Below, one piece after another: positions 1 through 64,000 of a DNA stretch of 64,000 bases. The stretch comes from Enchytraeus crypticus (lineage: Eukaryota > Annelida > Clitellata > Enchytraeida > Enchytraeidae), in the NCBI GenBank assembly GCA_905160935.1, contig CAJHZI010000192.1, forward strand, positions 663,501 to 727,500. Direction: 5' to 3'. Within the stretch, counting starts at the first letter, position 1; every line of letters starts with the position of its first letter. The position numbers were made by a program, and so were the translations under genes. The notes under the pieces were generated by a model. It searched no databases, was not told where the DNA came from, and saw nothing but the letters and a program-made list of their open reading frames with translations.

Positions 1-2490
1 ATAACCCGCTGTTTAGTTCTCTATTAGTATAATTCTTGGCAAAGATACGTGCAAGTTAAACCTTATTCGGCAGATGAAAATATCAATTTTCTGCGCACTG
101 TAAGCAATTCTTTGCTTCATACTTATGAGAAACCCAAATGAGGTTTTTCACAATGATATAAAATAGGTCTTAGTATTAAAGAGCCTAAATAATTTTTAGT
201 CTAAAGTTGTTAGTTTATTCAGCGTCTGCTGAATTTAGATTCTGCGAAATACATTCATACATTTATGAACATAGGCTAATATTCTGTACTTAATGTATAT
301 TTTTACTGAGATGTGTCATTCAAAACACCCTGTTTATAGAAGGTAAATTTTATGCTTTGCAGAATTAAGTATTATGCAGACAAAATTTGACTTTTGATCA
401 AAAGGCTGTTTCTGCCTACTTTGTATGTTTCATATATATAATCTATTTTATATATGATTAAAAATTCGATTAATAATAATAAAACTAAAAATAATAAACA
501 TTAGATGTGATCAAGATGTAATTCAGTTAATTAGCTCTAAGATCTCTCAGACAATCGGCAGTGATAATCTGGTTTTATTATAAAGATGTACTATTAGCAT
601 GTAATTTCGAGAAATGTCTGAAGTAAATAAATTGAAATGAATTAATGAAAGAAATAACTGAAGAAATGTCTGAAATGAAGGCATAAAATGTGCCTAATTT
701 CAACACTTACAAAATACGAATATTCTTAGAAGAAAACTATTTTTGGTCAGACTATTTTGTTAAATTTGATATTAATTCTTTTGTAATGGTGAAGTTGTAT
801 AATTGAATCTTTGCAATAATTATAATTGAATATATGTAAGGTTTAGAAACTTTAAATCTAATTTCAATCCATTGATAATTGAAAGTACTCGTAGAAGTAA
901 CATGAAAATCTATCCATTTATGGCAATGATTTCGCGTTATTTTGTATTTCGATGATTAATCAGCGCTTAGAGAGGGATAGTATCATAGCACTGGTTTTGG
1001 TACTTGTTAACTTTTCACTAATAGCTTTAATACTTTAATTATTGGTAAATATTCAGTGGCATTTTCATAAAATTGTGCTTATGAAATTTATTGTAGCATT
1101 TATTGCTCCTTTAGTCACTGCTATGCTATCGAACAGGAAACCGACGTTAAACTTGGCATTAGACTTTTTTGCTTTCTGATTATTTTACATTCTCAAATAT
1201 CGATTAATTAAAGGTTTTTAGGTCTGTGGAACCTTTTACCATGTTTTTTTCTAGGCAACCGAATTAATGGACGCACTAAGGGCACTTGTGTGCAATAATC
1301 AAATTAATCAATAAGGGGGATGGGTTTAACAAAATGTTTTTCAGTACTTCAATGGCAAGAACTTATTCTTCGGAAAATACAGAAAAAAAGCGAAAGCTAA
1401 TTTCAAATTTGCGAAGCACGGCCACTGTACCCAAACAATTTCTGGTTTTCAGTCTATTCTTCAGAGGCGGGCCAGCTTTCTGGAGTGTATTTACTGAGTG
1501 ATACAAATATTGTGTGCATAGGCAAATAGGCGGGAAGCGGAACAGGATGCGGGAAGCGAATGGGATGACGGGACTCGATGTATCCGTATTCTGCAGCATA
1601 ATGCTAGGAGGCTATAACCGTATAGCATAATACTAGTAGGCAATAACCGTGCAGCATAATACTGAATTAAGAAAAGAAAAGAAATATAAAGGTATAAGGT
1701 TTACCCGTGAATTAACTATACGGTCATTTTGCAATGTAACTGACAAGCAAGAAATGTCATCTTGGTTAATTACAACTGCGCAACACGTAGTCTTTACCTG
1801 GCAACAAAACTAAATGGATTTAATTGACATTTCAGTTTTCTAATATATGCGAATTAGCTCCAAGCTGAGAAATATGTAAGGTTTCTACTATAAGTTGGTC
1901 TTATAGCTATTTTTCTGAGGAGAACAACTAATTGCATACTCGAATGTAAACATACTATTTCTGATTAGATACTTCGGTTAAGACTTCTTTAAATCCAGTA
2001 TGCTACCATTGGGCTTTCTACATGTATTAACGTTTTTGTATTAGGTGCAGTTGGTTGTTTTCGTTCGTTTTATTTGTGTCCTGTCTTGTTTTACTGCGCT
2101 TTGTGTTTATTTTTATTCAGTTACAAATAAATGATCATGGTCTCCACTCTCGTTCTCTCTCTCTCTCTCTCTATTTGTAAAACATCGAGTTAAATATTAG
2201 TAAAAATAGATGAAGATGATGTAAATATTGAGGCTACTTCAAACTAATCTCAAATAAAGAAAATTATACATGCAGCTAGTCATTGATAAACCAGTGTCTC
2301 ACGCCGCTCACGGCCTACGTGCCTAGTAGATGATAGTAACATTTTGAACTAAAATGATAAGCATATACGTAGCTATATAGTTCATACAAATCCTAATCAT
2401 AGGATAAAACAAAAGAATCTTTTCAGATTCAACAACAAAATACAACTTTTCTACTATCTCATTTTAGGAACTGAGACCAACACGTAAACC
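1..2490. other. No gene seen
   Basis: AT-rich, unique-looking sequence. Short overlapping frames at 1,286-1,600 on both strands show no domain or splice logic. One CT microsatellite at 2,155-2,172. Confidence 0.6.
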
Positions 2491-2494
2491 TCCA

Positions 2495-2660
2495 TTCCTC
2501 GAGTATCCCTCTTTGGACTGATTCCACGGATTTTAGTTTGCACCATTTTTGGACCCCGCACTCTGCTCATCGGATTGGATTTGGTACCATAGTGCTCAAT
2601 GTTGTCAAGGACGACAGTAGCATTTTAATTCCGTTATTGTTGTTGTTGCTGTTTTATTTA
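2495..2660 (+). repeat. 3' UTR fragment of the same L2-like LINE
   Basis: Shares CTTTGGACTGATT, ATAGTGCTCAATGTTGTCA and GACAGTAGCATTTTAATT with 20,500-20,620, followed by a TTGTTGTTG tail. No coding part remains. Confidence 0.7.
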
Positions 2661-2959
2661 TTTTTTTGGGCATTCATACATTGAATTTTTAGTCAAATTA
2701 ATCGGTCAATGAACAAAGGGCTTCGTACTGAGCTCGTTGGATTCTATCAAGGTCATGCAGAAAAAAGTGTACACGCTGAATTAGACTAAATACATTAGAG
2801 CTCAGCCAACACAGAGTAGAGTTACAATCACGAAGTCCCATCATGGATCTTATATGGAGTGGAAGCTCTATCTATTATGGAAGCTAGGCTGTAAATTAAA
2901 TTTAATGTCTTTTGCATCTTACGAAATTCCAAAAGATATTCGGTAAGTTTAGGTTTACC

Positions 2960-3175
2960 CGTGTTGTATCCGGGTTGCGGAAGAATAGATCAACCGTGGA
3001 CTCCACAAAACGTAGAAGCGACAAAGCACTAGGATCCAATCCAACATCAGAAAGGTCGTTTGGGTAGTGATAGTCTAGGCTTCAGAAATTGATATAAAAT
3101 TGTCTAATCCCGACCCTAGCTAAATTGAAATTCAAGGTGAGATGATGATGATGAAGATGATGATGTTGCTCCTGA
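2960..3175 (+). repeat. LINE-like 3' end with GATGAT tail (family D)
   Basis: Contains TCCGGGTTGCGGAAGAATA, CGACAAAGCACTAGGATCC, CCCGACCCTAGC, and ends in GATGATGATGATGAAGATG. The same order occurs at 25.5, 28.3 and 47.7 kb. Confidence 0.7.
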
Positions 3176-3254
3176 TGATAATAATTTGGTAAGTTAAGGT
3201 TACAATTTTAATGAAAGCCTCCCTACATATTAAATAGACGTTATAACAACTCAC

Positions 3255-3400
3255 TATTATAAAATGCTAAAGTCAAGTTAATGTCAGTTTCCTGCTTGAT
3301 ATTATGCCAGTGACGAGGAGACAGGAGAGAACAGCATTTGAATCCTGCACATACTGATACGCTGTCCAGTAACTAGCCAACAAGCCACCAGTTCAACTCA
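3255..3400 (-). repeat. Diverged tRNA-derived SINE
   Basis: Weakly matches the SINE: AATGTCAGTTTCCTG, GCCAGTGACGAGG, then TTTGAATCCTGCACATACTG in the same order. The head is altered. A second comparably diverged copy lies at about 22,745-22,875. Confidence 0.5.
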
Positions 3401-3407
3401 TTATCCT

Positions 3408-3700
3408 CTAAACTCTATGCGTGTCCTTGTTGTTATAATTTGGGTCCATTTTGTTCTCTTTCTCTCTATTTATCTCTCTCTCTCTCTCAGTGCACTGCCT
3501 ACTGGCAGGTCCATGATATATAACGCCTCCAGTCTTATCGGTCTTCCGCTTTCTCTTCATGTCCACATATGCGTAGACCTTTAAGTCATCTAACATGATA
3601 TACCAGTATTCTTGTGGCTTATGTTAATGACGAGGTGGGCCCCTATGCCTTCCTCAGCTTCGACTAACATTTACTGTGCAGGGGCGTCATTTACTGAGAA
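3408..3700 (-). repeat. LINE family C 3' end with CT/GA microsatellite
   Basis: Minus strand encodes MLDDLKVYAYVDMKRKRK and GGVIYHGPASRQCT, then passes into a GA run. The upstream portion (GAAGCTGAGGAAGGCATAGG) also occurs in the 24.8-kb copy. Confidence 0.75.
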
Positions 3701-4990
3701 AACTACCCTGTCTACCCATCATATCCTAGTTAAAAACTTTAAATTGAATAAGTCATTGTTGTGAGAATAAATCATTTTCTACATTTGTAACACTGCGTTA
3801 AGTAGTTTCGTTTTTAATCAATCAAACTGTATTCGAAGCTCTTATATAATTCGCAGAGCCGTCACACTATACCGTATTGTTCAGTCTCACAGCTGTTATA
3901 TTCCGCTGACGATGTAGCTATTACTAGAAAACACGTGTCAAGTGCCACATACATAGCGTGAAATATGGCAGAAACTTCTCCATTCGGCCAATAAAGAATC
4001 CCGAAGCTAGATGGTAATTAGATTTAGCGACGGAACAGTCTACATATCATTTGCACAACAAGCCTATGTGTACTGCATCTGACCGTAGTCTCCTCTTAAT
4101 AGAATGAGTAAGACCTTCCCAGAACATTCAATATTTATTTAACTGGGTCAGCACATAGGACGTGACCTAAACGTATGTACAAGTAGATTCTATAATCTCT
4201 GTGTATATCATTCTACTACAACTTGCAATAACAATTTAACGTCCGCTCTTCACCTGGACTGTAACTATTTAACGAGTGGTGATTTTGAAGTGAATCCAGT
4301 CACCTAAATGATTAACTCTTTAAAATAGCATTGATTTGATATGAATTGTAGATACCGACGAATTTTTTAGTAAAGCCAATATGAGCTTAACATGTTTCGT
4401 ACAGTATTAAAGTTAGATTATCAGCTTCAGTGCACTGCCAAGTGGCAGGTTCAAGGTACATATTCGTATTAAAAATCTGTTTTTAAGAGCACTCCTGAGA
4501 TAAAAAAGTTAATCCCTTCACAAAGTCAATACGTTATGTAGCCTATAGCTTGGGAAAATTATGGCTTCTGAGGTGGTTTCTCGTTGCCTTCCTGAGTATA
4601 ATACCATTTAAAGTTAGATTATAAGCCACCGAAATCAGCTCATAGATTCGACATTAAAAACCTGGAGTCTAGTAGGTTAGAATTAAATAAACCTGAATTA
4701 ACTATTTTAATGACGGATAATCAGAACTAAAATGAAACAACTTGCAATAACAATTTAACGTCTGTTCTATACCCGAGTGCTTTTTCAGTAGCTAGAGTAT
4801 ATGCTTATGTATCAGATATAAATGTAGCTTTGTGTTTTTAGAGGACCTTCAGTGAAATGAACCGCTTATAGTAAAATTGGATTTACTGATACGACTGAAA
4901 TATGATATCTGGCTTTCGATATTATGTTCTGTGCAGAGCATCAGCCAGATTGATCTACTAGAGATCAGTGTAAAAATGCATAATCAGTGC

Positions 4991-5024
4991 AAAATAGCAT
5001 TTGTGTGCACACAAATGCTATTTT
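4991..5024. repeat. 34-bp perfect palindrome
   Basis: The 17-base arm AAAATAGCATTTGTGTG is followed directly by its exact reverse complement. A further copy of the right arm (GCGCACACAAATGCTATTTTA) starts at 5,049. Confidence 0.95.
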
Positions 5025-5534
5025 GTAAATCAGACTAAGCACTGACTTTGCGCACACAAATGCTATTTTATAAATATGCTGTGCATTTTTTGCAATTACC
5101 GTACTAGCGACGTTTTATATTGTTTTCCTTAGTATGAAATGAGGTTATTCATTTATGCCTTGATTTGATAAGCATAATAAAAGAAATCGTTGGTGTTAAC
5201 TACACTCTACTCGGCCAATTTCATTTGCATATGAAAGCAAATGTTTATAGAGTTACCTTATGTTTGCTTCACCTTTTTTAAACCTTGTATCGATTCGTGA
5301 TTCATTGTAATTTGTAATTATTTTCCAAGCGAAATGTTTACAATTATTGTAAAAACCAATAAAATGCAGTACAATAATTACAATAAAAATAGAATGCAAT
5401 AAAATGAAGTCCTCAAAATGTGATATACTACACCCATTGTCTGTACCTAAGACATAAAGTATATGTTCCTCTGAAAATATCTCTGACTAGTGATTTTAAA
5501 TAAACCTATGTGCGCTTGATAATGATAATAACTA

Positions 5535-5735
5535 GCACATTCACCTCTACCTTTCTCCAAAGTTGAATAAACAGTGTTATCCGGATATGTTAGGTTGACA
5601 CCCACATGTATTTCTAATGTACAATTTATTGAGGTCGGATTAACGGGAGTCCACGGTGCAGGCGGCTTACTTAATTCCAAGTTATGGACTCGTTTTCCGT
5701 CAACCGGAGCGATAAAATTCAATCTAGCGAAGGTG
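5535..5735 (-). CDS. Possible orphan exon or coding remnant
   Basis: The minus frame reads LNFIAPVDGKRVHNLELSKP and then a proline/threonine-rich stretch ending VYSTLEKG. Its composition looks more protein-like and GC-richer than the surroundings. A possible acceptor (GCTAG) and donor (AAAG|GTAGAG) bracket it, but both are weak. I do not recognise the family. It may equally be chance. Confidence 0.25.
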
Positions 5736-5934
5736 GTTTTCTTCAGACATCTAACAGTGCAAGAACTATAAGCGTCTGCTGCATTTTAACGATCCGACGG
5801 AAACTTTGTACTGAAAGTGCACTTTAAAAGCCTATAAAGCTAAGTTTAACGTCTATTTCAGCACGAGAGCTATTGAAATGTTGTCCAACGTAATATTTTT
5901 ATATGATTTTTAGATTTTTGAGAAAGTTTAACAC

Positions 5935-6910
5935 AGGGCACATTAGGTGAAGATGCTAGAAATTTTGACAAGCTTTTGAGTGGATTGGAGATATGGAAGA
6001 TCAATCATGAATCTTTACAGGAATCTAAAGCAGTTATCAAAGCCCAAAGGGAATCATCGAAAAAAGGTGGAATAAGACGGTGAGTAAGACAAGGCTATTG
6101 CATGTTACGACTTTTATTTAACATTTGCGCAGAAGCAATGATGAAGGAAGCACTGGATAGCATTGAAGAATGAATGAAATCGAAATTAGACTAATGAAAG
6201 ATGTAGATTTACAGAAGATCAAGGCATGATTGCTAGCAGCGAAGTGGGTTTACAGAAAATTGTAGATGGTCTCATCAGTTATACATTAAAGTATGGAATG
6301 AAATTAATATTAAAAAACCAAAGTTATGAGAGTGTCTCGGAAGAAGGAAGAGTCAATAAAGAAATAGATGGCACGAAGTAGAATAGCCTAGGTAAATAGT
6401 TTCAAATATTTAGGACTTAAGATATCAGAAGATTGGAAATGTGGAACAAAAATAACATGTAGAATTGCTCAAACCAGATAGACATCCTGCAAGAGATAAT
6501 AACTCGTAAAATAGCTTTAAAAATTCACGAAGATAAAGATCGCAAAGAATTTAGTGAGGACCAAGCTCCTGTACGGTTGTGAAACATGGAAGTTGAGAAA
6601 TAAGGATATCAGGAAACTGAAAGCATTCGAAACGTGGCTATTAAGAAGACTGAAGACGATCAAATGGACTGACAAAATAACGAACGAAGTGCCATATAGG
6701 GTTGACAACTTGGCATAGATTAACATTTAATAAAAACCATGAAGAATAAAAAGTAAAATTAATAAGTCATGACCTGAGAGAGAATGTCTTACTGAAAGAG
6801 GTAATTGAAGGAAAGAATGGAAGGAAAAAGATTAGAGAAAGATGGAGACTTGGGATGCTGGATAATTTAATAGCGAATTCCTATGCTGATATGAAGAGAA
6901 AGTCAAAGAA
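5935..6910 (+). pseudogene. Decayed non-LTR reverse transcriptase (LINE family C)
   Basis: Across several frames it reads AEAMMKEALDSIEE, a degraded active site (FTEDQGMIASSE in place of FADDQ), IVDGLISYTLKYGMK, KVMRVS-like residues, SFKYLGLKISEDWKCGTKI and finally MLDNLIANSYADMKRK. The order matches the palm-to-C-terminus of an endonuclease-type LINE. Many stops and frameshifts make it inactive. Clade (RTE-like or other) is uncertain. Confidence 0.75.
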
Positions 6911-8515
6911 TAGAAATACGTTTAGAACTTACGGTTCTGGTCTGGATATATTTCTAACTTCTTGTTTTGAAGATTCATCAACTGTTTTCGTGTTGATACT
7001 GCAAAGTATAAATATAAACATCAGTTATTTTTCATTAAAATTTTTATTTAATAAAAATACCAAAACCGGTCTTACAACCTGTAACAGTTCACAAACACTA
7101 CAGCCAATATAACACATGCAACGAGTAAACACAAACTAAATGTGAGCCATGGTGAACTAAAGTGAAAAATTAAAAAATTAAATTTAGATAAATAATGAAA
7201 TAGGTATACGCGTCAATTCAAATATCTAAGTAATTGTACAATTTTGGACATGGTGATAGCGGAATTGACTTTAGTTGTGCGGGGTTTTATGCAGAAGTTG
7301 AGGAAATAGAAGTAAGACCACATGAGAAGCGAATCTTTCCCAAATGAGAGTTACTTAGATTTTTGGGAAATGCAAGGCTCTGACATTCGATCAATTATAT
7401 TATTTGTCTAATATTCTATGTGTTCTATAGTGATCGAGGTAAAACCTCACAAGTAGTATGAATATAATAATTAGACCTGATATTTACAAAACTCGTATTT
7501 GTATTATATATACTGTATATATATATATGTATAGATATTTATATATATACTGTATTATATATATATACTTGCATACTGTATAAATATGCCGTATATATAT
7601 ATATATATATATATATCCATCTTCACATGTAGGCCCTGTACTAAAAATTATTCATTTGAAATTAAAAAATTACAAATCGATGAGGAAATGCAGTGTAAAG
7701 GTTTTACAGTATTCGACTTGGTCGCGAGTACCATGGTCCTAGGATTGTCAAATCTAATTGATTTATAGAGCCCCTGGGCTCTAACGACCCAGAAACTTGC
7801 TACCTATTGGTGTATCAATAGCATGGATATGATTCAAATTAAAATTTAATGATTTTAAATCATGGAGAGGACTTCTTTAAACTGTGTCAGTATCTTGTAA
7901 AGCAGTCTCGAAGACATTTCATCTGTCAGTATATTGCTATAGAATGATCATTTTATTAAGAAATGTTATTGGTTAACTGAATATATTTAAATATTTAAAC
8001 CAGCAAAACATTACATTTATATAAAACCAATCATTTCTTTATTTTATTGAACAGGTTAAGGTACTGTATTGTATACTTAAGGTTCTTATTCGATCACAGA
8101 AGTTTAATTATTAACATCATACATAATAAGCAAGGTTATTATTTAGTAAGTTTATTAAACATCAGTGCAGCGATCATTTATTCTGCACTAGAAATTGCCT
8201 TCTAGTCATATAAGCAAAGAGTCATTAGGAGTTAGACAAGTAACTTGTAATATCGGTTGCAAATGTTGTCATTGTACCCTGCACATTGAATAAACGATGC
8301 TATTGATTTATATCAAGCTATGACACGTCTCGTTGAAGTAATATACAGCACCTTACACCTGCAGGTCTATAACTTTCCTGTTAAAAGCTATTTTCAGAAC
8401 TCAAAAATGTGGGGTGATTTTGGGTTTGATATATTTAAATATACAGGAAAATAAAATAAAAATGTAGTAAATTTGAAGAATCTATTTTTTCATCATTATA
8501 ATTATATTTCAAAAT
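6910..8515. other. No gene seen
   Basis: AT-rich spacer with TA microsatellites at 7,500-7,615. Nothing coding recognised. Confidence 0.6.
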
Positions 8516-8518
8516 TTA

Positions 8519-8560
8519 ATCATTATCATCATCATCATCATCATCGTCATCATCATCATT

Positions 8561-8593
<33 letters not shown>

Positions 8594-8695
8594 GTCATAT
8601 AATCTTCCCCTCAATCCCCGCTTAACTAGGTTCGGGATGCGAATAAACCTTCTATATTCCTCTCTGTCCCATATACATAATATCACAGGTAGATC
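8519..8695 (-). repeat. Family D 3' end with long CAT/ATG microsatellite
   Basis: A (CAT)n tract at 8,519-8,594 precedes TCTTCCCCTCAATCCCCGC and TTCGGGATGCGAATA, the reverse of the family D end. A similar minus-strand copy is at 21,628-21,775. Confidence 0.65.
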
Positions 8696-9488
8696 TCCTA
8701 TAGGCCCTACAGTACTATGCACTCAGTCTTGTCACGAATTTGAATTAAAGATCAAAATGAACTGAAGGCGTATATTTTGCAGTGACATCAACTTGATGTT
8801 TAGATCGATGGTGTGCTCTTTGATAGTTGATATGATACTTAGTGTCTGAACCGTATCTGAGAAAGTGTACATAGGAGTACAGGATTATGATAAATTTGTA
8901 TTTGTTTATGTTGCTACTTGTTTCTATTATGATTTTATGTAAGAACTTAGTCCTTCGCTGTTATAAATTAGTGGCAAAACATTATTGTTTTCTCCCTCTG
9001 TTTAATACTTTTTAATATCTACTAAATTTCATTATATCTGCATGCTGTACATGTATATATATTATCGTTATTGTTTATCTTATTTTCTGCCAAACAATAC
9101 GCTCAAGAAAGGTATTCTTAATCATCGTGATTAGCGTTAATTAGGAGCGCAGCTCTATCGACACATTTGGCAATCCCGCAATATTGAAAAGTATTATCTT
9201 CGAGATGGTTCATCATTGACTTCATGGGCTTCTACTGGACGTCTCTAATCATAAGCGAAGTAAACTTTGGTCTGTTTTGCACTGCCCAGGCACTAGAATT
9301 ATCTTTCAATGTAAAACTGAAAATAATACTAATTAGAGCATGTTGTTGCTCTACTAACTGTGTAGTGATTCTTGTAGTACGATCAGTATCGCCGGTTTAT
9401 TATGATGATAAGACTCTTAACCTGGGAGACCCTTAGCATATATAGTCTGCGTACTACGGCTTAAACTTATTTTTTAAGTTTCAGTAGA

Positions 9489-9626
9489 GCTGGTAAAGCC
9501 AATGTTAACGTCACTTTCCTCACTAGAAAGCTATGTCAGAGACGGGCGAGCTATAAAATCTGGATCTGAACCCCGCACATACTGATCCGCAGTCGAATAT
9601 GTTACCGACATCGCCACTGGCTCCAG
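9489..9626 (-). repeat. tRNA-derived SINE, copy 1
   Basis: On the minus strand it has an A-box-like TGGCGATGTCGG, a degenerate B-box region (GGTTCAGATCC), then a tail ending GAGGAAA...GACGTTAACATTGGC. Clearly related copies lie at 19.6, 26.1, 26.6, 31.2 and 50.9 kb. Confidence 0.75.
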
Positions 9627-10127
9627 CCAGTTCTTTATTTCAAAGCAGTGAGATAGTACGACAAAGGCTAGCATTGATGCAATTTTCAAATACGAACATT
9701 CTAGCAATATTGCTGATATAAATTTCCAAGACTCGTAAAACAAATAAGAAAATCGGTACGCTACTTCAAACTTTAGCAGGGAGGATTTTAGTAAGATCGC
9801 AATGTGTACCCCATTCAGGTGTTTTTATCCCACCCCCACCCCCAACAGACTAAAGCACGCTGCGCATTTCTTCTATTTCTCATATTTCTATTTTTATAGC
9901 TTCCTATATTTTCCTACTCCTACCCCTCTAATTCACCAATTATGCTACTTGCGACTTTATTGACATTGTAAGGAGTCTGAGGACGCCCCTGGCCCTATTT
10001 TTGGTTTGGAATAATTTCTGCCTCCACAAATTATGGGATAATAATCTAGGGCAGCTTACTTACAGCATGCAGACCTAGGATTTACCTGCAGCAGATTTCT
10101 GCAACTGCACTAGAGCCTTTATTCTAA

Positions 10128-10223
10128 ATTGTCTCTCTCTCCCTCTCTCTGTGCTTCTCTCTCTCTCTCTCTCTCACCGACTTCTTTATCGCTCTCCCTC
10201 TCTCTCCCTCTCTCTCTCAGGCT

Positions 10224-10264
<41 letters not shown>
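10128..10264. repeat. CT microsatellite
   Basis: Interrupted (CT)n. Other CT/GA runs: 2,155-2,172; 3,460-3,490; 23,515-23,557; 37,747-37,772; 49,055-49,095. Confidence 0.9.
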
Positions 10265-10267
<3 letters not shown>

Positions 10268-10966
10268 CTTCCATCATCAAGGAGACATGAAATTGGGTTA
10301 GAGGCCGATGCGTTAATTGCATCCGCAGTTCTTAAATTATCCGTTAAAATACATTTACAAGAAATCACCCTCTACATTAACTTTACTATACTTCGTTACT
10401 CTATAATATTTCGTTTGTTTTGTTTGACATTCAGATTCGTCAACTTTCTGGTTATTAGACTAATGCTATAATTAAGTATAAAATAAGACCTCAATTAGAT
10501 TAATAACATCTAATGTTTAACAGCAAATTTTATTATATAGGTCACACTGTAACTAAAATGAGAGATGTTGAAGAAAATAACTAACACGTTGACCATGCTG
10601 AATAGACCTTTCCTGGTAAATGCAATATCTACACTGATACATATTTAAAGGAGGACATTTTCAATGATGGATTGCTTAATAACAGCGCAGGAGTGAAAAG
10701 AACGAAACAATAATAACTATATAGACTGACTATATGTATAGTTACGATTTTAATGTAACCCGATATTAAATGCATAGTTGTCTAAAAACAACATTATTAT
10801 TATACTATTCATTGACTTCATTGATATACTAATTTATATATATATATATGTATATATTTTCATCAAAAAAGTAAGAATGGAATTTATATATTATAGTCTG
10901 GCCACAGTATACTAGTTTTAAACGTAATACCATGTTAGCGTATCTGTGAGACCTCATTGGTAAATG

Positions 10967-10988
10967 ACAGGTCTATGATATAAAACAG

Positions 10989-11037
<49 letters not shown>

Positions 11038-11215
11038 CAGAGAGAGTTTATGAAAAGACATAGCTCTCTCTCTTAGTGCACTGCCAATTGGCAGGTCCAT
11101 GGTATAAAGCGCTTCCATTCATCTCCATCTTTCATTTTCGTCTTTATGTCCTGCTACGAGTGGATTTTTAAAATCATCTTTAACATTTCTTTTGATATAC
11201 CATTATTCATGGGGA
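10967..11215 (-). repeat. LINE family C 3' end with long GA microsatellite
   Basis: Contains GTGCACTGCCAATTGGCAGG and CATCTTTAACATTTC as in other family C ends, bordered by a (GA)n tract at 10,990-11,035. Confidence 0.7.
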
Positions 11216-11922
11216 GAAAAGAGATATAACAAATTATAATTATACAAAGAATATTTACTAGAAGACTAAAAGCTTTTAGTTTTACAGACCTCTCAGCTTG
11301 CAGACTGATATTAAAAATATTTACTCATATTTGAATTCTGAGGCCATTGCTCGAGGCTGAAGTAGATATTTAGTCTCTATGGATGAAAAGCCATAAATCA
11401 CTAACATTCACAAACCGCGTTGGTTTCACTTCTAAATCCAGTCTTTAGTGTCATCACCCCAGGACGTGCGGTTCTGGGATTCGTTTGATTTCCATTGGGG
11501 TCTAGAGACAAATGAAAACCATAAAGTTCTCCACCCCCCATTCTCACAAACAATGACTGTCAGATTTATTTCAGTTCAATGTAAGCTCATTTCAGCTTTT
11601 TGTGCTTTACTACTTACTAATCAATGTATATATATGTATATATAAATAATATATAATAATAAATAATATATTACGAATAATATATAAATAATATAAAGAA
11701 TATGTATGTCTAATACATGTATATATAATATGTACATATATGTAAATATAAAGAATATATATGCTAATACATGCATTGATAATATGTAGGCCTATATAAA
11801 TGTAAATATATAGGCTTATAGGTATATACATTATATATATATAAGTATACATGTATATATATTTATATATAGGCTTATATATATATATATATATAATATA
11901 TATGTATATATATATATATATA

Positions 11923-12911
11923 CAGGGTGAGTAAAAAAAGATTACACCTGCAAAAAGTTTTAATATATCAGGCTACTGTCAATATTTTCCAATAAAACTT
12001 TTACCGATTTACTAAAGGATTAATTTCTGATGGGGTGGCCAATTTTCATCCATTTTGGTACATAGATTGGCCAGTTATGCAAGTTTCGGCAGAGCAACCC
12101 CCAATTTTTTTATGTACTGTAAATGTAAATTATATGTAATTTTATTTTTATTTTGGCCCTGAAAAGGGCCTTTGTAGTGGTTCAGAAAGAACCAGTTGTA
12201 TCTGCTAGCATTGCTGGCTATTCCATATGCTTTCCTCCCGCTGCTACGCAGGACTGCAATCGCTTTCGGAACGCTAGGACAGCCTCCAGTTGATTCCAGC
12301 TTGGGGCACTCTCTCCCAGATCGATTTTAGCACTTCCTGCAGTTCTGTCTTGTTTTTAGGCTTCGGCTGGTGTTTCTGATAGAGATGCAGCATGGTTCCC
12401 CAGACATAGTAATCCAAAGGATTTAGATCGGGAGAGTTTAGAGGCAATTCATTCTTCATAATGAAATCCGGGTTTCTCTCGCTGATCCATTCCTGTGCAT
12501 GACGAGATGCGTAAGCCATACAGAATGATGCGTGAGCCATACAGAGATGCAGAATGGTACTCCACCATTCTGCTGAAAGATGAAACCATTGTTATGAAGA
12601 GCATGGCAATCATCAAACAGCTCCGGAAGTAAAGTGTTGACGTAATACTGAGAGTTCACCTTTATCTTCTCGTCAATGAAGTGCAATCTGCCCTTACCGT
12701 TGTAGCAAACGCAATTTTTAGGTAATAATGGGCGGTTGCTCTGCTGAAGCTTGCATAACTGGCCAATCTATGTACCAAAATGGATGAAAATTGGCCACCC
12801 CATCAGAAATTAATCCTTTAGTAAATCGGTAAAAGCTTTATTGGAAAATATTGACAGTAGCCTGATATATTAAAACTTTTTGCAGGTGTAATCTTTTTTT
12901 TACTCACCCTG
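11923..12911 (-). mobile_element. Mariner-type element with disrupted transposase
   Basis: It begins CAGGGTGAGTAAAAAAAG and ends with the reverse complement, flanked by TA on both sides, inside a TA microsatellite. The inverted repeats extend about 80 bases. The minus strand encodes the C-terminal half of a mariner transposase: HFIDEKIKVNSQYYVNTLLP near 12,620-12,690, then FIFQQN, ISERNPDFI, NSPDLNPLDYYVW and KPKNKTELQEVL, ending in a shifted frame at GGKHMEYSQQC and a stop at about 12,205. The N-terminal DNA-binding half is missing. The second catalytic Asp of QQDG is Asn. A short internal duplication lies at about 12,505-12,550. It is not autonomous. Confidence 0.9.
12155..12193 (-). promoter_or_regulatory. 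Histone-type 3' stem-loop motif in the mariner 3' region
   Basis: On the minus strand, just after the transposase stop, there is a hairpin GGTTCTTTCTGAACC (12,179-12,193) and then CAAA followed by GGCCCTTTTCAGGGCC (12,155-12,170). The latter fits the metazoan replication-dependent histone mRNA stem-loop (six-base stem, UUUC loop). Function in the element is unknown. Confidence 0.55.
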
Positions 12912-13198
12912 TATATATATATATACAGTATATATACATATATATATAAAGATAAACGTAATATTATGTACATACAACTCTCGAGAGTTCTGTGAAGTGG
13001 CAGATCCAAAGGTACATATTACTATTCAGTTTGACTCCTTATTACTTAGTTTTTGTTACTACTTCTTATATTTAACTTTAATTTCCAATTATTGTCTAGT
13101 ACTATGTAGATGCTTGAATTTAGTTTGCAAGAGCAGATGCCATCTGGCATCGCATTTAGGTTCATCTACTCCTTCCTCCATATTTAGCACAATAAAAA

Positions 13199-13600
13199 GT
13201 TATTAAATTAAAAATATATATTTAACAATATTGTATTAAATTAAATAAAAATTATATATTTAGCAATATTGTATTAAATTAAATTTAAAAATATATGTTT
13301 AACAATATTGTATTAAATTAAATAAAAAATATATATTTAACAATATTGTATTAAATTAAATTAAAAAATATATATTTAACAATATTGTATTAAATTAAAT
13401 TAAAAGTATATATTTAACAATATTGTATTAAATTAAATTAAAAATATATATTTAACAATATTGTATTAAATTAAATTAAAAAATATTGTTTAACAATATT
13501 GTATTAAATAAAATAAAAATTATATATTTAACAATATTGTATTAAATTAAATATATATATTTAACAATATTGTATTAAATTAAATAAAAAATATATATAA
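13199..13600. repeat. AT-rich minisatellite of about 40 bp
   Basis: About ten copies of a unit with TTTAACAATATTGTATTAAA and a variable A/T stretch. The array is bracketed by CTTCCTCCATATTTA on each side (about 13,167 and 13,603). Confidence 0.85.
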
Positions 13601-14324
13601 TACTTCCTCCATATTTAACGCATTAAATTCACGCTATTGACTCTGACAAGGCTCTAGAGTTATATGATTTTATTGGAATACTAGTACGACAGTCTGTAGT
13701 AAGATGAAAGGATCTACTGCTTAAGTCTTTTTGAATGTATTTAGGAAGTCGGTGATATAATTTATCTCATATAACTTATACAATTTATATCATCTATATC
13801 AGTCACTGAACTAAATACTTAAAATCCCGAAAACGTCTCACTTTACTCACTGCACAATAGCCTGTGCTTAACAATTAGGCCTACGTAAAGTTAAACTTAT
13901 GCTGAATCTCATATAACGTAACATATCATAACGGCACACTGCGACACACTGAGTCAGGAAGCACAGACGCTTGTTTAAGGCCCATTTCCTCTTTCTTCTT
14001 CTTAGTTATTAGTAATCGTTGCCTTTTTATGGCGCATCAATTGCCGCCGGGGTTCTATTTAAGAATAACTCTCCAACACCATGAGATTCTTTTTTATTCA
14101 AAGCTGTCAACACTCGGTCTTCTAAGGTGGTCACCCGGCCATTTACTAACTGAGGCCGACTTAGCTTAACTTCGAATATTCACGCTCAGCTGAACCAAGT
14201 GCGCTAAAACCCGCCGAAGATTCACCTAACTCATATTCCACCTCGGTTTCTAGTGTTTTGGGGTTAAACCACAACACAGCCAACACCTGCTCTTCTCCGA
14301 GCATGACATTGAGCAATGGATTTA

Positions 14325-14380
14325 GTCGTCACGACAACGCCACTGACATCTTGTCGTCATGACAACGCCACTGAAATCTA
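14325..14380. repeat. 28-bp direct duplication
   Basis: GTCGTCACGACAACGCCACTG recurs 28 bases later with one C/T change, in a locally GC-richer stretch (13,940-14,500) with no frame. Confidence 0.85.
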
Positions 14381-15592
14381 TGTCACGTGGAGATGTGTGG
14401 GCGTGTGGTTGCTACAAATTCTCTGAGTTGCGGATCCACTCGTGCCCATTGTCAAGAGAGATAAGGGAAAAAGCTGCTCAGCGTCCTGAACTGAAGGCGG
14501 GTAGGGTTGTGCATAAACACTAAAGTTTTGTTAGATGTTCAGTTGGAAGATCAAGTAATTAAAGCAGTCAAGTTAGTTTTTACATGCATATAAGTAATTG
14601 GATAAAATAATTGGAGCGATTTTGTAGGTAGAGGAGTCAAAGATTCAAATGTAGACAGCTGAACTTAAACGATGTTGGTACAGTATAAGCGGATGTCTCG
14701 TAATGTTCAGAGTGATAAAGAGCTGAAATGAAAAATGCTGTTTGAGTAGAGTTCTTGCATATCTTGCTTGAAATGTCTGATTACATATAAACTTTTTATA
14801 TCCCAAGTATGGTTCACTATAAGCCTTTTGACCAACTTATGCCAATACATGCATATCATCTGTAGAAGTTTAAGTATTGAACGTTAAATCAGTATTACTA
14901 CAAGGTGTAGGCCTAATATCGCATTATGAGGTAACAACAAGAGTTTGCCGATTGGTTAGAAAACTCACCCATTAAGCTAGAGATCATGGGTTGCAAAGTC
15001 ATCTGGATCGCCTCCGAGAGAACACTGAGGATATGGACGTACACACGAGGTATAGTTTATCAAATCACATTTATATCTTTCCATTCTAGAAATCATGAAG
15101 TATGTCAAACATATAATATTCTGAAGGTTAATACAGTCAAAGGCAGTTACGTATGCACAATGTACACATGTTCCTATTATTTGGTAATAAAATATTTGGA
15201 AGGTCTTTTATTTGATTTTTAAAACTTATCAATAGACATTAGCGCCCTTTGCAACAATTTTAGTACATATAAAATTTCTGCGGCATTTAGCAAGTCTTTA
15301 ATTTGTCATAATCCAAAAATTTTAGAGCTTATCATATTTTTTACTATCCTCCATTTTGACTTCCGCTAACTCCGTTGGTGCATAAGCAAATGCACGAAGG
15401 CGGAACTAAAGTTCCATTTCCGATATCAGAAGTAACAGGACGTCAGTGCGCTGCGTCTTTATATCGGTTTTGATAGAATTATTGATATGCGAGTCTCGTC
15501 GATGAAGCGTCAGACATTCCTAAAATCAGTGCAATATATCTAGCATACTGCTGCGGCAAAATTAATACGCACCAAATGAACCTCTCTTCTTT

Positions 15593-15823
15593 TCAGGTCT
15601 GCTTGTACTCTGGTTGTGATTTTGTATGAATGTTACAATTAAATTGGAATTTGGATGGGTATGACGTAACAGCTGGAGCGTTAGACTCGGATACAAATGC
15701 CATGCGTTTAGTGCCCAGGTCAGTCAACAAATGATGGATATTCCCTTGGGCCCATGGAAGGTTGATCTTGTATCGGAGCGTACTGCCGATTGACACTATT
15801 AATAGAAAGTATATGATTACCAT
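15593..15823 (-). CDS. Possible small secreted peptide or first exon
   Basis: A 76-codon minus-strand frame starting MVIIYFLLIVSIGSTLRY (signal-peptide-like) with a fair start context (TTCCATGG). No homology recognised, no clear donor, no conserved copy. Probably chance in AT-rich DNA. Confidence 0.15.
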   Translation of the reverse strand: MVIIYFLLIVSIGSTLRYKINLPWAQGNIHHLLTDLGTKRMAFVSESNAPAVTSYPSKFQFNCNIHTKSQPEYKQT

Positions 15824-15824
15824 G

Positions 15825-18230
15825 GAACGGATTAATTGTAACCTACCAGTAACCTGTAAAGCGGCCTCGAAGATCGAACACCGGCTATGACAACGCTATA
15901 GAAATTGCTACATTGCATTGCTGCGGCTGGGTTTACACCAGTCATAGGGTCCTCGATTAATTGAAAAATCATAAATGCATATCTAGTGGTTTTTAGAATA
16001 TTTTCCTAAAATTGTATTATCCGTCTGCTCTTAGAATTATTTCTTTTATCTCTCATCAACATATTTAAACTAAAATTGCAAAAAGGCTTCCAAAATGATA
16101 GGCCTACAATCTTGTAGTTCTTAATAGCTAATTTAAAAGATTCCCGGAAATGTGTATTATAGGCTTATAGGCATATTAAATATGTATTGCGAAAAAATGT
16201 TTATAGCACATTAAGCGCGAGTTACCGGTTCATTTCATTATGATCATTAGCTTATAACATAACATAACATTACAGAGTCAGGAAGCAATTACATGCTTGT
16301 TTAAGATTCGCCAAACTCTTAACTAATACAAATTAATATTAATAACACATCATTGTTCAATATAAAAACAGAAGACTACATTATACATTTACATTTACCA
16401 AAACGAGCAGTGACCAACTAAGCATATAACCATTTATATGAAATTCCAAATCTATATTGTTATTTAGTGCGTGGGAACAGTGAGTCCATTTAACCATAAC
16501 GACTGGATTAACAAAAGCAGTAATTACTTCAACTCTAAAGAAACATTGTTGAACTTATCTTAGCGCCGGGATGAATGCAATATACAAGTTGATAGTAGCC
16601 TCATTTATTTCCAATGATATATCTGCCACAGGACGAAATAGACCACCTACAACTGCAATGGATGCTCTGATGTTCCTAGCTTCGACATCTAGCTTTATTC
16701 ATAAATTCAGTTAACATACGCGACTGGGAAGATAAAGAATACTATAAAAAGCTGTAAGTTAGTATAAAAGTAGATTTAAAATAAAATTAAAATAAATAAA
16801 GAATTTAACGTCCGGTTCCTCGCCATAAGGCAATGTCAGGGACGTCTCTTTCAGACTCTACACAAACAGGCACTCAAGCACCACACGATGACGAACATAG
16901 AGACAAAGTTGCGTCTGTTTTCATATAAATATAGATGCCGTCACTAAAGATCTTTTTTGAGTGTTAACCTATGGCCTCTTACTTATCAGGCAAACTTGCT
17001 AGGAACTCGACTGTCCACCTATAGTGGCGACTGTAAGAACAACTTGAAAACAAGTTTAAAAGCACGATACCTGCTATGAATTTCTGGATTTTCCTGTTCG
17101 CTTCCACTTTTAAAAGTTTATATCAATTTTTTAACACTAGAACTTCCAGAATAGTGCTACTCCTAGAATCCCCAGCGGGGGTCATTTTGACCCCTAATTT
17201 AACATTAGCATTTTATTGTAACAACAGTAATTTTTCAAATATTCCCAATTGTCTATTTTGGGCTGGTTGGTAGATTATTTGAATTGTTTTTGCTATTACT
17301 TTTGACTGCGTTATTGGACAGGTTTGAACTTTTCTAATTTCACTGTGTGGTAAATCTTACTTTAAATTACAACAACGGAAATAGCAACGATTTTTATGGA
17401 TTCATCTCTCTCTAACACGGAAATTGATGAAATTAGCGTATACATGTGCATTAAACTATACGACAGTGATCGCCATTCAATATTTAGTAGTAGGCCTATA
17501 TTGTAATTCTCAATAATAGATTCATTGAAGCATAAAGCTTCCAAACACCAAAACTAACTACATTAATTATAGCATTTTCAGCAGATTGGAATAATATTAA
17601 GTGTTTCTGTAAATATTTCGTAAAAGTGAATTTAAAATGCTATTTTAAGGGTGAATACAATCACGGACATTGGTTATTAATACAATAATGCATTACTAAA
17701 CGCGTAATTAAGAGATTACTTTTATATCAAGAATATAATTATCAAAGAGCTATATTCAATGTCTTTTTCAAAGTCAATGCCGAAACAAATGTTGTTATTC
17801 TTATTTTTTTTAAATCTAATTTAGAAAGGGCATCGTTTTGACTACTGCATCGTATCTAATCGTGGATATTTGTATACCTTTATAGGTTGCGCAATATGTT
17901 CTAAATCATTAGAATCCTAATCACGGTTCCTAATGGACATCCGCTGGACCACGGCAAGCACTAACGCTGCTTATTGGAAAAACGCCCACTAATCTTTCAC
18001 AGTCCGCAGTAACGACGGATCGATATGGATTCAGCTGACGGTTCTGCGGCAGGATGTGTGATCTGGATAGGCTTAGACGAGCTGCAATATCTGTGATTGG
18101 AAAATATACTATATATATATACATGTATGTATATTTATGTATAGATACTGTATGTGTAAGTACATGTAGGCCTACATGTATATTGAAATTTAAATTTATA
18201 ACTATATTACCATTATATGTGATATATATA
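15825..18230. other. No gene seen; repeat remnants
   Basis: A segment at 16,250-16,310 (GAGTCAGGAAGCA ... GCTTGTTTAAG) repeats 13,950-13,980. A LINE tail lies at 16,795-16,880. GGGGGTCATTTTGACCCC at 17,176-17,193 is a short palindrome-like element. Confidence 0.5.
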
Positions 18231-18251
18231 TATATGCAGTCTAAATATGTG

Positions 18252-18300
<49 letters not shown>

Positions 18301-18303
<3 letters not shown>

Positions 18304-19021
18304 GGGCGGATCCAGGAATTTCTTAAGGGGCGGGCGAATTTTATTTTGGAGTGTTCACATTTTTTGGTGAAGCTCCGCCTTCTTCGGGACATGTGACACA
18401 ACAGAAAAAATGCTGTGGGGGGGGGCTCAAATTTTTCAGCATACTGCGCTGGGCTCATAGAGTGAGTATATCATCGTATCTTCCCCCCCCCCCACCCCCT
18501 TCATACCCGTATTAAAGTGAGAGGAAAACCTAAAAGTCCTAAAATCCTACATTTGTTGAGCAAAAAAGTAGGTTCATTTTGTTTCACCTCTGAAGAAACT
18601 CAGCGGATCTGGACGAATTACAAAAGTGACCTAATTTTCGCGGTAAGGGGCTTACGCCCACTGATCCCAGCCAAGGATATTTGAACCACTACTCCGATAC
18701 GGAGTTCCGATTTTTTACTTACACACTTTTTTCTCTTTTACAATGGTTAAAGTGAAAATTGAGAGCTAGTGAAACGGTCAACATTTTTCAGGCCCCCCCT
18801 TCCATTATATGAGCCCCTAGTGGGGCCCATATTTTAAAAAATGCCACGTAATCGGACTGTTCAAGTTCACTCTCGTCCCCCCCCCCCCCAACCCCCCCTA
18901 ACGCCCTTATAACATATTTACATCTTGAAATTGCCTTAGCAACAATGAAAATATAGTTTAAAATTTTTTATGGTTGGACCTAAGGGGGGCCCGGGCCCCC
19001 TGGGCCCCTCTGGATCCGCCA

Positions 19022-19024
<3 letters not shown>
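18301..19024. mobile_element. hAT-type nonautonomous element
   Basis: The termini CAGGGGCGGATCCAG and CTGGATCCGCCACTG are near-perfect inverted repeats of hAT type, flanked by TATATATA in a TA microsatellite (8-bp duplication cannot be told from the microsatellite itself). The interior has poly-G and poly-C runs and no transposase frame. It shares sequence with the copy at 51,020, including GGCTCATAGAGTGAGT. Confidence 0.85.
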
Positions 19025-19077
<53 letters not shown>

Positions 19078-19600
19078 GTATTTTGAAATTGAAATTTATA
19101 ACTATTTTAACAGCTTATGTGACATGTATATATGTATATATATATATACATATATACTGTATATACAGTTTATATGTGATATATATACATATATACAGAA
19201 ATGCAGTGAATTATACACAGTGCATATACATTGAATACATTCTACTGTAGATGCTCCTCACTGTCAATATATAGACGTATCACATGCCTCATGTATCTAC
19301 CTACTTGTACTCTCTGGTTTTTAAGGTGGACCTTGCAAAAGAAGAGTAGAAATAAACGATCCTACTGTGTTTGAGTTACAGAGACAATATGATGTGACAT
19401 ATAAAAGTTTCATCTATTAAGCACTAGCATGAAGTACTCAAAACTAATTTACTGCAATAATAACAAAATCCTATAATCGGTTGAGAATTGTCACTGCAGT
19501 AATGCTAATGCAACGATTTTTTTTCAACACTTGTTTCAGTGAATCAAGAGTTACTGCTGTAAAGCTTGCTCCTCACTGAACAGATTGCCTGCTGTACACT

Positions 19601-19738
19601 TTATAAAGCTAAAACAGCTAATGTTAACGTTAGTTTTCTCAAGCGAAAGCGATGTCAGTGACGGGCGAGCCCAGGATTTGAATCTCGCACATATTGATCC
19701 GAGGTGGAATATCTTACCGACATCGATACTGGCTCCAG
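19601..19738 (-). repeat. tRNA-derived SINE, copy 2
   Basis: Same family and orientation. The B-box region is well preserved on the minus strand (GATTCAAATCCTGGGCTCGC) and the tail keeps GTCACTGACATCGC. The head ends at CTGGAGCCAGT. Confidence 0.8.
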
Positions 19739-20224
19739 CCATACGTAGGCCTATACCTAACATACGGAACTCTTACACGGCGTGTCCTTGATCTTCTTGT
19801 AGTATTGGAATTTTTTATATGGACCTCAGCCTTCTGCAGACATAGATTTAGTGATAGGCTTCAGGTTATCGTTATTATACTGTATTTTTATGCATTTATG
19901 CTATTAAGCTGACAAATCTTCTATGTGGCATTGACGTAACGACAACAACAACAACAGTTAGGGTGCAACTGTCGTCAACAGCAACAGCTATTGAGGAAAA
20001 TCCAAAGCGACTAACAAAGGAAAGGATTCAACGATAAGACAAAATCCCAAATCCAGAAAAGCATTCCAAATGTAAATTAAAGAATGTTGCTTTTTATGCA
20101 GCAAAGATACAATTCAGCAAGGCTCAGCGATTCATTTTTATTTAGTAATCCATATGTAAAATTCAACTACATTAGCATATTTTTCTATTAAAGTAACTTA
20201 TAGCATAATAAACTCTCATTCAAC

Positions 20225-20690
20225 TTTTTTGATACAGGTCGTCTATATAATAGCTTGTGAGACCTAGCTTACCTTCGCACTCTAAGCTATCTAATCGTTC
20301 TTTCCAACATGCTGCGCCGCAGATCTGGAATTCTCTTCCATCCAATCTTCGGAAATCTTCATTTGAAGCACATCGGCCTTTGCTTTCTTATGATCAGTTC
20401 CATAGGCAGTTGAAGACCTATCTTTTCCAACTCTCTTTTCCATCCAGTGTCCATGAGCAGCGACCTGCGCCTAAACCTCCTTTTCTTTAATTCTCTTTAC
20501 TTTGGACTGATTATCTGGCTTTTGGAATTTGCACCGTTTTGGACCTTCTTTTTGCTCGCCGGCTTGATTTTGTCTCAATAGTGCTCGATGTTGTCATTGA
20601 TGACAGTAGCACTCTAATTGTTGTTATTATTATTATAATAAAGTTATTAAATTGATTAAATTACAAATAATTAAGATTTTAATTTTATGG
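20225..20690 (+). repeat. L2-like LINE, end of reverse transcriptase plus 3' UTR
   Basis: An open frame at 20,257-20,490 encodes SKLSNRSFQHAAPQIWNSLP and FHRQLKTYLFQL, the conserved end of CR1/L2/Jockey-type ORF2. It is followed by a 3' UTR (TTTGGACTGAT, GACAGTAGCACTCTAATTG) and a TTATTATT tail. The part before the frame is missing. Confidence 0.75.
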
Positions 20691-22017
20691 CTACTGTCAC
20701 TGTTACTATAGTCCAAGTTCACTGAACCAATGCACAACGTTCACTTTCTAGCTACAAATAAAAGTAAAACGTTTGAAGCTCTAGAAATAAAAATACTACA
20801 AAATAGGATTATCGAAAACAGGACTCAAAACAAATGACGAAGTTTTCGGCTTCCACGAGAGCAATGAATAATTCTAAATCAATGGAAAAACGTCTGATGC
20901 ACCAAATGTCACAGACATATTTGCACTGCACTCAAGCCAAGTGAAAGCCACTACAATGCTATAGTGTTCCACATTTTGAGAAGCTTTCATACTGTGATGC
21001 GCATGATTTTCGTAAATACTGACGTCAGTATGCTTCACATCATATGCGAAATAACAGCTTGGAATAAAATCCACCGAATATCACATCCAGTATGATATCT
21101 CTACACAAATCGTAAATATAATGAAATGATCATTTCTTCCTTTGTCAGGATTGGCCAGGTGAACATACGTACCCATACCCTTCATCCTGTTCAATGCCAT
21201 GGTTGTTAACGAATTGATGACTTCTCTTTAGTTAGTATGCCTTGGGATCAGTGAAGACAAAATGGAATATTTTCTTTAGAAGAAACGTTTAGAAGAAACG
21301 CTTAGATCAGGCTGATATGTTAGATTTTTATCAGAAAATAGCAGATAACAGAAATTATGAAGTAATAAATATTAGAGATAAATTGAAGATATTTTATATA
21401 ATTTAAATTATTATATCTTAAACTAAGACATGTTTAAATTATTTTAAAAAGATTATTGCAACATGTATATGACTTTTGTGATTGTATTAATATATACAAT
21501 CACCTTTGTAGGACAATACACTTAAGTACTTCGTGTAAGGAGAATAAACTCTTAACTAGTTCTTTATTATCCAGATTGTACTTCTAATGATTTATTAACA
21601 ATGCATAATTATGCTAACTATATAATCAACATCATCATCATCATCTTCCATAATATCCCAGTTTAACTAGGATCGAGATACCAATAGACCTTCTCCAATC
21701 CTCTCTATGCCATACCATATCATAAGTTAATCCCCCATTTTTCGTATCCTTCTTAATCACCGCATCCCACGGCTAATTATTTTAAAGAAAATCAATTGAA
21801 GTACAATTGGAAAATTTAATTGATTTAACCAATGAGGATAAGTGGAAGCATTTATAAATAGATGATAAATGGAACAAATGGAAATAAACTGAAGAGAGTG
21901 ATTCTCTAACTTTGTTAATCGTAAGATGCTACAATCAGCGTTTGATTCATACTACTCAGTTTTAGAATTTATTTAAATAACTAGTATATCAATAGCAAAA
22001 GAAACCACTTTGTCAAT

Positions 22018-22395
22018 AAAAATAATAATAAAGGTTTAACGTCCGTTTCCTCATCCAGGGATGATGTCAGGGACGTCCCCAACAGCACACATCACTACAG
22101 ATCAATTCACCCAGACCAATCTGCAAAAGAAATGTGCTGAGGAGAAGTAAGGTCCTAAACGAAAGCCAGTCCGGTGATCAAAAATGGTCAGGGTAGATTG
22201 ATTACGTCTACGGTGGGAAAAGGTAAGTCTTAAGCTTGCTAGAGAATGTTGAAAGAGAAGAACAAGAGCGAAGATTAGCAGGTAAAGAGTTCCAGATTGT
22301 GGGTGCTGCGTAAGAAAAAGAACGTCTGCCCAATGATGGGAGAATATTTGGAACAGAGAGAAGATTGGCATCGATGGAACGAAAAAAGTTAAGTA
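22018..22395 (-). repeat. CR1/L2-like LINE 3' end
   Basis: The minus strand, with frameshifts, matches the end of CR1/L2-type reverse transcriptases (a WNSL-type region at about 22,280-22,300, then RRR-KTHL-like residues). It continues into a 3' UTR with GACGTCCCTGACATCATCC and GAGGAAACGGACGTTAAACC, and a TTATTATT tail at the plus-strand left edge. 5'-truncated. Confidence 0.7.
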
Positions 22396-24424
22396 AAATT
22401 GCACACTAAGAAATCCATTTTAGAAACAGAAACTGTGTTAAAGCTGGCAAATCTGCGATTTCCAGATGGATCCACTATTAACCAATGCATTTTCTCATTC
22501 AGTGATAAAGTTCAAATACTTGACTTGATTCATCACAAAAGCATTGCGGTGTTGATCGAACACAATACGTAGTTGCATTTGCTTAGAAGAAACCCTTGTT
22601 AACGGTCAAAGAGGATGAGTGCAGGCCTGTGTAATCTCAAGCACTAATGCATATTACAAAGCTGTAGGCAACGGTGCAAAAAGTGAAGAGAATTTTTAAT
22701 TTTGGGGTTGTGTTATTCAGGATGTCAATAGAAATGCCTGTAGTAAGTTCCCAGTATAACATCAGTTACCTGTTTAGAAAATTTAGCAGTTAACGAATGA
22801 GTATTGGATTTGAATCTTGCACCTACTGATCCTCTATCAGGCAACTAACCGAGCATGACACTGGTGCATGAAAACAGTTTGCATTTGCTAACTGATTGGC
22901 TAGTAGTATATTATTGTTATTCCAATTCACCCCTTTTGATGTCTCAGCTTATGTGTTCGTTATTTTCTCCATCATTGTTTTTATTTTTCAACTGTACTCG
23001 GTTAAAATAATTTTTTGTTTAATTTTTAGCCATCTTTCGGATCCATCCCTGAAATTCAACAAATGCGCCTCTACTTATTATCGGGTTGCGAAGAGATAAG
23101 AGGCCTTCAGAGCGGCAAGGAATTAAACCGACATCTGGAACTGATTTTTGATTTTTTTTCATTCAGAAGCATATATTGCACGAAACCATTCTTTAATTGC
23201 AGCCTGCACTATTAGTTCTTAAAACATCCTATCTAATGTTTTTAAAAGCACACAATTTCTTATCTTTGCATACCGTCAAAGCATTTCGTTGGATATACAT
23301 TTCGAGGAGCGGTCATCATTTTACTAAATCAATGGCTTCATCTTAACTCTGGATAATAGGTGTTCAACTAGATAGATCGGGTAGCTTTCTCTGTAATTGC
23401 CTATTGTTCGTGTATTGACTAATGATTGGATTTTTACAATGTTTGTGTGTATTTTGCATTTTTTGCTTAAAGTTATGCGTTTTTGGGTGACTTTTCTTCT
23501 TCAATAAATATATTCCTCTCTCTCCCTCTCTCCCTCTCTCCCTCTCTCTCTCTCTCTTTGTGTGATTCATAATCTACTGTAGAAATATTACATTAGCAAT
23601 AGAGAAAGAAGAAGTGTATTTAATAGCGCACAAACGGAGTTATCAACAGTGCTGTTCGACTGTATACTGCAGGTATATAACAGTTAATTGCACTAAAAGG
23701 TGATGCGTGCGGTTGTTTATTGACAGACCAATACTATGGAGGGAATGGTGCAACATAATTTATGAAGTGCGAAGCTAACATTACGCGTAGCTATTAGCAA
23801 TTCTATTGATTGTTTGCTGTGTGCTACGTCGTTGCTCTTTCATGTGCTTTATGCCGTAACGTGAACAATTCCTACGAAATCTGATCGCTGTCCATTGACG
23901 AGAAACGAAATCAATAAGTTTGATTTTTTTCTCTTCAGATGGTTGGATAGAATATGATTCTATTTAAAGGTGGGCCATCCATTAAACTGCTTCACATTAT
24001 ATAATTTAAGTGGAATTTGTTATTAATTTCAGTTTCTAAGGGGCTCAAATAACGAAATCGATTATTTATTCTGTATCAAAAAGTACTTCGTAATATTATA
24101 TTTTATTATTCCTTACGTTAAAGACGTGTTTGGTTCAAATCGGGAAATCATTCATGAAAAACCACTTTAAAATATTTTCATTTTACAGCTTAACAAACTA
24201 AATGGCGCATTATAGCTATTTTATGTTTCTCGCGATATCGTAAACAATAAACAGTAAACAGTAAATATCTACTCCTAAATTCATAACAAAGTTCTAGCAA
24301 TAAGCATGCATGCGAACTTATAAGCATATATATATATATACATTTATGTAAAGTAAATAAATTTGAATGAATATTTGTATTATGTACATAGGCCTATACA
24401 TGTATACAAATATATATATATACA

Positions 24425-24471
<47 letters not shown>

Positions 24472-24849
24472 TATATACATATAAACTTTTCATAGGAGCC
24501 GTCTCCATATTCAAAATTCATTTACTGTTCTGTTTTAATTTCAACACTAATGGGAACATTAATCTATTAAAATTCTTAATTAGTAGTTATTCAGTATTTA
24601 AACTTTACATAACTATTTTTATTATGATTATTATTATGATTATGTTTAATATTTTATTTTTTATTTTTTAATGCCCTGGGCTGTAGGCCCCTATAGGGCC
24701 ATGTGCTAAAAATAGGATAAACGAAAGACTTTATTTAATTAAAGTCATTATTATTATTATTATTATTATAAAATTATTATTATTATTATTTTTTCTCTTT
24801 TTGGCACTTTGGCTAAACTGGATTATTTAGGTTAACAGGATTGTTTTCT

Positions 24850-25085
24850 CAGAGAATGACGCTCCTGCCTAGTAAATGTTAGTCGAAGCTGAGGAAGACA
24901 TAGGGGGCCCACATCGTCATTAGCCGAAACCCCAAGAATAATGGTATATCAAAAGGAATGTCAAAGATGATATAAAAATCCACTAGTATGTGGCCGTGAA
25001 AAAGAAAACGGAAAATAGAGTGGATGCGTTATACCATGGACCTGCCAGTAGTCATTGCACTAAGAGAGACAGAGATGGAGAGATG
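24850..25085 (+). repeat. LINE family C 3' end
   Basis: Plus-strand copy with AAATGTTAGTCGAAGCTGAG, AAAAGGAATGTCAAAGATGA and CCATGGACCTGCCAGTAG, ending in a short GAGAGACAGAGA tail. Confidence 0.7.
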
Positions 25086-25489
25086 ATGAGCACTCAAAGT
25101 TAAGTATATCCGGAGAAACATAAAGATAGACTTCGAGGAAGTCTAGCGGAAATACAGTCAGTGCAATGTAGTGAAATATTGAGCGGTGAAATTTGGAAAT
25201 AACGTCTTGTAAATCGAAAGCTAACATTCAATAATTAGGCACTAAAATGACTCCTTTTGAATTAGAACGTCTAGCAAAAACAGAAATTCTTAAAAATATG
25301 CTTTGTTTTCGAGACGGTATTTATGTGTAGGCCTAACTTTTGGCCGAGTCATAAAAACTTTATCCGCTATGAAATACTCTGCACTACAGAGACATTATCA
25401 GTATTTCGTTTTCGTTTTCTCTTATGGAAGAGATCAAATTTTTAAAAAATAAATACAGTTTCTCATATGAAGTTTTTCTCGAGTTTTGT

Positions 25490-25755
25490 CCGGGTTGCTT
25501 GAAGAATAAACCAACCGGTGACTGCAGCTTTCGCAGAAGGCGACTAAAGCACTAAAATCCAAACCAACGTCAGGGCATTGGGTTGGTGAGCGCCTAGACT
25601 CCAGGCATTGCTACACAATTTTATAAAATGAGTAGAAGAAATTATAGGAGATTAAATAATGATGTGGGATTGGACAGAGCGGAGTGGAGAAGATCCATTC
25701 CTATCCCGACCCTAGAAAAACTGGGATTAAGGGAAGATGATGACGATGAATGATT
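25490..25755 (+). repeat. Family D 3' end, best-preserved copy
   Basis: Contains CCGGGTTGCTTGAAGAATAA, GGCGACTAAAGCACTAAAAT, a stretch translating as GLDRAEWRRSIPIPTLEKLG, and a GATGATGACGATGA tail. The coding-like end followed by a short-repeat tail fits a non-LTR element. Confidence 0.7.
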
Positions 25756-26077
25756 CTCATATGAAGTTTATTATACAAGTATAATTTAAGAAGTGCAGTT
25801 ACAAACCGAGTAAAATTCATAAATACATAAGCATAAGTAAACAGGTGTGTTATATCGTGATGTGCATACGGTGTGTTTTGGTGAGGATGATGTAGTATTG
25901 CAATGGTCTGATGAGTCATGGATAAGACAGAGATAGTAAATTAAATGCAATACATTTCGCTACATGAAAAAAGTAAAGTCGAAAGCTGCGTTGAGCGTCG
26001 GCTTTGTCATGAAAGCGCATCAACAGCCAACACACTCTACATTTGAACCTGCATTTAATTCAATACGCAGTGTACAA

Positions 26078-26211
26078 AAAGCTGGTAAAGCTAATGTTAA
26101 CGTCAGTTTCCTCAATCGAAAGAGGTGTCAGTGACGGGCGATCCCAGGAGTTGAACACCGCAAATGCTTATCTGCTGTCGAATATCTTACCGACATCGCC
26201 ACTGGCTCCAG
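26078..26211 (-). repeat. tRNA-derived SINE, copy 3
   Basis: Full-length copy with head CTGGAGCCAGTGGCGATGTC on the minus strand and tail TTAACATTAGCTTTACCAGC. Confidence 0.8.
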
Positions 26212-26630
26212 ACTGTTTTCTTAATGAATCTATCTATTAAGGAAGCAGATAAATTTAGACTTTCAAAATCAGAATTTGATTCAGTTGTTTAACTTAATGC
26301 TAATGATTCAGTAACTTTTGATTGAAGTTGCAGTAACATATGGGCTAGTAAAGAGACATGGTTATGAAGGAGTGATCTGTAAGATGAAAGTGCTATTGTT
26401 ACTTGGAATGGGGTAAAATTAGCCGGTAAAGTGATACCAGTGCAGTTTCTTCTGTTGCATAAACACAGAACTGTAGCAATGAATTGAAGAATCGTCAATA
26501 GTCTTTAAGAATTCTACAGTTACTTGTTGTTGTTCAAACTAGATATCCTCAGATTTTTAAGCAGTGTCGAAGTAGGTTAAATAGTAGCCAAAAGTAACCC
26601 GTTATAGAGGATATCTTTAAAGTGGACATT

Positions 26631-26765
26631 AGCTAGTGGCGATTTCGGTAAGATATTCAACCGCAGATCAGTATGTGCGGAGTTCAAATCTTGGGTCCGC
26701 CCGTCGCTGACAACGCTTTTGAGTGAGGAAATTGACGTGAACATTAGCTGCAGCTGTACTGGTTA
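26631..26765 (+). repeat. tRNA-derived SINE, copy 4
   Basis: Same family on the plus strand, about 420 bases from copy 3 and in opposite orientation. A-box TGGCGATTTCGG and B-box region AGTTCAAATCTTGG are readable. Confidence 0.8.
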
Positions 26766-26769
26766 AATT

Positions 26770-26884
26770 GAAAATATTTAAAAAAAATTTAATTAAATAA
26801 ATATATTCAATCTATAGGGTACTCAACAGGCAAAAATATCTAAAAATTTCAATTTAGTGATGTAGCAGTATCAGGAAGAGCAGC

Positions 26885-26932
<48 letters not shown>

Positions 26933-26936
26933 AAAT

Positions 26937-26994
<58 letters not shown>

Positions 26995-28310
26995 CGATGA
27001 TGATGATGGCGAACGATTCTCATATGAAGATTATACATTATAATTCAAGAAGTGCAGTTACATACGGAGTAAAATTCATAAATACATAACTATATAATAT
27101 ATAATATAAAATATATAATATATACATATATATATATATATATATTAACTAAGGAACATTTTTCTTAAACAGACCGCTAGAGTAACTTACGTTAGAGTAA
27201 TACAAGCGATCTTGTCCTGTTCTTTCTAACCGTAAACTGACCAGCTTCATATCAGCATTGAACATATCAGCTTCAATCCTTTCTGTTCTCGTATTACGAG
27301 GCGAAAACAAGGAATTTTGACTTATTTTAAGTCAAAATATTTTTATTTTTAAGTTTTGGTGGGCTTTGCATATTTTCCTTGCATTGCTTTGCTCTGCATT
27401 GCAATAAATAAAGTGCCCTAAATTATTATACGGTAATAATGTCATAGTTATACGGAATGGGCAATATGTTACGTTATATACAGTATACATAATATAAATA
27501 CTTACCAAGAAAGCATTTTTGTCATGTAAGGCAGGTCAGAAGGCGGTGTCGCCTGGGCGGCTGCCCGTTGTCTTCTGCTGAACAGCTTTGCCACTTACCC
27601 TCTGGCCTGACGTTCAAATCTAAGTCCGGCAAGGACTATCCGAGTGGAGGTTGAGTTCAGAGTTTATGTTCCCACCATAAATTAACAATGGTAATCCGGA
27701 GAATTAGAGTATCCCTGCTTATCGGTTAAGATTAGATAAATTTCGAAATGTAATTATATTGGTAAATATAAAAGATTTTTAGCTTTAGGAATGACAATAA
27801 AATGATGACTTCGCTGACTAGAAAGCTTCGTTAATCCCTATTTACCCATAGGTTATACTGGAGAGTAGGCGCAGTATTGAGTGCAGTTGTTCAATCCTTT
27901 AACGCTAAATTAATTTTTTCAACATCATATTAAGATTAGTTTTATCAGAAGCTAAAAAGATAGAATTTTTATCTCACTTCTAAAATTTATAAATTATGCA
28001 AAATGTACGTAATTTTTAATTATTATAATTTATATTAAACTGTTCAAATGTTATGAAACTACGTGGAAATCCTGGCAAGGCGTTAAATCTTATAATACAA
28101 TTTGCAGATAACGGCGATAACAAACATGCCAAAATCCTAAAGCATCTTTATGAAGATCGTAAATCTCTCTTTCAATATCGCTTCAGATTTACTTTTATGA
28201 AGCTGGGGGAAATCACATCAACGATGGTAATTGAATTATGCTGACAGATATAATTATAATAATATATAATTATACTAATTGTCTTAAAGGCGACATTCAT
28301 ATAGTCGCCT
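26770..28310. other. No gene seen; microsatellites and a tRNA-like remnant
   Basis: TA runs at 26,887-26,992 and 27,100-27,145. A GC-richer stretch at 27,530-27,720 has a B-box-like GTTCAAATC and may be an old SINE. A short frame at 28,053-28,244 has no recognisable domain. Confidence 0.45.
26887..26992. repeat. TA microsatellite
   Basis: Long (TA)n. Others: 7,500-7,615; 11,820-11,922; 18,250-18,300; 19,025-19,070; 24,318-24,470; 49,013-49,054; 49,313-49,364. Confidence 0.9.
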
Positions 28311-28314
28311 TTTA

Positions 28315-28465
28315 GTATAGATCCAAGCCAACGTCAGAAAGGGCATTCGGTTAGTAAGTGCCTATAGGCTCCAGTAATTGCGACAAAAACTTAAACGAAT
28401 GGATCAAGTCTATTTGTATCCCGACTCTAGTTTAACTTGGATTTTAAGGGAAGATGATGACATGA
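28315..28465 (+). repeat. Family D 3' end, truncated
   Basis: Has AAGCCAACGTCAGAAAGGGC, TTCGGTTAGTAAGTGCC, ATCCCGACTCTAG and AAGGGAAGATGATGACATG. Confidence 0.65.
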
Positions 28466-28479
28466 TATAATTATAATAA

Positions 28480-29110
28480 TAAAGGTTTAAAGTCCATTTC
28501 TTCATACTAGGATGGTGTCAGTTGCCAACAGTATATAGACTTGCTGGAGTAACAGTTTTGCTTTAAATTAGCTGATGCATGACTATGTGTACTGCACATT
28601 TTCAGTGCAGATACGTATCCTATAATAAGTAATCCATTAATAGCTCTGACAATGGAGTAGTGTCAAGTTGAATATATTTGAAAATGTTTTGACTCCTATT
28701 ATAGGCCTAGTTTTTTTTCAAGTTGCCATTCCGGGAATGATTGTCTGTCTCGGAATCTTGGATAGTAGAAATACAGCCAATGTTCCCCTATTTTATCACT
28801 AATTAATTATTGCTGAACCTAATTGCGAAAGTGGAATTTAGGTACATTTAGTATACAAAATTTAGGTACATTTTAAAAGAATATTTATGATATTAACATA
28901 ATTGTATAGGAGTAAAGCCCTTTTCCTAATTCAAGAATGAAGTTCGGGACTTTCTCTAAGTATTCACTACTATGAACCGATTTATTCAAAACGCTTTGTT
29001 AAAAAAGGTTTAAAGAGAAATGAGGCCCTAAACGATGCCGGTTGGATGAACAGAAACGGTACAGACATTTTGTAAAGCGAGTGAATTAAGCCTTCCAGAG
29101 TAAGTATAAT
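28480..29110 (-). repeat. Two truncated CR1/L2-like LINE 3' ends
   Basis: 28,480-28,540 has AATAAAGGTTTAAAGTCC ... GGATGGTGTCAG; 28,910-29,110 has a diverged UTR and then the upstream portion (GAGGCCCTAAACGATGCCGG) that matches 36,760-36,785. A further tail fragment is at 16,795-16,880. Confidence 0.55.
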
Positions 29111-29489
29111 CATTATACATGTATATATTATACAGTACGTAAAAGCTATAGAGCTAAGAAAAGGTTACTTCGCCTGAGACGGTTTGACTGGAATTCGAAT
29201 CCATGGCTTCTTGCTTATCAGGCAAACATCCAATCAAATCGGACATCCTGCGGGTAGGCCTACACTATTACACCTAATTAATAATAAATAACAACAAATT
29301 AATTAGCACTGTTACTGATTAACCTTCACGGTCACGATACACGTGTATATAATTTATATACCCACTATACTTCAAGTATCCGAATGTATATATCTAATAA
29401 TAAACATATAATTATTCTGTGTATGTATACATATATATATATATACATGCATACATGCAATATATATGTATATAGACTGCTTATACAAT

Positions 29490-29580
29490 TTTCTCTCCTA
29501 GTGCACTGCCTACTGGCAAGTCCTGGGTATGTAACGCCTCCACTATTCTCTGTCTTCCACATTCCTTTTCCTATGTACAA
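29490..29580 (-). repeat. LINE family C 3' end, short
   Basis: Minus strand encodes WKTENSGGVTYPGLASRQCT, as in the 3.4-kb copy. A smaller remnant of the same end lies at 4,430-4,465. Confidence 0.65.
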
Positions 29581-31230
29581 TTATAAACGAATAAATAGCC
29601 TATTAATTATAGGTAATGTAGAGGTTACTTCGGCGTAATATGCCGACACTTAAATTCGATATAAACGTTTAGAAATGAACTGCACAGCTGTACGAAGCCT
29701 GGTCTCCTAGAATAGAGTGCAGATAGCGTTACGCTTTGGGCTAAGCAGCTGCAGCAGACATCACAGCTGCTGCAGCTGTGTGAGCTTCTAGCAGCCCACA
29801 GCTATTTGAATATAGAGCGGATACTTATGTACAAATGGAAATGTGTAGCTCATTGCATGCTTTTCAGTTGTCTAGAATAAACGCAAAAATCTAATAATTG
29901 TATAACTCACAGAGTAGGATGGTATGATGATATCTACATAGTGCTCTGTGAACTGTGTTAGATATATTTAACTGCAAATAACTTGGCAAAAGAACAGTGG
30001 TAGGATCTAAAAGAAGATTGAAAGATTGCTTCGAAGACGACCTGCTTATGTTGGAATTAGCATTTTTGGTAGAAGAGAAGAAAGAAAAAGAATGAATGTT
30101 GGGGATATTGCGAAGAATAGAGTCTTATGCAGGTACATCAAAAAATAAATCTTCATCTGGAACCAGCCTTGGATGATCACATGATATGACATGTGAATTG
30201 AAGGATCTAGTGCATCTGTTTTTACTACTATTTGTCTGTTGTGGCAATATAATGAGCAATACATTGATAGACTTCATTACATCATTTCATCAATGAAACG
30301 ATCATTGCATAAGCTTAATAAGTCCTTTCGCTTGTGATAAATAGGACATTTGATGTGATTCACATTGATCATTCAAATACTACATGTATTTGTATCCTCT
30401 TAAAACACGCCTAGTTCACTGTTGATCTATTCTGAAGCGTCCAGAACACAACCCTGCAGCGATTTGTTTCTGGAACATTTCTATTTCATGCAATTTAATT
30501 TAACCGCATCTTTCATATTCATCTCTCACATTCTCTGTTAGTCAGAATAGATGGAGAGAGTTGACTGTGTATTTTCGTAAATTACGCGTCACTGTATAAA
30601 TAACGTTAAAATCATCAATAAGGCGAACAGCGATTTTATTCCATATTGCAATATTCATCAATAATTACATGTATATGTAGGTATACATGTATGTGAGCTG
30701 ATTATTGTTATTTATACATGCTGTATAAATACTCATGATTAATTGCCATTAATTAGGCATGTAAATTAGTAAATTACAAACTCTACAAGAAGCTTAAACC
30801 AATTTAACTAGAGCATCATCTTATTGTAGGACATCAAGAAATGCTGAGAAACTAGCTGAGTATAACATTGAACAGATAAATAAATACATGAATACATGAA
30901 TAAAAATATCCAATAATGAACAAGCGTTGACTAAGGTTTAAAAAATATTACGTATTATTATGATGTGAATAATGATGAAGTCTCGCTGATTTTTAATTTC
31001 AAACTTTTTATATATTTGCAGAGAATAACATCATACACCTTTGTATTTTCGTCTGGGTTTCAATTGTATACCATTTGAAATGAGGAGTAGTAATTAAAGT
31101 GGGTTTCGGGTCTTTCTGGACTGGTTTCATTGATTTGTCATTCGAATCGATTGACAAACCTATTTATAATTTGTACATCATCATGGCGATGAATATATAG
31201 GGCTGACTGTTTTCATGTATAACGGTAGCC

Positions 31231-31295
31231 AAAAAGCTAATGTTGACGTCAGTTTCCACACTAGAAAGCGATGTCAGTGACGGTCGAGCCCATGA
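31231..31295 (-). repeat. tRNA-derived SINE, 5'-truncated copy
   Basis: Only the tail half remains (AGCTAATGTTGACGTCAG ... CGATGTCAGTGACGG as read on the plus strand); the tRNA-like head is absent. Confidence 0.7.
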
Positions 31296-31337
31296 TCAGC
31301 ACAATAATTGTGAGCTTTTATTGCTCGCTCATTATGT

Positions 31338-31400
31338 TTAATTGAATTTGAATTGAATCACGTTTATTTCACTTCGGCAAAATCGTATTCCAGAAATACA
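31338..31400 (-). repeat. Possible CR1/L2-type terminal tail
   Basis: The minus strand shows GAAGTGAAATAAACGTG followed by ATTCAATTCAAATTCAAT, a tail style typical of L2/CR1 elements. The AT-rich 450 bases beyond it carry no frame. Confidence 0.35.
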
Positions 31401-34400
31401 TGGAGATAAAGTGAAAAAGAACACAAAATCAAAGAAAGCACTAACATGTTCCCTAAACACAGTTAGTAAAAATTAATCATAAGCAGTTAAAATTTTATAG
31501 AAAATCAAGACCGACAATCTAAGCTTTTTGTTACTTGCTTCAAAATACCCCTTCACATTAGCATGAACTCTAAATACATTAAACATATTTAAGAATAAAA
31601 TTTAATTGCACTAGCATAAACAGAAACTTAAATTACTCTGTTAACATTGAATAACTACTCAGGAATAAAAAAATTAAATGAGCAAGCATTACAGTGCATA
31701 CGAAGAAATCTAGTAATATTTACTTTTTAATATTTGGTACTGGATTTAAAATAAAACAATTGTTCAAATCAAAATCTTGCAGTTGGCTTTTAAAAAGATT
31801 TGACATTATTTGCTAAAACAACACAGCTTTCTACTGCTGTAAACCCGCCTTACATTGACCCGGCTTAATTAACCGGCTTAATTTTTGGTTTACTCTTGTA
31901 AAACCAAATTTTAGCTTTCTACTGTTGTAAACCCGGCTTTGGTTAGTTCCACAATTATTGTCTTCACGTGTTCCTCATCTTCAGCTAAACAGTAAATCAC
32001 CGACTTACCAGAAGCTGCTGCGTAAGACGACCTAGACCGTAGTATGACAGCCGTCTTACAAGCTGCACCTAGAATGTCATATCAAGCGGAAAGAACACAA
32101 TTCTCTGCAGAAATTATAACACTTGAAAGGCAACCGTGCACCAGCATTCCGATCTTTAAACACTTCAACGCTTGAATCAAGAACGAAAACCTATGATATT
32201 TATTTAGAAAAAATACAATAAATAAAAGCTTCTAACACTTTAAGAAAGTTTTTTAATTTCACTCATGAAAGACACATGCGCATCTATTTCTCTGCTCAAG
32301 TTGCTGTTTTAGAGAGTATAGCAAATTTTCTTCTTTCTATAATTATTATTAATCATTTCTTGTAATAGCCTTTAAATTCATTGAAGAATATTGCAGCCGA
32401 AGCTGAATTAGAAAGGCTTTCAGCGAGCTATGGTTTTTATTAAAATATGTCTAAATGAAAAAAAGAAAATGTAAAATGTCAGATATCTTTAAATTAACTC
32501 GTCACTGTTTAAAAAACTTTGTTCTCTTTATGCCGACCTAAATCTATCTCATAGTTGTCGTGCCTTTCACTGAATGGAATGGGGAGATTAGCCGAAGTCG
32601 AATCCACTATAAATGATCCGAACCAGTAAAAAGATTAGCCCTCCGGCCGGTACACTCCCTCCACTTTAAAATAAATCCACCTTTTTATTCCAAAAGCAGC
32701 CACCAACAACTACAACTACTTCAACCGAATCTATAGCGGACTTTAACTATGACCGAAATCAGATACGCCAGTGGAAAAATACTCCAAGAGTTTTGCACAC
32801 AAGAACAAGACGAAGAACTGCTAAGAGGCTGTGAATGAACCGCTAAGACAGCCCGTATTTGCTGTGTAGTAACTCGTCGACTTAGCTTGAGCCGACGACC
32901 CCAGTCCACACCGTCTGTCCGCCATTAGCATCTCATTATCTTACAAATGGTCAAATTGCTGCTTCAGCCGGAGCGAGAGCGTATAGACAGCAGCAAAATA
33001 AATCAGTGAAATAAATAGTATCTCAAAATATCAATAAAAGACTGTCGTATAAAATATTTTAAATGCTTATTTATCCATGGATTTCAAGCGAGAAAATTTT
33101 TTCATGATGGTGAAATATTTTTATTATTATTTGGTCTTAAGGCCATTCGAAGAACTGATTGCTATATTCTGGAGGTATTGAACATTGCAAAAGTGAAGTG
33201 ATAGTCCTGTAAGGGGAATGGCATGTGGAGATATGCTGTGCTTTATAAACTTATTTTTTTAAGCATATACTACTTCACATCAACATCATTGCACTACAGA
33301 AAAGCATTTACATTTTTTCAAACATCTTAAAATTGAGCGTTGTTAGTAGAAAACCATACTGCATGCAAATAGTCTGTGAAAAAATATATTTTAGGCTAGT
33401 GACAGTTGAAAAGTGCTTACTCTACGCTATATTGCCACCAGTTTCAATTAAGCCACCGTATTAGCTAATTAGCTTTTCCATTCTAAAATTGACTATTGTA
33501 ACCAAAGAGGGTCTTTGATTGTAACATCTGTCAATCGATCTCTCTAAAACCTCTTTAATTTGTCTTCAACATGTACAAAATGTTCTTTCTCGTGTCGTAT
33601 GTAATTCAAAATGTTCACATCCCACACCTATCCTCTTCTTCTACACATGTTCCCATCAATCAACGTGTAAAATTCGAGATAACTTCTTTAAAACTTTCAG
33701 AGGATTTAATTATGGTAAACCATTCTATTCATCTGACAAGTTATTAGTTTATATCACAGATGTTAAACTTTTTACTGATTGATTGATTGATAAAGTGCAC
33801 TGCTAGACAGTAAAATGCAGTACTGTAGAGTATTGATAACGATAGAAATTGGTGTAATACTACAGTATATTAACGCGCACTAATCAGTACAGGTTTTGCC
33901 TTTTCATCTTCTCCTGCGTCAACTCGGAAATGTAACTAGGTAAAAGGTTCCGACAATAGGCCTATACCTGAAGTCAGGCAAGTCTTATAGTTTTAATAGA
34001 TTTCTTAATTTCAAAGGCACAAAACAGGCAACATCAGAAATCAATTAATAAATTGTATTATGACATAGCAAAAATTGCATTGAAATGACGAGAGAATGGT
34101 TTGGCTCCCATTGAATTGACAAAAGAAAGATTTTGCTTTTCTCCTCACGTTTCTTCTAAATGGTCCAGAGAGATACAGGTCATTAATTGTGCATTGATCG
34201 CGTCGTTTAGCCGAATTCAAAAAAGCTCTCGACAGAAATCAGACACAAATATCTGGTATAGATCGAAGACAAACTAAAATCTTCGCAAATTCGTCAAAAT
34301 AAACAAATTAAAATTCTCTTGTTATTTTAGTAATTATGATTGAGGTAATGCATTTATTCAATCTCGTGCTTCAGAATTATACCTATAAAAATATCGTCAT

Positions 34401-34411
34401 TCTGTAATGAA

Positions 34412-34905
34412 GTAGCAGTTGATGGATACGAGGCAGCAAACGATAAAAATATGAGGCAGCAAATGATAAAGATATGAGCAGCAGATGATAAAGATATGAG
34501 GCAGCAAATGATAGATATATGAGCAGCAGATGATAAAGATATGAGGCAGCAGATGATAGAGATATGAGCAGCAGATGATAAATATATGAGGCAGCAGATG
34601 ATAAAGATATGAGGCAGCAGATGATAAAGATATAAGGCAGCAAATGATAAATATATGAGCAGCAGATGATAAAGATATGAGGCAGCAGATGATAGAGATA
34701 TGAGCAGCAGATGATAAATATATGAGGCAGCAGATGATAAAGATATGAGGCAGCAGATGATAAAGATATGAGGCAGCAAATGATAAATATATGAGCAGCA
34801 GATGATAAAGATATGAGGCAGCAGATGATAGAGATATGAGCAGCAGATGATAAATATATGAGGCAGCAGATGATAAAGATATGAGGCAGCAGATGGTATA
34901 TGTAT
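34412..34905. repeat. 22/23-bp minisatellite with higher-order structure
   Basis: About 21 units of GCAGCAGATGATAAAGATAT type, alternating 22 and 23 bases. Variants (AAAG, GAGAG, AATAT) recur in blocks of six units, about 136 bp, repeated roughly three times. The minus-strand frames across it are repeat artefacts. Confidence 0.9.
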
Positions 34906-36234
34906 ATGTAACCGATAATACTTTGAAAAACTTTAAAATACAGGTTCATAACTATAAAATTATATGTTTTGAGCGTTAAAGGAAAAATGCATTTTTGCTA
35001 ATATTTATATAGAAAATCACCTCCTTAATTTATCGTTTAGTTGAAGCTGAATTTAACATTCCCGAATTTGGTTATACTCGAATTTTCTTAGTGACTGAAT
35101 TTTAATATTTGGAGGGAATTTGCAATTGTTAACAGTGTTAAATATCTTTATGATGTCATCTTGTTAACACTTTGATTCTTCGCCCACCAAGTCATACATT
35201 TAAATTGCATTTAATAAAACCTCGTATTTCTCTATGAAATATTATGTCCTTAACAAAGTCGAGGCCACAAGTTTTTATTTATTTTTGTCTCAGCTTCCAT
35301 CTAATAAATATTTCAAAACTCGACGACAATCAACAGTGTGAGAATCTCCACTCCTCGTCGCATAAAATGAACGGAATCACTATTCAGTCGTCTCTCCTTA
35401 GTGAATGCAGGTTCACGGCATATAACTCTTCCAACGAATTCTATCCTCAGCTTTCCTTTTTAGCTCCACATACTAACTTATCTGTTTAATGGTAGAATAA
35501 ACAGCATGCGGCTTGCTTAAAAAGCAAGAGAATATCTCTACCAAACCGTCCCTGAAGTATACCATGTGGTACAAAATTAGATGTTAAACTCAACTTTACA
35601 GCCTTTTAACTTTCTCATATCTATGAACTTTCATGACTGAGGTTAAAAAAGAACAATACTTATCTTCTAACTAGACCTGTAAAATTAGTTAAACTCTAGT
35701 GACGGTCAGGTCTAGAAGCTAGTAGAGAGTTATATTTATGGATGTCAACTCTTGTACAATAAGATGATTTATTCTGAAATTTTCAATTTCGTGCCTTTGT
35801 AATGTTTTGCAAAGACGTCTCTTTGAAACATTCCGCAAATGATTTGGGCCTAAACGAGTAGTTAATTACTTGAAATTAACAAATAAGTTTGATATCAAAC
35901 TAGGACATCTATCTAACTTGCCATTTAGCCTAGGCCTATGTCTCATTGCAGTTTACTTATTTAGAAGGAAAACTTTATAAAAAATAGTATTATATAATCC
36001 CTGTCCACTTATGATACATTAAAACTCCTTTATTTAGAAATAAATGTTTCAAAAATTACTGTAGTATTTTGCACTTATGAATTCCCTATGTGCCTGCTCT
36101 TAATAATTTTTTGTGAAAGCGTTTTCCTATTGTTCAAATTAATTATTTACTTACCTCACATTACTAAATTGACATAAACGTGGCATGATTTCGACAATTA
36201 TTTTCATTTTCAGGAACATAAAATTAAGTATTCC

Positions 36235-36306
36235 GGGCTCGTCCGGGATTTGAACCCGGGACCTCTCGCACCCTAAGCGAGAATCATACCCCTAGACCAA
36301 CGAGCC
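36235..36306 (-). tRNA. tRNA-Pro (anticodon AGG)
   Basis: The minus strand reads GGCTCGTTGGTCTAGGGG at the 5' end and closes with a T-arm GGTTCAAATCC and the acceptor strand ACGAGCC plus discriminator C. The anticodon stem CTCGC/GCGAG encloses the seven-base loop TTAGGGT, so the anticodon is AGG. The acceptor stem pairs fully (GGCTCGT/ACGAGCC), there is no intron, and CCA is not encoded. Both internal promoter boxes are intact, so the gene looks functional. A-rich bases (about 36,212-36,228) lie downstream, but no clear T-run terminator is seen. Confidence 0.93.
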
Positions 36307-36639
36307 ACCTGCGAACAATCCTGTCATTGAGTTCTTTCGTTAACTGATAAATAATCAAGTAATATTCAAGTTTTGCAACGGTTTATTATTTGGCTGTTCT
36401 TTGGGTTACCTTCAGTAATAAATAAAAGAATCTCAGATTGTGTACTGTATAGTTACTATAGTGTGCACTTTATTAATAATAAATTCTAATTAGGAATTAA
36501 GTTTTATGATTAATAAACGTGAATAAAACCATTAAATAATAAAGTTATTGTTTTCATGCACGGTTGTATTTGTCAAATTAATGCTAATAATAATAATAAT
36601 ACTACTACTACTACTAATAATAATAGTAACAATAATAAC

Positions 36640-37500
36640 AATAAAGATTTAACGTCAGTTTCCTCATACAAGGAATATGTCAGGGGCGTCCCCACCTACA
36701 CATGTCACTACAAATCGATTCAGCCTAAACGATCTGAAAAAAACGTGCTGAAGAGAAAGAATAAGATCTTAGACGGTGCCGGTCTTGTAAAAAAAACAGT
36801 CAGACAAAATGAAAAAAGTCTATGGTGGGAAGATGTGTTTTCAACCTACAACGGAAAGTGAAAGTAGTAGAACATGAGCGAAGATCAGGAGGCAGAGAGT
36901 TCTAAACAGTAGTAGTGGAGAAAGAAAATGAACGTCTACCTAACGAAGTGAGAATATTAGAAATTTTGAGCAGTTTGGTATCGGAAGAACGAAGCTTACG
37001 AGAAGATTGATATTGGATAAGGAGATCAGAAAAGTAGGAAGGTTTCCAAAGGAGAAATGTTTGAAATTTAACAGAGCAATTATATACTTAATTCTTTGAA
37101 CTACAGGAAGCCAATGAAGATTAGCCTACATGTATTAAGTAAAGCAACAGAGATAGCCTGAAGCCTTGAGGATCCATATACAACACGTGCTAGAGAATTC
37201 TGAACGCGTTGCAAACGCATTAGAGAAGAATGTTAGCCATATAGCAATGAGTTGCAGTAGTCAAGTTTAGAATGAACAATTGAGTTAGCAAAAATTATGG
37301 ATGAATGTTTGTCAAGAGATGACCGCATCTGTCAGATTTTAGGGTCTGGAAGAAGGATGAACGACAGACAGATAAGATATGAGATTTGAAGTCAAGATTT
37401 TGATCAAATATGACACCAAAATTGTTAGCCTTGGGAGTATGAATTAGAGCAAGATTTTGAAAATAGATTGTAGAATTGGCTATTTTGGTTCTAGCTAGGG
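36640..37500 (-). repeat. CR1/L2-like LINE, longer 3' fragment
   Basis: Minus-strand translation across several frameshifts gives FGVIFDQNLDFKSHI (about 37,390-37,430), a degenerate L.YCNSLLYG region, then SFSF...VWNSLP near the 3' end, all in the order found in CR1/L2/Rex reverse transcriptases. It ends in the same 3' UTR as the 22.0-kb copy, with an ATT-rich tail. Inactive. Confidence 0.75.
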
Positions 37501-40500
37501 GTGTCGATTAAAGGATATTCGATTTTGGAAGGCTTGATAGAGAGACTAGGAACATTTTATAATTTTTCTTGTACATATCATTACGTTCAATGCATTGTTT
37601 GGAAACAAACGACTGTAAGCTGTAGCGTTTCGTGATATATTTGTTTGGTATTCTGTAAGCCAAAATCCACGGTTTAAAGTAAGGTTGAGCTGTGCCTCGC
37701 CTTTGGGTAGCAATGTAAACCAAGGACATACCATTTGGCAGAACACTAAAGAGAGACAGAGAGAGAGAGAGAAGGATTGAGATGTGGGTAACTGTAAGTT
37801 TTATTGTCTAAAAATTTGATAGTGATAGCCTAAAAATTTCTTCAGATTTATATGAACAGATAAATGTGATCGTGAGGTGACGACTCAGACCTACATGTAT
37901 ATAAACATATCACTGATCAACTTTACCATTAGATATATCAGGTCAATCTGACGTTGAGTTCATCTGATGTATCTTAACAGAAATCTGTTCGGATAACAGA
38001 GACCACAAGTGGCCACTTTAATTAAGTGATGAAGTACATGTAGTATATTATAGTGATTTTTTCTATAGAGAGAATTAGTAATAAAGTATATCTCGCAACA
38101 CGGCAAGTGCAAACGATCAGTGATTCACACTGTCAGTAGCCTATCTGGTAGCTTCAATGACATCTATAACTTCAGTGTCTATCTAAGTTTACAGCTGCTT
38201 ATCCACTGTGCGATATATCAAATTTTAAATGAGGGAGACGGGGAGGGTCAGATGTAGTCTTTTGAGCTGACTTTGAGGGTCGGCAAATGCTAAGTGCGGG
38301 TCGTTCCAAGGAATTAGGGATCAAGAGGGGTTAATTTTGAACATTTGATTTTACAATTTAGAATTTACGATTTTCCATTCCATATTAAGCATGAGATAAA
38401 TAAACTAACGTTTGTATCATTTATGCCAGAATCTATGAGAAACTTGGTTCTTGTCATTTCTGCGTAGCGTATTTTAGCATAATAATAAGATACCAAAAAA
38501 CAGAAAAGATGTGAAACAATCAATAAAGTTTATTATATAAACTGAGTTTATTATATACAAATATATCAAATGGTCTTTACCATATGACAAAAAACTCGTT
38601 ATTCATGCAAGTAAATATAGCAGATGTTTCTAAATAATAGGCCTATATTAATTGAAGCTCTTTAATTAGTTAAGTCGATCAAAAAATTCCATCTGTATAG
38701 AAACCCACCCTGGCCATACGCCGTGTTACACTGATAGATCTTAATTAACGCAGACTATTGTAAAATAAAATTATAAAGATTTGACTTTTTTGAAGATTTA
38801 ACTGATTTGAAGATTTAATTGGCATATTTTTAATCAAATTTAAATAACATCGCCAAGTCAGCATATAGTAACAAAAATACAAAGCATTAAGAAAAGCATG
38901 TAGTTATCTGGCTATTTTAAAAGATAGCTATTAAAATTACACGATTATGTTATTGAGACCTTATAGGCCTATGAGATGTAGGCTAAGGTTGAATCAAAGT
39001 ACCGTTTTTAAAGTTTAAGTCGCAAGTCCATATTGAGACCGAGTCTATAGGCTAGATTTGTAATATTTATATTTTTTTATTTTACGTTTGATGATTCAGG
39101 GCAACTAATGAAACGTCATGATAACTAAGTTTTTTGTTAAAAATATACATGTATATGAATATCTCTTCGAAATATAGTTCGAATAGTTTCACTAGAATAA
39201 ATCTACCATATCAAGATCTCAAACGGATGGACTTTAGACTCGATTCGAGTCTAACACCTCCGTTGGAGTCTTCAGCTTTCGAGTCATTAACTTTTGCAAT
39301 CGAGTCTTCGTGAAGTCATTAGTAAGATTCCTAACATATCAGTTTGTAGATCTAATATTAATATCCTTTCATATTATGCCTTTCGGTCACTGCAGCAAAT
39401 ATGTATGCGTCTTAGATCTCATAGCATTGATTGTAGTAGGCCTAGACAAAACTAATTAGTTTTCTGTCCGGCTACGCCAGATGATCATGTTTAAAAGTTA
39501 TCTTAAAGTGATCTGCTTCAAAACGTTAACAGGTGACTGAAACGAAAACATACAGCCGAAGTGGATCGAACTAATCACTAACTTCAATACCCGAAAAATC
39601 GAACCTTGGAGTCCCCTATCATCATATTCGCCCTCTGAAACAGACATCAAACATATCATCCACTTTTTGGTTACCTATTAATATTAAGAGTGTTAATAAG
39701 GCATACTATTAAATTACACAACTACACAACATTTCTCTCGATATTATTTAGGATGCTGGTTATTGAATTCTATTTAACTTTCAGTTGATACTTACGCTTG
39801 TGCATTTGATAGAGTGGTGGTATTAAGTTTAACTTTTGAATTTACTTAAACACATAACTTCTTCGATTAATTCTGTACTGATAAGGTACTTCGATAATGA
39901 TAGTTTGATATGAAAGTGCATAGGATTGAATGTACTGATTGTCTGTATATATTCTCGTTGTAAATTTAATAAGAAATTTTATTGTAGATTAAATAAATTA
40001 GCAGAAAATACAAACAACGCAGAATATTCTATGTTCTGCACTATATACATCATTTAGCCCTCTGTTAAACTTTCAAATTCATTTTCGTGAAAATATTTTA
40101 ATATGAGAAAAATAGGCTTACAGAAATGTTACAAAATTATGTAATAATGAGATACGCTAAACTTAACTTGATAATCAGAAGGATATTCTACCCCTTCATA
40201 CAAGGAGAGATTTTAAAGTTCTGAGGCTTTCGATGATACTTGATATGTCAAGTAGTGATAGGACTGCGCAGTAAAAGTTTGCCTAAATACAACAGTATGT
40301 CTGCATTATTGTTTTATCATAGATGTAACTTAGCATCAGGAGCTAAGCATGCCTAAATTGATATACCGTAAATAAAACATAAAGTTTAGAATTATGTATA
40401 TATATAAATATATATATAAATATATACATGTATATATATTTATATTTATATGTAATAAGTATATATATATATATATCTTAATATAGTACTGATATACAGC
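37500..40500. other. No gene seen
   Basis: AT-rich spacer upstream of the Mab-21 pair. No domain, splice logic or repeat family recognised apart from scattered TAGGCCTA motifs. Confidence 0.55.
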
Positions 40501-40501
40501 A

Positions 40502-40745
40502 TTGAGATATGGCATGAAGATTAATATGAAAAAGACCAAGGTTATGAGGGTGTCCAATAGTAAAGGTGAAGTTAATATCACAATAAATGGTACGAAACTG
40601 GAACAGGTAAGGAGTTTCAAATATTTGAGTCATACTATAACCGACGACGGGAAATGTGAGACTGAAATATGCAGTAGGATTGCACAAGCAAAAGTGGCCT
40701 TTGGTAGTAGAAAAGAACTTTTAATAAAAAGTCTAAAGAAAGACA
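40502..40745 (+). pseudogene. LINE family C reverse-transcriptase fragment
   Basis: One clean frame encodes YGMKINMKKTKVMRVSNSKG, then INGTKLEQVRSFKYL, DDGKCETEICSRIAQAKVAF and RKELLIKSLKK. It is broken off at both ends, just upstream of the first Mab-21 gene. Confidence 0.8.
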
Positions 40746-40804
40746 TAATAATCTTCATCTTCGTTCGTGGCTTTTTCAAACATTTTGTTAATAATGTTTC
40801 CTCA

Positions 40805-41075
40805 TAACGAGAACCTCTTTAGCTTGAGCAATTCAACATTTCATTTCTGTTGCACATTTCCCATTTTTTGTTAATGTGTGACCCAAATATCTTAAACTCT
40901 TCTACTACTTCTCTTCCACAACTACTTCTATATCTGAAACTCTTATTTTTCCAGTTTTTACTTCGTACCGTCTATTTCAATTTTGACTCTTCCACCTTTT
41001 CTTCACTCTCTTCATTCTTGTTTTCTTAATATACATTTTCATTCCATATTTTAATGCAGTAACAGGTCATCCACA
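40805..41075 (-). pseudogene. LINE family C fragment, inverted relative to its neighbour
   Basis: The minus strand reads IVDDLL...YGMK, KKTRMKRV, GGRVKIEIDGTK and a FKYLGH-like stretch, i.e. the same region as 40,502-40,745 in opposite orientation, with frameshifts. Confidence 0.7.
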
Positions 41076-41144
41076 ATTTATACATAATTAGAAAACCATC
41101 AACTTATGTATGCATATAAATATTTACAGGATCTAACCATAACC

Positions 41145-43434
41145 ATGCCGGGATTTGAGAGCTTCGAAGAATTCTGTCAGCTAATGCTCGACTTTCAATC
41201 GCTACGAGTACAGAAGATGTTCGTATCTGGAAGTCAGGCAGAGGTCGAGGGCAATGATGAGAGCATAGTGAAGTTCTGTGGAAAGAACACGATGGATGTG
41301 GACTATATGATGTATAATAGAGACGCTTATGTGTTCAAAGATTTTGATTCGGTGCCATCAAATTACAGAGGAACTATTCTAAGATACGTAACTGAGGGAA
41401 TTCACCCATGCTATGCTCGACTGTTGAAATGTGACAATAGTGAACTTGTATTCGAACACATAGAAAAAACAATTACCTTTGATTCTGATCTTATTAATCC
41501 TCATTCGAGATATCTTACTGACCGGAAAACCGGGCCATCCATTAAAAGTAATATTTCTAGCAGTGTTAGTGAATACTTTTACCCGTTCAATGAACTAAAA
41601 GAGATGAGCGCTTCTGAAAGCGATCACGTGGTAGCACGACATAGTCCATACTGGTTGGATGAAGCTGCAGAATGGATTAACAGACAACGACACCGAGACT
41701 CTGTCCCAAGTCATGTTATCAAACGCATCGTCAGGCATGGGATAGATTTTGTTTGCGTCTCACACAAGGGTTATATATTACGAGAACACCAGAACGAGTG
41801 GAGACTATCGTTTTCTATGGCAGAACTCATACTGATCAAGAGTTGGACTAGACAGCAGAGAGCTACGTACAGAACTCTGAGAGTTTTACTAAAGAGGATA
41901 TCTTGTGTTGAGTCGGTTCACACTCTGTGCACTTATCATTTCAAAACTTTAATGCTTTGGGCTGTTGATACGAAACCACAGTATTTCTGGCAAGATTCTG
42001 TGTTGCTTTCTTCTGTACTCGAGCTCATATTGGAAATGATACTCTGCCTGAAGATTGCAACCTTGCCACACTATTTTGTGCCAACAAATAATCTCTTTGA
42101 TAATCTTCTCTCTGAGGATGTCCGTGATGATATAAGGAATATGATCGATATCTACGAAAACTCTGATTTAGTATCGAATGTGTTATATTCCTGTATAAAC
42201 GAAGAAATCTCCACAAAAGCAGAAAATCTGTTCGTCTCAATGCCCGCTCTGTTCTACGACAGTCTTGAAATCTCAACCAGTATGCGCCAAGAAGAAACCA
42301 GAGTAGCTGTGAAGACTGGAAATATTAAAGACATTAGTATGAATAAGATAACACAAGAATTGAAGAAGGTATTCGATTTTGCTGAACTCATTCAATCAAC
42401 AAATATTAACGAGATATTGTGCTCTTCGAATACGTTTGATTTAAGTCAGTGCGACGACGCTGAGATTAATAAGAAATCCAGTGTGTCTTCACAAAAAGAT
42501 TTGAATATATATAGGTTATTTAATTGCCCTAAGGAACTCCACAAAACTATTCATAATTTCTATAGAGTAATAAGAGATCCATCACGTGATAAAGACATCA
42601 GACCATGGCTACATAATTTCAATTCGTGCAGAGATCTTGATGAAACGGAAGCTTTTCGCAAAGACCAGATATCAACACAAATAATACATGAAAAATTATA
42701 TTCCCGGAGTGAATCCATTGTACCATCAGAGTGCACTTCTGAAACATCAAATATGCAAATATCAGATTTGGAAATTAAAAGTGACATGTACAATGATGTC
42801 GAAAGTAATCAGTCCTTGGACACACTGGCCGAAGAATACGAACCAATTCATTTAGGAAGTACCCAAACAATAACTAATCTTTCATTAATAGTTCGTGGCA
42901 CATATGGCACACAGTATAACGATAATGACAAATACTACAAATTTTGGCCAAAACACTCCCCTACAGCTTCGATATTTTGGATCATTAAAAAAGTCTATAC
43001 AGCTAACTATTACTATACACTATTTTCGGATTTGGAGAGTACAGTAGAAATTTGCGAGCAGATTATTCAAGCTTTCAATTACTCAATAGGAAATAAACGC
43101 TTTGCTGAGCTTTACGTACCATTAATACTCACTACTAAATGGATTGAGAGGTACGATAGAGAATTACAACAAGTGTTAGGTCTAGCATCATTATGCAGAA
43201 TTCTCATTTTTGGGCTAGACTATAATCAACCAGTGCATATTCCTGTCTGTCCAATGCAGTTTGCCCTCTATCTCAAAACTCGCTCTTATCTAGAAACAGA
43301 TACGACCGGTAAGCAGCTAGAAGCCTATCTGGAATATATGAGGCATGGACTTAATCTCTGCTCAGATTTGTCGTATTTTGGTTATGGTTTGGCAGCATTA
43401 TCTGGTGCTCAGAGATTAATTGAAATAGAGAAAG
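41145..43434 (+). CDS. Mab-21/cGAS-like nucleotidyltransferase exon, gene copy 1
   Basis: Main exon of the first tandem gene. Numbering from ATG 41145, it shows the Mab-21-family signature: GS motif (G29-S30), then D51-V-D53-Y-M, a likely third acidic residue D160 before a hydrophobic stretch and W170, then EWRLSFS (218-224) and TYHFKTLMLW (263-272), which match the helical C-terminal half of Mab-21/cGAS proteins. No cGAS zinc ribbon is seen. In the family, such enzymes sense nucleic acids and make cyclic dinucleotides, though many members are inactive; activity here is inferred only. Residues after about 340 are a polar linker and a helical region. An acceptor (TTTACAG, ending 41129) lies 15 in-frame bases upstream, so an earlier coding or 5' UTR exon probably exists. 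The donor AAAG|GTAAGT at 43434/43435 ends the exon in phase 1; unspliced reading stops at 43451. The exon joins in frame to 48054. Confidence 0.85.
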
Positions 43435-43596
43435 GTAAGTCAAATCGTTAATTGTTGTACAACAGTTCAGCAGTGTTTTCAGAAGAAAACTTATTTTAAT
43501 AGTTTTGTAATGAACTAATTAAAATAATACCATTAATAATAATATACAACCAGTCTAATAGTAATTGCATATCCCTGTTCTTCGATAACTCCTCAG

Positions 43597-46500
43597 AAGT
43601 TAAGGTGGGGAGAGACACTCCGATTTCAATTTTTGAGCAGTCACCTCTTTTTGGTACGCCAACTGTGCTCGGCGCGTCAGGGTTAGAAATTGGAATGAAG
43701 CCAATGCTACGTGAGTCAGAATTGAGTTTAATCTACCCTTTCAAGGACAACTTAACGGCCTCTCAGGCGGCTGTTACCTGCATCAAGTCAGTTCTGGGAG
43801 AGAGTCAAGGTAGCAACCTCACGTATCTAACTCCAGGGTCCGCGGTAAGTGTATCTGACGAGAAGATCAAGGGAAGTACGAAATTTTGCATAGAACAAAG
43901 CGATAAGCTGCTAGCATTCAAGAGAAAAGTGAGAGTAAAACAATTAACGGAAACTCATGAAAGTGTTCCTAATCAATATGGTGCTATAGAACATCTTGAA
44001 CAATATAGTGCTGACGTACATCATGAACATCGCTGTGCTGTTCATGTTCAGCAAGGGGAAGATCTTCATGAACAGATTGGTGCTGAAGATCATCATGAAC
44101 AGCTCGATTTTGAATATCATCATGAACAGCACGGTGCTGAAGTTCATCATGAACAACATAGTGCTGTAGATCATCATGAAAAGCTCGGTGTTGAAGATCG
44201 CCTTGATCAGCTCGGTGCTGAAGGTTATCATGAACAGCACGATGCTGGAAGTCATCATGTACAGAATAGTGCTGAAGATCATCTTGAACAGCTCGATTTT
44301 GAAGATTATCATGAACAGCTCGGTGCTGAAGTTCATCATGAACAGCTCGATTTTGAAGATCATCATGAACAGCTCGGTGCTGAAGTTCATCATGAACAAC
44401 ATAGTGCTATAGATCATCATGAAAAGCTCGGTGCTGTAGATCATCATAAACAGCTCGGTGCCGAATATCATCATGAACAGCATTGTGCTGGAGGTCATTA
44501 TGAACAGTTTAGTGCTGAAGTTCATCATGAACAGCTCGGTGCAGAAAGTTATTATGAACCGCTCGGTGCTGGAATACATCATGATCTGCAGTGTGATGAA
44601 AATCATCATGAACATCACGGTGCTGAAAATCATCGTCAACAGTATGAGACGCATGACCGAATTGTTAACCGCCGCCGTCAGACACTTCATAAGATACAGA
44701 AGAAGAAGTTGCAGTCGTCGTGCCTTCAGATTCAGCCGGTGCTTCATTTCAATCTCCTGAAGCAACAACATCTTAATCAGGGCTTTGATCGACAGCGTAT
44801 CGTGTTAACCGTGAGCCCACCTGGATCTTCTGGCTCCCTGCCCCCACCGCATTCCTCAACCCACATACCTCTGCAAGGGGCAGGGCCTCAGCTCTCAAGC
44901 CTGGCCACTGTGAGGGGTGACTCCGCAGTGAGGCAATCCACGTGGATGTTCATGGGTCGCGTGCGGCAGAACCCGATCGGCTCACCGGCTGGGTTCACCT
45001 CTCCGGTTCATCTGCGTCCTGTCTCCGCCACCGCTCAGCCGCCGCAGGTTGGCTTCGCTCAACCCACGGCTGACCTGCTCTCTCCGTTCCACGTCTACCG
45101 TCCGTCCAGTCTAAAGTTCAACGCTCTGATACAACCTCTCGGTAGAGCTCAGTCTGCTCCCACGAGATCTGATCTGCAGCAGCTTGGTCCGCCACTGCTA
45201 CATCAACTACAGCCTGGTGCTACGGGAATGAAGCAGGAGCGCATCAGTCAGTTGATTGGCGGGGAGCAATTTTCTTTGTTATCGGATTCGGAGATGTGCG
45301 AGATGGGAGGGGAATCTGAGCGCACTTCTACCTCCCCGGGTGATTTCGCAAAGCGTTCGATGTCTCTATCACAGAACTCTAGTAGACCCTGCAGTAGATT
45401 CACCTCACACGACAACACCAAGCCCTTTACCTCACATGACAACACCAAGCGCCCTATCATGCTAAGCAGGAAAGTCATCAGGCGTCATGCCAGCGACGCT
45501 GAAGTCTACGAATGTGTGTCTGAGAATAAATACGAAATTGACCGACGAATAATCTTAGAGAAAGACTCCGATGATACTGATTACGGATTTCATCTCTACG
45601 GAAGATGTCCTACGGTTATTTCCACCATTGAACCAGATAGTATAGCGGAGAGACAGGGGGTTTTGCTGGGAGATCGGCTGATTAGTGTTAACGGTTATAG
45701 TGTTGCGGAGGCGAATGAAGTGACAGTGTATGATCTAGTGGCTAGAGGAGGTAACAAAGTTGAGCTGGGTTTGGCATCAGGCAATATATGTCGGAACACG
45801 TGTGTATGCTCCGGGTATCTGTGGAAGCAGGAAGGGACTGTGATTAGGGCTTGGAAGAGAACATGGTGCGCCCTGAAAGACGATCATTTTCTTTATTTCT
45901 ATCGACATGAAGCGGACAAGAATCCCACCGGCGCCGTTTGTCTCATTAATTACATGGCAAAGAGATCCGGGGATCTTGGACTGAATCCAGCGAGCAGATT
46001 GAGCGGAAGTCCCGGAGATACGCTAAATAGAGGCGGTGACGGTGTCCCTAAACACGGCATCTCTAGCAGCAAGTCCAGCAGTGCCAAGCGATGCGGGTTC
46101 AAACTCGAGAAGTACGGAGAGAGGACGCTGTGTCTACAGGCTGATACAGAGGAGGAGATGAGCAAATGGGCTGGAGCGATAAACTCTATTGAAAAGAATG
46201 TAAAGAATCCCGACAGTTGGTTGGCCACTAGTGTCCACAACGTTGGACTGGCCGCCCTGGATATAAAGAACCCGGACTGTCACGGATACCTCATGAAGAC
46301 AGGCAACCATCGCAAGACCTGGCGCCGGCGCTACTGCGTCCTCAAGACGGCGTGCTTGTATTACTACGCCGATCAATCTTCCCATACAGCAAAAGGTGTT
46401 GCTCACCTTCATGGGTATAAAATAGAAGAAACGCTTCCGTACAACAGAAAGTTTGGTTTTACGCTGCTGCCACCTGTCGATGGCATGAGGATATTCTACT

Positions 46501-46598
46501 TCTCCGCGGATAACGAAACGGATTTTAAAAGATGGACATCCGCCATGAAGAAATCAATAGGGCGCTGGGTGAAAGTAGAAGACCTTGAGCAATTTTAG
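43597..46598 (+). CDS. PDZ-PH-PH protein, intronless retrocopy inside intron of copy 1
   Basis: A single uninterrupted frame of about 1,000 codons between the two exons of copy 1. Numbering from 43605: about 125-345 is a run of roughly 24 nine-residue His/Glu-rich units (GAEVHHEQL type); 345-640 is Pro/Ser-rich and low complexity; about 640-725 is a PDZ domain (carboxylate loop YGFHLYG, then GDRLISVNG); about 733-863 is a PH domain with a long insert (GYLWKQ...W); about 890-985 is a second PH domain (GYLMKTGN...W). Such proteins are usually membrane-proximal scaffolds binding phosphoinositides and C-terminal peptides. There is no in-frame ATG before 43695, so the copy is 5'-truncated, starts at that Met (about 968 residues), or is entered by splicing at the acceptor ending 43596. 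GC and CpG content look higher than in the flanking intron. The lack of stops suggests recent insertion or selection. The parent gene is not identified. Confidence 0.7.
43978..44645 (+). repeat. 27-bp coding tandem repeat (about 24 units)
   Basis: Within the retrocopy, a 27-bp unit encoding nine residues of the type [GSD]-[AF]-E-[VD]-H-H-E-Q-[LH] is repeated about 24 times with point variation and one irregular unit near 44040-44075. Pairs of units (GAEVHHEQL then DFEDHHEQL) recur, which suggests expansion by multi-unit blocks. The array is long enough to keep spurious frames open on the opposite strand. Confidence 0.9.
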
Positions 46599-46978
46599 AA
46601 TCAGGCATAGTCAACTCAATGTAGTCTAGAAGATAATATGCTAATAATAATTATTGTAAAAAATAATAATATAACAACATAGTACAACAATAATGGTTTT
46701 AGTAACAGTTGGTGCTTGAATAAAATTTAATTCATATATCACACCCATGTGTTAAGATATCTAAATCAGATTCATAGTTTATCCAAATTGAGCCATTTCC
46801 TTGGTGATAGAATCCATAATGTTGATTAATTCATATTATTTCTTATCTTCAATATCCACATTTTTGCATGTGATTTTCGGAAATTTCTCAAGAAATATCA
46901 ACTGATGGTTGTAAAAGCAATAAGAATTCAATTAAACCAATTGTATAAAAAGTCATTAAAATGATAGACTAAACTTGA

Positions 46979-47011
<33 letters not shown>

Positions 47012-47744
47012 AAAATAATTAAAATTTATTTTAAATGACGTAAATTGAGTAGAAGATGGCTTGCTGGCATGTTTTTCTACGGCGGATAAGTGGATGCAGG
47101 GTTCAAATCCAGAGCTTTCTCCTTCACCAACGTGCTATAGAGCAGGAATTTGATATTAAACTTTTCTTTTAACTTCAGTTTTATTCTTTAATTTAAATTG
47201 ATGTTTCAAAAACACGTTTAAAATGTAATCTCAAAGCGGATGATACTGTTTTTTCATATTTAGCCAATTTATGTTAGAGATTTGAAAATTTATAATTTAA
47301 TATTTCTTTTTTTATTGATTCCATATTTATTGCTTACTGTCAAGGGCCTGAAAAGCCAAAATACTTTATACCATTCTGGTAATTTTAGTGCAGATACCAT
47401 ATTTTGAGAAATTCTTTAATTTGAGCTTAATATTGTCGGTTATTTTAGTTGTAAATTTAGTTTCACTAATATATTTTTAAAGTTAAAAATCAAGAAAAAG
47501 TTACTTGATTTAACAACTGAGTTTGATATAACCAATAATTCAAATAAAGAGTTAAATTCATTTCTTTTGTTGTTAATCAAAATATTTAACTATAAAAGAA
47601 AACACAGTCATCGGGTAGGCTGTGCTGTTTAGGTTTGTAGCGAGTAGCCAAACTAATATTTATTGAACACTAAAATCGTTGCAAACTGTCGAGAAACTTT
47701 CTTCACTTTGGTATAATCATGGCGATCAATATTTTTCAGTGCCA

Positions 47745-47970
47745 GTTTGTGTCCCGAGTTGCTGAAGAATAAACCAACCGTAAACTGCACGTATCGTAAA
47801 AGTAGACAAAGAGCTAAGCACCGAACCAACGTTAGAAAGAGCATTCGGTTGGTGAATGTCTAGACTACTGAAAAGTTACAGAAATTTCTAAAATGAAGAA
47901 AGAAATTTATACTCATATCTCAGCCCCAGTTATGCTGGAATGTAAGGGAAGAAAACGACGATGACGATTA
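47745..47970 (+). repeat. Family D 3' end inside the copy 1 intron
   Basis: Has GAAGAATAAACCAACCGT, AACCAACGTTAGAAAGAGCA, TTCGGTTGGTGAATGTC and a tail AAAACGACGATGACGAT. Absent from the copy 2 intron. Confidence 0.7.
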
Positions 47971-48053
47971 TAAAGTTAGACTGACAATTCAATGCATAGA
48001 TTTTTAATATTAATATATTATTTTTATCATTTGGCATTAATTTAACATTGCAG

Positions 48054-48946
48054 AGCAATCTTCCGGCAGCAATGTGAAGGTTATCAAGCATTACGATATG
48101 ATAATGGGAGTAACTGTGTTGAACGATGAGATCTTCGTGTTACGAAGGGATCAGTGGAAAGTGAACGTCTATGACTTACACACGCTGTTAGCCTCACGTG
48201 ATATCGTTATACATGATCTGATTAGATCTAATGATCTCGTTGGTTGCTCCTACTACAAAGCTCTCTACATATGTGGAAGGAGCGGCATAGGCGATAATCT
48301 GCAGCAAGGCACTATCTTCAGAGTCGAGCTCTCCAATGATTGCATCACAAGCTGGAATTTAAAAGCGAACTATATGCCTCAATGTCTGTTGATTACTCAT
48401 ATGCGCACTCTTCTTGTCACAGTGTGGATCAAACAGGCCATGAAAAGAGCTGCTAAAGAAAGTGAATATACTTATCAATTAGCAGAATACACTAGCTATG
48501 GGAAACTTTTGCGGGAGATAAAACTTGATGCAAGTTTGTCTGAAGTGTGGCAAACAGTGCAACCGTCTCTTGGTCAATTCTTCGTTACATGTGGTACTAA
48601 CCCACTAAATCCAAGCATGCTATGTCTAATTAATAGCAGAGGTCAGATGATAAATTCCTACAGCGACGAAGAGCGAGGAGGTGAACAATGGACGCCTGGT
48701 CTGCATTCAATAACGATAGACGAGATTTCTAGACACTTATATGTTTCTCAAGGCATGAATGAAAAAATACTTTTGTTCGATTATGACCTAAATTGTTTAG
48801 GTACTATTCGCACACCCTTTAACATCTATCATCCTCGTAGGCTGTACTATCATTCACCTACCGACGAATTGTTTATCGGGGAAGTGTCTGGAAGATTGAC
48901 AATCATCAAATATCCTGCTTTAACTATTCCTGATCTTGACTTCTGA
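48054..48946 (+). CDS. Beta-propeller (NHL-like) terminal exon, gene copy 1
   Basis: The last exon of copy 1. The acceptor CATTGCAG ends at 48053, and a phase-1 junction with the Mab-21 exon (G|AG = Glu) keeps the frame to the TGA at 48944-48946, giving a predicted protein of about 1060 residues. Roughly 290 residues show about six repeats of a hydrophobic strand pair ending in patterns such as KVNVYDL, GTIFRVEL, YQLAEYTSYG, MLCLINSRG, KILLFDYDLN and RLTIIKYP, typical of NHL-like six-bladed propellers. Such domains usually bind protein or RNA. The joining is supported by conserved splice sites and phase in copy 2. The exon also has an in-frame GTG at 48074 but no nearby ATG, so it is not an independent gene. 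The family assignment is by pattern only; WD40- or Kelch-like alternatives are less likely. Confidence 0.75.
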
Positions 48947-49007
48947 ACTTACACTTGGTATGAATAATTTTCATCTCCAATTAATATTTTCATCATAAAA
49001 TACCATC

Positions 49008-49097
<90 letters not shown>

Positions 49098-49309
49098 CAG
49101 AGAATCCAACTGAAAATCCCTCAAATTTTCCTCTGCCATTAGTGTTGTCACATAATCAAATAACGGAAATTTCGCTTCATGCATTATCAGAGAGTTCAAG
49201 TAAATTAATTACTAAAATTTTGTAAATGTTTTCCATGCGTACAGTAGCTGTACATGTACATTTACGGAATAAAAAATTGAAGTATCCTATATTTTTTAAG
49301 TAATTAATC

Positions 49310-49367
<58 letters not shown>

Positions 49368-49399
49368 TAAGATGCTTTCGAGAGATCTAGACAAATGTA

Positions 49400-50930
49400 T
49401 TAAATCTTTATTTTTCGAAATTCATGGCAGTAAGAAACACATCAATAGAAATTAAACACAGCATAAATCAATATATTAAAGAAAATAGAGAAAGTACACA
49501 TATTTAACTAGAGTACCAAACGTAACCCCTTCTCAAATATCATTAGTTAGGGCAATAACTCTTTAAAATAATTCCTAAATATATACCTGATACAGGCCAA
49601 TGAGTCTTGACTCTCAATTGAATATTTTCTTTTAATGGATTCATAGTCCAATTAGTCAGGATAATTAACTAGCCTCTGAATTTTTAGTTACGCAATTAGA
49701 AATTACTGATTTATGCAAAGAGTTAAATTCATAGAAATTAAATATGACATAACAGACTTAATATAAAGCTGAGAGTAGATACGCTTCATAGAATGCAAAA
49801 AGCAGATATTTATTTATCTCGCGTATAAAGTCAACCGGTAAAGATTGATATCGGCGAGGATATCTTCCCATTCATAATATTAGGCAAAAGCTTGTGTCAA
49901 GTTGGCTCCTCAAAAGTTTGTTACCTACCAAACGATACGATCCTAATTTACGAGATCTGCAGCCAAAGTTAAATCATAATTTGTTATGCATATTTGTGAT
50001 GTAGGCCTACGTTTGATTTCGAATGTTATGGTTGTCGAACTACACTTACAGAGCTGTTTAACTCGCGTACATATAAGCCTAGCTGTTTTACTGCTTGCTA
50101 GTTGCATCACGCGCAAAGCATAGGCCTAGGCTTCTTTATTAGCAGCTGCTACATGTACGTATACATGTAATCCTGCTAGACATACTCGTGCTCTTACTAT
50201 GTTGCTAGCTCAAGCTGCATTTTTTTAAAGTTAATTCTGCTAGTATTAATCTACTACTATTGTAATATAGACTAGTCACTATAATAGTACAGTATTACAA
50301 TTATAACTTCTTTCAGCCCATAGTTAAATAAGTTAATATAATTATATAATATCATTCTCATTCCTTGAATCCACTTTAGGTAGGGTCTTTTATAACAAGA
50401 AATGTGTAATCTACGGTTGATCTATTCGTTAGCAACCTGGGTAGGCCTACAACACGTGTAAGTAATTACAATGTATATAATATAAAATTATATATTATGT
50501 GTTTAATTATCAATAGGCTATTGATAATTAAACTTTAATTGATAAATTAAAGCAGTAGCCTATTTTGGAGCAGGCCTGTAATTTTCCATGAGAAGGACTG
50601 TGACATTTTTCCAACGTAAGATGAGTGGATCCAGTTTTTCAACAAATAAGCGACGTAAATTAGGTTCTACTTCAAGCATACAACTCGACGATAAATAATA
50701 ATCACTGTAGCACGTACATTATCTCCAAAACCATGGAATTTTACATGATTCCTGCAAATCTTTAGGAATTCAGAGCCTTACCTTTGGTAGAATGCTTGGT
50801 TTTGGGTAACTTCTATATGTAGGCCTACAGGTTGTTGAAAACAGTACAATTCTGTTTGGCTGCATTATTCTGCAATTGTTAATCTCTTTATATCAATATC
50901 AATGATTCAATATCAATAGCAAATAATCAT
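49400..50930. other. Spacer between tandem genes
   Basis: AT-rich with at least four TAGGCCTA motifs and CATGTA-rich words. No coding signal. Confidence 0.55.
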
Positions 50931-50934
50931 TATA

Positions 50935-51519
50935 AAGCTGTATAAACGATTTTAATGTCATTTTCATCTCTCGAAGGCGATATCAGTGACGAGAGAATCC
51001 TGGATTTGAACCCCACACACAGGGGCGGATCCTGAAATTTTTTAAGGGGGGGCCGAAATTTTTGTTGAGAGTGTACATTTTTTGCTTTCTTCAGTAGATA
51101 TGACGCCACTAGACAAATTTCTGTGGGAGGGGGGGAAGCTCAAAATTTAATTGTTTATTACTGCGCGTTCGGCTCATAGAGTGAGTGTATCCCAGTACCT
51201 TACCCCCCCCCCCCCTCCCCGCTCATACCCGTCAGGGGAACACCTAAAATCCCACATTTGTTTGGAAAAGTAGGTTAATTTTTACACCTCTGAAGAAACT
51301 GCGGATCTCGGCGAATTGCAAAAGTGACCTAATTTTGGCGGTGGGGGGGCTTAAGCCCCTTCGAGCCAAGGCTGTTTGCATCACTGCTACAGGACAGAGT
51401 TTACATTTTTTACTTGCACCCTTTTTTCCTCTAATGCAGTGGTTATGCATTGGTTCCTCCACTGCCCACACATGCTGATCCGCGGTAGGATATCTTACCG
51501 ACATCGCCACTGGCTCCAG
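50935..51519 (-). repeat. tRNA-derived SINE split by a hAT-type element
   Basis: The tail part is 50,935-51,019 and the head part about 51,465-51,519 (CTGATCCGCGG ... CGACATCGCCACTGGCTCCAG). The two halves rejoin exactly if the hAT-type element and one duplication are removed. Confidence 0.85.
51020..51464. mobile_element. hAT-type nonautonomous element inserted in a SINE
   Basis: Starts CAGGGGCGGATCCTG and ends TTCCTCCACTG, with a perfect 8-bp duplication CCCACACA at 51,012-51,019 and 51,465-51,472. The interior matches the 18.3-kb element but is shorter. It splits a SINE copy, so it is younger than that SINE. Confidence 0.9.
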
Positions 51520-53175
51520 CTAGATAAATAATCATGAATTGCCATAGAGACGTCCAAATTGCCACATCAGAGGTGCAACTAAACGGCGAGAAGAGACACA
51601 AAGAATGAGAGATGCCCAGGCACATAAAAGGATATACAGCAGGACAGGTACAATGAACAAACCTGAGCGAGTAAAGTAGTAAACGTCAACACAACAGAAT
51701 TTAATTATAATAAACTATTACATCAATTAAGTAGAACTTACAGGGTAAATGGTTATATCAACCAAGACGATATAGGGCATGAAAACATAAATTAATTCGA
51801 CCTGACAGTATTATAGCATTTCGATAAGATACATGTATTGTATTATTGCGGAATGTCTGTGAGATTTTTTATCAATTTCTCATATAGTTTATTTGCTCAT
51901 CTCGACATAGGTTTTACTAGTAACAGATGCAAACATGTACTAGATAAACTTTCAAGCAATTTGAAAGAGGCTACCATTAAAATAGCCTAAGCTCTGTGCG
52001 GTAAAACGATAACTTGTAGCTAGCATACATCTGCTCAAGTCTGTATTACAAAATTTCTACACTACCGTACCGTACGATACTAACAGCCTGTACGGGATGC
52101 GTGTTTACAAAGAGCTCGCGAGGACCTAGACTGATAATGCTTTCAATAGAACCAAAGTATAGGTCTACATGTATCTTTTCAGTTAGCTACAATATTAGGC
52201 ATATAGAATCTGTTTACGCTTGAGCCACGTGATAAACTTAACTAGAGTCGCTAATGCTGATATAGGCCTACATGTATCTTGCAAGAAGCAAAGTTAAAGT
52301 AAGATAAATACGTGTACATTTAAGTTGTAATTTGAAAAACCTGTGTGAATGATTTATTAGATTGTACATTTTACAGTAACGTGCCTTTCGAATTAGTTTA
52401 ATGAAAGCATGAATACTTTAAGCGACTTATTAGAATATTCAGGTTTGTGACAAATGTATTCGAAATTAAAATTCTAAGGAATTCCAAAAAGCTAACCCTC
52501 TTTAATTTTTGTTTCTCTCTCTCTCTATATCCCACTCCCTCTATGGCAGCTTTTCTTCCTCTATCTTCGGTTGTGGCCGTGGCCTATCACGTAACTTCTT
52601 CTGGTTATACGAAATGAAGTCTGGTTTCAGCCATTCATTTTAAGAAGTTAGCTTATGAGCAGAGAGCCTATAAAGAATTAAGCTAGCCACAAGTCCTATA
52701 TGCAGGATCATTGGGAGCATTGGTGATTGGGATAAACAATTTAAACCAATATTATTAGGATTAGAAGTTGAAAAATATAGATATTAGATCCACAACATTA
52801 TGCTGATGCGGCCGCCTGTTTATCGTTTTGACAGACCTTACTGAGCAGTTTATGAATCTAAATAGCAAAGTTAATTATGGAATTGGTTAGTTAATTAGAT
52901 CAGTTATTTAATCAAGCAAGGAACTGAAGTTAATTGTCTCGCTCACAGTTTCCAGATGCAACAATTTTCAAGCCATTGAACAGAGACAACATGAGCTTCA
53001 ACTTAAAATTTTTAAAATTCTTCAACTTATACTTTACAATTCTCTTTAGTTCATATAATTGCCGCTTAAAATAGACACAGTATTTAATTACAAATTGTCA
53101 AAATTTGGTATACCTTTTAAGTTAACTTACTGGTTCTGGGTTTTTTATTTAACAAAAAAATCCACTTACAGGTAA
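51520..53175. other. Spacer upstream of gene copy 2
   Basis: No coding signal recognised. Any promoter or first exon of copy 2 would lie here or further upstream, but I cannot place it. Confidence 0.5.
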
Positions 53176-53219
53176 TGTATGTATGCTGTAATCAATATTT
53201 TCAGGACCTAAGTACAAAC

Positions 53220-55509
53220 ATGCCGGGATTTGTGAGCTTCGAAGAATTCTATCAGCTAATGCTTGACTTCCAAACGCTGCGAGTACAGAAAATGTTCGTA
53301 TCTGGAAGTCAGGCAGAGGTCGAGGGCAATGATGAGAGCATAGTGAAGTTCTGTGGAAAGAACACGATGGATGTGGACTATATGATGTATAATAGAGACG
53401 CTTATGTGTTCAAAGATTTTGATTCGGTGCCATCAAATTACAGAGGAACTATTCTAAGATACGTAACTGAGGGAATTCACCCATGCTATGCTCGACTGTT
53501 GAAATGTGACAATAGTGAACTTGTATTCGAACACATAGAAAAAACAATTACCTTTGATTCTGATCTTATTAATCCTCATTCGAGATATCTTACTGACCGG
53601 AAAACCGGGCCATCCATTAAAAGTAATATTTCTAGCAGTGTTAGTGAATACTTTTACCCGTTCAATGAACTAAAAGAGATGAGCGCTTCTGAAAGCGATC
53701 ACGTGGTAGCACGACATAGTCCATACTGGTTGGATGAAGCTGCAGAATGGATTAACAGACAACGACACCGAGACTCTGTCCCAAGTCATGTTATCAAACG
53801 CATCGTCAGGCATGGGATAGATTTTGTTTGCGTCTCACACAAGGGTTATATATTACGAGAACACCAGAACGAGTGGAGACTATCGTTTTCTATGGCAGAA
53901 CTCATACTGATCAAGAGTTGGACTAGACAGCAGAGAGCTACGTACAGAACTCTGAGAGTTTTACTAAAGAGGATATCTTGTGTTGAGTCGGTTCACACTC
54001 TGTGCACTTATCATTTCAAAACTTTAATGCTTTGGGCTGTTGATACGAAACCACAGTATTTCTGGCAAGATTCTGTGTTGCTTTCTTCTGTACTCGAGCT
54101 CATATTGGAAATGATACTCTGCCTGAAGATTGCAACCTTGCCACACTATTTTGTGCCAACAAATAATCTCTTTGATAATCTTCTCTCTGAGGATGTCCGT
54201 GATGATATAAGGAATATGATCGATATCTACGAAAACTCTGATTTAGTATCGAATGTGTTATATTCCTGTATAAACGAAGAAATCTCCACAAAAGCAGAAA
54301 ATCTGTTCGTCTCAATGCCCGCTCTGTTCTACGACAGTCTTGAAATCTCAACCAGTATGCGCCAAGAAGAAACCAGAGTAGCTGTGAAGACTGGAAATAT
54401 TAAAGACATTAGTATGAATAAGATAACACAAGAATTGAAGAAGGTATTCGATTTTGCTGAACTCATTCAATCAACAAATATTAACGAGATATTGTGCTCT
54501 TCGAATACGTTTGATTTAAGTCAGTGCGACGACGCTGAGATTAATAAGAAATCCAGTGTGTCTTCACAAAAAGATTTGAATATATATAGGTTATTTAATT
54601 GCCCTAAGGAACTCCACAAAACTATTCATAATTTCTATAGAGTAATAAGAGATCCATCACGTGATAAAGACATCAGACCATGGCTGCACAGTTTCGTTTC
54701 GTGTAAAGATCTTTATGAAAAGGAAGCTTCTAGCAGCAGAATGCAGCTAATTTTATATTCCCGGTGTGAATCATGTTTTCCATCGAAGTTCACTTCTTCA
54801 ACATCATTTATTCAAAAATCGGATTTCGAAATTAGAAGTGACATTTACTATGGGGTCGGAAATTATCAGTCCACGGACACAATAACAGAAGAATACGAAC
54901 CATCCCTAGATGCATTGGAGATCGGGAACAATCAAGCAATATCTACTCTGTCACTAATAGTTCGTGGTGAAAATGGGGCAAAGTTTAATGACAATGAAAA
55001 GCATTACAAATTTTGGCCCAAACAATCTCCTACAGTTTCGATATTTTGGATCATTAAAAAAGTCTACACAGCTAACTATTACTTCACACTATTTTCGGAT
55101 TTGGAGAATAGGCCTACAGTTGAAATTTGTGAGCAGATTATTCAATCTTACAATAAGTCCATAGGAAATAAACGCTTTGCTGAGCTTTACGTACCATTCC
55201 TCCTCACAACTAAATGGATTGAGAGGTACGATAGAGAATTACAACAAGTGCTTGGTCTAGCAGCGTTATGCAGAATTCTCATTTTTCGGCCAGACTATAA
55301 TCAACCAGTGCATATTCCTGTATGTCCGGTGCAGTTTGCCCTCTATCTCAAAACCCGATGTTATCTAGAGACAGATATAACTGTTTGCCAGATAGAAGCC
55401 TATCTTGCATATATGAAGCATGCATTGGATCTCTGCACAGATATTACCTATTTCAGTTATGGATTAGCAGCACTTTCTGGAGCTCTAAGGATAACTGAAA
55501 TTACTAAAG
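53220..55509 (+). CDS. Mab-21/cGAS-like nucleotidyltransferase exon, gene copy 2
   Basis: The second tandem gene, with the same exon length and phase as copy 1. ATG 53220 lies 15 in-frame bases after an acceptor (ATTTTCAG ending 53204), and the donor AAAG|GTATGT is at 55509/55510. The GS motif (G29-S30), D51/D53 and D160, EWRLSFS and TYHFKTLMLW are identical to copy 1. Residues about 25-488 appear identical at the DNA level to copy 1, while residues 1-24 and 489-763 differ at many positions. The divergent part includes a two-codon insertion (Arg-Pro) at 55111-55116, created by the 8-mer TAGGCCTA. The frame reads into the intron and stops at 55574 if unspliced. The predicted role is the same as for copy 1: an innate sensing or signalling nucleotidyltransferase, inferred from family membership only. 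Confidence 0.85.
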
Positions 55510-56583
55510 GTATGTCAATTCGAAAAGACATAATGTTATTCAGCAATGTTTTTACAAAAACTGTACCTTTATAGTTTTAGATAGCGGTTTTTACATTAAA
55601 AATAAAGATATATAAAACTGTATACATATAGCTAACATTATAAAATGGCTTATAAATGTAGAATATATTTACGCTATACCATGCACTGTACAAATATTTA
55701 TTCTAAAAACTACTAAATCATCAATATCAAAGATATATATTTTGTAGTTTAGTTGTGTGCTCTCAGTCTCAGCCAGGCCTATATTGCAGAAGACAGGTTT
55801 AACTCTAGTAGCCTTAAGAGCATGCCAGTTATGCGCAAGCACTCGAAATTAACTATATACCTATTGAATAGCAGTCGGGTAACTGTACTACAATGCTATT
55901 TATAAGGACTTCTAGTATTATCTTTAGCATTTACTTTTTCTAGCCTATAAAAATCTTTTTCAATGGATATTTCCAATGTAATATTTTAAATTTTGATAAT
56001 CACAATCGATGTTTAATCCTTGCGTATTTCCATATATTCTTGTTGGTAGGTTTGATGTTAGAAACTTTGTCAATTAAGCGCTTAATCTTTTCCATTTCAC
56101 TTATTATATGCTATTTTATTGATATTATGAGCCTGAAAACCATATTCAATCTACTTATGCCATTTTGGTATTTACAGTAGGCCTATTCAGAAATTTTGCG
56201 AAAATCCATAGCCTATGCTAAATATTGCAGCTTATATTATTTTGAAATGACTTAAATATTTAAATTTTAGAGTTAAAGATTAGCAAGGAATATTACTCAA
56301 TTTATCAGAATTTGAATTAACCAATTCAAAATTAGGAGTAAATTTAATTCATTTTTGTTATTAATTCAAAAATTTAAACTCTAAAACGATTTAGTGTCTT
56401 AGACTATTCAGTGCTATTTGTGTTTCTGCTGCGTCACCAAATTGATATTGAACACTTATATTGTATACAAGTAACATATGAGAAACTTTCATCAATTTGA
56501 TTAAGTTAGGCTGACAAAGAATTGCATCGGTGTTTAACATCAGTATATTATTGTAATCATTTGGCATTAATTTACAATTGCAG
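55510..56583 (+). other. Intron of gene copy 2
   Basis: A 1.07-kb AT-rich intron starting GTATGT and ending AATTGCAG. It keeps the ancestral layout without the retrocopy. It carries one TAGGCCTA motif near 56,178 and no other recognisable gene. Confidence 0.75.
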
Positions 56584-57497
56584 TACGAAGTTCCGGATGT
56601 AATGTGAAGGTTATCAAGCACTACAATCTGATAAAAGGAGTAACCGTTTTGAATAATGAAATCTTCGTGTTACGAGATTTACAGTGGAAAGTCAACGTGT
56701 ATGACTTACATACTCTGTTAGCCTCGCGTGATATCATTATACATGGTTTGCAAAGACCTAATGATCTCGCTGGTTGCTTCCACTACAAGGCTTTATATAT
56801 TTCTAGCAACGGTGGCGTAAGAGATATGCAGCAGGGAACTATCTACAGAGTCGACCTCACCAATGATTCCGTCACAAGCTGGAGAATTAAAGATAACCAT
56901 TTGTCGCACTGTTTGTCGGTTACAACATTTCGCACTCTACTTGTCACAGTGTGGATCGATCACAATCAGCGTGGAGCAATTGGGGTGAATACACCTACTG
57001 AAAAAGTTCAATATACGTATAAGTTAGCAGAATACACAAGTCATGGAAAACCGTTGAGGGAGATAAAACTTGATGCAAGTTTGATTGGAGTTTGGCAAAC
57101 AGTTCAACTGTCTCGTAGTCAATTCTTTGTCACATCTGGCATTGATCAGCAACATCCAAGCATGCTCTGTTTAATTGACAGTGAGGGTCAGATCATAAAT
57201 TCTTACAGCGGTGAGGAACGAGAGAGTGAAGAGTGGACGCCTGGTCTGCATTCAATAACGACAGACAAGATTTCTAGACACTTATATGTTTCTCCTGGTA
57301 TGAATAAAAATATACTTTTGTTCGATTATCACCTAAATTGTTTGGGTAGTATTCGCACACCCTTTGACATCTGTCATCCGCGTAGAATGTACTATCATTC
57401 ACCTACCAACGAATTGTTTATAGGAGAAGAGTCTGGAAGATTGACAATCATCAAATATCCTTCTGTGGCTAAGCCTGGCTATTTCCCACTGAATTAA
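56584..57497 (+). CDS. Beta-propeller (NHL-like) terminal exon, gene copy 2
   Basis: Last exon of copy 2. The acceptor AATTGCAG ends at 56583, and G|TA = Val restores the frame through to TAA at 57495-57497. Joined to 53220-55509 it predicts about 1067 residues. The blade pattern matches copy 1 (KVNVYDLHTLL, GTIYRVDL, YKLAEYTSHG, MLCLIDSEG, NILLFDYHLN, RLTIIKYP), with clear amino-acid divergence throughout and a slightly longer loop between blades 2 and 3. The acceptor region, including the motif CATTTGGCATTAATTTA, is shared with copy 1. The retained frame in both copies suggests the propeller fusion is functional, not a read-through artefact. Confidence 0.75.
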
Positions 57498-58025
57498 GAC
57501 TATATATTGCTAGTTTCCCTCACCTAGGTGAACTAACTATTATAATCTTAAAAGAGATTTTCCTGTCGTATAGATAGAATAGCTCAGTGACTGTTGCAAA
57601 AAACCACAAATTATTTCATCTGTCGTCAGCATGATATTTTTCAAGTAATTGAAATATAGTTTCAATATTTTCAGAGATTTCAGCCAAATGAATTACTCAG
57701 ATTTTGTGAATGTTCTTTTCGATGCTTGGAGTCATTGTGAGGTTATGGAATTGCGAATTAAGATATTAAATTTTTTTAATTTATTTATTATAAGCTACAT
57801 GTATGCATAAATTAAGATGCTATGGCGATATCGAGAAAAGTTCATTTTAAGCATCTTTTATAAATGATGGGGCTACTGTATTTGGAGTGCATCTTCCTTA
57901 TAGTTTATATGAATAGATGATCTTTAAAAGAAGTCTTTAAAAAGTGCTTCAGAATTATTGTCAAAAGTTGAAACTTAAACACTTTGGAGAGGAGATGAAT
58001 TCTTCCCCAAGCCCGTGTTTGTTTA

Positions 58026-58235
58026 GTGCACTCTCCTGTCCCGCTTTCAATTAACAAAGTCATACAAAATAAACGAAGAAGACAATTGCTGAGCTCATTT
58101 CTTTCTGAGCTTCAAAAAGAACTATTTTCATTTGCTAATGTTTGCAATGAGGTTCCTATTAGGATCGAGACTGGATGGTCAAATTGTAAGGCTGCTAGTA
58201 GAGTGATGTGTGATAGGAGATTACCACTTAACTGA
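58026..58235 (+). pseudogene. Possible non-LTR reverse-transcriptase scrap
   Basis: The end of a 69-codon frame, RIETGWSNCKAASRVMCDRR, resembles the RxxxxWxxW...GVxCDRRMP region of RTE-type reverse transcriptases. The first 40 residues are unrecognised. The frame ends at the 58.2-kb hairpin. Confidence 0.35.
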
Positions 58236-58368
58236 ATAATTTAAATTTAACTACCACCACCACCGAACTATGGAATTACCACTTAACTTTCAGTTAAGTG
58301 GTAATTCCTGAATTGAAAGTTAAGTGGTAATTCCATAGTTCGGTGGTGGTAGTAGTTAAATTTAATTA
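58220..58368. repeat. Large imperfect hairpin with four inverted/direct motifs
   Basis: Arms 58,238-58,290 and 58,314-58,367 are near-perfect reverse complements. The 14-mer ATTACCACTTAACT occurs at 58,220 and 58,275, and its reverse complement at 58,292 and 58,318, so smaller hairpins nest inside the larger one. Confidence 0.9.
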
Positions 58369-58978
58369 ATATCTCTGAGAAAGTAAAATTTTAACTTAGG
58401 ACTATGTAATGCATTTTATTATACTAAAATAATAAGAGACCCTTCCCCATGTAAACAAGGAGTTGGAAAAAGAACGCAATTGTTTTCATTGTGCTTTTCA
58501 ACATGTTCACTTTAGCTCATCCTCCTATCTTCGACATTAGGCATCTTCCGCAATTCTACAGATGTCACTAGTTTAGGTATCGGTTGCTAAGTAAAATTGC
58601 TCCTGCTATATGTACGGTTTACGTCTATTTTACATTATACTTCTGCTACGACGGCAATCACATTTCCAAGTCAAGCAGTATAATTCAAAGAATCCAAACT
58701 CTATTTACCTTCACTTTACGTTGTTTATAAAGTTTTAACCCCATGATCCAAGGTCATTTTAATTTGAGTCGTTTTCGACTCATGCCACTATTCTTTTAAC
58801 CTATATACTGACGCATATATTCGAATTACTTAATTGCATCTACGATTAATGCGAAATCGTAGATGCAAACTGTTTGCGATAGTCAAGAAGGCTATGCGTA
58901 TAGGTTTCGATTAAGTAGATTGAGCAATGTTTGATTTACATTTTATTAGTCTCAACTCCGACTCCGAAACTATAATGG

Positions 58979-59215
58979 TAGCATTGAATGATTTTGTATG
59001 GCATTGCATGACGTTGTATTGCATTGTATTGGTAGTGTATGGCATTGTATTTAATGGCACTGTATTGTAATGTAGTGTATTGCATGACATACTCCGGCAC
59101 TATTCAGCATCATATGGCTGTGTACGGGTATTGCATGGCATTGTGTTGTTCAGCATTGCATTTTAAGACATTGTATTGTTTTGCATAGAATTGCATTGTT
59201 TTGTTTGACAGTATG
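58979..59215. repeat. Degenerate TTGCATTGTA-like short repeat
   Basis: Irregular runs of TTGTATTGCA/GGCATTGTAT, about ten bases each, for some 240 bases. Confidence 0.7.
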
Positions 59216-60039
59216 ACTGACGAATTGTTGGTCGTTTAATAGCATTCAGGGATCAAATCTAAGTAGGCAAGACATTCTGTACAATAAAATTTCGTGTCAC
59301 CGCTCTTCTTCGGTAATTTCTATTAATAGTCATTCTAAAAAGAGTTGCTGAGAAACTAATTAAGTATGAATTTGACGGTTACGAGATCTCTGGGTCCAGG
59401 CGATGTCACTCATCAAGAACTCTACCAAGATCCTATTAATAACTATTACTAAGTACTGGCTTTATTAAGAACTCCGAGTATTATGGTTATCATGGTAGTC
59501 AGCTAAATAAGATAGGCTACTCTGCATCTTCACTGACCATCGATTTTTCTCGCGTTAGATGAAGGAATTGCTGTTGATACATTGTATGTTGTTTATGCTT
59601 TTGGTCTCTTTGCTGAATATAAACATATTATCAATCTATCTATCTATCATCGTAGAAATTCTTGCGTATCTTCTCTTTAGACTTTATTGACACCTTCAAA
59701 ATACTGTTATCGTGATATTTTGCTGATTCTAATTTCGCCTTCTGGCTGTTCTACATTATATCTTACAAATCACGAAGACGCAATATCAAGGCAATAAATA
59801 TCAATGGCGGCATTTGGTTAATCTGTCTTTCCTTCCCATGTAATAAAAGGCGCAATGTCGTAAGAGTTCCAGCTATCCAGTGTCCGTGGTGTAGGATGTC
59901 TTCGACAAATGGGCGGCGTCTACGGGACGTAATTGTGTTAATCCCTTGAGAGAGTCCGTAATGTTGTCCGTTCACTTATGCTGATGACTAACATCTCTAC
60001 ACATTACTTCTTCACTCCATTCTCGAAATCTTGATCAGT

Positions 60040-60359
60040 CCTCCATTCTCTCTCGCTCTCTCTTCTCTCTCTTTCTCTCCTTCTCTCTCTCTCTCTCTCT
60101 GTCTACGTCTTCCCTCTCTGTTGCTCTTTATCTATATCTCTGTCTCCCTCTCTTTATCTTTCTGTCTATTGCTCTCTCTCTCTCTCTCACTCTCTATGAT
60201 TCGTAGTCTCTCGCTCTCACTCTCGCTCTCTCTTTCTCTCTCTACTTCTCGCTTTCTCTTTCGCTCTTTCGTACGCTTTTTACTCTACTACCTCTCCATC
60301 TTTCATTCAACTCTCGCTCCCTTTTTAACTCCTCTTTCAGTTTATCTCTCATATCTCTC

Positions 60360-60417
<58 letters not shown>

Positions 60418-60450
60418 ATATATATATATATATATATATATCCCTCTCTC

Positions 60451-60498
<48 letters not shown>

Positions 60499-60500
60499 AC
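60040..60500. repeat. CT-rich polypyrimidine tract with TA core
   Basis: Almost pure pyrimidine on the plus strand for about 460 bases, mainly (CT)n, interrupted at 60,417-60,441 by (TA)n. Frames across it (Ser/Leu or Arg/Glu) are artefacts. Confidence 0.9.
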
Positions 60501-60845
60501 TCTCACTATTCTCGCTCTTGCTATCTCACTTGTCACTTCGTCGATTTAGTCCTATTTCTCACATCTGAATCCAGTCAATTCATTATATATTTTGTCCACA
60601 TATTTCAAACACTCATTCAATCTTCCCGTTATATTGAGAGAGTACTGATGATTCGTCTGCTTTGCGCACAAACTCAATAGTCTCGGCCAATAATCAATTT
60701 TATTAAATTTTAGGCGGCTAACTGAACGTGGCTAAATTGAAGCTAAGAAAAATATGAAAGCTAGAAAATCTTATTTCTTAAATAACACATCATACCAGTT
60801 TTTTCACAGCTTTGTTGAGTCATTGAAAAGATAAAAGTAGAACTA

Positions 60846-62359
60846 CAGACTGGGGCAAAAAAATAATCCCCTAGCGAAATCTCAATAACATTGGCGAAAC
60901 TCAAAGTATTTGTACCAAATTTCTGGAGCTTCTAGACGAAGAATTTCTGCATATAACCTATAAATTTTATGAAAATCTTTTGAGCGGTAACAAAATTAAA
61001 GCGTTTCTACGAAAAAATGCACAAATCAATTTTAACAAGGCATTTTTTTACCAAAGGTCTTAGTAACTTCGATAAAACTTAAAATAATTTTACGAAATTT
61101 TCGGAGCTTCTATAGGTGGAATTTCTACACACATCCTGAAAATTTGGTGAAAATGTATTCAGAAGTAAAGAAAAGACAGCGTTTCTCCTGAAAAATTGTT
61201 AATATCAATTTTAACAAGGCTTATTTAAACAAAACTACCGGAGATTTTCTTCAAATTTAGGAATAATTTTAAGAGAAGAACGACTTTTAAGCATCTTTTA
61301 TTGGGCAACTAACAAGGTAGTGCAGGCATACAGGGTGAGTAAAAAAAAGATAACACCTGCAAAAAGTTTGAATATCTCAGGCTATTGTTAATATTTGTAA
61401 ATTAAACTTTTACCAATTAATAAGGGACTAATTTCTGGTGGGGTGGCCAATTTTCATCCATTTTGGTGCATAGATTGTCCAGTTATGCAAGTTTCAGCAG
61501 AGCAACCCCCCATTTTTACCTTAAAATGGCGTTTGCTACAACGGTAAGGGCAGATTGCACTTCATTGACGAGAAGGTAAGGTTGAACTCTCAGTATTACG
61601 TCAGTACTTTGCTTCCGGAGCTGTTTGATGATTGCCATGCTCTTCTACCAAATGGTTTCATCTTTCAGCAGAATGGTGCTCCGGCTGATGCATCTCGTCA
61701 TGCACAGGAAAGGATCAGCGAGAGAAACCCGGATTACATCAAGAAGAATGAATGGCCTCCAAACTCACCCGATCATAATCCTCTGGATTACCACATCTGG
61801 GGAACCATGCTGATAGAGATGCATCTCTATCAGAAACACCAGCCGAAGCCTAAAAACAAGACAGAACTGCAGGAGGTGCTTTACGCCATTTTTAGGTAAA
61901 AATAGGGGGGTTGCTTTGCTGAAACTTGCATAACCGGCCTGCCTATGTACCAAAATGGATGAAAATTGGCCGCCCCATCAAAAATTAGTCCTTTAGTAAT
62001 TGGTAAAAGTTTTATTGTAAAATATTAACAATAGCCTGAGATATTCAAACTTTTTGCAGGTGTTATCTTTTTTTTACTCACCCTGTATACTCCACCACTC
62101 AAGTAAACGGCCCTTTTCAGTGTCGTTGTTTTCTTAAAAAGGAACGACCGACATTGCGAAAAGCCTTGTTGAACTCGATTTTTGCACTTTTCACGTAGAA
62201 GTGCTGTAATTTCGTAACTACAGAAAATATTTTCACCAAATTGGCAGGTTTTACGCAGAAATTCCTCCACTAGAAGCTCCGAAAATATAGCAAAGATATT
62301 ATGAGTTTTCTCGAAGTTATTGAGATTTTGCTAGGGGATTACCTTTTTGCCCCAGTCTG
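60846..62359. mobile_element. TA-flanked element with long inverted repeats, host of a nested mariner
   Basis: The ends read CAGACTGGGGCAAAAA and its reverse complement, each next to TA. Similarity between the arms continues for several hundred bases (for example TCCCCTAGC...ATCTCAATAA, and GGAATTTCT...AATTTGGTGAAAAT at 61,120 against 62,230-62,270 reversed). No transposase of its own is recognisable. It looks like a MITE-like, fold-back Tc1/mariner relative. Confidence 0.8.
61331..62085 (+). mobile_element. Mariner-type element, internally deleted, nested
   Basis: Same termini as the 11.9-kb element (CAGGGTGAGTAAAAAAAA), TA duplicated on both sides, inserted into the left arm region of the outer element. 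It keeps a transposase core in one frame (61,555-61,899: HFIDEKVRLNSQYYVSTLLP, FIFQQNGAPA, ISERNPDYI, NSPDHNPLDYHIW, KPKNKTELQEVL) and then runs straight into the terminal region. Both the N-terminal part and the C-terminal tail are deleted. The QQDG Asp is again Asn. Confidence 0.9.
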
Positions 62360-64000
62360 TATTTACAATAGATCCATCATCAATTAATTAATTAATAATT
62401 AATAAATTATTAAAAAATTTAAACCTTACAGGAAATTGTACTTGCTAAGGTTTTATAAAAATTTATTTTTCATTTTATATTGTCTTTATAAAATTGTGAT
62501 TCATTTAGTTCATAATTTTTGTTCTAATTTTTTTCTTTAAATTTGATAATATTTATATTGTATTTCTCATATCATAAATTTTTTTAATGTCCAATATCGT
62601 ATATAAAATATCGTTCAGCACTTCAGCACAATATCGCTGTTATCATTTCGCTTAAATCAAATCACGCAGACGAACCTGCGACTGATTTTTCATTAAACAA
62701 GTCTAATCTATTTTTCACTTCACTGATTTTGTTATCCCTAGGGCGCTCGCATTTCTACTCCTTCCTACTCTCATTCCTTTCTTTGTCTTCCCCTCTTTGT
62801 CTTTCGCTTCGCATTCCTCCATCTGCTTTTCTTTCCTTCTTAGTTACAATCATTATGTCGACTGCCAATCATTCGAGACCGTCATGAAACTTTCAGATGG
62901 ACCAATGAGAAGATGCTAACAAAGAATTTTCTTGTAGGTCAATACTAAGAGAATTCGTTCAGAAAATTTCCGCTCACGGTTGATGACTGCTAACATTTCC
63001 ACTGCAATTTGATTACTGACAATTTTCTAAACCGGTCAGAGATTTGAAGAGAATCGCTTGATCTAGAGAAAATAGTTGATAGAATATCATAGAGCTAGGC
63101 TCGTGTCTGAAAACTGAGCAAACCCTTCGTAAGGGTTACACAGATATATTAAGTATACGCACTCACAACTTAACAATATGAAAAGGAAATTTTAGTAGGA
63201 AGATATGAAGACAAAGTTCAATGTTAGGGCCATCAAAATACCAATCTAAGAATTCCGAAACCAAGAAGAGTTTATACAACTCTGTTCAGTTACATAGGGA
63301 CAGTCCATATTTAATAAACATAGTATTAACAACTTTCTGAAAATCTTCGACGCATCTTTGCCAAGAAATATTTAATGTTTGGGAGTTGGATATAGAAATA
63401 AGGAATAAATCAACAGAAAACGTACTTGTTTTACTTGAGCATTGACGCAGATTTTGAAATTATATTTTGCTATGCAGTCATAAACTCTACCTACTACTAA
63501 CATCCTTATCAATCAGACTTAACTTCTCACCAATTTTTAATACCATATTTGTATAGGAAGCTAGTTCGCTCCTTTGCTTTTCTTTTTCCTTCAATGATAA
63601 AGAGTCCTAGAATCAGCCATGAATTTCTGAAATGAACTAAAACTTTAAAGCCTAATTTAACGGCGGTTTTTTATATGTTTACTGTCAGGTATTAATCTCC
63701 TAGGATTAGAACCTCTGGCATTCAGATTGTCAGAAGGCATGCTATCATCTCGGTATTCAATAGTATAATTCTGAAGACAATCACAAAATTGTAGCAAAAG
63801 TTACACTTTCGTAGAAAATGATTTTATTGTCAGTAAATAATTTAGTGAAAAATCGTAATCACCTGAAGATATTAGAAGCCGCAGTTTTTAATGAAAGTTT
63901 TGAGAACAATTTTTGTCAATGAACCAATTATATGCTATAAACGTCATTAAAGACCATATGAAATGTATTTGATTTTGTACTAAAATATCAAGTTAACAAA
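62360..64000. other. No gene seen
   Basis: AT-rich to the end of the window. No frame or repeat family recognised. Confidence 0.55.

Follow-up and report, generated by a model that had tools for sequence, protein, structure and literature searches.

NHL propellers are the usual tail of TRIM ubiquitin-ligase proteins, and those of the TRIM-NHL class bind RNA or protein. In animal cGAS-like receptors (cGLRs), single-domain proteins account for 87%, the ligand contacts the back face of the nucleotidyltransferase (NTase), and the fusions named in the part of the survey at hand are with ankyrin repeats, TPRs or a death domain, besides multi-cGLR proteins (PMC9980059). In the oyster TRADD-N proteins, a Mab-21 domain is followed by TPRs, or else WD40 propellers are found (PMC8195603). 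For mammalian TRIM56, binding of its NHL-homologous region to the regulatory domain of cGAS (PMC5807518) and of its NHL-like repeats to viral RNA (PMC11768893) is reported. Three cGAS-related Mab21 proteins of shrimp showed no binding of dsDNA or dsRNA and no cGAMP production, and acted through IKKepsilon (PMC12928593).

The window analysed here is a stretch of 64,000 nucleotides from Enchytraeus crypticus (contig CAJHZI010000192.1), and it carries two tandem genes, A and B, with the following features:

41145..43434, + strand: gene A exon 1 (763 codons plus 1 nt), predicted Mab-21/cGAS-superfamily nucleotidyltransferase with HhH/H2TH domain and family-specific C-terminal region
43435..48053, + strand: gene A intron of 4619 nt with GT-AG ends, phase 1, lengthened by a retrocopy
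48054..48946, + strand: gene A exon 2, NHL-type beta-propeller (coding 48054-48943), then stop
53220..55509, + strand: gene B exon 1, the Mab-21/cGAS-type paralogue of gene A exon 1 (Pfam Mab-21_C 7.6e-16; 88-89% amino acid identity to A)
55510..56583, + strand: gene B intron, phase 1, GT-AG, 1074 nt
56584..57497, + strand: gene B exon 2, NHL-type beta-propeller (coding 56584-57494), then stop (69-70% amino acid identity to the A propeller; dN/dS about 0.42)
41217..42610, + strand: exact 1394-bp tract in gene A, with the same letters in gene B
53292..54685, + strand: gene B counterpart of the exact 1394-bp tract

The genes resemble animal cGLRs (8gjy cGLR1, cGAS, MB21D2) in the Mab-21_C domain, in the GS..D.D..D residues and in their top PDB sequence matches, and differ from them by an SGS motif, a 106-residue spacer from D53 to D160, a further stretch of about 400 residues past the Mab-21_C match and a C-terminal NHL propeller. 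With the TRIM-NHL proteins (TRIM2/3/71, Brat, Thin; TRIM56-like) they share an NHL propeller encoded by a separate exon at the C-terminal end and a possible phase-1 junction, but they lack RING and B-box, and a cGAS-like enzyme takes the N-terminal position instead. As in the oyster proteins, a Mab-21 domain appears shuffled into a large lineage-specific immune architecture; those have either a WD40 propeller or Mab-21, whereas here Mab-21 is followed by an NHL propeller. The TRIM56-cGAS pair likewise unites an NHL-type region with a cGAS-type enzyme, but as two interacting proteins in mammals and here as one predicted chain with the ligase part absent. No published description of this Mab-21/cGAS-NHL fusion was found in a search that lay outside the domain table of the main survey.

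The earlier note on this DNA had proposed two genes, each joining a Mab-21 exon to a propeller exon through matching phase-1 splice sites and open frames, and both were found where it placed them, correct to the base. Conceptual splicing of gene A gave a stop-free frame of 1060 amino acids. Gene B comprises 1067 amino acids by arithmetic from the ATG at 53220, and its joined frame is stop-free when read from an ATG 15 codons further upstream (1082 amino acids). The donors and acceptors of both genes are all GT-AG and phase 1. The long intron of gene A harbours an unrelated retrocopy. An AG lies directly before the common start region of exon 1 in both genes, and a further 5' exon may be present upstream. 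As far as the sequence can tell, A and B are each very probably one predicted fused gene, made of a Mab-21/cGAS-type exon and an NHL propeller exon.

Assignment of exon 1 to the Mab-21/cGAS type, also made in the earlier note, held. Pfam Mab-21_C scored 58.6 and 58.5 bits in the window copies, over its curated cut-off of 24.1 (E 7.6e-16), which places them in the superfamily; the Mab-21 NTase model gave 14.1 bits in exon 1 of gene A, below its cut-off of 24.1, and the Pfam scan of exon 1 returned Mab-21 domains alone, with neither DED nor TRADD-N. Against PDB, exon 1 matched cGLR1 (8gjy, 6.8e-12) and MB21D2 (4.3e-11), and profile A4 matched 8gjy at 4.9e-20, in an alignment that begins at the third acid and covers the helix bundle. 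GS at 29-30, D51, D53 and D160 are present in A and B, as the note had claimed, and are retained in 17 of the 17 family members examined; A and B, identical in this region, amount to a single observation. The note had called D160 only plausible, and it gains support from the profile alignment to the solved cGLR, in which it falls on the acid of SVDLTL in 8gjy. D201 had been a candidate for the third acid and was rejected on that alignment. The strict cGLR motif of PMC9980059 (section 5), h[QT]GS [X8-20] [DE]h [DE]h [X50-90] h[DE]h, with h set by us as VILMFYWAC, was matched in one of 16 rows (L034; row L028 left out) and in neither window copy. The core is acidic in the window copies (pI 5.9-6.0) and basic in L024 and L037 (8.9). 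AlphaFold modelling of the Mab exon pair A2, with two sequences only and the exon modelled apart, had a mean pLDDT of 29.0. From these residues and matches, an active nucleotidyltransferase is slightly favoured for the fused protein.

The window propellers lie below every Pfam cut-off, with the six-bladed propeller DUF5128 at 18.9 bits in A (cut-off 22.9), and a single window propeller searched by sequence against PDB gave no matches at E 10. When the seven-row family profile A3 was searched against PDB, the best match was the NHL domain of Thin (8.8e-9), followed by TRIM2 (7.4e-7) and also TRIM3, TRIM71 and Brat; this bore out the description of the exon as NHL-like in the earlier note. A bacterial-type propeller, first hinted at by DUF5128, was rejected in favour of TRIM-NHL on these profile matches. 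Pfam NHL was above cut-off in two of the five other fused propellers (L025 and L036), and also in the TRIM locus L045; the remaining three were under it. With respect to TRIM class VII (TRIM-NHL), the NHL propeller was thus found by profile A3 and by Pfam NHL in L025 and L036, and RING/B-box was not, Pfam showing Mab-21 domains alone in exon 1; two TRIM exon queries found nothing in the whole window with an E of 1 or lower. Propeller A shares about 42% identity with its closest propellers, TRIM genes being among their loci, and 31-36% with the other fused propellers. The AlphaFold model of the propeller pair A1, from a shallow alignment and with the exon modelled apart, had a mean pLDDT of 36.4 and, like that of A2, speaks neither for nor against the expected fold. 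A TRIM-type origin of the propeller is, on these comparisons, highly probable.

At least seven loci of the 524-Mb genome, A and B plus five more, contain a Mab-21 exon followed by a propeller exon, and all seven have a phase-1 junction and an open joined frame, the phase of L039 being taken from the piece past the break in its exon 1 frame. Exon 1 is 40-43% identical to A in four further fused loci and 44% over the first part in L039; its frames are broken in L038 and L039. In a tree of 16 rows, the Mab-21 exons of the seven form one side of a branch with support 100/99, and family members outside the window are about 34-50% identical to A. Among the at least 59 Mab-family places listed, seven have a same-strand propeller no more than 6 kb downstream and two have one upstream, which we read as tandem neighbours; 52 have none in the 6 kb downstream. 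More distant family members that were read (10 of 10) end in a stop and have no propeller in about 2 kb downstream. The core function of the family therefore does not need the propeller. Fifteen 10-kb stretches at other Mab-21 matches (L009-L023) contained neither a propeller (best E 0.13) nor close exon 1 kin (best E 5.1). Rows that fell in the same place were joined manually, which reduced 89 Mab rows to 59 and 123 TRIM rows to 108, and some other listed places resemble duplicate contigs, with equal scores on two or more contigs. Outside this genome, viral contigs (79 pattern stretches) and prokaryote genomes (27 stretches) yielded no confirmed relatives; PADLOC reported 0 families and NCBIfam nothing useful.

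In this genome the propeller exon is one of a large and divergent family, some of whose members stand behind RING/B-box (TRIM) exons. Among the at least 176 propeller places listed, a TRIM exon lies within 8 kb upstream in 47, a Mab-21 exon in 7 and neither in 122, so that TRIM genes are not established as its sole home. Conversely, among the at least 108 TRIM places listed, a propeller is found downstream in 42 and upstream in one; one more TRIM place (C185:227759) stands outside that count, bringing the listed total to 109, and with no listed propeller on C185 the 42 is unchanged. RING and B-box were above the Pfam cut-offs in all three TRIM exons scanned, and L042, L043, L044 and L054 showed no TRIM match anywhere in the 3-5 kb inspected ahead of the propeller. 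A phase-1 GT near the frame end and phase-1-compatible acceptors were available in three of three TRIM loci, where other GTs and AGs are present that would permit other phases. The propeller tree sets the window pair apart from the other five Mab propellers, which amounts to two changes; a single change occurred in 0% of 200 bootstrap trees, and a single origin was not rejected by the AU test (p 0.113).

Between A and B, the 1394 bp at 41217-42610 and 53292-54685 are identical to the letter, and within that tract the two genes provide no independent evidence; gene conversion, a very recent exchange or an assembly copy may account for it. Identity is 90.3% in the 72 bases ahead of the tract, 81.4% in exon 1 past it and 79.7% in the propeller exon. 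It drops from exons into introns, to 61.2% with many gaps when the gene B intron is aligned to the final 1074 bases of the A intron, and is 49.3% in the 5' flank. Outside the exact tract, dN/dS between A and B was about 0.42-0.47 for both exons, and it ranged from 0.34 to 0.51 across all six exon comparisons made.

Several other readings were weighed against these data. That A and B are each two separate adjoining genes that are not spliced to each other, the first a Mab-21 gene with its stop in the intron and the second a propeller gene, would agree with the stop that the exon 1 frame meets soon past the donor in both, with the stops of the distant members, and with the ATG upstream of the propeller domain in L025, L036 and L039. 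The other four of the seven loci, however, have no such ATG (the first in the propeller exon of B is residue 81), the phase-1 junction recurs in 7 of 7 loci and TRIM loci have an equal layout, making separate genes very improbable. Decaying or mis-assembled duplicates devoid of function are just as hard to credit: an assembly copy of the 1394 bp, the broken frames of L038 and L039 and the seemingly duplicate contigs could be taken that way, but joined frames of more than 1000 amino acids are open in A and B, dN/dS is below 0.5 outside the tract and five more fused loci exist.

The protein might be catalytically silent, with the Mab-21 part a kinase-binding scaffold and the propeller docking partners. 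The shrimp proteins, which activate IKKepsilon, offer a precedent, and the absence of the strict motif, SGS and longer spacer of the window copies point the same way; conservation of GS/D51/D53/D160 in all 17 members, with those outside the window about 34-50% identical to A, would be needless for a scaffold, and we consider a silent protein unlikely. Similarly doubtful is an active enzyme that senses through its own NTase surface, its propeller being no receptor but a module for localisation, autoinhibition or docking to the ubiquitin pathway. The prevalence of single-domain cGLRs and the back-face ligand contact are in line with it, and so are the 52 listed Mab-family places with no propeller within 6 kb; against it stand the size and divergence of the propeller family, which we would expect for recognition modules, and the core of A and B, which is not basic.

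In the reading we prefer, A and B stand in tandem within a clade of seven or more loci, each splicing a Mab-21/cGAS-type exon to an NHL propeller exon of the TRIM kind; with the proposed shuffling, sensing and signalling included, we give it about even chances. Judged from the sequences, the most likely origin is exon shuffling, by which a cGAS-like enzyme would have gained the NHL exon of a TRIM: over phase-1 introns, the cGAS-like exon would have been put in place of the RING/B-box exon, once or twice. By likeness to TRIM-NHL propellers, the propeller might offer a recognition surface for RNA or protein, and whether it is a sensor of a ligand or partner seems to us evenly balanced. Binding at the propeller could cluster or release the enzyme, which would then make a nucleotide, cyclic or linear, for STING or some other receptor to detect; both the recognition and the nucleotide signal are what we infer. 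STING_LBD gave 10 exon matches on three contigs of the same genome.

Provided that the chain is produced and active, it would be a cGAS-type enzyme with a separate, exchangeable exon, common to TRIM ligases, as its recognition module. The acquisition of new ligands by cGLRs would then become testable, and the cGAS/NHL-TRIM partnership, formed by two proteins in mammals, would lie within one polypeptide. A broader and rather improbable conjecture is that the cGAS-like enzymes and TRIM ligases of this animal take their receptors, interchangeably, from a single large and rapidly varying pool of NHL propeller exons. A swap of the N-terminal exon over a phase-1 intron would then convert a sensor of the ubiquitin-ligase type into one that signals by a nucleotide second messenger and responds to the same kind of ligand, gene conversion holding the enzyme uniform while the propeller diverges. 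Our results suggest that the cGAS-like and TRIM families of innate immunity have an exchangeable recognition part in common.

The genome examined comprised 524 Mb in 802 contigs, with the window at G000:C110:663501-727500; on its size, its introns and its Mab-21, TRIM and STING families, it is taken as an animal genome. An earlier note had claimed that two tandem genes in the window, here A and B, each join a Mab-21 exon to a propeller exon through matching phase-1 splice sites and open frames, and this was borne out:

41145-43434, + strand: gene A exon 1, Mab-21/cGAS-type
48054-48946, + strand: gene A exon 2, NHL-type propeller
53220-55509, + strand: gene B exon 1, Mab-21/cGAS-type
56584-57497, + strand: gene B exon 2, NHL-type propeller

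All four splice sites were GT or AG and in phase 1. The joined exons of gene A gave 1060 aa free of stops; the joined frame of gene B gave, by arithmetic, 1067 aa from the ATG at 53220, and was also stop-free from an ATG 15 codons upstream. Since an AG directly precedes the common start region in both copies, A and B may have a further 5' exon. Altogether, the sequence makes a strong case, short of proof, for predicting that A and B are each one fused gene.

Within the gene A intron lies an intronless open frame of 1031 aa (43503-46598) with a PDZ and two PH stretches, a poly-A nearby (near 46979-47008) and a 12-bp A/T-only direct repeat on both sides. It matched several pieces on contig C647 (C647:687184-699115; 84-96% identity), which look like the parent gene's exons, and C723 carries a fragment at 99%; by these features it is probably a processed retrocopy. 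Elsewhere in the window, positions 61525-61899 hold an open frame which, by eye, we take to be like a mariner-type transposase.

A genome search with exon 1 gave at least 89 matches (59 of 182 candidates scored), merged into 59 places. Of these, 57 lie outside the window; at 16 of the 57 the sequence downstream was read, and five (loci L024, L025, L036, L037 and L039) had a propeller exon; no propeller was found within about 2 kb downstream of ten more distant members (L026-L035), nor in the 2.5 kb past the match of a broken copy, L038. Phase-1 donors and acceptors were found in all seven fused loci (A, B and these five; for L039, in the piece after a frame break). Among the matches listed, seven of the 59 Mab-family places had a same-strand propeller within 6 kb downstream, and two had one upstream, which tandem arrays can explain. 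In an exon 1 tree of 16 rows (seven fused and nine unfused, L028 omitted), a branch supported at 100/99 separated the fused loci from the rest. Two kin of the fused genes, L038 (C366:909000-912500) and L039 (C242:135570-139500), have broken exon 1 frames and are possibly pseudogenes. A second Mab-21 group was also observed, with open frames of about 1100-2500 aa, at L005 (C173), L008 (C121) and similar places on C121, C3, C400 and C717; the scanned stretch of L005 had an ankyrin repeat over the cut-off, and that of L008 had none at E 0.01.

Comparison of A with B revealed a tract of 1394 bp without a single difference (41217-42610 and 53292-54685), corresponding to codons 25-488 and covering the enzyme and a helix bundle, with the C-terminal part and the propeller outside it. 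Identity was 90% over the 72 exon bases before this tract and 81% in exon 1 after it, 80% in the propeller exon, 61% between the B intron and the last part of the A intron, and 49% in the 5' flank. The exact tract is most simply explained by recent gene conversion, though it may also be an assembly copy; one such pair does not suffice for a claim that selection keeps the enzyme uniform. For L024 and L037, the two exons showed 82% and 85% identity, against 46-48% for the intron. Between A and B, exon 1 had a dN/dS of 0.46 (0.47 in the 3' part) and the propeller one of 0.42; three other exon comparisons gave 0.37, 0.51 and 0.34. Four of the seven fused loci had no in-frame ATG before the propeller domain.

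Exon 1 scored 58.6 bits against Pfam Mab-21_C (cut-off 24.1) and merely 14.1 bits against the Mab-21 nucleotidyltransferase model. The closest solved structures by sequence were cGAS-like receptor 1 (8gjy) and MB21D2, both with a single protein (6.8e-12 and 4.3e-11) and with a six-row profile (4.9e-20 and 1.1e-15). AlphaFold models, with pLDDT of 36.4 for the propeller pair and 29.0 for the exon 1 pair, were uninformative. The putative catalytic residues GS, D51, D53 and D160 were retained in both genes, as had been proposed, D160 of gene A lying opposite the acid of SVDLTL in 8gjy in the profile alignment. These residues were invariant in all 16 aligned family members and their equivalents were present in L028; this retention in 17 of 17 members, at identities down to about 34%, argues for a working active site in the family. 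The main rival reading is that the Mab-21 part is catalytically silent, as reported for shrimp, where related Mab21 proteins are described as forming no cGAMP and acting on IKKepsilon (PMC12928593). The motif used as the criterion for cGAS-like receptors (cGLRs; PMC9980059, section 5) matched one of the 16 rows. Both window copies miss it because they carry SGS instead of [QT]GS and a spacer above 90. A and B are therefore placed in the Mab-21/cGAS superfamily and not among cGLRs in the strict sense, although they would probably work in a cGLR-like manner. The STING ligand-binding model (STING_LBD, PF15009) gave 10 exon matches on three contigs (C790, C276 and C406), all over the cut-off, one only jointly with its neighbours, and part of them possibly from duplicate contigs; because of these matches, a cyclic dinucleotide receptor is likely to be encoded in the same genome.

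The identity of the propeller came from its family. A single-sequence search of the PDB gave no match, and the window propeller had just one sub-threshold six-bladed propeller match in Pfam; a seven-row profile matched the NHL domains of Thin (8.8e-9), TRIM2, TRIM3, TRIM71 and Brat. The Pfam NHL cut-off of 20 was passed by two of the five fused paralogues (L025, 23.6 bits; L036, 24.1 bits); the remaining three fell below it, two being truncated in the stretches scanned.

Propeller searches with A (at least 132 matches; 132 of 321 candidates scored) and L036 (at least 125; 125 of 325) merged into at least 176 places, duplicate contigs possibly accounting for some. Upstream stretches were read for six of them: L040, L041 and L045 had a RING and B-box exon, as in TRIM genes, and no TRIM match was found in the stretches read at L042, L043 and L044. 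A further place, L054, likewise showed no TRIM exon in 3 kb. All three TRIM loci had a phase-1 GT near the end of the RING/B-box exon and phase-1-compatible AGs; since GTs and AGs of other phases occur too, these sites are merely compatible with a phase-1 TRIM-propeller junction. The L045 TRIM exon gave at least 123 matches (111 of 284 candidates scored), merged into 108 places; among the matches listed, a propeller lay within 6 kb downstream at 42 and upstream at one. One further TRIM place, outside the 108, is on a contig with no listed propeller. Among the 176 listed propellers, 47 had a TRIM exon within 8 kb upstream, seven a Mab-21 exon, none both and 122 neither; the latter, on C256, C702, C789, C205, C257 and other contigs, may reflect long introns, incomplete match lists or other partner domains. 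On C343, a propeller within a 1973-aa open frame (G000:C343:1542508-1543155) and a TRIM exon within an 1185-aa open frame (C343:1551460-1552503) are possible further architectures. A tree of 20 propellers set the window pair apart from the other five Mab-21 propellers, implying two changes, and one change occurred in 0% of 200 bootstrap trees; a single origin was not rejected by the AU test (p 0.113). The best reading of these sequences would be that TRIM-NHL and cGAS-like genes exchanged an exon by shuffling, once or twice and in either direction.

In a cGLR survey, 87% of cGLRs were single-domain, and the fusions named involved TPR, ankyrin, multi-cGLR and, in a coral, death domains, with "Other" below 0.5% (PMC9980059). 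Literature full-text searches found no paper on a Mab-21 and NHL domain architecture, which Table S2 of that survey may list, nor any pairing NHL repeat with cGAS and nucleotidyltransferase; "propeller" and "NHL" were absent from the available text of PMC10732462. Oyster proteins are described as combining Mab-21 with TPR, others having WD40 propellers (PMC8195603). The NHL-homologous region of mammalian TRIM56 binds the cGAS regulatory domain (PMC5807518) and its NHL-like repeats bind viral RNA (PMC11768893). The combination of Mab-21 with an NHL propeller is real, repeated within one genome and unusual, and a sensor mechanism would be the likeliest of several for the protein.
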